Shown here: piece after piece, positions 1 through 64,000 of the stretch
How the letters are laid out: every line of letters begins with the position of its first letter
Position numbering within the stretch: position 1 is the stretch's first letter
Assembly: GCA_001695595.3 (NCBI GenBank)
Contig: MBPM02000013.1
Location: 682,001 to 746,000 of the forward strand
Direction of reading: 5' to 3'
From: Plasmopara viticola
Lineage: Eukaryota; Oomycota; Peronosporomycetes; Peronosporales; Peronosporaceae
Length of the DNA stretch: 64,000 bases
Notes under the pieces: generated by a model
Database searches by the model: none
Seen by the model: only the letters and a program-made list of their open reading frames with translations
Told to the model about the DNA's origin: nothing
Program-made: the position numbers and the translations under genes

Positions 1-252
1 CACGCAACTAATTTTAAGTATCCACATGCATAGCTGTTGATTAGCGAGATTCGGAAAAAGCTTTTCTTGGCAGCCGCGATTCCTTCCTGACAATAATAGT
101 ACTTCTGTCGATGTGTTTGCTTTTCAACTCTGGTAACAGACTACTTGTCACTTTTGGCATTCCTCTGCTTTTTATACATCTTGGTGCTTCATTCTCCTCC
201 CCTACTTCGTAAAAAACGCAGCCAAGCCACAGCACTTGTACTTTCGTTTCAC

Positions 253-1925
253 ATGCCTGATACTATGGATGGATGGACGTCAAAGCCATGGGGTGTGACA
301 GAGGAAATGTGGAAGCGGAAAGCCAAAAGCCTGGAAGATCAGTACCAGCGACTTTTGTCCGATCATCAAGACTTGCGTCTCGAAAAAGCCAAGATGATGG
401 GAGAGCTACGAGCGTTGCAGCGCTACAAAGAGACAGCAGAAGATACGATCAGCCACGAGATTGCTAGCAGGAAGTGGGTTAAATGGCACACTTTACTTGT
501 ACTTCGAACACAATGAACTAATCACGTTTCTTGCCAACAGAATGGAGTATAAGAATAAAGTGTCTGCCTCGACAAAGTTAGAGCAGTATATCAAAAAATA
601 CGAGCGGGAACGTGAACGAGTCTTTTCGCTCGAGCGTGAAATTGCTTTTATGAGGGATCAATTCTCTTCCGTGAAAGGGGAGACCGAGAAGCGCTTAGAC
701 CTGCTTAAAGAATTGGAAGACTCCCAAAAGCGCAGTGCTCGTTTAAAGGAAAAGCTTCGCGAGTATGTTAAGTCGGGTTTGTTGTTGAGCTATTTAATTG
801 TAATTATTAATCGTATGTTGGATTGTTTAAGGATGGAGATTGTAAGCATTGAAAACGAAAATACGATCTTGGATCTCAAAGAGAAGAATCAAAAACTGAA
901 GGGCAAAGTTACAACCGCAGAAGACGAGGCAGCTGATATAGCGGAGGAAGCGAAAACCATAGCGGCTCGATTAACGGTTTGTTGCCGAACTTTAAACTTT
1001 TCGTTTGTGTGCCAATCATTCAAATATCTATGTTTCCAGGCTGTGGAGTCTGCGTGGGAAGCTGCTCGTGGGCAGAACAAGACTGCTGTCCATGAACTCA
1101 AAAAGAGGTGCGTCAGTGGATCCTTTTCTTGGTACGTTGTTTAAGTAAAGTAAATGAATGTGTTTATTTTAGGGATTCGCTTTCAAAAGAGCTCGAAACT
1201 GTTAAGTCGGAGACCAAGGTATGCAAAGTCTCGTTTTAATCTTTGATAATATCTGATTCAAACCTTTATATCTAAAGCATGCAAGCCACCGAATTCATGC
1301 GCTAGATGTTGAGATCGAGACGGCGCAAAGCAAGTTACGGCAAAAGGATCGCACGATTGAAGAATTGCGTGATAAAAATGCGACGTTGAAAAAAGAAGTC
1401 TCCCGTCTTAGTGCTCGAATGGACGATTTCTCGGCCACTTTACTAGCTACTCGTGAAATTATTGATGAGAAGGATGCTGAAATTGAACGCAAGATGGAGC
1501 AGCTTCGAAACAAGAGGACAGAAGTTAAGACACTTGAGCGCATTGATGACTCATCGAAGGATCGGATAGCAGATCTCGTGTGTCAAGTGAGTGAATTGCA
1601 GCAGGAAATTTTGGATGCTCAGAAAGAGCACTTTCGTAAGGTTAAGAAAGATGAGCTCACGCGCGAGAAACAGCGTGCACGTGATCGTGCCGAAATCTCC
1701 AAGGAGCTTGAAATATTGCACAAGCCCCGTCGATGCAAAAACTGCAACGATACCTTTACAAACAAGTCTAATACGTCTCTGTCGTGCTCGTACCACCCAG
1801 GTCGCTTCATAGCGCGTAAGTATCCTCTCGAGGGCTATCAATGGAGCTGCTGTCAGAAGCGCGAGCTGTCTTCAAGACCGTGCAAATTTGCAGGGCGTCA
1901 TCTCGAGTCGAAATTGCAGAGCTAG
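253..1925 (+). CDS. Coiled-coil protein with C-terminal CHORD-like Cys/His domain
   Basis: Six exons: 253-473, 541-762, 832-976, 1040-1107, 1173-1218 and 1278-1925. The five GT-AG introns are 59-69 nt and all phases agree, giving 449 residues. The start is the first ATG (MPDTMDGW) in a frame that continues across the introns; the open frame extends upstream of it without another ATG. Residues about 20-380 are rich in E, K, R and L with heptad character, so a long coiled coil is likely. The last 65 residues hold C387, C390, C404, H407, C425, C426, C436 and H442, including CSYHPG and WSCC. That layout resembles the zinc-binding CHORD module, although the protein is otherwise unlike CHORD proteins such as RAR1. 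The function is not known. A scaffold or cytoskeletal role is only a guess from the coiled coil. The gene lies 95 nt upstream of the next gene on the same strand. Confidence 0.8.
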
Positions 1926-2020
1926 CAAAGTAATTATCATAAATAATAAAAAGTAACGCACATCTATAGATACCTTCCCTGCTAGCGTCGGTTTAAACGT
2001 CATTTAGTGCAGCTTGGACA

Positions 2021-3628
2021 ATGCGCGTCAATGTGAAAGTAGATGGCTTGCAATTTGTGGTCCCATGTGGTCAAGGCCTTCAAAGCTGTCGCTGGCTTGG
2101 TTTGGTTGCCGCACAACGGTATGCCTTGACCGCACCTCATGGCCGTTGTCGCACTCGTGAGGATGCCCATCACAAGCAAGGATTTTTCCTTCCCGCTGCG
2201 GTCATAAAATTGAATGGCCGGCTGCTCAGTCCTGAGCAGCGTGTAGTTGATGTGTGCAAGGATAATGAGATTCTGACCGTTCGATTGCAGGTAGAAAAAG
2301 CTCGACTTTCTGATTTGATATCTTAAAAGTTGTTTTGAATTATGTGGACATGTTTTCAGCAAACAGTGTCCGTGGATGAAATCGGCACGCCTCAATTCAC
2401 AGAATGGACCGTGGACGCATTCTTTCCGTCGCAAAAGCGTGAAAATACTTCGGATTGCACACAAGCTACTAAAGCTGACAGTGAAATGACAATAAGAGCT
2501 GTATCCACACCAAAAGCGACAACATCTGAACAAAAAGTTGAAAAAGACGGAGCTTCATCGTTTTCAGACGAATTCACGCGGTATGCCCACGCTGAGATGC
2601 TTCGACAAGTGAGCTCGGGACAATTCCTGTCCGATGTGGAGGTGGAAGCTGCGTTTCGATACGACTGGGGTCGCCTACACTTGGACGAGATTGAAAAGGA
2701 CTCTCGCGAACGTGACCTCGTGCAAGAAATGTTGCTCTCTTGCTTCCACACGCTCAATGCAGGATACATGCACTATGCGACCGGTAGTAGCGAGCTCACG
2801 TACGGCATGAGTGGTGCCGAGTTTGCTCATTTTCTCCATGAGTGTGATCTTGCTCGCCTGCACGATATTGATGCTCAAAAGATGGTTCGGAAGATCCTAG
2901 TTCAGTGTCTGCGGCAGGACTCGCTTGCAGCGATACGTAACCAAGGAACTTTATCTCGAGTTGGTTATCTTCACGCACTGTTACGGATCGTGCAAGTTGG
3001 TTTTTGCCAAAATGGCTGTTATAGCGAGGTTTTGAATCGCATCCTTAAGACTCATATTCTTCCCACTATCACACGTCTCACTAGCGGACCCTTTCGAGAC
3101 CACCTGCATCATGATGTACGCGCCGTTTATGTCGAGATGTGACTTACGGTAAAGAAAGTGTCTAACGTGATGATGTCCATAATGTAGAAAATGGTCGCGA
3201 CTATCCAGGAGGCCAAGCCAAAGCTTGTCAAGGTATACACTAAATATGCGCTTGACTATGCTCCAGCAAAATTACGACCGTCGAGCAATCGTCTTGAAGC
3301 AGCCGATTCGTCCGTATTTACACCGCCAGGTTATCCACTTTCGTCTACTTGGCCGCTCCTGCTTTCTGTTGTAGGATTGAGGACCATGTTATACGACTGC
3401 GGTGTATTTAGCTCTGGCACAGTTGAGGAACAGAGTACATTGTTCGATCGTGCGGTCGAACAAAGCTTTTTGGGGATGCGTGATGAGCGAGTCGAAGACC
3501 AAGCGGTGGTTTTTAGTGAGTTTCTTGAGATAATCGCTCGTGTTGCTTTGGCGAGCGAAAACACACTGCAACCTCGAGACACCATTACACTTGCGTTGCA
3601 AGCAGTGCAGAGATTGCCACTTACGTAG
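2021..3628 (+). CDS. Hypothetical alpha-helical protein, 488 residues
   Basis: Three exons: 2021-2290, 2360-3115 and 3188-3628. Intron 1 (69 nt) is clear. For intron 2, donors at 3116 (GTACGC), 3125 and 3131 all keep phase 0. I prefer 3116 because it has the best consensus and because the joined helix (FRDHLHHD to VKVYTKYA) then has a natural length. The N-terminal 90 residues look like a small globular domain; a low-complexity linker rich in K, T and S follows. The rest is helical, with motifs such as FAHFLHECDL and FSEFLEIIARVA. These remind me of helical segments in large protist and flagellar proteins, but I cannot name a family. No signal peptide or membrane segment is seen. Confidence 0.7.
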
Positions 3629-3878
3629 AAAGTATTGAACGATAAGCAACAGACAGGAAATAGAATGATATTTTTTTTACAAGCGTCTACGCTTGTGCTG
3701 GAAACTTGATATTTTCAGAGTTAGCACTGAAAAAAACAGCGCTAGCGAATCCTATACAAAAAAAATGTATGTTATGTGCGCAACAAGCAGCAACAACTCA
3801 CTTATATTTAAAGCCCTTCTATCAGGCCTCATATCGACCGAAACCAATCATTTTTGTACAAAACTAATTCGAGCACGC

Positions 3879-5933
3879 TTACTTGAGCGAGAAACTCAAG
3901 CACTCGTACCAACATTTCGAGTCTGCCAGTGAGTCGCAAATCACCTTTAGCATGGTTCCATTTGCGAGAGTGAAAACCATGCCACATTCAAGATCGCGCG
4001 CTGAACCCACATCCATGATATTTCCAAGACGTTTGAGCTGATTGTCGACATCGTTTGCGACGCCCAGTGTTTTTCCGTCAAGTACATAGAATCGACGCAG
4101 GCGAAAATTCTTTCGCACTTCTGTAAGCCAACCACCATATACGGGTTTTAGCTTTTTACGACGCCGACTGGCCAAGTACTTTTTTAAATTGAATGTTTCG
4201 GCAGCCCGACAAGCGCTTCTGATAATCGACCGCCAGCGTTTGGCGGTCTCGTATGATTCGGTGTAAACTTTCCACACGCGTCCACTAATCAAACGAATCA
4301 ACAGCCCATTCGCATGTCCAGACCACTCGTCTACAGAGACTGCGTAATCACAAAGCACAGCCTCCGAGTTCGTATCCTTTGCAAAGGCCAATTCATTGCC
4401 ATGAAGGGTAAAGTAAAGACGCTTCCAGCCCTTCAAGATCCCCGTTTGCTTGAAAAGCCACCCTGCGTGGTTAACCACCGCTGTTTCAACGTAACAACCC
4501 TTCACAGACGTATTAGCCACCGCCGTCTTGCCATTTGCCGTAGCTGCTGCCGAGATTGCGCCGTACCAGAGCATTTGCTCGTCATATGAATCTGCATAGC
4601 ATACCAAGGACACGTCTGCACTGAGCTGTATTGCGAGAGCATTGGAGTGGCAGTCCGCAAATGACACGGCTTTTATGTATCCAGAGCACTTTCGATCGGG
4701 TGGATCTTGTTTGCTGTCGTGGCATTCAATATATCCATCAGGATCCACAACAAAGAAACAGCGCTTCCACACCTTGTTCTTCTCTTGCTTGAACAGATAC
4801 CCTTCGTGTCGCTCCGACGCCGTTAGCGTGTAAGAAGTCAAATTTTGCGCATTCATACGTTCAATAGCCTTTTCTGCTGCATTAAGCCATTGCTCAAACT
4901 CATCTGCACTAGAGCAGCGAATGAGAAGCGACACATCACCATCTAACTCGAGCCAAATGCCGTAACGCACGTCATGCGCCTTACGCACCGCAGTCAATAG
5001 TCCAAATCGCTTTGGCGCATGCCCCGCGCCTTTACTGAACTTAAATTCCATTCCTGAGAGCACAGCAAAGTATTTTTTCCACGTCTTCAGCGCGCCATGC
5101 TGAATAAAGACCCAACTTGAGAACGGTACGTATGCTGCGGTAGAGGCACGACGATTTTCAAAACAGGAATTACGAGATTCAGGTTGAAGGCTATCGTTTG
5201 GTGCAGTTGTAAACGAATCAGGCGAGACCGTTCTGCATTGAGACGAATTTCGATACGGGTCACTTACGCGAGGCTCTTTTACCAAATTGCTGTTTCTTCG
5301 GTGACGATCCCCAGCGTGATTTAAGACCGAACCCGATTCGCCAGCTAGAAAGGCCACGTAGTTTCCAGTATTAATGGGAAGGCCCGTGACAGCGTCGTCG
5401 TCATCACCATTCTCTGAGGTCACTGATTGGCGCTCGAAGGCGTTTGTCACGGGATCGGACTCTGGCATACTATCCTTCGTCACGTGGTGGTCAAATTGGT
5501 TCAAGGCGTCTGATTTTGAGCGAATGGGGCGATTTAGACTCACAAGAGACTCGTAGTTTCGCGTGTCAACGGGCAGACCCACAACCGTGCTATCACGTGC
5601 TTTATCATCGTCGTGAAGACTTTTTGATTCCTTGTCCTCACTATGTGGAAACAAGACGACACTCTGGCGCTGACATTTCGGCGACGAGATCACTACTAAA
5701 CTCGCACGTCGTCGCTGTGCCAAATTCTCCAAGAGCACCTGATAATTGTGCGAGCTGACGGCAAACCCTAAAGGCGCCGTGTCATTGCAATCTTTCTCGA
5801 CAAAAGACTTTGCCATCTCCACCGCGCGCGGAGACTCGTCGTGACGCGCTAGCATCTCGTCCAGTGCCCCTTTGTCGACGTTGTAAGAGCTGGCGTTGCT
5901 GGAACGAAGGGGTGCTAAAGACTTGGTCACCAT
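3879..5933 (-). CDS. Protein with four tandem PH domains
   Basis: This is an uninterrupted frame of 684 residues from the first ATG at 5933. The frame stays open to 6026, but only GTG occurs there, so a further 5' exon is possible. The C-terminal 410 residues contain four pleckstrin-homology-like domains at about 272-358, 377-463, 489-575 and 599-684. Each opens with a G-[WY]-L/F-type strand followed by basic residues (for example GWLFKQTG and GYLFKQE). Each ends in a helix with the conserved Trp (W349, W456, W567, W675). PH domains usually bind phosphoinositides or proteins at membranes. The N-terminal half is polar and probably disordered, but carries three copies of a short motif: GFAVSSHNY (56-64), GLPVDTRNY (119-127) and GLPINTGNY (184-192). 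The gene converges on the preceding plus-strand gene with a 250-nt gap. The exact role is unknown. Confidence 0.85.
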   Translation of the reverse strand: MVTKSLAPLRSSNASSYNVDKGALDEMLARHDESPRAVEMAKSFVEKDCNDTAPLGFAVSSHNYQVLLENLAQRRRASLVVISSPKCQRQSVVLFPHSEDKESKSLHDDDKARDSTVVGLPVDTRNYESLVSLNRPIRSKSDALNQFDHHVTKDSMPESDPVTNAFERQSVTSENGDDDDAVTGLPINTGNYVAFLAGESGSVLNHAGDRHRRNSNLVKEPRVSDPYRNSSQCRTVSPDSFTTAPNDSLQPESRNSCFENRRASTAAYVPFSSWVFIQHGALKTWKKYFAVLSGMEFKFSKGAGHAPKRFGLLTAVRKAHDVRYGIWLELDGDVSLLIRCSSADEFEQWLNAAEKAIERMNAQNLTSYTLTASERHEGYLFKQEKNKVWKRCFFVVDPDGYIECHDSKQDPPDRKCSGYIKAVSFADCHSNALAIQLSADVSLVCYADSYDEQMLWYGAISAAATANGKTAVANTSVKGCYVETAVVNHAGWLFKQTGILKGWKRLYFTLHGNELAFAKDTNSEAVLCDYAVSVDEWSGHANGLLIRLISGRVWKVYTESYETAKRWRSIIRSACRAAETFNLKKYLASRRRKKLKPVYGGWLTEVRKNFRLRRFYVLDGKTLGVANDVDNQLKRLGNIMDVGSARDLECGMVFTLANGTMLKVICDSLADSKCWYECLSFSLK

Positions 5934-8476
5934 GGACAAGCTCGGATGACTTAAGGTTGGTGTGTCGATGAGAGTGATGGTCGCGTTGGCTATCAAGTGC
6001 GTTTCGAGAAATGGGCGAATGCTCACGCGCGGGCTTTTTACTCACAAACCCTTGAATGTTGATCTGACCGTGGTCCGTCTCGAGAAATAAATAGTACTTG
6101 CATAGGAAATAACCTTTATTCAAAATTTGCTCGACGTTAAGAGTCGGATAGAGAGCTTAAGAGGCGGCTGATTTTTCAGATCTCCAGTGCTAAGGGCGGA
6201 AAACATAGGAGCAATCCGTACTGTATATGTTTAGGAACTCTTCTCGGATAAAATGTTCTCTTGCTAAAACAGGTACGCTACTACATGAAGTGACGGGAAG
6301 AAGATTAGTGGCTGGCCTGACAATCATTCGGCCATCGTTTTCATCCCTGAAAACAATTTACCCAGGATTTCCACCACGCGACGGTACGCAGTCAAGCGTT
6401 TTTTGAGCCAGTCTGTATTACCGTTAGATCGATCGTCATGCACGATATTCGGCGGATCTTTAACGGCCTCCCGTGTCGTAATGTTGAAGGTTCAGCTCGC
6501 TCTTTTGTTACAAATACAAGTGGCATTACTTCACTGAAAAGCTTCATAGCGAGTTTACAACTTTTAAAGAGGTTGGAACGGCACCAGATCCGATCACTCG
6601 TCTATACTTAAATTATTAATTAACTCTCGCATTTGCATGCAAGTATTTAGAATTAAGAGTATATCAGTAATGAAAGGAAGAGCCTGGGAGCTTTGACATA
6701 TGAGACAATTCTACTCACAGCATCAACAGAATCCGGGAGCCTTTTTTATGGTATCAAATATCGCGACCCTCGACTAGATACGAGTCCGGATTGCGGCAAA
6801 GCAATGAAGACGGCAGTCACGACGACTAATGGTAAACCTTTGAGCCGTTTTTAACGTATCTAATATCGCGATTCGAGTCCCAAAGCAATGAAGACGGCAG
6901 TCACGACGACTACTGGTGAACCTGTGAGCGCCAAGATGAAGACAAATGTCTCCCTACTGTCTCTCACGCTTATAAGGGCACTCCTTGCAAGTAGAATCGG
7001 TGGAACGAACCATCATGACCTAGATATGCCGTGGAGCCTGACAAAGCAGAGGGCTACTCGACTGATCCGTCCGTTATAGTTGCGACAAAAAGGAAGGTCA
7101 ACTTTGAGCATCTACGGCCTTGTGTAAGGATTATGGAACGCCTAGTGATATCTCAAAAGTGCATGTAATCTTAGTGATAAGGCACTGCAGCGATTTTGTG
7201 GGTGACGAGGTTTGAGCTTAACCCAGCTTGTCTTTTAAAGACGTATGGGTAGCCACGTGAAGGCAACGTCTGCGAATGGAGACGTCGTCTGGGTGCATCC
7301 TGTAATCGTGGCGGTAATGGGGAGAGCACCTACAAGATCTCTATCGCTACCATCCATCCAAAAATGTGATGATGAACTTGAATCATCGAAAGCGATTTCG
7401 TGAAAGCCGGAGTCGCGTGTTGATCGATAAAGTAACACATGCCGTGAAAACAGACACTTCGGAGGATGGCACAGGTATACTAGAGGAGCCTTGACTATAA
7501 TTGGAAAGTCGAGGATCGAGAGGCAGTTGCGATATTTTTGGCTGCCACATCTTGTACTAGCCCTGGATTAGAAAACCCTTTTGAGGATGCCGATCCTAAA
7601 AAGGCTTTGCCGAAAGCCTACGCTCGTGCGAGTCTTGATTGTAGTAAAGCGGTTGAACTAGTGCATTATAAGAATACATTGGAGTGTTTAGATAATGAAG
7701 ACCGCCAATAATTCGCATGGACAAGCCTAGTAACTTAAATCAATTTGCTGTTTCTTGTCGTCGTATGTGCACGTTCTGTATGTACAACATAAATTTATCA
7801 TAATTAATTTTTGCAAAAAAACTATATCTCTGGACCAAAGCACGATTTTATAATTGAATGTTGCATCACTTTTAATGACAGTATTGATGCTCAAGAATTC
7901 GGAATGTAACAAAAAGTAGGAGAAAGCAAGCGTGGGGCACCTACCGAGAAAGTTGCGGGACGGGTTGCCGATACAAGTGACACTAAGGAGAGGTCAGATG
8001 AACGACTTCTAAGATATAGCCATAGAACAGAACAGCGCTTTGGGCAAAAACCTTAGGTAGCCACCGCTGCACGCCAATTGTCGATTTAAAGAGCCTAACG
8101 CGCTTAGCGCAGAGAAGATTCGTTCGGTGTCAAATGCCCATACGCTGCCTAGTATAGCATTTCTTTGTCAACATAGCTGAAGTTTTCAGAAACGGATCAC
8201 CCCCTGGCTTCTTCCTCTGAGGTCCCCCATATGAAAAGGGGTTGAATGAACGCAAAGAAACGTTTTCGGGCTGGACTCAAGTGACCACGACCGCCTTTAC
8301 AAGACAACGCCATTCAGTCCGTTCAATCAAAAGGGTTGTTTCTGGATGAAGTCTATAACTATTTTCTTCCTTGGCCGGTTTAGATTAAGCCTGGTCTTAC
8401 GCAATAGGCGTAGTTGAGTGCCAGAAATAGTCGCTCCGGCATCATGACTTTTTCGACCTATGACACCAAGAATATA
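5934..8476. other. Gene-poor stretch with decayed coding-like DNA
   Basis: No intact gene was found. From about 6780 to 7700 short plus-strand frames (such as the one opening at 6888, and pieces near 7020-7120 and 7260-7440) read like pieces of one protein broken by many stops and shifts. No family could be named, and an old retroelement or effector-like gene are both possible. The first 200 nt presumably hold the 5' region of the PH-domain gene on the minus strand. Confidence 0.4.
6744..6928 (+). repeat. Imperfect direct duplication, two copies
   Basis: Copy A (about 6744-6844) and copy B (about 6849-6928) share a 30-nt core around GAAGACGGCAGTCACGACGA with single-base differences. They also share a flanking TATCGCGA element and a CGAGTCC element. 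Copy B lacks two short blocks. The duplication lies inside the decayed coding-like region. Confidence 0.8.
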
Positions 8477-8582
8477 CAATTGTCTTCTTTTTAAAAACCA
8501 GAGCAGAACGCAGAGAAGGCTATTGTCTTCTTCATTATTAATCCAGAGTAGGGCCCGGAGCAGGCAATTGTCTTCTTTCTTT
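8477..8582 (+). repeat. Tandem repeat, about 44-nt unit, 2.4 copies
   Basis: Units start at 8477, 8520 and 8565. Each opens with C(A/T)ATTGTCTTCTT and continues through CCAGAG(C/T)AG to GAG(A/C)AGG. The third copy is partial. The array ends 45 nt before the SINE target-site duplication. Confidence 0.75.
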
Positions 8583-8626
8583 CACAAAAAGATTACGCAA
8601 CATTAAGCTTGTTTATACAGGTTGAC

Positions 8627-8638
8627 ACACCGACGTCT
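8627..8638 (+). repeat. SINE target-site duplication, left copy
   Basis: This 12-nt sequence is repeated exactly at 8963-8974 on the other side of the SINE. The flanking bases differ between the copies, so the duplication ends are well defined. Confidence 0.75.
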
Positions 8639-8897
8639 AAGAGATTCAAGCTACCGGAACCCACGCGCTAGGACTAAGCTGTCTTTATCGCTGAATGCTG
8701 GTAGCAATCCGACCCATATTGGGACCGGGTTCCGTACCCCTCATTACACTATGAGGCTTTTCGGTCAGTGGGGCGTCCCCCACCCAACATTTTTATTATC
8801 CAATCGGGCGCGAGTTGGTAGGGCAGTCACACACTCGGGTGTGATGGCTCGTCTACTTTAGTGACCTATCTCCGGCTTCCTTAATTCGAATCCTATG

Positions 8898-8908
8898 GGT
8901 ATCGAACC
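8898..8908 (-). promoter_or_regulatory. Pol III box B of the SINE
   Basis: The minus strand reads GGTTCGATACC, matching GGTTCGANNCC. Its distance from the A box is normal for a tRNA-type internal promoter. Confidence 0.7.
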
Positions 8909-8940
8909 AGGTACATCCCGGTCCTGGGTCGATCGGCTAA

Positions 8941-8952
8941 CCGCTCGAGCTA
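8941..8952 (-). promoter_or_regulatory. Pol III box A of the SINE
   Basis: The minus strand reads TAGCTCGAGCGG, close to the tRNA A-box consensus (TRGCNNAGYNGG). It lies just inside the 5' end of the SINE. Confidence 0.6.
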
Positions 8953-8962
8953 CAGGGTCGGT

Positions 8963-8974
8963 ACACCGACGTCT
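8963..8974 (+). repeat. SINE target-site duplication, right copy
   Basis: Exact copy of 8627-8638, adjoining the tRNA-like 5' head of the minus-strand SINE. Confidence 0.75.
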
Positions 8975-11900
8975 TAGACAGAACGACTCAGTAATTTTTT
9001 ATTAAAAATACTTAAACAAAGAGTTTTTAAGGGCAATAACGCGTCCTTATGCGCATTATTTGTTTCATGATTTGTGCAAACAAGTGGATTAAGTGTACCC
9101 TATTAAAAACGGGAGCGAATGCCAGTCTGCTAATTATTACATGCCCTGACACAGATTAGCATGTTGATCCGTCTTACAGACATAGACGTTTTGAGCCAAG
9201 CAGTCTTCTAGCCCACCACAATACTAATATACACTGTGTGAAGCCTGAGTTAAGATCTGTTGAACTTTGTGAAGGCGGAAAAGGCTTATAAGGCTTATAA
9301 GGCTAGCTATGTATATCTCCGCGCTCTATTCCGCGAATAAAGCTGGCAAATTTGCTATTTAAGGGGCCTATGCAAAGTGTAAATGGACTCGGAAGCGTCG
9401 GCTTTGGTTGACAAAAAGCTGGCTTGATGATGTTTAGGTATGTTCGACGTATTACGCTTTATGGTAGTCAGACATTTGCTGAGATTCTTCTGGCTTTTGA
9501 AAATGACAACGTCACTGTTCAGCTGGCGACAAAAACGAGGCCAGTATACTTAAATGTCGGTAAATGGAGGTGAAAGGTCAACGACTTTAATTGTGGCCCA
9601 AGATTCAAAATGCAATCGCAATGTAATTAGAGCATGGCTAAATGATGAGGTCAGTGATCTTAAATTTTTCGATTGGGTCCTACCAGAGATTTCGTGAGTC
9701 ATAAATGCACCTCTCTTAAAACGCCAAAGCGCTGTTGGTTTAGCCTAGAGCTAATCAAGCAATGTGGTGAACATTGGTACATCAGAGTTGGACACTAAAA
9801 GAGTAGAGGGGGATGGACAAAATAAGAGTAGAGGGCGAAGGTACAGAATAAGGCTCACAGACGGAGCATTGAGACGACTAAGCATTGCTTGTAAGATACA
9901 GCACTCACTGCATGCCATGCCCGACTTTAAGCAAATGCAGCATATGTCTGGCCCTGGAATTTGCTTAGAATGTATCCTTAAACACTTATCTATATCGGGC
10001 GTGTGGCAGGGGTGAGTATAAAATTCAAGTTGTTCACTGAGCAGTGCTCGTGCTGAGCAGCATTCACAGCATACTGGGCGAGTTATGGCTGGCTATAGAC
10101 TAATGCATTGCTAAGAAGCTCTGAGCTTACTTGCGAAGTGGTGCGACGAAACCCGTAGTAGACAGGGTTTGCTGCATGCCGAACAAGCTATCCACCAAAG
10201 ATTTGCAAGCGACGCCCTGAACATGAACGTGTAGTGATATGTGGTACACCTTGTATCTCTTACCTTAAATAGCGTGTGCGCTATATTATTCGGTCATCAA
10301 AACACAATTTGGTTTCTGCGATAGAAACAGCGCATATTCGGATGTGCGAAAGCGTTTTGACCTTCGCTTATCATCAGGACTTTGGTTTACCAACGCACCG
10401 TGATGTCGCAACCTTATTAACACAAAAGGCCTCTTTGAGATTGTCGAGCTTTTTAAGCATCACATGAAGCGCAGATAGCGCAAATTCTAAGTTTATCGAC
10501 GATGCTGAGTCGGGTTTGGAGTTAAAGACAGCGATTTTTGAGGAATAAGAGCCAATCAAATTGAAAAATATCGATGCAAGCAAGCTGTATTTCTTTCCTG
10601 GTAAAGACAGAAAACAGCGCGTGGTTACCAATCCTCTCTGTATGTGTGAGGCATCTGGACGAAATTGCGAGAAGATAAATTGCATGAGACAGGATTTGTT
10701 TTAAAAGCACCTCGAGTACCGGCCAGAACCAGAAAATAAACAATTACACTTGCTGGTGGAGGTCTCAGAAAAGAACAGCAGTGCGGGGGAGACATAAAAA
10801 GCAAAGCTGACGTCTTCGGCGATGCTACTAAGAAACCGCAAGGTTGATAGCGACTAGCCAGAGAAAGGCGCACGCTTAATCTGTTAAAATGGATCGATGG
10901 CGGTTGCAGAAAGGTACCGGACAACAAAGCGATTGACGACATCGTGTACGCTACCGATTCCATAATTACATTTATTGATAAAGTGCACGGCGTCTCGTCT
11001 TGTGCGCGAGTGCTAAGTAGACACATTTCTTATAGACGATTTAACATTTTTAGTGAGATGACACAGTACAATGAACCTTATTTCTATTCCAACCATAGAT
11101 GCTATGGTTAAAGTGGGCAAGATATCCCATGGTGGAGCTGGAGAAAAGTTTAGAAACAATAAAATTGCTGAAATCGTGCTCATCCATAGAGAATGAGTTG
11201 TGCGTGTTCGATCATAATACACACAAGTTCAACAATATCACCGACTAGAGTGAGCACAGCTTCAACAAGATCATTGTGTCGGTAAGGTTTGCTTCTCGTC
11301 TTTGATGAACAAAGCTGCTTGAAGATAAAAATGATCAATCAGCGGAAGTAGCGATTTCATTTATCTCAAACAAATCCTTTGATCAAAAGCGGTTTCCGAC
11401 ATCTTTGGCATTATTTTTAGCTGTGCATCATGCATTTGTACGACAGGGAGCTTTGTTAATGCAACTGCTGAATAGGACGCATTTCTATGTGCAAAGCACT
11501 AAGCAGGATTGGCTAAGGAGACAAAGACCCCGCAATTTTCCCGCATTCTGTGTCAAAAAGCCTTAGTCTGTGAAATAGCGCTGCTACTTTGACACTGCTG
11601 ACCATGTTTAATACACCCACATATTGAGCCACTTTGCTTTGTCTTAAATAAAAATCACTTTACCAGTGTTAATTTCGGAGTCTTTCAGCAGGCCGGTGAC
11701 AAACTTCCCGCGATTTAATGGCACCGGCTAGCTTGCTAATAGATGCGGCCGCACTTTGCAAAGGACTTTACCGTTGGCTTTCTTTGCGCTTGAGCACGTA
11801 TGCGCAGACTTATCTGTACAAGATTGGCTGACCAGCACTTGATGCTTACCGAGACAGCCAGAATGGTAACGTCGGATCGTCGACCGAGGTGACTATTAAG

Positions 11901-14900
11901 CCGTGTATTGCGAGCCTGGTCGAGGATACCATATAAATACTTCTTTATCATTATACATCACTGTACGTGATAGGTCACCTTGACCAGTACTGTTGAGAAT
12001 AACTCATCTTTCATCGAGAGTCAATATAATCTCGCGCTAAAACGTGCCTAAAGTTGCTTCTTGCTTGAATTTATCGCTCTCCAAAGCCTTAAAATGAGAT
12101 ATGCACGTATTATCTTTGTCAAATGCGCCACAAACTCAGTTTAATACAGATTAAATCCCAATTGTGACATAAAGTAGCGCATTGTATGCTCGACGCGATG
12201 ATGTGTCATCCAAAACTTTTTGCTGTCCTGGCTCGTACCTAATTATCATTTGTACTCAGCAAAAAAGGAGAAATATCTGGTTTTCTCCTGCATAAGGCGA
12301 GATGAATGTGTTGCGGAGCATGAAAAAGTAATAGTCGCGAATAACTAAAGTCTTGTATTAAACTTTAAGCTTGGCAAGAGTATAATTTCTCATGAATACG
12401 GTCATGGACAGGAGAAGTTTCTAATACTTGAGCCACCAAGATTGAAATGCAATCTCTCGATTTAAACTACTAGTACCAATGTACTGCCAAAGAGATATTC
12501 GACGCATCACAGGCGTCACTAAAAGGTTGTTTGAATCCGTCACCGCCAAGATCACCGTCTAAATAGACCTACACTAATTTTGTGAAGCGCCTCTTTGCGC
12601 TATATATTTTTATTCCCATTGTGTGCTCTTCGTTGAAATTTTAAAGAATTTACTAAATTCTGCTGCGTAATTTTCACTGTACTTGTGTAAGTTATTAGCT
12701 AGATCGAGCCAATCCTTTAGTAAAACACAATAAAATTGACCTTAGCGAAATGTTTTTCAAAGCCACAATTTCCAATCCTCAAAGATTATTCTTTGGGCCA
12801 AAATTTTTCAATTTTCTTCACACGTTTCACAGGGTAGCACAAACTGAATCATTTCTTTCCGTGACAGAACAAAGCTTTGCTAGAAATTATAAGGATGTGA
12901 TATAATGTAGATCGTTTTGCATCACAAGCAACCCTGTGATCGACAAGAGGTCCTTTCCCGCAAGGATGATTGACAGATCAACATTGTGTGCACTGCCAGA
13001 TGTGTCAGAGCTACCGAACTTTGATTAAAGCTACTTCATCGTAGATAAATAATACCCGGTGCATCGCCGGGTCTAGGGGAATATGGCTTGTATCAGCCTT
13101 ATGGGCAGAGTACGTTACGCCTTTGACCAGAAATTCTGATAATTTTGTGCATACTCTACGCACATGAGCTGTTCGGGGAGTGACCATCGAAACCCTCTCC
13201 AGTAGAAAAATTAGATACGAAATTGGCCTCGTTTCAGGAGCATTGGCCACTGTCACGAGAGCAGTGTGAGCTTATAAATATTTTCTTTGCCAAAAAAGCA
13301 CAGTGCGAATATTGAAGTCATGCACTCGTCATCGTTTTTATTTGTGCACAACAACTGAGCAAACGCGACAACTTATGCATAAGTTGAACTTGCACAAAGC
13401 ACCAGTCCGAGGAAGATTTTATAACGATCGGGTTCATGCTTAGAGTGCGCAGCAACTTCAAATGAGGGGGTCAAAATACACAACATATCAGTAAAATATT
13501 TAATGGAAGTGGTTGGTGATACCACAAGCTGCTCGTTCGACTATTTAATTACACCACCGTTTCGACACTTACTGTCTTCAAACGAGATGCTCCTTGACGA
13601 TATATTTTTAGATCTGCTTATGGCCTCTAGGCTGGCTTCACAGACAATCTAGCGCCAGTATTTGAGGTCATGAGTATAAAAAAATCATGTTTATATCGAA
13701 AATGTGCCTATAAGGCCTCAAAGTTTTAAGTCCTCGGCTGCTTGTTAAGCATTTATGGGCTCCGTCTCACCCTTGAAAAATTAAAGCCGTTTTGGGTTAA
13801 CCCGTGCCGTATTTTAGGCCTAGCCAACAATTCGCTTGTTTTGCGCTTTTCACAAAACTTTTGCTGGATAAAAGATGTTGCAAGGAGAGTTAAAACCAGG
13901 ATGCTTACGACGGCATCGGGTAATTTCTTCGGTAGGTTTCCCATCTGACCTTTTTAAGCAAGGCAAAGGTGTTGAGCGTCCTTTGCAGGGCTTTTTTATC
14001 GTGCGTTAATACAACTCGATGAAGACGGATATGAGCGGGTTATATCGCTCTAGGCCAGCCAGCTTACGACTGACGAACTAAATTATTTTACTTTGTTTGC
14101 CATCAAGAACCACTAGTAAAGCTCGGAGCGGTTTTTAGCCCTTTTTGGCGCTGTGGACGGTGAAAAACACACCCACTTGTCTAAACAAATGGCTAGATTG
14201 TCGCAGAAATTTACTTTCGCGTCGAGGCAAAGCTTGGCAAATTTAAGGTGTTTGAAAGGAAGACAGCTTTAAAAGAAGCAGGCTCGCCAGGCAAACTTAA
14301 ATACTGCCAATCTGAAACTCAGGGAGCAATGTTTCATCGTAAACATAGATGTCAAAGCCAAGTGGCTGTTCTTCTACAGTGTCTGGCGAACGTATTGTTA
14401 CGTGTGGGCAGACGACCTGCTTTAAAAATAGGAAAGATTTGGCAGGCGCAGTCCAGATTTATCTTCCAAATGACCAAGACATAAAGCATAAACCGTAGCC
14501 CACAACCTAATTCTTTTGCAGAGCCCGCCAATTACTACAAGCTGTTGGAATGTTTAGGCGCGAATTTGTCTTTTGCTTGTCAGTTGAAAACAAGAAACAC
14601 GCATGATATCGTTTGTGTGCCATATCACCGAGATAGCGCATTTGATATCTGTTGAAGTTAGTATAACTGAGATACAAACAGCAAGAGCGTTTATGGATTC
14701 GGTAGCTTATAAGCATGACTTTTGGACTAATACGAGCTCAAATAAGGACTCGTGATTTACATCTGGATTCGACAAATGCTGCTACAATAATTGGGCGCCA
14801 ACATGCGAATATCGAGAGCGGATCATCCACATATAGATTGTCAGACAGATCGAATTGACCGTATTCACAAATACACAGTGCACAGTATTAATAAGGCATA

Positions 14901-17463
14901 TGATGGCGAACGTCAAAATCATGGGGCTGATACGGTGAGACGATCAGCCGCAGCATGGCGACTGTACTCCTTATCACTGGTAAGGTCGTGCAGGGGGACG
15001 ACATTTCACAAAATTTCGCGGGGATTTCAACGAATTATGTGCGTTTTGGGCTCCTAATCATCGGAAGCCTTGTTGTAAGTTTTATATGACATGTTGGGTG
15101 TGGTAACATCGTCTCGGGTAGCGCAATAGGGTCACGCATCCATAATGCTGGGCGCTTCGAGCTACCGGATCCCACTACAAACGTAGGCGACTTCTTGACA
15201 TCGTTTTACTCCTTAAAGTTCTCGCAATAGAGCGTGAGGCCGTTTATTTGATTGTGAAGCTCATGGTCACACGGCTAAAAAGTCCATCTCTTGAGAGAAA
15301 AATGCCTTGATGTCAGGCATTCAATCTCAAGCGCACGTTTGGTTGCGCAGATGTCGTCGCTCCTTATAAGAAAGGCGCAAGGCAATGGCGAGAACGTCCT
15401 TCTCCGGAGTTCCTCGAACGACAAGAATAGTGGCATTGTACAATGTGAGGCAGAAGCTCCTTTAAGGACATTAGGGGCTTTTTGGTGAATTGGCGTAAGA
15501 ATCACACGTTAAAGCTCGTGAGAGCCATTCGAATAGCTTCAGCATGATTGCTCAATGGCGTGACATTAATTAAAATATGCATAGGGTCAGGTTCGTTGTG
15601 ATTTGTAATCCGAAGCAACGGAAGCATCGTGTATAAGACGGCTTTTGGCTTTGCGTCGGGGTATACTAAGAGCGACCTCGTGCTTGTACTCAAAGCTTAT
15701 AGTAAGCGCCTGTCGTGGCATTGTGCTGATCCGAGACATCTTGAAGGTAAATTGTCGCCGATCCACCAAATCTTTAAAATCAAATTTCGTCTAAACGAAG
15801 GTCCTTTTATACATGTTAAGCGCAAAGTTGTCTTCGGGAGTCTTTGTGGCACTCAAATTAGATGAGCGAACCTCTCGGCGCCAAGACCCGCATCCGTCAG
15901 GTAGTACCGATCGGATGGTTCATTCTCTTTTTTGAAGAATCTTGTTCAAAGATTGAGTGGGTCTCCTAAGAGACCAAAATTTAAGTCGTTACTCGGAGGC
16001 AGGAGAGTCACGATGGCTCAATTCCACTGCATTAGTGACCTTGGCCGCCTGACTCACCCCAAGATGAAGTTTCTATCCTCGGCTTTCTTATAGCCGTGAA
16101 GCTCCCTTGTCCTTTTAGGTGAGCCCTTTCGCGTGGCTTGTGTGTCTGATGACAAGTCTACAACTTTATGAGGCGTTTCACGAGCGATGGCGCATTCTTG
16201 ACAGCACTGTCACTAACCTGACATTTCTTTGTAGACCTGGCGAGCGATGAGCTAGGTAAGTGCTCGTCGGAGCGCCCTCAATGCTCCTCATGTTTATCGC
16301 TCGATGGGGCATACCGGGCACAAAAAAGCAAAAACGTTAGGGTTCTGCGCTTATGACATAGATGCAGCCGTTGTTGCAGGCTTAGCCAATGACACAGAGC
16401 CAACCTTGATACAGGGACAACTTTAATTGCCGAAGCGACCTACTTGAGATTCATTTGGTTGTTTAAGAATAACCCAACCTAGTGGCGGTTTGTTTTATTA
16501 TCGTTGGGATCATCCCAATTTTGTGTGGAGAAGTAAAAAAGAGCATGAGTAATATTCGTCTTTATTGTTTTGGATGTGACTAAAACCTTGGTGGAGGAGG
16601 ATTGTTATCGTTCCGCTTAACAAGAGTGCACGGCATCGGTTTGCAGTCTGAGCACCAAAATGACCCAATTCTGATCTTTAATATGCGTCACGACCGGATT
16701 CTGGACGGCCGTCGTAAGCGGTGAATCCTAAACAACACTCTGGTTCTATAGTTAGCCACTGTACATGGCGAGGGAAAATACTAGATACCTGTATAAAATA
16801 CGGCCTTAAAGGTTGAGGCAGTGTACGTGTGATCTGTGACAAGCGGAAATGTAAGCGTCATGGAAAAAAATAGCATCATATTACCCAAAAGCTCATCGGA
16901 TAGTAAGGGCGTTTTTATGCTTTGCAAAAAGGTCTGGGGACTTTGTGCAAACGAAGGAATATTTGCGCGCAAACACGGCACGTGTTGCGGCAAGAGGGCT
17001 ACAATGCATCAGAGAAAGACCACATTCGAAATCGTAGACTTGTTAATCTTGAGCCAAACACTAATTTACATGTTAAATTGAGCATAACTCTGATCGTAAG
17101 CTTCAAATTTGCGTATTATTATTTCTTAAAACTATCATTATATCTAACATGCAGTGACACAATCGATCATTACGACGAAATTCTATATGTATTTAACGTC
17201 GTCTGGCAACGCATGAAGATATTGACCAGGCTATATACTGTCATCGTCTTTGACTGGTCATACAATAAGAAGCGGGACAAATCCAGTAGAACGTTGGAGC
17301 TTTTTCATGCAAGTAGTAGCTCTAGTGTTGAGACCTGCTCGATTTATTGGAAATTATGCTGCTACGTAGAAAAACACAGTGAAAAGCAGGACACATTTTG
17401 ATCAATTGAGCTAAAAAGTTTGTAATTGATTTAGTTGCTTAAAGCAAAGACACCAACCAGAAT
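8975..17463. other. Long gene-poor stretch
   Basis: No gene could be supported over about 8.5 kb. Many short frames of 60-160 codons occur on both strands. The longest is at 16922-17401, and another at 15502-15693 (minus) reads like a protein piece. None has a recognisable domain, and neighbouring frames look like one sequence broken by shifts, as in old transposon or effector remnants. A small tandem duplication (AGGCTTATA twice) lies near 9282-9303. The last 60 nt hold the 3' end of the minus-strand gene that follows. Confidence 0.45.
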
Positions 17464-19369
17464 TTACGCTGTAGTCGGGTATGTTTTCTGGCTATGCTGT
17501 TGTTTATGACCAAGATGCTGTTCTTGAAGAGTCAGAGACAACATGCGGAGACGCTGGAGTTCCTCCTCCAGAACAAAACCTTGCTTACGCTCGTCCAGAT
17601 AGCGTATCTGAAGCTGTCCATATCGGTGCCGCAACTCATCGTTTTCTTCCGACAAACACTCTATTTCTAAAATTCGGTGTCGAGCCTCACGATCCGCTGC
17701 GTTAATCAGCGAATGGAGAGATTCATTGGTTGCTGTCAATGCGTCAACCTTCGTATAAAGCTGTCGCTATACACGCGACAAACACAGTTAAGATCCAGTT
17801 GATACTTACAAGAGCTTGAAATGTACCATTTCGTTGTCCCGGTCCTCACTATCGTTGCTGTACCCGTTTAAAACAAACAGCAGTTGTCAGTCTAGATATA
17901 CATAGCCAATTATGCGACGTACAAATTGATTTTTTGACGCTTGAGCTCATTTATTTGTGACGGAATGACCAAAAGTTGTTGTTGCTGCTCCTGTAGCACG
18001 CTGATGATTTGCTTAAGATCGTGCTGTTGCCGGATGAGTGAGGCAATCGTCTGCTGCTGTTGCAGATATTGGGCAGCCGAAACGGTAGAGAAGCTTTGTG
18101 GTGGCTTTACAAGACAGCAATTAGTCGAAAGGATTTGCTCCGTCGGTGAGTTTTGTTGCGAAGAAGTCGGAGTGAGCGCAACAGCAAACTCATTGTCAGA
18201 AATTGCCGCGTCCATCATGGATACTGCGCTGCTGCTGGTGCTCGTTAGCGCATAGGCACCAGCAGAGGCTGCGACAGCGGCAGCCTTTGCCAAAGTATTC
18301 GAACTGTTCGTTGCTCGCAGAACTTGGAAGTTAGCACAATCCTGTTGCTGTTGTAGAACCCCCTTTGAAGTTGCTGCGTCCACAGCTTTGATACCCTCGC
18401 GAGTAGGACTTTCACTTCGTCGTCGAGACCGACGAATGCCTGACGACTTTTGCAGGCGAGACATCGAACGAGTAGCTCGCTTTGGCTTTACACGATGTCC
18501 AATGTTGTCAGCACTGCGACTGAGCTGAACATTTTCCAGCTGAAGTGGCATTGCAACTGAAGTTTCTTCGGTCGACGTTGTAGTGACAAAGCAACGATCA
18601 TAGAACTGTCTCTTAAAGCCATAGTTAGTGATGTTCAGCTCAAAGACTTTTGGCATAACTTACGTCGTCGTCGTTCATTCCAGAGGTTGGCGAGTCCGAT
18701 GCCAATTCAATGATCGTAAAGCGTCCACGACGTTTGATTCTACAATGGACCAAAACCCCACCACCAAAAAGTCAAGAATAGGCATTCGCGCGCTTTGCGT
18801 ATCACCACAAATAAAACTAAGTAAAAACGATGACAAACCGGCGAGGCCGCGGTGCCATTTTCTTAGGAGACGAGTTCTTCCGACATGGCGAACCTGGGAC
18901 GGTCGGCACACTAGGAATTGATGGAACCGATGCCTTGCTTCCAAGATCGCCCGCAGATGCTGCCACCTACAACCGCATACACATTGGTATTAAAGCCATG
19001 AAGTTGAAAAAGGTCAAGTGGCCGCACCTCGGTGGTGACAGTAACTGCAGCTTCTACCGGCACCGACTCGGTTGGCTGCGAAAGCGGCTTCTCGTTCGTC
19101 CGAGTGGGCTCCATCGTTCTATTGTTGCAAGCACTTTTATTACTACCACTGCTATTTCCACGCTGCTGAGTACGCGCAGAGTGCAGTTGCATCGATGCCA
19201 CTTCGCTGCAATTGCCGGTAGGAAGCACGGGCGTGTCGTCGGAACCATTTACTGCGTCATCCAGCAACGTGGGCGACAACATTTGCGCCGAAGACGGTGA
19301 GCCAGGAATGATTTCAGTGATGGTAAAGCGACCCTTTTGCTGGACTCGCTTGCACCGCAACTTGGTCAT
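17464..19369 (-). CDS. Coiled-coil, Gln-rich protein with two RFTI motifs
   Basis: Six exons on the minus strand: 19369-18981, 18910-18839, 18739-18664, 18605-17923, 17857-17827 and 17766-17464. The introns are 70, 99, 58, 65 and 60 nt. All phases agree, giving 517 residues. Intron 3 has a good donor (GTAAGT) and a CACTAAC branch-like site. The last intron uses GTACAT; the nearby GTAAGT breaks the frame. The motif KGRFTI occurs at residues 12-17 and RGRFTI at 158-163, each followed by an acidic/hydrophobic pair. A basic Ser/Arg segment, Ala-rich and Gln-rich stretches and a C-terminal coiled coil (from about 418) follow. R-F-x-V/I is the known docking motif for the CCT domain of OSR1/SPAK kinases. 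Two copies suggest, but do not prove, binding to an STE20-type kinase. A further 5' exon is possible. Confidence 0.7.
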
Positions 19370-20946
19370 CCTCTGGCTGGCAGCGTCGACCTGCCAGATA
19401 GTAAAGTGCTTGCTTGCTTGACCAAAGGGCAGACAAAACTTTTAGAATTTCTAAGAAAAAGCTGAAAGTTGCTCTTCGATGTGACGAGCAACATAACAGA
19501 GCAAGGTCACGACCAGTCTCAAAGTCTTTCTTTATGCTGCATCCTTCGTAGCGAATTTGATTGCGCTGAATGGTAATGGACAAAGGATTGGGCCCAAGTT
19601 TCGGTAGTATGCCAACGTGAGAGACGCAAGCTGCATTGCAGTCGACAGCTGTGTCGTACGTAATCTTAAGGTTTTATAGGTAGTGCGAATTGTGGCTTGA
19701 CGATGATAGCAAGGGTTGTGGCAGTGACGAAGCGACAAAGGTTACCTAAAGACCGTGTGTCTCATGCGAGGATAACACTGCAATACCCGAGCATCTCAAA
19801 ACCTCGAGGACTACAAGTTGCATATGATTTAAAATAATTTGATACCAAATTAGTACACCTACATAGGGATGGTAATAAGCTTTGCTGAAAGTAATACCTA
19901 GGGACTAGCCATTCGAGTGAGTAATGATTCGCTATCATTCGAGGCGATACAACGAGGAGAGTGCTGTGCGTTAATGATCGCGCTCGGGCATATATAATTG
20001 AGCAGGATTGCAAACAATGCAAGCAATGGACTGCTAGAGCTTTATTTTCAATTTCTATAAGCGTTAAGCAATCGAGTGGCAACGTAGCGAACTCATGGCA
20101 ATCGATCCGCTGTGCTTTTGCCACATTAATCAATTGGAGGCAACGTTTTAAAAAAGTTTGATTGCCACAAGCGCTTAATTTATCTAAGGAATCGAAAGCA
20201 TCTATCTAAAGTATGTGCCTTTCGTTAAGTAAGCAGCGACGTACCGAAGCGACTTATTCTGATTGACGTTCAAAATTTCCTACACATTACACAGCAAGAA
20301 GACGCCTTTCAAAAATGATAATAACTGCCGAAAACGTCACATAAGCGCAATAGTTACTTGAAAGTTGCGTGGGCCCCTCAGCGAATCTAAAATTATGCAC
20401 GTCAGTTGAAGTGCCGTGATCGCTCAAGACCACGGCGCTTGATTGAGAAGCAATGTTGTCGTTTTAAAAAGAATGTTTTTTTTGTAAATTAAGCTGTCAG
20501 TTTGGTGGGAGCTAATATCAAAGGGATTTATTTTTGCAAAGAGATTGTATCCGGATTCCGATCACGGTATGGCTTTTTTTCGGTCTGTGCTTACTCAACT
20601 ATCACACACACATTTCGGGTGCGGGTTGGCGGGGCAGCTACCACTTTTTGGGTGCGATTGCTATTCAAACTACCTCGATTTCAAAAACAACCAGGTTCAC
20701 CAGATTGTATGTTGGAATTTCTCTAAATCGTCAAGCCAAAAAGTATTTCTAAAATGACAAAAGGGATTTCATTAACAATTAAAAGAATTTTCGCGCCCAT
20801 CGCTACTTTTTGAAAGTAAATTATGCTTGCCTAACAATATTGTGCCGTGTCTAGTTTTTAAAATTGCTGGAGCGTCTAACCAATTCGACGTCTTGAGTAA
20901 AACTCTTGGCTACAAATAGTTGATAGTCTTGCACATAATTCAACCT
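19370..20946. other. Intergenic stretch, no gene seen
   Basis: Only short overlapping frames are present. At about 20610-20665 the sequence GGGTGCGGGTTGGCGGGGCAG resembles the SINE body near 8807 and may be an old fragment. The first part probably contains the promoter and perhaps an upstream exon of the minus-strand gene ending at 19369. Confidence 0.4.
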
Positions 20947-21405
20947 CTAGCTCGTGCAGATAACAATCAGCGCTACAACCGTTGCAAGAAAGGTCAACGA
21001 GCAAACTGTGGCAAGCACAGGAAACCTGTGCTTGCGGTCGGTCACTTTAACGAGATGGTTTAGCGGCTCTGCCCCATTGGCAGGCACCTGAGGACTTACT
21101 CGATGCACCATAAAGAGGCTAAAATTCTGACATACGCAACAAATTTATTACTTTCGGTCCGATCAAAGATATTGTTGATCTCAGCGTACCCAATTGTCAG
21201 GAAAAATATTTGTGTCGACCAAAGGTAAAATTTCGTTTGCTTGATCCCAACTCTCGAGCGCTGTCCGCTTGCCTATTATAAATTCTGCGTCTTGTCGATT
21301 GCGGCATAACTTTTGATATGGACAATCATTTGGCTTTACAATCGTCACACAACAACAAACTAGCACCAGCAGCGTTTGAGGCCTTAAGCCTCTACATCTT
21401 GCCAT
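20947..21405 (-). CDS. Small spliced protein with signal peptide and C-terminal membrane helix
   Basis: Two exons on the minus strand, 21405-21190 and 21126-20947, are joined across a 63-nt GTACGC...CAG intron in phase 0, giving 131 residues. The ATG at 21405 is followed by a basic start and a hydrophobic stretch (TLLVLVCCCVTIV), typical of a signal peptide. A Cys pair follows (C28 and C34). Near the C terminus a 20-residue hydrophobic run (VLATVCSLTFLATVVALIVI) is preceded by basic residues and followed by only CTS. The predicted form is a single-pass membrane protein with an extracellular or lumenal domain of about 80 residues. Without splicing, the frame stops two codons after the donor. 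No family is recognised. The gene is head-to-head with the helicase gene, 143 nt apart. Confidence 0.6.
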
Positions 21406-21548
21406 TTTGAGGCCAATTTTCGAAACGACGCAATAAAGAGGCTACATTATATTCCGATTGGTTAAAATTAGCTGATTCGACGTTGGTGGCCACCATTCCG
21501 CATTCTCAAGTTTACCGTTCGCATCACGTAACGAAAGCAACTGGAGTG
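21406..21548. promoter_or_regulatory. Shared divergent promoter region
   Basis: Only 143 nt separate the ATG of the small membrane protein (minus) from the likely ATG of the helicase (plus), so both transcripts must start here or nearby. No known element was identified. Confidence 0.4.
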
Positions 21549-23746
21549 ATGGTCACTTGCGCATTTTCGGACGCCACAGCGCCGCATCAGCCCATGCTTG
21601 ACCTTGTGGCCATGAGGAAGATTGAGGAAGAAGAGCGCAAGGAACGTGTGGAAAAGGAAGCACTTGTGGAAGCAGAAGATGTGAAAGCAACGGGCGAGAA
21701 GATCTTAAAGCTCGACTCACTGTTGGAAAAAGCAAGTCTCTACTCAAGTTTCTATTTTCCAACATGGATTTTCCAACATGGAGAACGCTGCAACTACTAG
21801 TGACGTGGTAGAGTCGGAGACTAGAGAAGAGCAAGCCTTATAGGAAAGCGAAAGAGTCGAACAAAAAACTCAAAAAGGGCGCTGACAAGTTACGCCAGAT
21901 GCAAGGCGATACCTCGCTGGATACGCGTCAGCAGCCTAAAAAGGCGAAATTTGAACAGCCTCGACTTCTTATGGGTGGTACATTGCGTGATTACCAATTA
22001 GAGGGCATTCGGTGGCTTTGCAACTTATTTGAAAACGGCCTAAATGGTATTCTTGCAGATGAAATGGGTCTGGGAAAAACGATTCAAGTCATTGGTCTTT
22101 TGGCTCATCTCAAGGCGCTAGGAGTACGCGGCCCCCACCTGATTGTGGCTCCATTGTCAACACTAATGAATTGGGCGACCGAGTTTCGCAAATGGGCACC
22201 AAGTATGCCAGTTATTATCTACCATGGTACAAAGCAGGATCGGAAAGAAATGCGAAGCCATGCGTTGGACCGCAAGAGGATGAATGATGTGGACTTTCCT
22301 GTAGTCATCTCATCGTACGAAGTCATGATGTCTGATGCAAGATCGTTCACCGGCATGGGCTTTGTATGGAAATACATGGTCATTGATGAGGGCCACCGAC
22401 TGAAAAATATGGACTGCAAACTTGTTCGTGAGCTTAAACGTGGACGGTCAGAGAATAGGTTGTTGCTGACTGGCACGCCGTTGCAGAACAATCTGACGGA
22501 GCTGTGGTCGCTTCTTAATTTTATTCTTCCTGATGTTTTCGATGACCTTGAGCTCTTTGAAAGCTGGTTTTCGTTCACGCCTGATGCCGCTGCTACGGCT
22601 GCTGCAACGTGTGAGTCGGTGGCTGCACAAGATGTGCTTCAGGGTGAAAAAAAAGTCGAAGTAATTGCCAAATTACATGAAATCCTCAGGCCATTTCTTC
22701 TTCGTCGTCTTAAAGCAGATGTGGTAAAGGAGATGGTCTCGAAGACGGAGATTTTTGTCTACTGCAACATGACTGAGATGCAACGAGAGTATTATAACAT
22801 GATTCGCAATGGTACGCTCGCCAAGGCAATGGAAAAGAAGTATGGCAAATATCACACCCGAAAGGTGTTCAACACGAAAACTTTGAGAAATAAAATGAGT
22901 CAAATGCGAAAATGCTGCCTACACCCCTACTTGTTTGATGAGCCTTTGACGGCAAGTGGAGACTTCGTGACGGATGAAAGAATTGTGGAAGCGTCCGGGA
23001 AGCTGAATGTTTTGGATCGGATGTTGTGGCAGCTCAAGCGCGAGGGCCACAAAGTTCTTATCTTTAGTCAGATGACACGGATGCTTGACATTTTAGAGGA
23101 CTACCTTCGTATGCGCGAATACACTTACTGCAGACTTGATGGCAACACAAAATTGATGGATCGAGTGGACCAAATGGAGAAGTTTAACAAGGTTTCTGCT
23201 GGATCAGCCTCAGCGAACGAGAACGACAACGTCTTCGTTTTTATGCTGTCAACACGCGCTGGTGGCCTCGGCATTAATCTAATTGCAGCTGACACGGTCA
23301 TTTTTTACGATTCGGACTGGAACCCTCAACAGGATAATCAAGCCATGGATCGTTGCCATCGAATAGGTCAAAAAAACGAGATCATCGTGTATCGTCTTGT
23401 GACCGAAAATTCATTTGAAGACCGTATGACCCAGCGTGCTTTCGAAAAGCGAAAACTTGAGCGCGTCGTCATTCAGCGTGGAGGATTCAAACAGCGAACG
23501 ACGCCAGCAGAGAGCGCAAAGCTGACCAATTCTGAATTGAAGGAGCTGCTGAAAGACGACGTAGAAATTCGTCAGGGCATCGAAAGCGGCGGCATTGCAA
23601 ATGAAGAATTGAATCAAATCTTGGATCGGGAATTGGTTGTCAAGAGTTTTGTGAAACGCCACCAGGATGAAACAACGATTCCGACAAAAGGTGTAAGCTA
23701 TGAAGTAGTAAGCTACACACCCACACCCATGGAGAGCTATGCATGA
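21549..23746 (+). CDS. LSH/DDM1-type SNF2 chromatin-remodelling helicase, N-terminal region frameshifted
   Basis: The ATPase core is intact from the ATG at 21899 (615 residues to the stop). It shows motif I DEMGLGKT, a DEGH box in VIDEGHRLKN, LTGTPLQNN, STRAGGLGINL and the motif VI region ending CHRIGQ. Its order and the short insert between lobes match the HELLS/LSH/DDM1 group, ATP-driven nucleosome remodellers linked to DNA methylation and silencing. The upstream segment (ATG at 21549) encodes the expected charged coiled coil ending LLEKASLYSSF. Coding character then jumps to the second frame (NMENAATT...) at about 21750-21770, beside a 14-nt tandem duplication, and to the third frame at about 21840. 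An intron 21748-21824 would also restore the frame but would discard the conserved-looking middle part. Either the N terminus is broken or translation starts at 21899. Confidence 0.8.
21754..21781 (+). repeat. 14-nt tandem duplication in helicase N-terminal coding region
   Basis: ATTTTCCAACATGG occurs twice in a row (21754-21767 and 21768-21781). It lies where the coding frame of the N-terminal segment is lost. Its length is not a multiple of three. Confidence 0.85.
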
Positions 23747-24150
23747 AATGTGCTGAATACTGATAGAAATACAGTTTTTTTATACTTTGTAAGCTTATAC
23801 AAAGAATGCTCAAGCGTTTTCACGACTGTCTCGTGCTCTCAAAGGAACGCCAAGAGAAACGCTGAAGGGAAACGACACCAGAAGGCGAATACTGTTGGTC
23901 TCCTTTCCTTCTTTATAGTCAAACACTTGTGGCATTGAACAATTAGACTTATACACACACCAAACAGCAGAATAAACGAGTGCGCACAAGAATCTACAAG
24001 TCAACACTTTCTATTCTACATACGAGACATCGACGTGCTGCGATAACCCTTCAGCTTGTGACGTTCTTGATGGCGACTCAAAATTGACCGCAATGGACGC
24101 CGTGAGAAGTCAAATACCACGATTTAAGCCGATTAAGTGGTTGGCGAAGC
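23747..24150. other. Intergenic, nothing recognised
   Basis: This contains the 3' flank of the helicase gene. Only short frames are present and none looks coding. Confidence 0.4.
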
Positions 24151-24601
24151 TCATACGAAATCTTCATCCATTTGAAATGCAACGAGATTGTATTGTATTA
24201 CGTTATCGCGTTGCCAAGTTATGCACGTGCTAGGCTCAGTCTGGCTAGTCCACGGCATAGAGTGGTGTCCGCATACGTCGGGTCTTGTTCGGCGGGTAGT
24301 ACAGCCAGCACCGAGGTCGTGAGGGTCTTCCATTATTTTGTTTAGCTCTGACTTGGTAAGAGCCCAGGTGGCGCCCTGGTGCTGGAGACCGTCGCGTCGA
24401 GGGTGAGACTCGTTGGAGACCTGCAGATGCCCGAGAGCACCTGATCGAAGCGCGCGAGCATTTAGCCCCCGCGCTTGGAAGGAGGGCGTCATCCCAACCT
24501 TTTCCAAGATGTGCAGCGAGATATTCCCAATTAACACTGTCGCTATCATCAAGCGAAATCAAACTTTTTCGATTGTATATTCGGTCAAATATAAGTAGCA
24601 A
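24151..24601 (-). pseudogene. Frameshifted retroelement-like coding relic
   Basis: Two overlapping minus-strand frames, 24601-24245 and 24552-24151, appear to be one protein split by a shift. The first reads HLGKGWDDALLPS through an Arg/Ser/Pro-rich stretch to GRHLGSYQ. The second continues KSELNKIMEDPHDLGAG to QRDNVIQYNLVAFQMDEDFV. The composition resembles gag-like proteins of oomycete transposons, but I cannot name the family. No terminal repeats were seen. Confidence 0.4.
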
Positions 24602-25088
24602 TTAGCCAACCTAGTGTTAGCAAAATTAACTTTTCTGTGTACTAAGATTCTTCTCCACGACGCGGCTTCCTTAAACTTTTTTGTCCAATTCAAGCAAACA
24701 CGTATTGACCCTGCAAACTCATCAAAATCTACATGCACAACCTGCATCATGTCAACAATTTATATCAGCATACCAGCAACAACACTCGTATTCATCAACT
24801 ACTGTATATGCGCTCCAGAATTTGGTGCACATAGCAAGTGTTCTTCATTTAAAGTAGAGACATCGAAACCGACCAGTCGGTCCATCAGCGCATAGAGCTG
24901 CGAGTATTTGCCACGAGTTGTCTTTACAGGCCGAGCGCGTCTCATCAAGAAAGTGAGGCTTTGCTCCTGTGCGCAGTACTGTCAAAAGATATCCAGTATG
25001 ACGTCTTACATGCAGCTGCAAACATGACTCTTCTTGTCAGCGGGATGTTACTCATATACGAATATTTGCATCACTTGCTTGACATTTC

Positions 25089-25330
25089 TGTTGAATGCAG
25101 CAGCCAATTCCACCACAAACACGAGTGCAGTACATTGAAAGCCTCAGTCGTACGACCAAGGAACGATTGAGTGAAGGGGCCAGTGGGGCCTTTATGTTTT
25201 TTTCGCACGATCAGCAATTGATTGTCAAGAGTATGAGTGACGAAGAATCGTCTTTTTGCGCTCGATCGCGGCCGAGTACGCGCATAAGAACCGCACCATA
25301 GACGTGCTGGATAATACTCGTGGGCCGCAC
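25089..25330 (+). pseudogene. Phosphatidylinositol phosphate kinase fragment (GPCR-PIPK-like)
   Basis: The frame from 25095 reads VQYIESLSRTTKERLSEGAS, GAFMFFSHDQQLIVKSMSDE and so on. This fits the glycine-rich loop and conserved Lys region of PIP kinases (typically FS.GRSGSFFYFS...FI.KT). The frame is lost at about 25258 and continues in another frame (LRSIAAEYAHKN) before stops. Upstream, 24961-25090 encodes a hydrophobic stretch (NMTLLVSGMLLIYEYLH) that could be a GPCR membrane segment. Oomycetes carry a family of GPCR-PIPK fusions, so a truncated copy is likely. No complete catalytic domain is present. Confidence 0.5.
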
Positions 25331-25389
25331 ATCATGTGATTTCATTGGCAAATATTACGACCAATGAGAATCAAACCTACAATTGGTCC

Positions 25390-27065
25390 ATGATGGACGT
25401 ACGCGTCCGGCTCGTGTTTGCTGAAGAAGTAGGGCGTCACGTGCAGCGAAAGTTCGGCCTCTCATCATGCTGGTATCTCGTTCCACGTGACGCAAAAATG
25501 GTTGGTGACCTAGCGCATGCGCTGCTGCAAGAATTTGAATTGCGCAAGCAGTGCTCCATGGGGTTGGAATTGCGTCTAGAGGAACTCCCGCTGCTGGCCA
25601 CGCAGAGCATCCGCATTGTACGAGATAATGACACAATTATTGTCCAGAGTCCACTTGCTGAAGATGACAATCGCAGTATGGTTGCCACTTCAGAGAGCGA
25701 AAATGAAAGTCCGAGGAAAAGAAAGCGGATGCTTTGCTCGAGGATGAAGGTTAAGGGGCTTAAGAAAAAGGCAGTAAAAGACATAAGAAGGACAGTGCAC
25801 GACAAGCTTATAGATACTAGAAGGGCTCCTCACACAGCTGCATTAGAAGATATTAGAGTGGAGAACTCTAGCTCGACTTTAAGTAGCGACAGTGGCAGCA
25901 ATAGTAAGACTTCAAGTAGCAGCGAGTCCGATAACGAGACTACAACACGAAAGCGTGCGGGATCGCAATCACCAAACGAAGAACTTAACGTTGTTGGTTC
26001 TGCAAGTGTGTCCTGTGGCAAAGGAAGCAAGGCAAATGCATTTGCACAGCCAAAAAAAAAAATTCGAAGGAGACGTCGACGATTGAGGCAGCGAAATCGA
26101 GGACGGCAGGGCAAGGATAAGCAGATGAACAACGAAACAGCCTCGACACAATTAAATAGCACCGAGTCTGCTTTACCAAAGCAAAGTAGCGCAGTGAATG
26201 TCACGAATCGAGATGACAATGTATCATCGTTGGGAGTGCGGAATCGAAGCTTCACTACTGGTCCCCGCGGCTATTCTCGGGCCAAAACTCATGTCTTTTT
26301 TGATAATGTTAATGGAGACCAGGTTGCCACGGAGCATGAAGCTGCGTTGACTGTTACAAAGACAAACAACTGGGTTTCTCAAAACTCGCCAGCATCAAGA
26401 CTGGCAAAATACGGTCCTGCATTGTCAAGTAACCAAGTATACGGGCCATTAAGCCAGTCTCATCGCACACAATCCGAATCCAATCAACTTGTTGAGGAGA
26501 ATGATGACGCCAGTGACTCATACAAGAGACGCAAACGAGAGGGAAGTGGCAAACATGGAGATCGGTGGAAGCGGTCGTACGAAATTATAGCGACTGTATT
26601 TGATGAAAAAACGCAAAGCTCAAGTGACGACCACTTGGTAGATTTGGTACGTTTACCTATCCGCTGAATGTGGAGTATGGACCTTTCTCATGGTGTATGT
26701 GGTGCTGTATCAAAATGTAGAATTTTTCAAACGCATTGACTTCGTATCCAGCTGCATCTAATGCTTCTTCACGCTTTGCATTGAAGGATGTGATTGCTTA
26801 TAAGACGCTCACGCTGTGTCTTACAAGATGTCAGCCTGTGGTTAGTGAGTGGAAATGCGGGCAGGTGCACTCAACGGATGTGACGTGTAATACTATCGAA
26901 TTGTTACAATGGAGCCTCGACTTTAAAAACAATTCCGTGACTTTTTACGAGTCTCCTAGCGGCGAATTGAGCAGCGTGCAAGTCAGTGACATTACTGAGC
27001 TGCGTTATTTAAGCGGTCCAAGCTACACTTTACTGCTCACTTCATCTCAAGATCACCAAGTTTAA
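25390..27065 (+). CDS. Coilin (Cajal body scaffold)
   Basis: Two exons, 25390-26646 and 26721-27065, are joined across a 74-nt GTACGT...TAG intron in phase 0, giving 533 residues. The N-terminal 90 residues (VRVRLVF..., LPLLATQSIRIVRDNDTIIV) match the coilin self-association domain, which ends in the same LVRDND-type signature. The middle is long, Ser-rich, acidic and disordered, with a strongly basic run around residues 220-240 (KKKIRRRRRR) that can act as a nuclear localisation signal. The C-terminal 90 residues (VIAYKTLTL..., IELLQWSLDF, VTFYES, LRYLSG) match the atypical Tudor domain of coilin. Known coilins organise Cajal bodies and snRNP maturation. Two adjacent ATGs (25390, 25393) could both serve as start. 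The upstream neighbour is the PIP-kinase fragment, 60 nt away. Confidence 0.85.
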
Positions 27066-27283
27066 TGGTCAACTATAAAGTGGTTTGCATGGCTGACAAA
27101 TTGGGAAATTTGCAGTTTGCTTTTTTAATATTAGACGACAACAGCTGCAAATTAATAACGATGAAGTTGTATTTGAAGGCATAGAGCGCAAAGCAGTGTG
27201 GTGGCATTCGATACCCAACTTAAGCTTCAGTATTTGATTACCGAATCGCAAAATGTTATCTCCAAAATTGGGCAATGTATAGT
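27066..27283. other. Coilin 3' flank up to the Copia element
   Basis: A 218-nt AT-rich stretch with no coding frame. It probably holds the coilin 3' UTR. Confidence 0.4.
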
Positions 27284-27408
27284 TGTTGAGCAAAAACCAA
27301 AGTTAATATATGTTTCTAGACCAATGAACGGCTAATGTAATTACTTACTGTGACGTACTCGTAGATACTCCGCCTGTTCAACATGCATTCAGCGGTGTAA
27401 TTTCAAGA
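27284..27408 (-). repeat. 3' LTR of the Copia element
   Basis: It shares CTAGACCAATGAA, a GTACTCGTA block and CTGTTCAACATGCATTCAGC with the repeat at 31407-31553. The ends are approximate. Confidence 0.75.
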
Positions 27409-27412
27409 CTCC

Positions 27413-29090
27413 CACTCACCGCTTATGCTGTGTGTGCTTTGTTGCTGACTTGGTCTTCAATCCGGAGGCTTCGCGCAGATGCTCCAGCATCTTAATCCTT
27501 AGTGTTTTCGTCAGCATACCTGCGAGCTGACTCTTCGTGTCGATAAATTCGATCTTCAACATTCCTTCTTGCAAGTTCTCACGAATTAGTGGTGCTTGAT
27601 GTCCATATGCTTCGTCCTAGTATGGTATTCGGGGTTATTGGTCAACGCGATAGCACTTTGGATGTCTTCCCAAACGTTTGTTCCTTCAAGTTGCTCGTTA
27701 CCCATGTCCTTTAGCATTTCCCGCTTCCAAAAACTTCCTCTGTGCATAAATGAGAGCCATATACTCAGCTTCCGCTAAGCTCAGCGCAACTGTCCGTTGG
27801 TTTTCCACTTGAGTACCACTGGTGCGTTCGCAATTATGATATCAATTCCCGAGACCGAGCGTCTGTCATCCGTGTTGCTGCCCCAATCCGCATCCGAGTA
27901 TGGTGTAGCCGCAATGCTTCAATATCCTCGGTAGACGATATCGATTTGACGCGTAGTCTTCAAATACCGTACTACTAGAATTGCTGCGCTCCAATGTTGT
28001 AGTACCGGGTCCTCCAGAAAACGTGATAATTGTGTCACCACGTAAGCAATATCCGGCCGAGTACATGATGTTATGTACAGCAAGCGTCCAATCAAAGAGC
28101 GATAAAGCTTTGACCGCAATGTCGACCGTTTCCTTCCGTCGTTGCTGACTGCTTTGACGACAAATTCAATCCCGATACGCATGGCTTTTTAATGCTCTTG
28201 GCATCTTGTTGACCGAATCGCTCGGCCACGTCGTCGATGTAGCGAGTCTGTTTAATCATTAATGTTTCAGCTGACCTGTCGTGCTCGATTTCCATACCCA
28301 AAATGAATTTCGCTTTACCCAGCTCCTTCTTTGAGTACTTCTTTATCATGATTTATTCTTTTGCTGGTCCTTGCTGCGATAATCATGTCATCCACATGTA
28401 GTCCAACGTAGGCAAAACCTTCTTTAGTGGTCTTGACATAAGCACATTGATCTACCCCGCAACTCATGAAGTCATTCCTGACGAAGACACGATGTATTGT
28501 CTTGTTCCAGGCACTCGCTGCTTTCAGTTCGTAAACAGCCTTGTTAAGTTGACGCATATATATCCTCCAGCCTTGTCGACACCAAGCGTAATTTGCACAA
28601 AAGCGTTGTCCGTCAACACGCTATTGAGGAAAGCCGTGTCGACGTCCAGCTGATCCATATGATAGTCGCAGTCAGCACATACTGCGAGAATTATTCGGAT
28701 CGAATTTATGTTAAAAACCGGGAAATGAGTCTCGAAAACGTCGACGCCATATACTTGCTGGAATTATTTCGTGCCGTGATCGCACGATAGCGCCATTCTG
28801 ATCACGCTTCTTGGCAAATCCCATCGTGATCCAATTGTGCATTCAATCTTTCCTCGTGACTTCAATGGCCACGTTCGATTCTCTTTATTAGAGCAAAGCT
28901 CAGCATCCATTGCTTCACGCCGTATTTTTTCACCGTCGCTTGCCATTGCTTGAACATACGTAGTCAGTGAGTCCGTATCATCGTCAATACTCACGGCGTA
29001 GGCAAGAACGGCTTCCTCAATTAGTACGCTTCGGAGTCGGTGGGCCCTTACTGCCTTCTGTCGACTCTTTGTCATTAAAGCCGTTTCTTA
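27413..29090 (-). pseudogene. Copia reverse transcriptase and RNase H, broken
   Basis: Minus-strand pieces in order: the start of RT (AMASDGEKIRREAMDAELCS, 29075-28764), the RT core with NKAVYELKAA and the catalytic box as LHVDDMIIAA (28557-28315), then KFILGMEIEHDR, LLYITSCTRPDIAYVVTQLS and a C-terminal DIKHH...F relic near 27560-27610. Several frameshifts and stops separate them. Confidence 0.8.
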
Positions 29091-29136
29091 GCATTAACAC
29101 CGGCTCACGTCTTTTTCTTGTTTGCTCCACTTCAGG

Positions 29137-30300
29137 CTAAAACACCAAACGATCTTCTTGTTGCACTTGGGACGATTGATTATACTCCGTTAGCCCAAGC
29201 CTGTTTCGTATAGGGCTATCAAAAGGCATTTGCCGCTGTACAACGGCGCTTGGCGTACGATTCATATCACCCATTTCGATATCCTCGACTGTCTCTTCGA
29301 CAGCTCCCATGGCATTGTCCAAAAGTGACTGTCGATCTACTTGATGTTGAACCTTAACTTCATCACCATCCTTCAGTACTTGAACAATTGCTTTTGGCTT
29401 GAGCTCTAGCGTGTCGTAAATGAAACCCACCTCTCGCTCACCCCACTTTACAGAGCGGGTCACTTTGATCTTGGCATTAAATAACTTAAACACGCTATAG
29501 CCCTTGACATTCTCTGCGTAGCCGAGAAACATACACTTGAAGCTCTTGGGTTCCAGCTTCGTCCGTTCTACATCGTCAGTACGAGCGTAGCCTTGCGAGC
29601 CAAATACGCGCAGGTGATCCATTCGAGGCTTCATCTTGAAAGCTTGCTCGTACGGCGTGGTGTCAAGTTGGACGTATTTCTGGAGCAGTTAATCAAATAG
29701 ACCACTTCCGCTCACCGTTCCGTCGAAACGCCCTTGTAGTGTGACATACTGCGGGCCTTCTCCATGATAGACCTCTTCATACGCTCCGCCACTCTGTTCT
29801 GCTAAGGGCTGTATAAAACCGAGCGTTGTTATACAATGCCGTTTTGTTAACATATTCAAGCCACTTTCTTGCTTACAAAGTCGGCTTCGTTGTCGGATCG
29901 CAAACCCCTTAGTCGTGCATTCCACTGGTATTCGTATAATGTCAGGAACTCCTTGAATTTGCCAGTCAGTTCACTCTTGCTCGTGATCAGAAAATGCGCA
30001 GCATATCGTGAAAAATAATCCACAAGCGTGAGAACGTATCTGGCACCACCCTTTCAAGTATTCATCGGCCCATGACATCTGTGTGAGCACGCTCCAACAC
30101 ACGTGTCGTCTTTGTCATCGAACGAGACGGAAACACCATGACCGTCTGCTTGCCCTTTTAACACCCGGCACACAATGTTTTCATACTTTGCTTGATCACT
30201 GGAATACCATTTGTCAATCGCTCTGTCCTGGTCAGCGCATCCTTGCTGGGGTGCTCCATGCGAGCATGCCAAAGCTCTTACTTATTGTCAGCCCCGCAAT
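29137..30300 (-). pseudogene. Copia integrase, broken
   Basis: The pieces include a gag-pre-integrase-like CAGC relic near 30170, an AHTDVMG motif near 30075 and a core fragment at 29925-29689. The C-terminal segment at 29634-29137 reads HLRVFGSQGYART, KCMFLGYAENVKGYSVF. The frames do not connect. Confidence 0.75.
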
Positions 30301-30659
30301 ATTCAACGCGACATGCTTCTTCTTGCTCACTGTTGATAAAATTTTGACTTTTCATTTTTTGTATTCGACGCAATTGCTTGCTTCTTGCTCCAGACGACGC
30401 ATGTCTCTAGTCGATGACAATGTCTAGTCGATCAATGTGCAGAACTTCAACCATGCCAATGCCCATTCCGTCCACATCAGTCAGTTTTTTTCACTGTGCC
30501 GGAACTTTGGACGAGCAACTTCTTCCCGTCTGCAATCGTAACTTCGATGCTAGCTTCTAGACCCTTGCAATCAAACAAGTCCTTCTTTGGTTGGGTCATG
30601 TGGGAAGTTGCTCCACTGTCAATCAGCCATCCGGATGACCTCCCTTCACCAACAGCAAA

Positions 30660-31360
30660 CTCTGTGTCGTCGCTGTTAAATCTTTTATTGGTCAGATAGT
30701 TTCGCTTTATGTGTCCAATCTGATCACAGTTGAAGCACTAGCCCTTGAATTCGCCGTTGTTTCGTGAAGGACCACTCTATCATCCTTTGTCCCGTCCACC
30801 TTTAAATCTTTCAGCAAGTCCATTTACGCGAAACGCTTTCTCCGTAGCTTCTTTCCTCTGCTGTTTTTTCGATTCTTTGAGCAGCTTTTCCTTGACTTCA
30901 AGCAACGTAATGTTCCTCGCATTTTCCACAATCGAAAACATCGAGTAATACTCCGAAGGTAGACTGCTGAGAAGTACCACCAGAACCATCAATTGGCTGT
31001 CCCGTAGCATTGAGTCACACTACTAGCTCGTCGAAAGAGTGTCCCATTTTCCATCTTAGACTCGTGTAGTCGACGAGTCATCACCACACGATTGTGAAGA
31101 GTCGAGCAATTGTAGAAATCTCATAGGGTTTCCCACGCCTCCATAGAGCGTGTAGCCGACCGAATCTTGGTCTGGTGCTGAATCTCAACGCCTTGAGCGA
31201 TGATGCCTAGCGCCTTGGCATCATTAATAAGCCACGCCTCCGTGCCTAAACTCTCTTCCTTGACGGCCTTGATGAGACCCTTTCGCGCCAGGGTCGTCCC
31301 CATGTTAAACTCTCAGTGGTAATAGTTACCGCTACTTCGGTGCGCTTGTTAGCCATAATG
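30660..31360 (-). pseudogene. Copia gag, broken
   Basis: Fragments at 31303-31121 (INDAKALGIIAQGVE, TRSMEAWETL) and 31010-30780 (LSSLPSEYYSMFSIVE) are typical of Copia gag. A zinc-knuckle relic near 30730 reads CFNCDQIGHIKRN, with Asn where the last Cys is expected, and is followed by a D-S-G-A-T protease motif near 30620. Confidence 0.75.
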
Positions 31361-31406
31361 GGTGGGGACGTTGCTTATGAAGGAAAACTTGTTGCGGCTG
31401 TTAACC

Positions 31407-31553
31407 TGATGAGTAAAAAGCAAGAACCGAGGTGAATCTCTTTATCTAGACCAATGAAAGGCAACCATTATGCAATTACATACTTTGATGTACTCGTAAA
31501 TTATGTGATGCCATCCGTCTGTTCAACATGCATTCAGCAGTGTAAATTCAACA
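31407..31553 (-). repeat. 5' LTR of the Copia element
   Basis: This pairs with 27284-27408. On the minus strand it begins TGTTGAATTT and ends ACTCATCA. The following GGTTAACAGCCGC may be what remains of the primer-binding site. Confidence 0.7.
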
Positions 31554-34500
31554 GTAGCTTATGTAAAGTCAGTTAATTGTAAAATAGAATTACAGCCCCA
31601 TTTTAGGCGACTTAAAACCACAATTGAATGTATAATGTCTCTTGTGAAGCGCCGAGATGCTGTACGACCACAGATTTGTCTTGCCTATCTTTCTGAAGGT
31701 ACACAAACACAAAAGAGCCACAACTAAGCGTAAATTTGAGCTTATAAATTAGTTGAGTTTTTAATAACGGGGCTATAGTTGTGTTATTCAATACTTTATG
31801 ATCGATCGAATACCAATTAAACCGATAAAATACTGGCGTGACGACTACTTATCGGCACTGACGAACAGCACAAAGTCGTGCGATGGCCATGCTTCGCGCA
31901 CCTGAAGCGAAATATCTGTCGACCGTGTCCGAGCTTAGATACTGTGCCACACGCAGCAATCGCTCAACTCTCATTTGGTTTGAAAATGGTCAAGGAAATG
32001 GTGCTCAGTGAGCTTATTGTAATGTATGCATATGCCTTGTCCACAATCGAGAATGATTTTTTTATATCTCGCTTTCGAGCCGCCTTAAGATGCACCCTCG
32101 TGTGCTAAAATTATTACGCTCGAGATGTAGCAGTCGCGAATTCGCAGCTTCGGTTTTAAAGACGCATCGTCTCACTTTGTGCATTGTCGTTATGCCATAA
32201 GATATATCCTTAAAGGTCTACGAATTTATTCTCGGCATGCGTGAAGGCATGCCCCGGTATGGCCGCACCCCAGCCAAATCCTCTTTCCATAATCGGCTTT
32301 TGTTGTCGCCCTTCGTAAAAGCTGCGTTTCTATAAGTAAAATCGCTAAACAAAGTCTTTTTTTCATTATTCGTTTCTCGATATTCAATACTACGAAATTT
32401 TTTGTAGCATCACGAATGATTTTGGGATGTACAGCAATTCTTAAAGATTAAACTTTCGTTATTCTTCGAGTGGGATACGTCACAGACCACTATCTGTCTA
32501 ATTTAAAGAGTCAGTATTATTTGTCGTACTGCCAACGAACGTCAGAACGCTTACTTTTTAAAAGTTAAGGACCCCTGCGGTGTGATTGCTTTTTTATCAG
32601 TGTTTTTTAAACAATACACTAGTTTTCGGTTCATTCCACGGGCGTAATTTTGATCTACGAGAGCACCACGTAGCCACAGACCTAGCGATAATTATTGCTC
32701 TGATTAATACTTGGTTTGTATAGCTATCATCTTTGAAGCTTTCGACGTTCACGAGAAGAAGCAGTGAGCAATCTGTTGAGATCGCAATACAATACATCAA
32801 AATTTATAGTAAGACTACACCACTGCTATTGCTAAACTGATCCTGTTGACCTGCTCCTTCTCATTCGCCTGTAGACCGATTTTTCATGTTTGTGCACCTG
32901 TGGTTTTGCAGTCAGACAAAGCGCCATTTAACGCCGTCGTTAAGCTTGACGTTTATTATGCTTTACTATCTGTCCGTATCAATATAGCAAAATTATGCGC
33001 TCACCCTTGTCGTGACGGCAGGAAAAATGTAAATGTCACTTATTTGTAGCTAAGGATACATAACGGGGCGCAGTTGCTTTTTAGCATAAAACGTCGCTCC
33101 AAACCAAGATATCCTTTCGCTGCATCGAATTGTCAATCTTAGGCAAAATTTTGTGTTAAAGCTGGGTTTCTGTTGAAACGAGCGCGAAAAAATAAGGTTT
33201 CAGGTCCTACTTTGTAATATTAAAGCCGTAGTTTAAGCATACCGCATAAATAAAAATTAACTTGGGGCTTACACAGCGCTTTGCAACAAATTGTATAGTA
33301 AAAGTTGAGATTACTTGATAATGGACATAAAGGCGATCACGTGTGTTTGCTCAGTACCAGCATTTAGGCTACAAAGGGTATGCTAATTTTGGCATATACG
33401 GCTTCCGTCTCAAATCTCGGTTTTTCTTGCTTTGTCATAATCTGCGTGGCTAACAAGCTTTAGAAGAGTATAATATTAGAAAGATATCCTGATAGGTGGT
33501 AAATGATATAGAAAATGTATTCGGACCTTAGTAAAAGTTACTCTTCTGTCATCATTTCGTAACTTTGCGACGTAACCTAGTGGTGTGAGTGCCATCTTAA
33601 TCTTGTCCATCTTTAACACTCTTCCCGCGATCGCGCTGAACGTATTATAGGTAGTACAAAACCCACTAGCGTCCGCATTTTGCTGATCCGACGGATCGGT
33701 CAATACGTCAACGAGCACAAATTCAGATTGCCCATAGCGTGGTCCCACTTTGCCAAGACAAGGCAGATTAGAAAATACGCGGATGTCACCAGATAGGAAG
33801 CCTTTGCTTCAATCTGTCGAATTGTTATTTGGTCGTCCGAATGCGTTGGTATGAGCAAAGTTGGTATTGTTACTACGCCTTTCAAAATCTAACAAGTGCC
33901 AAAAAGCTCGCGTGCTATTTGAGAGACGAACTTCCATCTCCGAGAGCAAAGATCCGCCTTTATTTTAGTAGTCCAGTAGAAAGTATGCCAGTGAGAGTAC
34001 TGCCTTGTATTCCTTATCGACATCAAAGTCCTTATTACTGTATTTCTCGAGCGTAGTACATCACTCTGCCCACAATAAGCGCGTATCTCAATCTACACTT
34101 TGGCTTATACTTAGATAGAGCGTGACATTCCATGCTTTCGCCCGTCAGCGCGGGTGTCGCACGCGGTCTTTCTTGTGACAAAGTTTTTCAACAATGAGCC
34201 TTGCCATAGCTGTAAGAGAGACCTCTCGATTGATGTTTCGCACGTAGCTTTAACAAAAATGCCATCAACATATACATGTTAATGCTCATTGTACCGACAA
34301 ATGCATGCTCGTAATCTGCATTAGTGAGACTTCTGCATAATCGCTGGCTTTACAGTCGACACGACCGCAAAAAATGTTCCTAAATTTTTTTCGTGACAAA
34401 GAATGACCAACGAGCGTATTTAAGGTTTGATGTTTGATCAATTTCGTATTCAATGTCGTCTTTGCACTCACTTGCAGTGTCGCTCGCTTACCAGCTACAC

Positions 34501-37500
34501 ATTGTCGTGTTCCAGTCATTAGTCTTTGGGATGCTTATCAAACATTCACATCTTTGTAATGCGTCCTACGATATTAAGCTTCTTAGCTGCTTCGTTAGCC
34601 CATACAGAAGTCGCAGAATAGGTGACCTTATAGAAGCCATGATCGCTAAAATATTTCGATTGGTAGACGTGGCTAATAACTTGCGAGAAGCTTTTTTGCG
34701 ACTTATTGGCCTCTGTGATCTCTTTCTTAAGGATGTCGATGTAAACTTACTAAAAATTCTGCAAAAGTGTCTAGGTCAGCTGAGGCTTGACATCTCAAGG
34801 GCGCAATACTCAAATCGAGGTGCCATTATTATTAAATATAGCGTAAGCGTAATGCACACATCTGACTCTCCTTACCACCAGAACTAAGTACAAATACATA
34901 CGAGGACATTCTGATCAGCCTTGATTTATCATCGTGAGTATGCTGCTTTAAATAATGAATAGAAGATGATTTATCGAGCATGACATTACTAAACTAGGAG
35001 CGTGAGTCGCTCCAAAATACAGGTAGTCACCTCAGCCGCTTGTTACAGTGGGGAGATACTGACCTAGCACCCACGCTCTGATTTAGTTGATCGATACAAA
35101 AGTTCACGCCGAGACATCTCATGCATAGTCTTTCTCATAACCAAATGTAGTGCATGCTGCACCTGTAAGTCTTGGACATAACGATTAAATAAAAAAGGCT
35201 CTGACCCTAAGCCAAAATATTTGATTGATTGGTCACGATAAACTTTAAGCCGTTGTGATTATGGTATTCAAGAGCATTTGAGGTCTCTGGATTCTTGTTG
35301 CGCAACATAACATCCTTACTGGAATTCGGTGGTGTGCTTCAAATTACGCACTAAACACACTCATGAGAAATTTTCTTTGAATCCCAAGTTCTTTCCTCGG
35401 TAAAAGAGAGGGCCCGTGGCGTACCTTTTATCCCCCCGCGAGCGTGATTGTATAGCGAGAGATGACAATTTTTTTTCGTGCATCAATCTGATGTATTGGT
35501 TGGCAAAATGCAGTAAGTTTGACATTTTAGTCTAATTAAATAATAGCACTATGGCAGTGGCTATAAGGAAGATTGCTAATTAAAGAAGATTGCTTACTGT
35601 GCCCTGCTATAAATGCGAACCCTTTTACGCGTTTGTAATTGTATTGAAAATCTTCTTGACTCACGGAAAGCATCAAGTGATTATATGGATTAAAGCTGCT
35701 ATTACGGAATTTCATAATTTAAAAGTTAATGGAATTGTTCCCATACTTGGCCGTCTACTAAGTAACTCAAATATTCACGCAGCTCGTATATAATTCTTGG
35801 ATTTTGTTGTGTATTGGTCGTAATTAAGTGACTAAGCAGTTCTCGCACGTTACGCCACCTCATCACTTGAAAGTGACTATTGCGTGCACGTTATACTTTT
35901 TAAAATAGATTTTGTTCGAAAAATAAGTAGGTTGCAGAGAACACCGAAGTATTTGCCAAACCTTGTCAGATACGTTCTATAATAGAATGTCGACGGAAAA
36001 AATGTTTACAGCAAGGCCTCCATCTTCACTTTTGTTGTCTCGGTTTGCTATTAGCCAAAAAACAAAACTTGAAAGTATTTCACCTGATAGCGGAATAAGT
36101 CGTTAATTCAGTTTCTATCAATTGCAGTTCGAAATTTCAACACATGTTGTTTCGTTGAGTTTAATTTCATTTGAGTTACAAGTGAGCATAAACGCCTTTA
36201 GCGAGACTTCTTTTTAGTGACGACGCTTAGCAGGGAAGTCGCGGTATCTCGAAAGTCATAAAAATTCAAACCTTGATCGAATGAACGCAACAGCATCAAT
36301 TCGAGAAAACGCAAGTCCAAAGCAGTTTATACGCTTGTCAGATCTGTTTGCCTTTTGAAATGAAAAAGAAGGATTTGTCAATCGAAGACAAAGCAGAGGC
36401 TTCTTGTACAGATTTTATATCTAATGGCGAAGAACCCTTGATTTTGCTACTGTATGCTCCACAGTGCTAGACCATTTTCATTTTAATTTGATGCAGCCGA
36501 AATTGCAAGCCAATTGCTGCAACTTAAACCTCACTGTCATTGCACCGTTTGGCACGTCGACTTTTTAGTCTTTAATAGCTTTTTTTATTAAGTCGAAATT
36601 CAACGAAATTTTGTGGGGCACTGATGCGTTTGTGAAGACAGGCCCATCCGCTTTGAAGTGTTGATGAAAACATTGCGAAATCTAAAGACTACGTGTAAAG
36701 CGAATTTAGAGGCACTAGAAAATTAGTTTTTCTCACATCCCGCCAGCTCTTTTCAAGAAATACCTTGTTCAGTCCTCTCCAAAAGTAATGGCTCTACACA
36801 ATACCCGAACTTAAACGCTGCAAGGTGAAGTCTCGCTAAAATGCATCTTAAATCGGGGCAAGCCTTGGCTCACGACTAACATACAATTGGAGTAGTAAGT
36901 TTTTCTTCGAATGGTTTGAAGTCTCTGCGTAAAGAGTACGGTCGCTCAACATAATTCCAAGGTATGACGAAAATGTACAGTACTGCATTAAATAAATTAG
37001 GCTTAAACTGCATTTCGTTGCACACTATGATACCTTAAGAACGGAAGTAACGAACAATCAATCATAAGTAGATCGTAAACATTTATCATCTCTGCGCAAG
37101 CGCTGTGTGGCCATAAAATGTAACATTTCAATTTGTTAGACCACGTCTCTGCGGAAAAGTTGTCGACCCAAAACCTTTGGAAGGTTCTAAAAGAATTGAA
37201 AAATACTTGTGCAGCTGATGGAAGTGTAATTTGTGCTGCTCTTAAGTCTTGCTCTCTTCTAAGCACTTATAATGACAGTTACCTTTGCAGCTTCACTTGC
37301 TGCCGCGCAGCTGGAGCGTGTCTTGGCTACGATCTTTACAAGCAAACGCTAAGCTTAAAGGCTTTAAAACTTAGGCTTTAGGACTTAATCGGTTAATTAC
37401 ACATGTAAAGAAGAACTAAATTGATCTTTCTCATTCAGATTAAGGCCAATATGGTCACAAAAGTGTTCCTCATCACACGAGTATGGCAGCTGTGCTCTCG

Positions 37501-40500
37501 ACCAGTGAAAGCAGGCTAAAATCTGGGCACTGACCCGAGAAATTTACATCATCAAGGTGTCTCATACCTTCGAAAACATAACTAATTGGCTAAAAGTAAA
37601 ATATCATTCGCTGCTTTGGCAGCGGCAAGCAAGGCTACAAGCTAAGAAAAGCCAAGAAGGGTTTAGTCGAATTTAACCCTCGCTCTGTTTAAGATATGTG
37701 AAGGTCACTGGAAAATGCCACGCCATCAATGTTAGAGAAACACAAGTTGCCAATATCTTTTCCGAAAAAGATTTCAGTCTTCATTTTTTGATACACACCA
37801 TGCAAACTAACGCCCAGAAAGTCTGACATTTTGTGGTTTTAAATTCGTGTATGAAATACGAGAAATCGGTCGCTAGCGATTGTCGATTGTGTAAGCAAGG
37901 ACGCAAGGATTGAGAAGCCGTGTTTGATCTTTGTCGATTTTGATGCGTTGAGGAACTTTGCAAGTCGGTTCACGATTGCGTTCAATAAGTATACAATAGT
38001 GAAACAATTTACATGTAACAGCAAAAAAAAATTTCACTTGACAGTCTAAAAGAGCAATCTTGGGCCTTAAAGAGATGAAATTGACCTGGCTATAAGACTC
38101 TAAATCCCGATTGCACGAACGCAGTTCTTTGTTAAATTCGGAAGATCCCAACAATCACTCAACAGATGATCTGGCATGCCTTATTTCACGTGCTAATGCC
38201 TTGATGAGCCACGCTTCCGTCTCTGTTGACTGTAAAACTTATTTGGAGGTGGACAGAGCAAGCATACGCCCTACGGATATCAAAGCTACTGGTATCTTCA
38301 CGAAGAAAAATGTGACGACATCTTAAAGCGCTATCAGAGCAGATGTGCAAGCTTTGTTGGCAACACTGGTTCTCAAGAAAGGTAAAATTTTAACCGTGGG
38401 TATTATATTTTCACAGGTACGCCATCATAAAAGACCTTAAGCCAAAAAATACATATCTGCAAGACTTTTATGTTTGCATAGGGTTCCAAGCGAGCAGCAA
38501 AGTGTCACGTGGGCGGGTAAATTTGCTCTGCAACTTACACTCGCGCTCAAATTTGATGGAGGAATCGTTTTAAATGGTTCAATCATGATTCGACTAGCCG
38601 TCGTCACGTCAGACGCGCTCAAGTTGTAGGCATGTTAGAGCTATTGAACCTGAAAAATACGCGAACATTGCCCAATTTAGCGTTGGTAATGCCTTAATGG
38701 AGTATAGAATCTCTCTCCAAACTTAAGTTTAATTCTCCATATGCAACGGATCAGCGCGTACATTAAGTCTGCTACTAATGGCCCTCAAGATTTCCGAGAA
38801 TTAAGGGAACTTCATATTCGAGGGATGAACAGATGTGTATCAGACTGGTGTGCATTTGAGCGACCAGACAAGCTCTTAGAAAACGCATCTTTGGATTGAT
38901 TTGAGATCGCAAGCATGGACATGTCAGCTTTCGCCGAGTGTGCATGTGACCGAGCTTGATCAGTTAACTACTTAGATCATTTGGCTGCTACACCCACGAT
39001 TGAGGACGGTGATGGTCCGGCGTTCGTGAGGATCTGGCTATGATGGTGGAAACAAAAAGAAGCTCAGTCTGAAGTCGATGATATCAATGATTTGCAATCT
39101 GCTCGTTGAGCACGATTAAGTTTCATTCGACACGAGCCAAAATACTGATTATCTTATGATAAGGCTTCGTGCAAATTTTAGCTAATAAATTTGAAGTGAA
39201 AGAGAATTAGAGTACGCATATTTAAGACTATGCAGCTGAGAGTGATCAGCATTCGCATTGAGCCGGCCATCATTGAGAAGTAGAACAGATTTGCTGCAAA
39301 TTGCGAAAAGAGGCGGTGTATTCCTTGCACATTCGAACCAATGTAGATCCCGAATTAAGCCAGAAGACTTGTGAATTAATTATTTCGAAATATAAGACGT
39401 TTATTGGCTTGACATTCGTAATCGATGAAAGAAGAAAAGAAACATCAAGGCCATGGATTACTGAGAACTTCCTTGATGAAAATATGAAGTGTAGAACGGT
39501 CGGAGGAAGATGTAAGTGAATAATCGCTGCTTGAAAAAACATTAGCGCATGATAATAAGACTTTAAGCAATAATTAGCAAACATAGCAGGATAAAAAAAA
39601 ACTTCATAAATGTTTTGCCAAACAGGATTTATTCGGGATTTTTTTTGACTTTTTAAACTGGGAGAGAGAGTAAATTTCACAGTACCGCGACTAGATGACA
39701 TATCAATTAAATGAGATACAGTTGTGCGCCAAAATTGACTTGCAACGGGCCTTAAACTCCACCACAACAGCAAAGGCGCGCCAATCGATTCACTTCGCCG
39801 ATTGTCAGCAGTCAAGGCGATGAGTACGGCGAAAGATTGCCCGGCCCGTCACCCACTAGTGCTCCAGAGATTCCCCATGTTAACAACAATGCTGTCAAAT
39901 TAGCTCACCAAGGACTAATCAGACTTGACGTCAGACTCACGAGTCAAGTGAGAGGCCTTACTTAAACGAAGGTAAGTCCATGGCCTCAAAGGAAGGATAG
40001 CTTGAAGGACATTGTCACTACCACGGCTCGAATGAAATAAGTTATTCTAAGATTGAGTGAATCTCTAGGGTACTGCTACCCGAAATTAAACCACTTTTAC
40101 GTAGCGTACATTATGCTGGTCTAGTGGATTGGAGAATTATCGCGTTCGGGATATCGCTTCTTCGACACAATGCAAAATGAAGTTCCAGGATCGTAAGTCC
40201 CACGCGCGGGTCCTACTATACCCCAACGCGCGGCAAAAAAGACCGCGGCTTGTCTATGAAACATCCGTGCCTTATTATTTTTTTATCACAATTAGTCGCG
40301 CTGGGGCAAGTGTATTTCTACATATAAAATGGTGGCGTGCCCCAAGGATCTAAAAACGCTTTAAGAAAGCCAAGGTCTGAGTGCTGGACCTCATTCGAGA
40401 GCAACTCAAGCGTGCACACTCGGTGTCGCATAAGCTGCTTCATATCATGGAAGAGACACAAGATCGAGGAAAGTGCGTTCTCATACGGCGCTCATTGACC

Positions 40501-40919
40501 GCTAAGGTCAGCGGTATTTTCACGTGGAAATAAAGGTCCTTAAAGAGGAGATAAAGTCTTTTGGTTATGTGACTGATGAGCTTTACGCTCGGATCAGCCT
40601 CCTATTAACGCAGCGCTCGGCCTTTGATCTGCGTCAAAAGCGACAACTGCTCGGTGGAATTGCCTCCATCGACCGAGTATTTCCCATCTTCAGGTCCATT
40701 TTTCCTCGTCGAGCATATTTTTCGGAAAGCTAATGAACCTATCACGGAACGGCGACTATTGTAGGTGCCCGGCGATGTAAATCTTTGTTCATTGCGCTAA
40801 TGAATTGGTCACATAGCCCACACAAATACCAGCCTAATGTTGTCGTCTTTGATCACACTCAAAACCTTATTGGTCCCCAATATTAGCGCCCTCCATTCAA
40901 AGTCGAGAACGTTGCGGTC
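31554..40919. other. Long gene-poor stretch
   Basis: About 9.4 kb without a supportable gene. Frames of 60-180 codons are scattered on both strands (33476-33748 minus, 34453-34887 plus, 39270-39815 minus), but none shows a domain, a signal peptide with a following frame, or a credible splice partner. From about 36.2 to 39.1 kb the plus strand has protein-like segments interrupted every few dozen codons, consistent with decayed genes or transposons. Confidence 0.4.
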
Positions 40920-41556
40920 TTCAAAGGCGTTTGCCATGATCATGCGTCAGATGACAATTCTATTTGCAGGTGGTGAGGCTAATTTGACCGAACCCAAACC
41001 TTTTTTGCGAAGAGCTGGGCGATTAATATTTGAAAAACCCACGGCGGTCCTCGTCATTTCTCTCGACGAAGGCAGGAGTGTTGGACCACCGGGCGACGAA
41101 GAAGAATAGGCGCGTGTTTTCTGCCGCGATGGAAAATGAAGGTTTTTTTCAGAGCCTGTCTTGTCTAAACAGAATTCTAGTGAGCAAACTACTTTCGACA
41201 TGCCGCCCACGATGCAGGTTCAGCCATTGTTGCAGCAGCCTTTGTTTCGGCGGGGCCTAATGCTCATAGATCGTAGGTGCTGTTGGGGAACAAAGCAACC
41301 TTCCTAGAAAATGACTGGATAATTTTTGAATGACCAGGTAGACAAAATGCCTTCTTTCCGCTTAGACATCATTGTAAACAATTCGTATGAAAGGCAAAGA
41401 GTGGTGGATAGAGCTCGTCCCTTTCCCACTAGATGTTGTCCAAGTCTTTCTGATGGAGGAAAACCTAGCTTTCTGTTGAAAGTAGCTCCTCGTGCAACCG
41501 ATTTACAGACGGAGGTTTTTCAAAGAGAAACCAAACTGGATGTTGGCCCCTTTTGA
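40837..41556 (+). pseudogene. Unidentified coding relic downstream of the PEPCK pseudogene
   Basis: Plus-strand segments (FAGGEANLTEPKPFLRRAGR, VLVISLDEGRSV, QVQPLLQQPLFRRGL) are shared with the minus strand of 63641-63981 in the other arm, where they read QVQPLLQQPLFRRSL. Both copies are broken by stops and shifts. An ancestral gene converging on PEPCK is likely, but no family was recognised. Confidence 0.45.
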
Positions 41557-41913
41557 GTCGCAAGTTTCGAGGTGCTTACAAGGAATTACTGATAGGTCCA
41601 AACATTAATACTGTATTACACGTATCAGACAAGGAACCGCAGATGTCGATCTAGAGACCAGGAGGACATTTTCTCTATCAAGCTTTTAAAACCTCCAATC
41701 CTACTTCTAGTCGCTTTTAATCGGAAGTGTAAGTTTAACGGTCGAAGTTATCGCTGCATCGTCGTTCCGCGTTGTCACGCCTGACATTGAGTCTTGATAT
41801 TATGTAAACGGTCGATACAAGTTGCAATTGTTCAATTATATTAACATATAACATCGCTCCACAGAAAATAAGAGTTTTCTAATCATTCTTTCATATTAAA
41901 ATCATGCATGCCA

Positions 41914-43522
41914 CTAACACATCACCGGGCCGTAACATGATAGGTCTTTCTTGCCTGGCAGAATAATCTGCCTGTAGTTTTTTATAAAAGAGGTGGCCAA
42001 TTTGTGAGCAGTATTGCGGAATGCACCCTTGTCCGTCCACGCGTCTCTTGGATTTAACATCTCAGATGGCACGCCTTCCACGAATGTGAGAATCTCAAAG
42101 CCAAACAGAGGATCTTCAACAAATAGTGCCCTTTCGATATCGCCGCCAAGCACTGCATCTACACACTTACGCGTGTACTGCAGCTCTATGCGTTCCCCCA
42201 CCCCATACACGCCACCAGTCCGACACGTGTTAATCATATACACATTCGTATTGCGTCCCTCTAGCTTTCAATCGAAAAAAGTTGCATACTTCATCGGGTG
42301 CAGCATCATAAACGCAGCTCCAAAGCCCGTCGAGAACGTCGCTTGGTGCTCCGTAATGCCGCGTTCCGTACCCGCCACCTTGGCCGAGTAACCCGACAAG
42401 AAATGGTACCGCGCCTGACCTCTTGACAACTTTGCTACAGGAGGAAGCACGCCGTACGCATCGCACGTGAGAAAAATGATGACAGTTTGACTAAATGTCA
42501 CGAGGTTGAGGTTGATGGCGGGGAAGGTGGGAAATTGGATACGATACGCGACCATGTTCCGTCTTGCTTGAGTTGAAATAGTCGGGTTCATTATTAGCGT
42601 CGATCCACACATTTTCAAGCAAAGCATCCGGGCGAATCGCATTATAGATACAGGGATTCTTCTCTTTACTCAAATTAATCGTCCTGACATAGCAGCCGCC
42701 TTCAAGACTAAACACAAATTCGGAATCCCAGCCGAGCTCGTCGTCACCAATGAGCTCGCGCTTTGAATCAGTCGACAGCGTCGTCTTGCCCGTGCCAGAG
42801 AGCCCAAAAAAGAGAGCAGTGTGTCCTTACCCGCCAAAGTTGGATGAAGTCTGCACAGTCAACACATTGTTCAGAGGCAAATAGTAATTCATTATACTAA
42901 AGATCGCTTTCTTCATTTCGCCACTGTAAAATGTGCCGCCAATAATGCCCAAGTGTTTTTCTATATACAAAAGCTCAAATACTTCCGAATGAAGTCCGTG
43001 TTCCTTCCAATCTTCATCGACAATGTTGCACGCATTGATAATTGTAAAGTCGGCCTCGAAATTCATAGCCACACGAGCAAAGTCGGGGCGGATAAACATG
43101 TTCGTGACAAAGTGGTGTTGCCACGCCAGCTCGGTAATAATGCGCACGTTCAAGCGAGACTCCTCGTTCACACCACAATGCCCATCAAACACGTACATGC
43201 GGCCTACAGTGCTAAAGTGCTGCGAGGCCTTGCAGTACAGCGCGTCGAATACTTCAGGTGAGGTAGGCTGATTGATTGAGCCCCACCACACGAAATCTTG
43301 GGATGGTGCCTGCTTGACAATGATCTTGTCCTTGGGCGAGAGACCCGTAAAGTTGCCAGTGTCCACGGCAAATGTACCATTGGCCACAAATGTGCCTTCT
43401 TGGTACTTCTTCTCGTGCTCCGCGAGCTCTTTGTAGGTCAAATTGTGAAATACTTTGCAGCTGTTGAGGATACCAAGCTTGGTTAAGCCTAGAGCGGCAG
43501 TTGTGGTCTCGTGTTCCACCAT
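41914..43522 (-). pseudogene. PEP carboxykinase (ATP) pseudogene
   Basis: This reads from MVEHETTT at 43522 to a TAG at 41914 and is closely related to the copy at 61216. Frameshifts occur near 42830 (after SSNFGG, just before the P-loop) and near 42490 (after HQPQPRD), so no full-length protein can be made. It keeps several active-site elements that the other copy has lost: YSGEMKK, the P-loop [11 protein letters not shown] and HGRVSYP. It has lost the substrate-binding Arg of TGRSPKD, which here reads TGLSPKD. Its C terminus ends CYGPVMC, close to the normal end of the family. Confidence 0.9.
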
Positions 43523-43937
43523 TATGTTGGTGGAAAAAAGGCGACGTGGATCGTTAAGGACAAAAGTGACAGTGAATGCTTAATGATTCCAAGTTGGTAA
43601 AGATGACGCACTCTTGTTGACACGCCACTGCAAGTTGAACAAAAAAATCTTGTTAAGCGGAACATCTCCTGAGATATAATTGGTTCCGATAGTAGCCGTC
43701 CAACTCAATCCAACTTGTCCAAATCACTCATTCCGAAAATTCTTTTATTCTCAAGCCAGTATGCTTCGGTCAGTGAATGTAAGTGATACTTGAAAGGCAA
43801 CGTCGCGGTTGTAGATCACCTAGCGTACTAGCTTTTAGTATAGCCAGCCTTTTTGCGAGTAACACGACTGGGCGGTGATGGACAGCGTAAATCGCATGCA
43901 CAACGTATGCGACAGGGAGCGACTCGTCGCATGCATA
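43523..43937 (-). promoter_or_regulatory. 5' flank of the PEPCK pseudogene
   Basis: This aligns with 60612-61215 upstream of the other copy, including a long match from GGAATGAGTGATTTGGACAA to the ATG. It lacks an insertion of about 190 nt found in the other copy. Confidence 0.6.
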
Positions 43938-44105
43938 CACAGAAACACAACTGACAACGCGCATTGTTACTGTGATAGTCTGGGTCCCCGAAGTGGAGGT
44001 TGCTTACGAGTAACAAGATAAGATAGACTATAAAAAGCAATGTGTCCGTGTTCACAAAGAGTTTAAAACATTTTGTAGCCACATACAATATTTACAGAAG
44101 GGTTG

Positions 44106-44354
44106 TTAAAGCTTATGTTGCAGCGCTTTGGCGCTCCCGTGGGCGGTTGATCTGGCAGTGCCTTTACGCTCAGCAGTTGCTCTCGAGGCATCAACAAATG
44201 ATCGAGCTGATGTGGCATCTTTTTGAAGCGAAGGCAGCATGCTATCGTTATGAATCCAATATTAAACACTCTAAGTGCAGTAATTGCGCTTACCAATTGA
44301 TGATTTGCCATTTGTCTTTAAACACAATCGAAGCCGAGACAATGTAACAAACAT
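44106..44354 (-). CDS. Candidate small spliced protein, 57 residues
   Basis: Exons 44354-44294 and 44218-44106 join across a 75-nt GTAAGC...AAG intron in phase 1. An alternative acceptor at 44207 also keeps the frame and gives a slightly shorter product. The N terminus (MFVTLSRLRLCLK) is hydrophobic and basic without acids, as in mitochondrial presequences. The C terminus is Ala/Arg-rich (RATAERKGTARSTAHGSAK). It starts only 40 nt after the stop of the upstream same-strand gene, which is tight. It could be a chance frame; no family was recognised. Confidence 0.35.
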
Positions 44355-44394
44355 TGAGACGCAAACGACGCGTATATAATTCAATGACGGTGAA

Positions 44395-45165
44395 CTAAGA
44401 AGTCCAAAAACGCTTTAAACCCTTATTCAAGGCCGCTTCTAGCTCTTGAAACGCCTGTTTCTGCAAATGCTGGGTGTTGCGCAGCCGCTGAATCAGATCC
44501 AATTCCTGGCGTTCCATCTCCTGTACCTTTGTCTTGTGTCGCTGAGCTTGATCTTCTTCGACACGGACCTTTTCCATCACTCTAATCCGATTATGCTTGT
44601 CAAGATCTCGCATGTGATTAATCTTCTTAACGCGCAAGGCTTCTTTCTGCCTTGCTATCTCTTCTTTTCGGCAAAGCACTTTCTTCATATCGCCTAGCTT
44701 CTGTCGATCTATGCTCTTTTTCCAACGCTGTTTGTCTTCTTTTAGCTTGCGTGCTTCTTTTTTATTAGCCTCGATAAGTTGCTTGCTGATCTCTCGTTTT
44801 CTTGAAGGGCTGACGATACTGCACACAAACTCACGTTTGGCCTCGATAGCAGCTCGAGTCTGCTGCTCCATCTCCTTCGTCAGCTCTTTAAACATCGTGT
44901 GCTCTCGATCATTGTCTTGTCGAACTTTTATCAGCTCTGCAGCTCGACGACGAGTTTGCTTTATGATCTTCCAAGCCTTTTCTTCCTCAGCTTTGAGCAG
45001 TGCAATACGATTTTTTAGCAGTAAAGCATCTCTTGACGCGTCTTGTCGTCTCTATTGGCATTAATCGACTTAGCAATCACAACGTATGCAATTTTCATTC
45101 TTTCTCCGCACCTGCTTGGCTTCAAGAAGTCGACTTTTCGGGAATTCCATCGTAATGTCTGTCAT
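44395..45165 (-). CDS. Highly charged coiled-coil protein, 236 residues
   Basis: Two exons, 45165-45112 and 45051-44395, join across a 60-nt GTGCGG...TAG intron in phase 0. An in-frame ATG at 45264 would add 33 residues; I prefer 45165 (MTDITMEFPKSR). Nearly the whole protein is Lys/Arg/Glu/Gln-rich helix (KAEEEKAWKIIKQ, KELTKEMEQQTRAAIEAKR), ending GLKRFWTS. It looks like a structural coiled coil, possibly of the cytoskeleton or flagellum, but no family signature is visible. It lies 204 nt downstream of another coiled-coil gene on the same strand. Confidence 0.7.
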
Positions 45166-45369
45166 ACTGTCGGTTGGCGTAATGTCGATAATAATGCAAA
45201 CAGCAAGGGTTCTGATGTATTCTGAGATTGAATAAGAAGTCAGTCGAAACTTTTTTAAAAGCATTGCATCGTATCAAATACGTGACGTTTTATCTGAAAA
45301 CCGTTTTGACAGCGTGCTCAAGTTACACCTTTGCATATCAACATTGCATTCACTATTGCCGACGGTACA

Positions 45370-48300
45370 CTAACTTGAGACCGTAAACGAGTCGTCTCCC
45401 ATGCCACCGTCTACGCTACTGGCGTCAATACTGGCCGCATACTTGCTAGCGAGCTCGAGGTCAGCTTTAAGCTGCTCCATTCCCGAGGACAGCAATTCCC
45501 AGAGATCAGGCGTCTGGCCTTTTCCGGCGGCAGTCACCTCGTCGTCGTCCGGAAGATCGGTATACTGCGACAGCTGCTGCGTGAGACGATGCGCACGGGC
45601 CGACAAGACATTATTTTCGGCTAGCAGCTCCGCAAGCTTCACACGTAGCTCGTCGTGTGCATTGGTTTCCTCGAAGCGAGTCTGAGCAAGCTGCTCTAGC
45701 TCATCCCGCAACAAATTATTTTCATTAGCAATGCGATCAATCTCCTCACGCGCTTCCTGTTCCACGTGACGGGCGAGCTCTTGTGCTCGGCTGACCTTGT
45801 TTTCACTTTCGCGAGACACATCCTCGCAGTACGCCTTAGATTTTTGCAGCAAATCTTCAAGCTCACGGTTCGTTTCCTCTAGTCGCTTGTTTACACGTTT
45901 GTGCTCGTCCAAGCTTTGAAGCAGATGCGCTTTTTCATCATTCAATTCGCGCAATTGGCCAAGTTTTGCTTCAAGCGAATACTTGTCTTGTTGAACCGCA
46001 CTTAATTGTGCACGGATCTGCTCCAACTCATTCTGAGTACGGTCCAATGTCGACATGTATTCAGTGTGAGTCTGGCGAAGATGCTCGCACTCTCGACTGA
46101 GCTGTATCACCTGCTGGTCCGAAGCTTGTTTATCAGCCTTGTAGCGATTAGCTAGATCTTCTAGCTGGGCCACATCGGATTGGTTGCGTTGCGTTGCCGC
46201 CGTGAGTTCGGCATTCTTACTTTGTAGACTATGGGTAGTATCCGCCAATTGATGCTGAACTTTGGCATGTGCCACCTTGAGCTGCTCAAGCTGACTATGT
46301 GCCACCTGCTGCTGCCTCTCAGCTTCATCACGCATGTTTTGCATCTCGGACACCAACAAAAGATTTTTTTTTGTAAGAGTCTCGACCTGCTTTTGTATCT
46401 CACGTTGGTGCGCGTGCATTGCACTTAGCTGCTGCTCTGCTTGCGTGGCCTTTGTTCGCGATTGTTCCAATGAGCGCGAAAGATCATCGTTTGCACGTTG
46501 CAACTCGCTCGACAAGGCCTGAGTGGAAGTTAACTTCTGTTCGAAAGATATTTGAAGTCGCTTCTGCTCGTGTTCAGCAGCGACGCGCTCTGAAAGAGCA
46601 GTTTGCAACTCTGCAGCAATTGCATCCTTAGCATGTTCTGCCTCTTGCAACTGCTGCTTTAAAGTCTGCTCCTGGCGCTGAAAGTGGCAAATCTTTTGTT
46701 CCAAATGTGTCACTTCACTCTGGACACGATCCAGCTCAGCGCGAGAAATGGTCGATTGCTTGGCCTCAGCGATAGATTGTTGCAAAGTTGCACATTGTTC
46801 TCGCTCACTTTGCAGCTGGACTTTTACATTTGCTAACTCCTCCATCGCAGTTTCCAGACTAGATTGAAGTTCGTATGAATTCTCCAAATTTTCTTGAGCC
46901 ATCTCTTGCAAGTTTTGAAGCTGCTGCTCTAAAGACTTCTTTTCATTCATCTGGTCGCTCACAATACCTTCAAGATTTTGCATTTTCAGTTGCAGCTCTT
47001 GGACGAATTCCTGCGACTGTGTTAATTGTGTCACAACTGCATCCTTTTCCGACCGAGCCTGGTTCAGCTCTTTTTCAACTATACTTAACTGCTCATCGCT
47101 TTTCAAGGCAGCATCCGAGACGTCTCTTAACACGGCGAGCTCCTGCTGCAAGGTTGCGTTAACGGCTTGACATTCATTCAGGTCGGTCTGTGTCTTCATC
47201 AACTCGTCACGCACTTGCTGAAAGCGTTCGGCCTCACTAATCAGCGCCAAGTTTTCTGAGCGAAGCTCTGCAATCTCTGACTCATTAACGTACAGTGCTT
47301 GGTCTTTGTCGATCGCGTTTGCCTGGAAAGCACGAAGCGATTCAATCTCTTGCCTTAAAGAATTTAGCATAGCATCGTCATTTCGCTGAACCTTAGTTAG
47401 CTCATTATGGACTGCGTGAAGACGGTCAAACTCAGTCGAGAGAGCGCTATAATTGTGTTCTAGATTCGACACATGCTCCGCCTTTTCGTTAGCAACATGA
47501 TGCGCCTCTCGAAGCTCTTGCTCCAACTTGGTAATGTGCTTTTCCGGCGACAGCTTTGTGACGCTTGCCTCTTCCTGTTCCTCATCTCCTTCCGACTGCA
47601 CTGAGGAAAGCATTTGATACTGCTCCTCTAGCCAAGCGTTTCGATTGTTCAAGTGCAAATTTAATTCCATCGCCTCGGTCAGCTCGCGTTGAGCAGTAGC
47701 AATTTGCTCCGTAAGAACGCTAATGACACCACCATCACCTTCTTCTACCTTAAACTTGTCATCGTCTTTGCCCGAAACTTCATTATTAATCGTAAAATGG
47801 CTATCAGCTTCCTTCTGCAAATTCGCGAATTGCTGGCTCTTCCGAGTAAGCTGTTCCTGTTGTTCCTCAAGCCTTTTTTCAAGCTCATCAATTTTGTCTT
47901 CGAATGCAGTCTGATCTGGAAGCGCATTTGTACGTGATTCTGCCTGCTTCACCACTGTCTCCGCCGTCGATAGAGCAAGCTGCTGTTTCAACTCCTCGTT
48001 TATTTTCCACAACTCGATGCAATCGTGCTTGTAGTCACCCAGTTCCTGTACCTTTTCTTCGACAATTTTCTTTTGTTCCATGACACGCTTCTCCAATGCC
48101 TCCACTTCGTGCTGGCCTTCCAATTTCACTTGTTGCAATTTTTGTTCGTGTTCTTGGGCTATCTGTTCGAACTCATGTCGGAGCTGCTCAAGAGCTTTCG
48201 CATCCGTCATGCGTTGCGTCTGAGCTGCTTCTAATTCTTGCTTCACTTCCTCAGCTGAAGCTTTGGTCTCACGCAAAGCCAGCTCCGTTTCGGCGAAAGA

Positions 48301-49197
48301 AGCTGTAAGTGCTTCAATTTTCTCTTGACTTGCCTCGAGAGCAATGTCCTTCTCTTTTAGCAACTCCTCATACTTTGCACTCGTTACCTTGCTCGTTGCT
48401 CGAACTGCATCAGCAGCTTCTTCCTTCGCTGCTTCTCGCTCCGCTGTCAATTCTTCAATAAGCTTCTCGTGACTGTCACGAAGTTCATTCAGCTCCTTGT
48501 CTTTTGCTGCTACTGTAGCTTTTAGCTTTCTCATCTCCAGTTCCTTTTCCTGCAGCTCCGCTTCTAGCTGTTTCTTAACTGCAGCCAGCGCATCTCTGAC
48601 CGCAACAATCACCAGTTCAAAAAAGACTATGAACCCTACAAACCCACTTCAATACACTTACCGCATGTCAGTGATATCTTGTACGCGCTCCATGAGCATC
48701 GGCTCAGACGTGTACTCTACTTTGTATTGCAGCTGCACGTTCTGGTCCGTCAGGTCCTCCATCTGCTTCTCCAGGTCTGTAATCTTGGCGGACAAGAGGT
48801 TGCGTTCCTTCTCCATCTACACACAATAACGTCGTTATATATGTCATCGAATTCGTCTTCTCTAAGCAGTATTCCGCACCTGATCCACCAGCGTTCTTTT
48901 CTCGAACTCATGCTCGCCCACCTTGATCATAAGGTTATTCAAACGCTTCAGCAGCATTCGCATTGCGGAGTCATCATTCTCCCCATCACTTTTAGTGCTA
49001 TTAACATCGACGACGGGGTTCACGCGTCGGGGCTCAGTTGAAAGAGGTAGCGGTGAAGTAGGAACCAAAGGCTCGAGGGGCGATGGCGTAACAGGCGGTG
49101 TCGAGTGCTGTGGAGATACTGGCGTCTTTACAGGCACCTCTACTGACTGTGCGCTGTCCGCTTCGTTCTCGTTGTCGCCAAAGAGCACGGTCCACAT
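45370..49197 (-). CDS. Large coiled-coil protein, 1232 residues
   Basis: Three exons, 49197-48880, 48816-48662 and 48595-45370, with introns of 63 and 66 nt; all phases agree. The N-terminal 80 residues are Pro/Ser/Thr-rich and acidic (PVSPQHSTPPVTPS). From about residue 80 to 1190 the sequence is almost continuous heptad-type helix rich in E, Q, L, K and A, with short breaks. The C terminus is acidic and ends DSFTVSS. Such long rods occur in golgins, myosin tails and centrosome or basal-body proteins. No GRIP domain, motor or membrane anchor is visible, so the class is undecided. It is divergent from NOG1, with ATGs 220 nt apart. Confidence 0.85.
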
Positions 49198-49417
49198 GGC
49201 GTACGTCGTTAATGTGCAATGCGGAATGCGACCGAGTGGGAAAGACTGCAGAATAGACTAAGATATCCAGATCGATAGGGCCCGCGCGAATCCGTGTAGA
49301 CGTACCCGAATTAAGGTACACCTGCTTAGCGCCAACCAAACGTAGGCTGCGAGAAACACTTGTACTCGTTCATTAACCTACAAGTAGTTGCCTAGTCGCC
49401 TCGCTTTTGACGTTGGG
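49198..49417. promoter_or_regulatory. Shared divergent promoter region, coiled-coil gene and NOG1
   Basis: 220 nt separate the two ATGs on opposite strands, so the promoters overlap or are adjacent. No known motif was identified. Confidence 0.4.
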
Positions 49418-51412
49418 ATGGTGGTGTACAACTTTAAAAAGATCCAAACGGTGCCGACGGCCAATGACTTTATCGACATTGTGCTTACGCGCACACAGCG
49501 CAAGACGCCGACAGTGATCCATCCTACGTATGCCATTTCGCGCATCCGCGCGTTCTACATGCGCAAAGTGAAGTTTACACAGCAGACGTGCCAAGAGAAA
49601 CTTAGTCAAATCATCGATGACTTTCCGCGCCTTGACGACTTGCACCCGTTTTACGCGGATCTCATAAATATTCTGTACGACCGCGACCACTACAAGTTAG
49701 CGCTCGGCCAAGTGAACACAGCTCGTGCTCTGATTGACAATATTGCCAAGGACTATGTGCGGATGATTAAATATGGTGACTCTCTCTACCGATGCAAGCA
49801 GCTTAAACGAGCCGCGCTGGGTCGAATGTGTACACTACTTAAGAAGCAAAAGGCTTCGCTCGAGTACTTGGAAGAGGTGCGCAAGCACTTGTCGCGTCTG
49901 CCCTCGATTGACCCAAACACCCGCACGTTGCTAGTAACCGGGTTCCCTAACGTAGGGAAGTCGAGTTTCATGAACAAAGTTACGCGCGCAGATGTAGACG
50001 TTCAGCCGTATGCTTTCACGACCAAGGCGTTGTACGTCGGCCATCTGGACTACAAATATTTGCGGTGGCAAGTGATTGATACGCCAGGTATCCTCGATCA
50101 TTCTCTTGAGGATCGTAATACAATCGAAATGCAGGCCGTCACAGCACTTGCCCACTTACAAGCATCCGTTCTGTTTTTTATGGACATTTCTGAACAATGT
50201 GGCTTTACCATTGAGCAACAGCTAAGTCTGTTTGAAAATATTCGCCCGTTGTTTGCGAACAAGCCGCTAGTGCTTGTGTGCAACAAAATCGACCAGATGC
50301 GTTTCGAAGCACTGTCAGAGACCCACCAGAACATGATTAATACGGCAGTAGAGGAGACTAAGGCCAAGTTTTTCACCATGTCGAATCACTCGGAGGAGAA
50401 TGTCATGGAAGTCAGAAATTACGCTTGCGATGAACTTTTGACTCACCGTGTGAATTCAAAGATCAAGGGTAACAAAGTGGCCGATGTGCTCAATCGTCTT
50501 ACCGTCGCTATGCCTGTGGCTCGGGATGATGTAAAGCGTGAGATTACGATTCCAGCTAGTGTCATTGCTGCTCGCAATTCCTCAAACAGCGGAGTTCCAC
50601 GTGTTTTGCTTAAGGACAAGATGAATGCAAATGGTGGGGCTGGTGTCTACTCGTATGACTTCAAAGAGCATTACAAGGGTATGCTTGGCAACGACGATTG
50701 GACACAGGACGCAATCCCAGAGATTTGGAACGGCAAGAACGTTGCCGACTTTGTGGATCCTGAAATTCTCAAGCGTCTCGAGGCTTTGGAGCGGGAAGAA
50801 GACGAGGCAATGGAAAACAATGCGCCAATAGACGAAGATGAAGACATGAGCGACCTGGACGATGAACAGAAAGATAAATTGGCTCGCATTCGAGAGAAAA
50901 AAGCCGTTATTGTAGCGGAACACCGTCAAAATAAGAACAAGAACCACTCGTCTATCGCACGAAAGGTACGTGCGAAGCTTCGCACGCTCACACAAACAAA
51001 GAAGGAGCTGGAGGCTCTTGGCGTCGACACAAGTCACATGAAGCACGCCGAGGCTGTTGTAGCGAAGAGAAAAGCTGGCGAGGAAAGTCGTGGTCGGAAG
51101 CGCCAACGCGAGGACATGGATGTGGACATGGAAGATGCAACCGAGAGCTCTGATTTCCGTGTGCGCGCCCGTGCTAAGTCAGCGATGCGCTCAAAGTCAA
51201 AGAATCGCTCACAATCGTTGGTTACCCCGCGCGACCAGGCCGGGTTTGCCGACAAGGCCGCTATGGCTTCTGTCAAGCGTGCTACTCGACTTACGCAGCG
51301 CAAGGCTGCTAAGATGGGTCGTGCTGGTGAAGCCGACCGAGTATCGGTACCGAAATTGGCAAAGTGGCAGAACTCGGGCAAACGTGGCCAGGGCAATACG
51401 CATTCCCGTTAA
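49418..51412 (+). CDS. NOG1: Nucleolar GTP-binding protein 1 (60S ribosome biogenesis GTPase)
   Basis: A single open frame of 664 residues from ATG 49418 (MVVYNFKKIQTVP), close to the length of yeast and human NOG1. The N-terminal helical bundle is followed by the Obg-type GTPase domain: G1 GFPNVGKSS (175-183), the switch I region with PYAFTTK, G3 DTPG (221-224) and G4 NKID (289-292). The C-terminal half is charged. It contains the conserved basic end (RDQAGFADKAAM, RAGEADR, KLAKWQNSGKRGQG) expected of NOG1, whose C-terminal tail threads into the pre-60S exit tunnel. The role is in pre-60S assembly in the nucleolus and early cytoplasmic maturation. No intron is needed. Confidence 0.95.
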   Translation: MVVYNFKKIQTVPTANDFIDIVLTRTQRKTPTVIHPTYAISRIRAFYMRKVKFTQQTCQEKLSQIIDDFPRLDDLHPFYADLINILYDRDHYKLALGQVNTARALIDNIAKDYVRMIKYGDSLYRCKQLKRAALGRMCTLLKKQKASLEYLEEVRKHLSRLPSIDPNTRTLLVTGFPNVGKSSFMNKVTRADVDVQPYAFTTKALYVGHLDYKYLRWQVIDTPGILDHSLEDRNTIEMQAVTALAHLQASVLFFMDISEQCGFTIEQQLSLFENIRPLFANKPLVLVCNKIDQMRFEALSETHQNMINTAVEETKAKFFTMSNHSEENVMEVRNYACDELLTHRVNSKIKGNKVADVLNRLTVAMPVARDDVKREITIPASVIAARNSSNSGVPRVLLKDKMNANGGAGVYSYDFKEHYKGMLGNDDWTQDAIPEIWNGKNVADFVDPEILKRLEALEREEDEAMENNAPIDEDEDMSDLDDEQKDKLARIREKKAVIVAEHRQNKNKNHSSIARKVRAKLRTLTQTKKELEALGVDTSHMKHAEAVVAKRKAGEESRGRKRQREDMDVDMEDATESSDFRVRARAKSAMRSKSKNRSQSLVTPRDQAGFADKAAMASVKRATRLTQRKAAKMGRAGEADRVSVPKLAKWQNSGKRGQGNTHSR

Positions 51413-53416
51413 GTTACTGTGTCTTGTATCTATCTCGAATACATGTTTGCTTAGACAAATCAACGTGTGAAAAGGGTGTTGTTCTTAATTGTGGTGCATT
51501 TGAAGAGTCAACTTTGGCATCACCATTTCCACTTAAATTGATTACTAGGTAAAACGTGGCTGCAGGTTAAATGTACTCGATTAGAGAATATTTCGCATTT
51601 AGCTTGCAAGATTAATGAAAAGCTGCGGGTGGTGACGCGGAGATCGTCGATAAGATAAAGGTAACCTTCAATTGCCATAGCAACCTTAGCAAGGTTGGAT
51701 CGGTCATCGTTAATGATTCACCCAATTGGCAGCCTTATTTGCTGCCATTTTGCTCATCAGTACAGGCAAATCGACGTGTGATAAATTCTACTTATCAAAC
51801 CTTTAATTTGATGTAGCCCAAATTTTTAGTGAATCGGGAATTGAACCTTTTAACAAAGCCGAACTTTTATATCAAGAACCTGGCTTGCATTGGGAGATCC
51901 TATCGGTATTCATACCTGACTGTTTTGAGTTTTATTTGAATATATATTTTATGAACAATAATGTTCCTGTCATAACGGGAGCAGCGAGCTTGAACGCCTA
52001 TCACACTTTAACGGTAAAATAAAACGACAGCATTCCCTTTTTAATGATAATTTTCGTCTAGAACACACTTCAAAAAATTCAAGACCAGATAGAGTGAGCA
52101 AATGCTCTGTGAAAGATCACATTTCTGCCTGTAATCTCCTCTGAGCATAGGAATGTGTAACCCCGTCAAATTTTCCGTGACACCTTGCGTATGAAAATAA
52201 TTGGCGTGAAGCAGTCAGTGTTCGTGTGAGTCGGTGATTTTGTGTCGTTCTTTATCCGAGCACCGAATCAAATCAAGCCGACGAACTACATAAAACCAAG
52301 TTTTCACAGCTTAGTTATGTAAGTCGTCTGCGCTTTTACCAGAATATGTTTGCGCGGCAGTAGTTCAGTGTGGTCTTGGTTAGGCGACAAATTTATAGGG
52401 GTCGCAATTGTTGAGGCACAACCTCTCCTCAACAGATCCTGATATCTACTACATAGTGAGATCTTCGAGACAAACGCTGTCAATGAAAAGAGTAGCGCCT
52501 GAGCTTTATTATTTAAATTCCTTCATCGAGAATGTTGTCGCGAGATCCGGGGTGTGTACTTTTATTGTGAGCTGATCGACTATTGGATTGATCAGGCTGT
52601 GCCAACGTGAGGATCAAATTCTACGATTTGAGGGTTGTCAGCTACATAAGAAAACAAGGCGTCTTGCATGAGTCATCACGTAAACAAGCAACCGACTCAA
52701 GCTTTTCTACTTCTTTATTACTTAAACTACGAAACCATTTTTTACTACTTCTTTATGATGGCCACAAAATTGGCTGGATGCCATTATTGTCATACCCTCA
52801 GCGCACACATATTAAGCAGAGGAGAAAGCTTTGCTCGACCAATGCCACCTCCGCGTTGCTTGTCACCAGACGCATTGATACACATCTGGTCAATAAAAGT
52901 CTTCTACAGTGAGCCTTTAGAAAAGACTAGCAAAGACGTCGCAACGTCCTTAATCACAGATCGAGACGACGGAAGTAGTAGACGCGCGTGTGCAATTCAC
53001 GTGCTGATTAGTAAGTGATCTACATTCCGAGCAAATTCTGGCTAACTTTCTTGACATGGCTTATATCTCTACCATGTACACATGTTTAAGTAGAAAAAGA
53101 TTGATTTACTAGCCTTCAAAATGATGCGATAACCATCATTCGTGCCAAGATGTATCAAATATAAATGCACCAATCAGCGTTGGTGAAGCCATTCCTTGGA
53201 GCTGCTGCTCGCATCATGAGAAGCGGCGGTCGCTATAAATCCGCAAGCTGTCGAGACACAACGCTGACGCGCGACACGCCACGTAAATACACGCGGCAGT
53301 TAACTATCTATCATTTGAGGAAAACGACGGGAAAAAGTCGTTGCAGTTGAGCGCCTTCGGGTCGCTTCCTGTCTGTCACAGTTGCAAGTTTTACAACCTA
53401 CAAAAACGAATTGACA
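51413..53416. other. Intergenic stretch of 2 kb, no gene seen
   Basis: AT-rich, with short frames only. One plus-strand frame (53165-53350, opening MHQSALVKPFLGAAARIMRS) lies just before the next gene and could be leader sequence or chance. A frame at 52668-53018 contains no recognisable domain. Confidence 0.4.
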
Positions 53417-56400
53417 ATGAGCCCCGCCGTCTGCGGCATGAACGTAGCACTAGGCTCATCTTCATCTGCAGGATGGAACTTGGGTGTACAACGCAGGGAT
53501 CGCAAGGTCTGGACGGTTGCAGCCGAGCGATTGGAGGCTGACGTGGCTGTGCTGCAGCTCACGCTTGTAGAGTTAGAGGAAATGCTTAAACAGCTTATGG
53601 GCGTCGCGCTGCCCAATCCTCGAATTCGGAGCGATGAAATTGCGGCGTTGATTACAGCGCTAGCCCAGATTTTGCCATTGAGTTCGGGTCTGTTGTGCTC
53701 GGAGTACACTCGTTTTGTACTTAAATGTTGCAGCAAGGAACGAGTGTTATTGTCAAGCGTTCAGCTACGGGTTGTCATGACGTTCTTTTTGAAGTTTATT
53801 AAAACGTGTCCGAGCTGGTACACGACTAACTCAATTCGCGCACTTGGCCAACTACTACGTGACAATGCCGACCGGGCGAGTACCGAGTTTGAATTGCTGT
53901 TTGCCGTTCTGATGAAGCATTTGGATCCAGCGGGCGTGGATATCGAAGCTCGTTATGCTGCCACGAGTTGTGTGTCGAACATTTGCACGCAGGCTGGGAA
54001 GACGCCTGAAGTCTATCACTACTTTTCGTCGTTACTGCGAATGGTGGTGGAAAACTTTCGGCAGCAAGCGGTTGGTTTGACGAAAGGCCAGAATGATCGC
54101 ATCCTTGTGAAAGCCTGCACTTCTAGTATGAAGTGCATATTTACGATTATCAACTCGAATTTTGACCGTCTCAATGATCGCATAACTGCAACATTGCCCA
54201 GTCTACTCAGCTCTATGCGTCAAGTTGTAGGCTATGGATTGGTGTTTGAGTTGAATCAGAATGACGTTGTATATTCGTTGCAAGAAGAGATGCATCCAGC
54301 AGAGTCGGATGCGTCAGCCTGTGGGTCTGATAATAGCGCTGGAGGTCGTCAGATTGGAGAGTAAGTGATGTGCTACATTTTAGTGATGCTTTTCTGTCTA
54401 ATGCTGTGTGCCCTGATGTAACTGTTTTGTTCTTAGTGGATTGCTAGCGCGGCTCCGCATTACTGTTTTATGTGCATTTGAAGCTATTGCTCAGCACTTT
54501 CCGAAAACCATTACGTCATCAATGGGTTTATATCTACCTGAGCGGACTACGCCGTATATGACACTATTTAACAATTCTCCGTCACTTCTCACGCTGCTCA
54601 TGATGGATCCAAGCGAAAGGGCTCGAATGACTGCTGCCAAGTTTTTGGATGCGTTTTGGGAGAACATTCCGCTCAAAATGTATTTTCGACGCTCAACCGG
54701 TGCTGGTGCAACCACTACTAAGCTCACATCGTCGATGTCGTTTGCATCGATGCCCAAACGGATTTCGTTGATGTTGTACCAAGTGCACTTGACTTTAGTG
54801 TATTGTATTCAACACGAGAAGGAGTCGGCACCTCTTGCACAAATACTTAAGGTAAGCAAAAATCAGATTGGTTGAGAAGCGCTCGTGTCTTTTAAACTCT
54901 TGCTTTTATATATTGTAGAGCACGGCATCTGTGATTCAGCGTTTTCCGTACGAAAATGTGGCTGCAGTGTTAGAGCAAGAGGAGTTAACGCCAACTTTGG
55001 GGAGCATTTTAAAGGCTTTAGCATCGAGTCTATACGTCGCCGCAGCGTCAACTGGTATGGTTAAATTTATTGTAAACGAATTGGCAGGTGAAGGAGTGGT
55101 TTTTGATTGTATTGCTGTGTCTAGATCATGGTGTGCGGATGGCAAGCTTGTCATGTATGTCAACTTTGCTCAATGTTCAAGACACACTTCCATCCATTTT
55201 AGACTGGATGATGCACACAAGTGACACGGATGACGTTATACGAGTCGCGCATGTATCAATCGTATGTGGCACATGGCTCCTTCGCCGTCGGTCGTTTGTA
55301 GAAGAGCTGTTGCAAATGGCATCTCGGCCTGACGATTCTTCGCGCGCGTTGCTACGTCTCGAGGCCATGTCGCTTTTGTCTAAGATTGCCAAAAATTATG
55401 CGCCAGCTATTAGTGCGAATTGGCAAGGCCTTTCGGAATTTATGCTGGCGGCTTTTCAAGACATGGACCCAAATGTTCGTCTGCAAGCGGTGAAAGTTCT
55501 GGAAAATTACATCAAAGGAGGGAGTTGCAATTTGAATTGTGTTGTACCTATCTATCCATCGTTAAACAACTATCGCGTGGAATGCTTGGAATTTATGGCA
55601 ACGCATTTAGTCCGTGCTTTCTATGACACGTCGCATCATGTTCGCGCGAGTGTTTGTGCATGTTTCACGTTGCTATCGACACAAGACTGGGCTTGGTTGG
55701 GAAAGAGAAAGCAATCTCGTAGACTTCCAGCGTTAGCAGCGAAGAGTGGTGGCTCTAGTGGAGGGAATTCTTCCGTTTCCTGTTTGGAATCTTACATTCG
55801 CATCTTTTTGCAGTCTCCAAAAGACACTTCTCCTGTCGTTCGCGCTGCGGGCTTTCGACTGTTGGGATCGCTTTGTCTTGCGCCAACATTTAAGACTCGT
55901 GCATTTGCAAGCAATGTGGTGAATTTGGCTTTGGACGCTCTCAGTGATTCCACTTTGAATGTACGTGTACGAGCTGCATGGGCTTTGGGCAACGTGTGCA
56001 CTACCCCGGGGCCCGAAACGATCGAAGCAATGGAGTCGCCTTCACTACTGCAGTCTGCGCCGCCGTCATCGTTTGTAACGAGTGTTGAGCCGTCCCATCC
56101 GCTGTTATTTTCGCAAACGCTATACGAGCTTCTGCCAGCCTATCTATTGCGATTAGTGATTGAAAAGATGTTGGTATACATTAATGATAATGACAAGGTG
56201 GCATCGAGCGTAGCGCGCACGTTGGGGCTGGTGTGCCGTTGGATTAGTTTTCCGTCATTCCGTCGCACACTTAGCGCGCCGAAAGATCGAATTTGGTTGG
56301 ACGATCTGTTGGGCCAGACAATGGTTGTGTTGGCTGGCAAGATAAATGCAGGCTCGCCCAAAGTCCGATGGAATGCGTGTCACGCTATTGCTAAGGTGTT

Positions 56401-57070
56401 GCTGTGCCCCGACCTGCCACTTGCGTCGGTGACGTGGGCACCGTCAGTATTTCAAGCCTTACTGATAGCGGTGGCGCAGCAGGAGAATTTTAAGGTACGA
56501 ATCAGTGCCGCGACAGCATTACGTGTCTCGCAAACGCGTAGCGCTTTTGGCTCGTTCTTTCAGTCGGCGTTACGAGCCACTGTGGATGCGCTGGAGACGG
56601 CATCAGATTTGAAAGATGTGACTGAGTTTCGTTACAAGGAGCAATTGGAGACGCAATTGTCCTTCACATTGATTCACTTGATTCACATTGCCACGAACGA
56701 AGACGATTTGCTGATACTAGAGGCGCTTAAAGCGAAGCCTCGAGGGTTTTTGTACGACTGGCTGCTGCATAATCTTCACCGCATGGTCGCAGCGATCGAA
56801 CGAGAGGGTGATGCATGCACTGGTGTAGGTTCAGCTGGAAGTGAGTTGACTGAGGAGAGTCGCGTAGGGGGAAGTGGTGACGCTCACGACGTCAATCCGA
56901 TCAGAAAAGAAGAAGTTTTATCAGCTGTGCGCTCGTTATTGCGCATTCTGGAGAGCCTGAACACGGACAAGGCGTACGCGACCAGCTGCGTTTCGCTGTT
57001 GTATGACGCGAAGATTGGACTTGAGCACGATGTGCTATACTCTAACGAAGATATCCCTTTTGAGCTTTAA
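53417..57070 (+). CDS. HEAT-repeat protein, HEATR6-like
   Basis: Four exons: 53417-54360, 54437-54851, 54919-55054 and 55125-57070, with introns of 76, 67 and 70 nt, all in phase, giving 1146 residues. The third intron uses GTATGG at 55055; a later GTGAAG donor would give an implausible 37-nt intron. The protein is a chain of antiparallel helix pairs with typical HEAT signatures (MDPNVRLQAVKVLENY, RVRAAWALGNV, KVRWNACHAIAKVL, KVRISAATALRV). Its length and the N-terminal helical region followed by HEAT blocks resemble HEATR6 of animals and plants, a little-studied protein. A scaffold role is inferred. Two disordered Ser/Gly-rich inserts are present near residues 290-315 and 590-600. Confidence 0.8.
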
Positions 57071-57300
57071 TTTGAACGGAATTCGTTGGCATCCGATACT
57101 AATTTACCAGCAATTTTCTATATTTTACTATCAATTTCCTCATACCGATGAATAATTGCTAGCTTTTATCACTCCGTGCTAAAAGAACGACTTAAAGCGC
57201 AGCATCTGGAGTGTTCTATGTTTTATATACTTGTCAAAACTAGTCTTTTTTTTTATCACCCCCACCTCCTACTCGTGCACTTTGCTCAGTGTCTGCGGGC

Positions 57301-58817
57301 ATGACGTTGGACGCAGATGCACTGTCGCACTTGAAGGTCGGCGATAAGTATCGATCTCCATCCTCTGTGTTCTCATTTGCACAAATTTAAATGACACGCG
57401 TTTCCTCATCAGGTTAAGGATCTACAGCGCGAGCTAAAGAAACGGGACCTGGATACCAGCGGACTTAAGGCGACGTTGCTCCAGCGCTTAAAGACACATT
57501 TGCAGCAGGTTTATAATTGCACATTGTCTGGATTCCTTTGTTATGTCAATGTGCACTGATAGGTTTTGTCTTGTACAGGAAAAGGAGACGACGGAGGTGA
57601 AAGAGGAGTGCCGACACGATAATAGTGATAACGACAAGGAGTTGACGGCGAATGACAAGGTTGAGGATAATGGCAGCTTGGAGGAGGATGACAAAGAGCA
57701 TAAGTCAAAGCAAGAGCAGAGTGCTGAGGAGATATTGCAAGTAAAACGGGGCGCAGCTGTGGCTGACCTGGACATAGAGGAGGATGCATCGAGTGTCAAG
57801 AAGGTTAAGCTGGCTACAGAATCGAAAGACATCAATTCGCAACCAGAAGATGAAGACACCGAAACGTCCACACCGGTGGCAAAGTGTCTGGACGATACTG
57901 GCGATTTAAACGCAATGTATGCTGAGCTGCGAGTCGATATTTTGATGGATTATCCTAGCTGTTTTGCTGAAAATGGTCGTCTACTTTTTACATGACAGAG
58001 ATGACGAGCACAGCACAACACTTCGTATTGATAACTTTATCCGGCCATTTACGCTTAATGCAGTCAAGGTTCTCAGTTTGTTCAAAAAGGGCTGCAAGCA
58101 GGTCGAATGCTTATCAGTAAGGTTTGCATTGTAGGCACTTGTACAAGAGCTGGGCAGCTTTGTGGAAAATGGCTTTTGGATGGATGCTATCAAGACCCAT
58201 TGCTTTGTGACGTATCCCACCGCTGAGATTGTGCGTTTGCAGAACATTATGATCCGTGGCGTTGCATTTGTAGTTAACGTGTAATTGCTTGGTTGTTTTT
58301 GAAACGGCCATAGGCCAACAAGACGAGTGAGGCTTTACATGGCAAGGTGTGGCCTCCAGAAAACGGCCGTTCGCTTCAAGTAAAGTTTGTAGATCAAACA
58401 GCTATGGAGGTGCGAGTATCGAATATCTCTGCGGTGTTGTTTCGGTTGACTTTGCTCAGTGTGCACATTTTGTGGCTTAGATCTCGCAATCTGGTGAAGC
58501 GATTCTACCCAGCCAACCAAATAGTGAAGACAGCGATATCGCACCATCCATTCAACGCCAAAGTACGCTCTTAGTCGTTTCAGGGTATGGGTTAAATAAC
58601 AGGCTAATAGCCATGACTCTGTTTAAAAACAGAGGTGACAATCGACGATTTTTTTCGAAAAACCGAAACAAAGCCTACCCTTTACTACTTGCCGCTCACC
58701 GACGAAGAAGTAAAAGAAAGTAAACAGCGTCCGAATCAGCAACCGGAGGGCCAGCCGCGGAAACGCCGCCATCGTGGCGGTCGCAAGAGGAACAGGCGAG
58801 CTCGTTTTCGGCGCTAG
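57301..58817 (+). CDS. Acinus homologue (SAP, RRM and RSB motif)
   Basis: Eight small exons: 57301-57336, 57413-57508, 57579-57916, 57999-58068, 58135-58230, 58314-58409, 58481-58562 and 58633-58817. The introns are 66-83 nt and every phase agrees, giving 332 residues. A SAP domain lies at about 9-44 (VKDLQRELKKRDLDTSGLKA). An acidic/Lys linker is followed by an RRM at about 165-245 (TLRIDNFIRPFTLNAVK, WMDAIKTHCFVTYPT, ALHGKVWPP). The RSB motif at about 273-296 (TIDDFFRKT...LYYLPLTDEEV) is the RNPS1-SAP18 binding element specific to Acinus. The C terminus is Arg-rich. Acinus nucleates the ASAP complex linked to the exon-junction complex and splicing. The donors at 57337 (GTCGGC) and 58069 (GTTCTC) are weak, and the exon-6 donor could be 58416 instead of 58410. 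Confidence 0.88.
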
Positions 58818-59024
58818 TGTATAAACACGTTTTAACGACTTAGTTGATAAAATATCCTTTGTATCACTGAATTTGGAACGTCATAGTTCAAAAAAATCAT
58901 GAGAATAGCAGTTTTGAAGTTCACTATTGGGTGTTCAAAATGCTTTGCTCATAAAAGCCTTCGACATTCTAATGTAAAATTATGATTGACAATTCCTTTT
59001 TTCCGGCAATTTGATGTTAAAAAG
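58818..59024. terminator. Convergent 3' ends of Acinus and TTI2 genes
   Basis: 207 AT-rich nt separate the two stop codons, so both transcripts must be cleaved and polyadenylated here or overlap. No canonical AATAAA was assigned. Confidence 0.35.
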
Positions 59025-60437
59025 TTATTGAAATTTCCATTTCTCTTGCATGCGATTGCAGAACGGCAAAAGCTTGGGACTCTGGCTTCCTACTTTAATG
59101 AGCATATTGCTCACAGCTACGTTGCCACCATTGACACTGTGCAATAAGTCCAAGACGTCTATACAGAGTACGAGAATCTGAGCTTTCTCATCTGGGGATG
59201 GTGTAAATTCTGCGCAGTCATCAAATAGTTCACAAAACGCCACAGCACGGAGGACACCAACCAGAATTTGCTCCGTATGTGATGCAATGCGAGGCCACGT
59301 AGCAAGTACAGTTGCCTGTAGTGCTTCAAGGGTCGTGATCAAGAACGCAACATTGATACTTTCAAACCCCGCAATCAACACTTTTAGCACTGGTTGCAGG
59401 TACCGAATGGCGTTCAGGCTGTGTGGGGCGCCTTGGCGGACCACAAGAACTCGTAAATGGCGAACAAAGATTATTCGAAGATGCACATCAGTGCACAGAC
59501 TTGTGTCGCGGAGCAGACGTGGTATAAATCGGTCGTAGTGCTGAAGTTCACCAGGATGTGACACCTTGTCCAGCGATTCCACGAGACAGTCAAGTAACAC
59601 GTCAAGTGTGGGTAGCTTGCGAGATACAATCGCAGTGTGAAGGACCTCCAACAATACATGCGAGTACCATCGCAGCTCTGTTGGTGTGACATTGAGTACA
59701 ATATGACGCAGCATGCGTGCGCCAATGAGCTGGGTTGAGTCAGTCAGGTCGTCTACGAGTGGAAACGTGAGCGCCAGCAAACGGCCGAGTAGATCCCCTC
59801 CGAGATACGGAAATGGCACTTGTTCCACCACCTGCAGCATGATTTTTTTATTAATTGACGTTCCCGCCACCCATTGTTTCTTGTCAATGTCTTGCGAGCA
59901 TAGCGCTACAATCTGCGCGACGTATCTCGCGATCAAACTCGCGCGATCGCCCGCTTTTGTAAGTTTCACAGCTTCAGCTAGCGAGTCCTCAGCAATGTCA
60001 GCACCACGCATTCGCTCAGAGCCAAGGAACTCCGCTTCTAAAACAAAGCAGCAGGCTGTGAGAAGAAACGGCAGCCAACGAAGCAACTCGTTATCGTTCT
60101 GTAGCTCTCGACGCCTCATCCGGATAACGAATGCATTTAAAACGCGCAGGATCGGCAGCAGATGAGTACCCAGTGCCACGTCATTGTTCACCTCGGCTGC
60201 ATTGAGAGTGACGTACTTGATTACCATACAGCTGAGAGATTTAATGATGCGCACGACATCGTGAAGCTGTTCTTGGATCTCTGTGTCATCAGTAATTGGC
60301 AGCACAGCTGCCAGTTTTTGGACACTCTGCAACTCAATTGGCAAAGCAGAGGCATTAGTAATGTCGGTCAGTAGGCTGTCGCGTAGTTTATCAAGTGAGA
60401 CCGAGTCAAGCACGTTTAGTAGGTCTGTCACGACCAT
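59025..60437 (-). CDS. TTI2: TELO2-interacting protein 2 homologue
   Basis: An intron-free frame of 470 residues from ATG 60437 (MVVTDLLNVL). The frame extends 12 codons further upstream but without an ATG. It is entirely helical. The segments QLIGARMLRHIVLNVTPTEL, FVRHLRVLVV and LEALQATVLATWPRI closely fit the conserved C-terminal part of TTI2. TTI2 works with TEL2 and TTI1 (the TTT complex) to mature PI3K-like kinases such as TOR, ATM and ATR with HSP90. The length is close to that of human TTI2. The gene converges on Acinus and lies just outside the right duplication arm. Confidence 0.85.
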   Translation of the reverse strand: MVVTDLLNVLDSVSLDKLRDSLLTDITNASALPIELQSVQKLAAVLPITDDTEIQEQLHDVVRIIKSLSCMVIKYVTLNAAEVNNDVALGTHLLPILRVLNAFVIRMRRRELQNDNELLRWLPFLLTACCFVLEAEFLGSERMRGADIAEDSLAEAVKLTKAGDRASLIARYVAQIVALCSQDIDKKQWVAGTSINKKIMLQVVEQVPFPYLGGDLLGRLLALTFPLVDDLTDSTQLIGARMLRHIVLNVTPTELRWYSHVLLEVLHTAIVSRKLPTLDVLLDCLVESLDKVSHPGELQHYDRFIPRLLRDTSLCTDVHLRIIFVRHLRVLVVRQGAPHSLNAIRYLQPVLKVLIAGFESINVAFLITTLEALQATVLATWPRIASHTEQILVGVLRAVAFCELFDDCAEFTPSPDEKAQILVLCIDVLDLLHSVNGGNVAVSNMLIKVGSQSPKLLPFCNRMQEKWKFQ

Positions 60438-60748
60438 GCTGATAGGGTAGTCAGTGTTGCGTATTCGAATCACAAATATTGACCTATCACGCTATTAAGT
60501 TACCAATATGGATTGAACTATGCACTACGGGCGTAAGATACGTATCCGCAGTTTTGTGCTTTTCGTCGGTCATTACTAATTAAAGCTCCTTCAATAGCGC
60601 TGTCGGATGTACGCATGCGACGAGACGCTCCCTGTCACATGCGTTGGGCATGCGAATTGCGCTGTCCATTACCACCTAGTCGTGTAACTCGCAAAAAGGC
60701 TAGAAACACTAAAGGCTAATATGTAGGGTGAACTACAACCGCGACGTC

Positions 60749-60940
60749 TCAATTTTTTTTACTGTTTTCATTATAACACAGGCTACATACAATGTATGCA
60801 GATCGAAGCCCATTTCAATTAATCATAAATTTTTCTAACAGAGCTCAGGAGCGTCATACGTACATTGCAATATTTTGATATTGGGATTGACACAATAAAT
60901 GGACAATATTTCCTTGCAATACGTCGTATACTTCCACAGC
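60749..60940 (+). other. Insertion in the PEPCK upstream region
   Basis: The two arms match up to CTACAACCGCGACGT and again from CCTTTCAAGTATCACT. About 190 AT-rich nt between them occur only in this copy. No terminal inverted repeats or coding frame were seen. It could be a small mobile element or a deletion in the other copy. Confidence 0.6.
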
Positions 60941-61215
60941 CTTTCAAGTATCACTTACATTCACTGACCGAAGCATACTGGCTTGAGAAAAATAAAGAAG
61001 TTTCGGAATGAGTGATTTGGACAAGTTGGATTCAGTTCGACGGCAACTATCGGAACCAATTTTATCTCAGGAGATGTTCCGCTTTACAAGATTTTTTGTT
61101 CAACTTGCAGTGGTGTGTCAACAAGAGTGCGTCATCTTTACCTTCTTGGAATCGTTAAGCATTCACTGTCACTTTTGTCCTAAACGATCCACGTCGCCTT
61201 TTTTCCACCAACATA

Positions 61216-62904
61216 ATGGTGGAACACGAGACCACAACTGCCGCTCTGGGCTTAAGCAAGCTTGGTATCCACAACCACAACAGCTGCAAGGTATTTCACA
61301 ACTTGACCTACAAACAGCTCGCGGAGCACGAGAAGAAGTACCGAGAAGGCACATTTGTGGCTAATGGTACATTTGCCATGGACACTGGCAAGTTTACGGG
61401 TCGTTCGCCCAAGGACAAGTTCATTGTCAAGCAGGCACCATCCCAAGATTTCGTGTGGTGGGGCTCAATCAATCAGCCTACCTCACCTGAAGTATTCGAC
61501 GCGCTGTACTGTAAGGCCTCACAGCACTTTAGCGCTGTGAACCGCATGTACTTGTTTGATGGGCATTGTGGTGTTAATGTGGAGTCTCGCTTATATGTAC
61601 GCATTATTACCGAGCTAGCGTGGCAGCACCACTTTGTCACGAACATGTTTATCCGCCCCGACTTTGCTCGTGTAGCCAAGAATTTCGAGGCCGACTTTAC
61701 GCTTATCAATGCGTGCAACATTGTCGATGAAGATTGGAAGGAGCACGGACTTCATTCGGAAGTCTTTGTGCTTTTTAACATAGAAAAACACTTGGCCATC
61801 ATTGGCGGCACGTTTTACGGTGGCGAAATGAAGATGGCGATCTTTAGTATGATAAATTACTATTTGCCTCTGAATGGTGTGATGAATATCTATAAGCCTC
61901 TGAATGGTGTGATGACCATGCACGCATCAGCCAACATTGGCAAGGCAGGCGATACAGCTCTCTTTTTTGGGCCCTCTGACACGGGCAAGACGACGCTGTC
62001 GGCTGATCCAAAGCGCGAGCTCATCGGTGACGACGAACACGGCTGGGATGACGAGGGTGTTTTTAATTTTGAAGGCGGCTGCTATGTCAGGACGATTAAT
62101 TTGAGTAAAGAGAAGGAGCCCTATATCTTCAATGCCATTCGCCCGGATGCCTTGCTTGAAAATGTGTGGATCGACGCTAATAATGAGCCCGACTATTTCA
62201 ATTCAGGCAAGACGGAAAATGGTCTCGTATCGTTTCCAATTTACCACATTCCCCACCATCAACCTCGATCTCGTGGGAATCATCCAAATGTCGTCATATT
62301 TCTCACGTGCGATGCGTACGGCGTGTTTCCTCCCGTATCAAAGTTGTGTGCAGGTCAGGCGCAATACTATTTCTTGTCGGGCTACACGGCCAAGGTGGCG
62401 GATACGGAACGCGGCATTACGGAACCACAAGCGACGTTCTCGACGTGTTTTGGAGCTGCGTTTGTGACGCTGCACCCGATTAAGTATGCAACGTTTTTAG
62501 ATTGGAAGATTGAGGGACGCGATACGAATGTCTATATGATTAACACGGGCTGGACTGGTGGCGTGTATGGGGTGGGAAAACGCATAAAGCTGCAGTACAC
62601 GCGTAAGTGTGTAGATGCAGTGCTTGACGGCAGTGTCAACAAGGCAGCATTTGTTGAAGATCCTGTGTTTGGCTTTGAGATTCCCACATTCGTGGAAGGC
62701 GTGCCATCTGAGATGCTAAATCCAATAGACTCGTGGACGGACAAGGCTGCGTTTAGCGGTACTGCTTACAAGTTGACTACCTCGTTTAGAAGAAATTTCA
62801 GGCAGTTTATTTTGCCAGACAAGGACCTATCAGGGTATGGCCCGAGAAAAGCCAAGCGGGGGCTGTTTGGACAGAAAGAAAGAAGATCGCTTTATCTCTA
62901 TTAA
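61216..62904 (+). CDS. PEP carboxykinase (ATP-type), full-length frame but with catalytic-residue losses
   Basis: Open frame of 562 residues from MVEHETTT. The family converts oxaloacetate plus ATP to PEP plus CO2 in gluconeogenesis. R63 (TGRSPKD), K206, H236, K258, T259 and the DDEHGWDD metal site are kept. With E. coli PckA numbering, Lys213 (a metal ligand) is M207 (YGGEMKM), Arg333 is L337 (TENGLVSF instead of NGRVSY) and P-loop Gly251 is D255 (GPSDTGKTT instead of GLSGTGKTT). Residues 221-230 are an extra copy of ten codons. After YGP (543) the normal end is replaced by RKAKRGLFGQ and ten more residues encoded by inserted Copia DNA. The frame is intact but a normal enzyme is doubtful. 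A pseudogene copy lies inverted at 41914-43522. Confidence 0.9.
   Translation: MVEHETTTAALGLSKLGIHNHNSCKVFHNLTYKQLAEHEKKYREGTFVANGTFAMDTGKFTGRSPKDKFIVKQAPSQDFVWWGSINQPTSPEVFDALYCKASQHFSAVNRMYLFDGHCGVNVESRLYVRIITELAWQHHFVTNMFIRPDFARVAKNFEADFTLINACNIVDEDWKEHGLHSEVFVLFNIEKHLAIIGGTFYGGEMKMAIFSMINYYLPLNGVMNIYKPLNGVMTMHASANIGKAGDTALFFGPSDTGKTTLSADPKRELIGDDEHGWDDEGVFNFEGGCYVRTINLSKEKEPYIFNAIRPDALLENVWIDANNEPDYFNSGKTENGLVSFPIYHIPHHQPRSRGNHPNVVIFLTCDAYGVFPPVSKLCAGQAQYYFLSGYTAKVADTERGITEPQATFSTCFGAAFVTLHPIKYATFLDWKIEGRDTNVYMINTGWTGGVYGVGKRIKLQYTRKCVDAVLDGSVNKAAFVEDPVFGFEIPTFVEGVPSEMLNPIDSWTDKAAFSGTAYKLTTSFRRNFRQFILPDKDLSGYGPRKAKRGLFGQKERRSLYLY
61867..61915 (+). repeat. Duplicated 19-mer inside PEPCK (30-nt step)
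   Basis: CCTCTGAATGGTGTGATGA occurs at 61867-61885 and 61897-61915, so 30 nt (ten codons) were added in frame. The pseudogene copy has only one such segment, as do known PEPCKs. Confidence 0.9.
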
Positions 62905-63042
62905 GATTGCTCACAAAGTATTCAGGTTTCGTAAAGTTCGTCCACACGGACGTGATGGGATTGAATTGAGTCGTTCCGATGGGTGGTGCAAGATATGTGC
63001 TGACTCATGTGATAATTAATTTGCGTGTGGGTTGCCGTACGT
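62845..63042 (+). mobile_element. Fragment of Copia integrase region inserted at PEPCK 3' end
   Basis: The PEPCK arms diverge after GGCCCG at 62844 and rejoin near GTGTTAG at 63042. The extra sequence, in a frame different from PEPCK, reads FVKFVHTDVMG (from 62931) and GGARYVLTHV. These are typical of the Copia integrase N-terminal region, also seen (AHTDVMG) in the element at 27.3-31.6 kb. No LTR or target-site duplication is present, so it is a partial copy. Confidence 0.7.
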
Positions 63043-63640
63043 GTGTTAGTTCCATGCATACTTTTCATATGAAAGAATCGGTATGGAAACTACTATTTTC
63101 TGTCGAAGCGATGATATATTTTAATATTCATATTGAGAGAGAATTGCACATTTCCAACTCGGATCGACCATTTACGTATTAGCAAAACTCAATGTCGGGC
63201 GTGACAACGCGGTACTAGAGCTTGAATTGCTAAGCCACAGTCACCCTCCTTTAAAAGAAACGACGATGCAACGATAAGTTTAACCTGAAAGCCTACACTT
63301 CTGGTTAAAAGCGACAACGATTGTAGGATTTAAAGCTTGATAAAGAAAGTCTGGTAAATGTCTTTTCACTATGTATGCAAATCGGATAGGTTGCACGAGG
63401 AGCCACATAAGGCTCCTTTCAACGGAAAGCTAGCTTTTGACACAAAAGTTTAACGGTCTCCATCAGAAAGACTTGAGCAACATCTAATAGGAGAGAGACG
63501 AGCTCTATCCACCACTCTTTGCATTTCACACGAATTGTTTTCGATGATGCTAAAGCAGCAGAGAAGGCGGTTCGTTTACCGGGTTATTCAAAATGATCAA
63601 GCCATTTTCTAAAAGGCTGATTTGTTCCCCACAGCACCTT
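63043..63640. other. PEPCK 3' flank in the duplication arm
   Basis: This aligns with the reverse complement of about 41500-41910, with several indels. No coding frame of its own was seen. Confidence 0.5.
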
Positions 63641-63981
63641 CTATTGAAAATGACCTCTAATTATTAGGCTCCGCCGAAACAAAGGCTGCTGCAATAATGG
63701 CTGAACCTGCGTCGTGAACGACATGTCAAAAGTAGTTTGCTCACTAGAATTCTGTTTGAACAAGACAGGCTCTGGAAAAGCCTTAGTTTTTACCGCAGCA
63801 GAAAGCACGCGCCTATTCGACTTCGTCGCCCCGTGGTATAACACTCCTGTGTTCGTCGAGAGAAATGTAGAGGAATGCAACGGGTTCTTCGAAGATTAAT
63901 ATCCCAGCTCTTCGCTAAAAGAGCTTCAGGTTTGGTAAAAACAGCCTCATGGCCGGCAGAAAGAATTGTTATCTGACGCAT
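63641..63981 (-). pseudogene. Second copy of the unidentified coding relic
   Basis: Minus-strand segments (63880-63641 and 63981-63790) match the relic at 40837-41556. Shared elements are MRQ.TIL.AG, ISLDE.RSV (here in a second frame) and QVQPLLQQPLFRR. Stops and shifts break it. It is cut by the window edge. Confidence 0.45.
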
Positions 63982-64000
63982 TGGCCTAGTAAAAGGCCTT

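Follow-up and report, generated by a model that had tools for sequence, protein, structure and literature searches.

Outside metabolism, a phosphoenolpyruvate carboxykinase (PEPCK) has been noticed in the genus Plasmopara as a 57-kDa protein isolated from Plasmopara halstedii sporangia, an ethylene-inducing elicitor in sunflower, whose 1,589-bp ORF has 56% identity to a PEPCK of P. infestans (PMC2881003, partial text). Mutator-like elements (MULEs) have been described in Phytophthora, and Pack-MULEs in plants (PMC6446971, partial text). A literature search joining pseudoenzyme and phosphoenolpyruvate carboxykinase returned no PEPCK case, its sole match being titled on phosphoglycerate kinase, and no paper on PEPCK duplication in an oomycete was found among those listed, judging by titles and the starts of abstracts. 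The main text of Dussert et al. 2019 (PMC6660063, partial text) contains no mention of phosphoenolpyruvate, pseudogene or gluconeogenesis.

The cytosolic-type oomycete ATP PEPCK (P0002, Phytophthora capsici cluster) shares its length and domain with copy A, a PEPCK frame to which it is 83% identical and which lies in the window, the whole 64,000-nucleotide stretch of Plasmopara viticola DNA analyzed here. Unlike P0002 and a second P. viticola gene, copy B, copy A lacks Lys213, Gly251, Lys288 and Arg333 and carries a 10-aa insertion and a new tail. The features of copy A, in window coordinates, are as follows.

61216..62904, + strand: copy A, full-length PEPCK_ATP frame, 562 aa, catalytic residues lost
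61270..61275, + strand: in-frame insertion of 6 bp (HN, residues 19-20), with counterparts in under 10 of 120 homologs (best of 7999)
61834..61836, + strand: codon 207, Met replacing E. coli Lys213
61867..61896, + strand: 30-bp in-frame tandem duplication, residues 218-227
61972..61980, + strand: P-loop codons 253-255, PSD replacing LSG (L249P, G251D)
62086..62091, + strand: codons 291-292, A287V and K288R, common to copy C (below) and fragments
62224..62226, + strand: codon 337, Leu replacing E. coli Arg333
62401..62403, + strand: codon 396, Asp replacing Gly393 (Gly in 120 of 120 homologs, best of 7999)
62845..63035, + strand: 191-bp non-homologous stretch, original stop replaced, coding residues 544-562

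The 562-codon open frame was confirmed at its exact coordinates (window 61216-62904, + strand), as the original prediction had it. Pfam PEPCK_ATP matches it at 1.3e-189 over profile positions 2-465 of 465, and with the domain over its full length copy A belongs, by descent, to the ATP-dependent PEPCK family. Alignment to E. coli PckA (1ayl), which supplies the residue numbering, pairs copy A residue 207 with Lys213 (which we take to be a metal ligand), 253-255 with 249-251, 292 with Lys288 and 337 with Arg333. At these places copy A reads M, PSD, R and L (K213M, L249P, G251D, K288R and R333L), and its P-loop reads GPSDTGKT instead of GLSGTGKT, with L249P and G251D in one P-loop. The earlier reading had thus numbered and called the losses at Lys213, Gly251 and Arg333 correctly.

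Conservation was judged against an alignment of the best 120 of 7999 PEPCK homologs, so that the results speak of close relatives. Nine sites changed in copy A (K213, G214, L249, G251, A287, K288, R333, Y336 and G393) are each kept in all 120 (best of 7999); S250 and T252 are also kept in 120 of these best 120 of 7999, and G253, K254 and T255 in 119, with one gap. K213M, G251D, R333L and L249P occur in 0 of the 120 (best of 7999), which rules out that copy A's substitutions are ancestral or oomycete-typical. Related sequences with the same substitutions, which in an active enzyme would have spoken against the original prediction, are accordingly absent from this set (0 of 120, best of 7999). 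Copy A retains His232, Asp268, Asp269, Lys254, Thr255 and Arg65, so that by sequence it departs from a competent ATP PEPCK at Lys213, Lys288, Arg333 and the P-loop and agrees with one at the other ligands. At the 159 columns at least 99% invariant among the homologs (best 120 of 7999), copy A departs at 12, copy B at 1 (R396C), the full-length C8 isoform at 0, the long-dead copy C at 22 and each of five fragments carried by transposons at 24-27, while the homologs themselves (best 120 of 7999) depart at a median of 0 and a maximum of 5. The departures of copy A lie far beyond normal PEPCK divergence. Copy A might still be a working, merely divergent PEPCK, as most of its sequence is conserved (88% identical to copy B) and evolved under constraint, but with Lys213, Arg333, Lys288 and Gly251 all replaced, each kept in 120 of 120 homologs (best of 7999), this is extremely unlikely.

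The damage extends beyond these residues and had been understated: the original prediction did not include the 30-bp duplication, the insertion of 6 bp or the exchanged 3' end. The duplication sits between Lys213 and His232, where fewer than 10 of 120 homologs (best of 7999) have corresponding residues. From 62845, copy A stops matching copy B, copy C and the fragments for 191 bp; this non-homologous sequence has removed the original stop and supplies residues 544-562 as a new tail. A dispersed repeat that occurs elsewhere in the genome at 12 places (71-81% identity) matches positions 62891-63018. The single repeat copy tested (L039, C159:20788-20890), which matches about 103 bp of the 3' stretch at 73%, is a Copia-type integrase (rve, 1.4e-16). 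The first 46 bases of the 191-bp stretch, which code most of the new tail, had no match in the genome repeat comparisons. An AlphaFold model of copy A (37 sequences) has a mean pLDDT of 81.7, with values below 50 at residues 222-224, 226-228, 392-402 and 552-562; the 10-residue duplication is a low-confidence loop, and an alignment-driven fold of this kind says little about stability.

Alternatively, the substitutions could be assembly or consensus errors, since three similar copies lie within 40 kb and polishing reads could map to the wrong one. However, the changes at K213, G251 and R333 are found in neither copy B, copy C nor the five aligned fragments, and could not come from mixing with those. 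Long-read sequencing errors are mostly indels, yet the frame of copy A is open. With the published P. viticola INRA-PV221 assembly built from PacBio data at 185x (PMC6660063, partial text) also speaking against error, we regard this explanation as very unlikely.

PEPCK copies were searched across the assembly (92.9 Mb, 358 contigs), and those that bear on copy A are listed here, in window coordinates unless a contig is named.

60607..63873, + strand: copy A segment, homologous to the copy B segment (C13:762304-763905)
C13:762304-763905, same orientation as copy A: copy B (L011), 533 aa, outside the window
C8:1057922-1059520: C8 isoform (L012), 569 aa
41885..43522, - strand: copy C, long-dead PEPCK with stops and frameshift, inverted, sister of the transposon-borne fragments
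39662..45891, - strand: copy C segment, about 6 kb, collinear with the copy B locus, flanks included

The search for a third intact PEPCK that had been proposed yielded, besides copy A, two other full-length open genes (copy B and the C8 isoform), which rules out copy A as the sole PEPCK. Copy B, intact-looking, lies 19 kb downstream of copy A, outside the window; the two are 88% identical, and none of the nine invariant sites is changed in copy B. The C8 isoform shows 90% identity to proteins P0030 and P0091, from Phytophthora infestans and Plasmopara halstedii, has the N-terminus LGLEKFGVTNAKT and is likewise unchanged at the nine sites. Since copy B and the C8 isoform are both full-length and open, loss of copy A need not affect metabolism. 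Copy B has Cys at Arg396 (Arg in 119 of 120 homologs, best of 7999) and Tyr at His340 (His in 117 of 120, best of 7999); with R396C and H340Y, it may be impaired too. Copy C contains 2 stop codons. Collinear sequence extends over about 6 kb between copies B and C, copies A and B have about 3.3 kb in common, and we read the three segments as probable segmental duplicates.

Between copies C and A lies a full-length NOG1 nucleolar GTPase frame (window 49388-51412, + strand). Two interspersed repeats of about 320 bp, at window 24187-24505 and 8641-8963, recur at 85-96% beside other PEPCK loci, the former type in L012-L014 and the latter in L011 and L018. Rfam at the gathering threshold gave 0 matches in window 39001-64000.

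Apart from copies A, B, C and the C8 isoform, pieces of PEPCK occur at 31 places on eight contigs (C4, C14, C29, C36, C70, C124, C144 and C197), accounting for 86 of 91 protein matches. The pieces are 5'-truncated: 0 of the 86 matches start before query residue 91, and the six loci compared with the window (L013-L018) all start at window 43202, which corresponds to copy A codon 108, and lose homology at window 41882-41885, just past the stop, L018 being interrupted. On contigs C36, C124 and C144, most copies compared with L016 lie inside larger similar repeats of several kilobases. At L013 and L014, the fragment lies in a 2070-bp unit bounded by long terminal inverted repeats, the inverted ends starting GGGAGCGCC.

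C4:2216579-2218648: PEPCK-carrying element, 2070 bp, both ends read
C14:880936-883005: PEPCK-carrying element, 2070 bp, both ends read

The end pattern GGGAGCGCC (at most 1 mismatch) occurs 75 times in the genome versus 0 times for the reversed control, and a MULE end lies at most 500 bp from 25 of the 31 PEPCK-fragment places. L013 and L014 match a further element, L038, at both ends. Contig C54 carries in order, within 1.25 kb, the same TIR, the L038 ORF (at 89% and with one internal stop) and a match to the MULE domain PF10551, and on contig C71 a distant relative of the L038 ORF lies in a frame that has PF10551 (2e-24). Pfam detected no transposase in the short transposon ORFs, where the sole match, to a mating-type protein model, was below cut-off; the MULE assignment draws on the L038 ORF and its relative and on the PF10551 matches at C54 and C71. 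When the flanks of L013, L014, L037 and L038 were read by eye for a target-site duplication of ~9 bp, only about 6 of 8 flank bases matched. On this evidence, the PEPCK fragments are putatively cargo of a gene-fragment-bearing Mutator-like element, like plant Pack-MULEs. The dispersed fragments are the closest relatives of copy C and share with it changes such as His232 to Gln, so the captured copy was probably already dead.

The branching order of the copies separates older damage from changes private to copy A. In a nucleotide tree built on 976 columns from the 3' two thirds, with C8 as outgroup, copy B falls outside (A,(C, fragments)), each of the two nodes having 100% support. Site patterns agree in joining C with the fragments at 38 positions, against 9 that join A with the fragments and 5 that unite A and C to the exclusion of B and the fragments. 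Seven of the 9 patterns joining A with the fragments fall in copy A positions 301-600, and a separate tree of this region (274 columns) places C outside A and the fragments with weak support (61-78%), perhaps because gene conversion from B has displaced copy C there. G214A, A287V and K288R are common to copy A, copy C and the fragments and thus predate their split, whereas K213M, L249P, G251D, R333L, Y336F and G393D are copy A's own changes. The claim that the losses followed duplication therefore stands for K213, G251 and R333, which copy C and the fragments keep in the ancestral state, but not for G214A, A287V and K288R, already present in the A-C ancestor.

The dN/dS comparison along both copies, suggested at the outset, indicates that copy A was maintained as a protein for most of its history. 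A three-taxon codon model gives an omega for copy A of 0.285 (522 codons; 2dlnL 22.9 against 1). The estimate is 0.33-0.35 (2dlnL 10.9-13.2) when only codons after 200 are used or copy C is replaced by fragment L016 or L014, and 0.30-0.35 (2dlnL 10.5-14.9) in four-taxon fits with C8. Omega is 1.03-1.42 for copy C, 1.19 for L016 and 0.99-1.05 for L014, none different from 1. The contrast between 0.29-0.35 in copy A and about 1 in copy C and two fragments implies that selection preserved A as a protein during the decay of its sisters. Gene conversion among the copies could distort the branch estimates, though the subsets agree. With C8 as outgroup, the B branch did not separate from the A/C stem: C8 synonymous sites are saturated (t 8-10), and the omega of B, on a near-zero branch, is meaningless.

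Changes found in copy A only number 7 nonsynonymous to 8 synonymous at invariant columns, 3 to 4 at highly conserved columns and 16 to 10 at variable columns, with omega about 0.34 at invariant and 0.60 at variable columns; departures from neutrality are weak at these small counts (P 0.042, 0.086 and 0.19, respectively). Dropped from these strict counts are codons at which B matches neither C nor most of the fragments, as well as those at which A's codon recurs in C or the fragments; G251D is absent from them since B and C use different Gly codons, and the 2 stop codons of copy C are kept out of its N. Nonsynonymous hits on both invariant and variable columns are what constraint followed by release predicts. 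With the C8 branch (omega 0.06-0.08, saturated) as the background constraint on PEPCK, the neutral share of the copy A branch comes to about 25%. In simulated neutral mutation, which scored stop codons only, the chance of no stop in copy A was 0.32 at a neutral share of 0.2 and 0.17 at 0.3, so the open frame is compatible with a recently dead gene and needs no present function. The same simulation, again for stop codons only, gave 0.002 if the whole branch was neutral, and this value and an omega of 0.29-0.35 rule out neutral decay along the entire branch. Two pseudogene hallmarks, a dN/dS of 1 over the whole branch and a stop codon or frameshift, are missing from copy A, which would be at most recently a pseudogene. 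Together, the codon-based results support selection on copy A as a protein for most of its history, with constraint probably lost late.

Copy A is thus, we think, likely to be a redundant duplicate of a cytosolic-type ATP PEPCK, long kept as a protein and disabled recently. Because copy B and the C8 isoform can cover the PEPCK reaction, purifying selection on copy A would, as we infer, have been absent for about the final quarter of its branch. Copy A would then have gained K213M, L249P, G251D, R333L, Y336F, G393D, the 10-residue insertion and the new 3' end, by chance all ahead of a first stop codon or frameshift. Judged from its sequence, it should be without PEPCK activity, and any transcript would be a decaying relic. 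Counting against recent death, both coding indels (6 and 30 bp) are multiples of three, an outcome that neutral decay would give about 1 time in 9.

Alternatively, copy A could be a pseudoenzyme, in which catalysis was lost (Lys213, Arg333 and P-loop Gly251) while selection in this obligate biotroph held the fold, perhaps because it pairs with copy B as a subunit, regulates copy B by binding a ligand or acts outside metabolism. The 562-codon open frame, an omega of about 0.3 and the two in-frame indels fit such a protein, but the time before inactivation explains the constraint equally well. His232, Asp269, Lys254, Thr255 and Arg65 are retained, yet L249P and G251D in the P-loop, a 10-residue insertion beside the active site and an unrelated tail are not fold-friendly changes. 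A pLDDT of 81.7 with the insertion confined to a loop would also suit a conserved fold, though a model from 36 homologs is weak folding evidence. Changed invariant sites are enriched at active-site residues in copy A (5 of 12, P 0.011) and not in copy C (4 of 22, P 0.33); the test used a working list of 21 presumed active-site residues, was made post hoc, after the changed residues had been seen, and is given little weight, and 7 of the 12 sites lie outside the list. The genus has a non-metabolic PEPCK activity on record, the P. halstedii elicitor (PMC2881003, partial text), while the losses of copy A are common to none of 120 homologs (best of 7999). On balance, a pseudoenzyme seems improbable. 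The two alternatives posed by the original prediction, very recent loss of function and a new non-catalytic role, were the correct ones; dN/dS (0.29-0.35 for copy A, about 1 for copy C and two fragments) backs long constraint followed by loss, and the open frame is weaker evidence for function than it had supposed.

Most likely, the event behind copy A is an ordinary one in evolution and only the stage is unusual: copy A would be a redundant PEPCK duplicate seen shortly after its death. It catches a housekeeping-enzyme duplicate between the loss of catalytic residues and the breakage of the frame, with controls in the same genome: a sister that looks intact, another that died earlier, and mobile copies scattered over the contigs. 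Homology-based annotation would label it a functional PEPCK. The locus also leads to a piece of a metabolic gene that a Mutator-like element has multiplied in Plasmopara viticola; no report of metabolic-gene-fragment capture in oomycetes was found in the literature searched, and an unlisted report is possible.

Among known systems, copy A resembles decaying duplicates of housekeeping genes in its sister copies, its constraint followed by release and its lost stop, but it differs from such duplicates generally in its open frame and in losing catalytic sites ahead of a stop codon or frameshift. With pseudoenzymes it shares a conserved fold sequence that lacks catalytic residues. The P. halstedii elicitor is, like copy A, a PEPCK of this genus, and its activity was noticed outside metabolism (PMC2881003, partial text). 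However, two primer motifs of the elicitor, LGLEKFRI and FRIDNAKT, look like the N-terminus of the C8 type (LGLEKFGVTNAKT) and not like that of copy A or B, and the primer target GLSGTGK is an intact P-loop, unlike that of copy A (PMC2881003, partial text), so the elicitor has no direct bearing on copy A. Both the plant Pack-MULEs (PMC6446971, partial text) and the hAT-captured histone H3 of Pseudocercospora (PMC6710886, partial text) are likewise cases of a TIR DNA transposon that has taken up part of a housekeeping gene and multiplied it, as with PEPCK of the copy C lineage here. In contrast to both, the host here is an oomycete, and the captured piece was probably already disabled.
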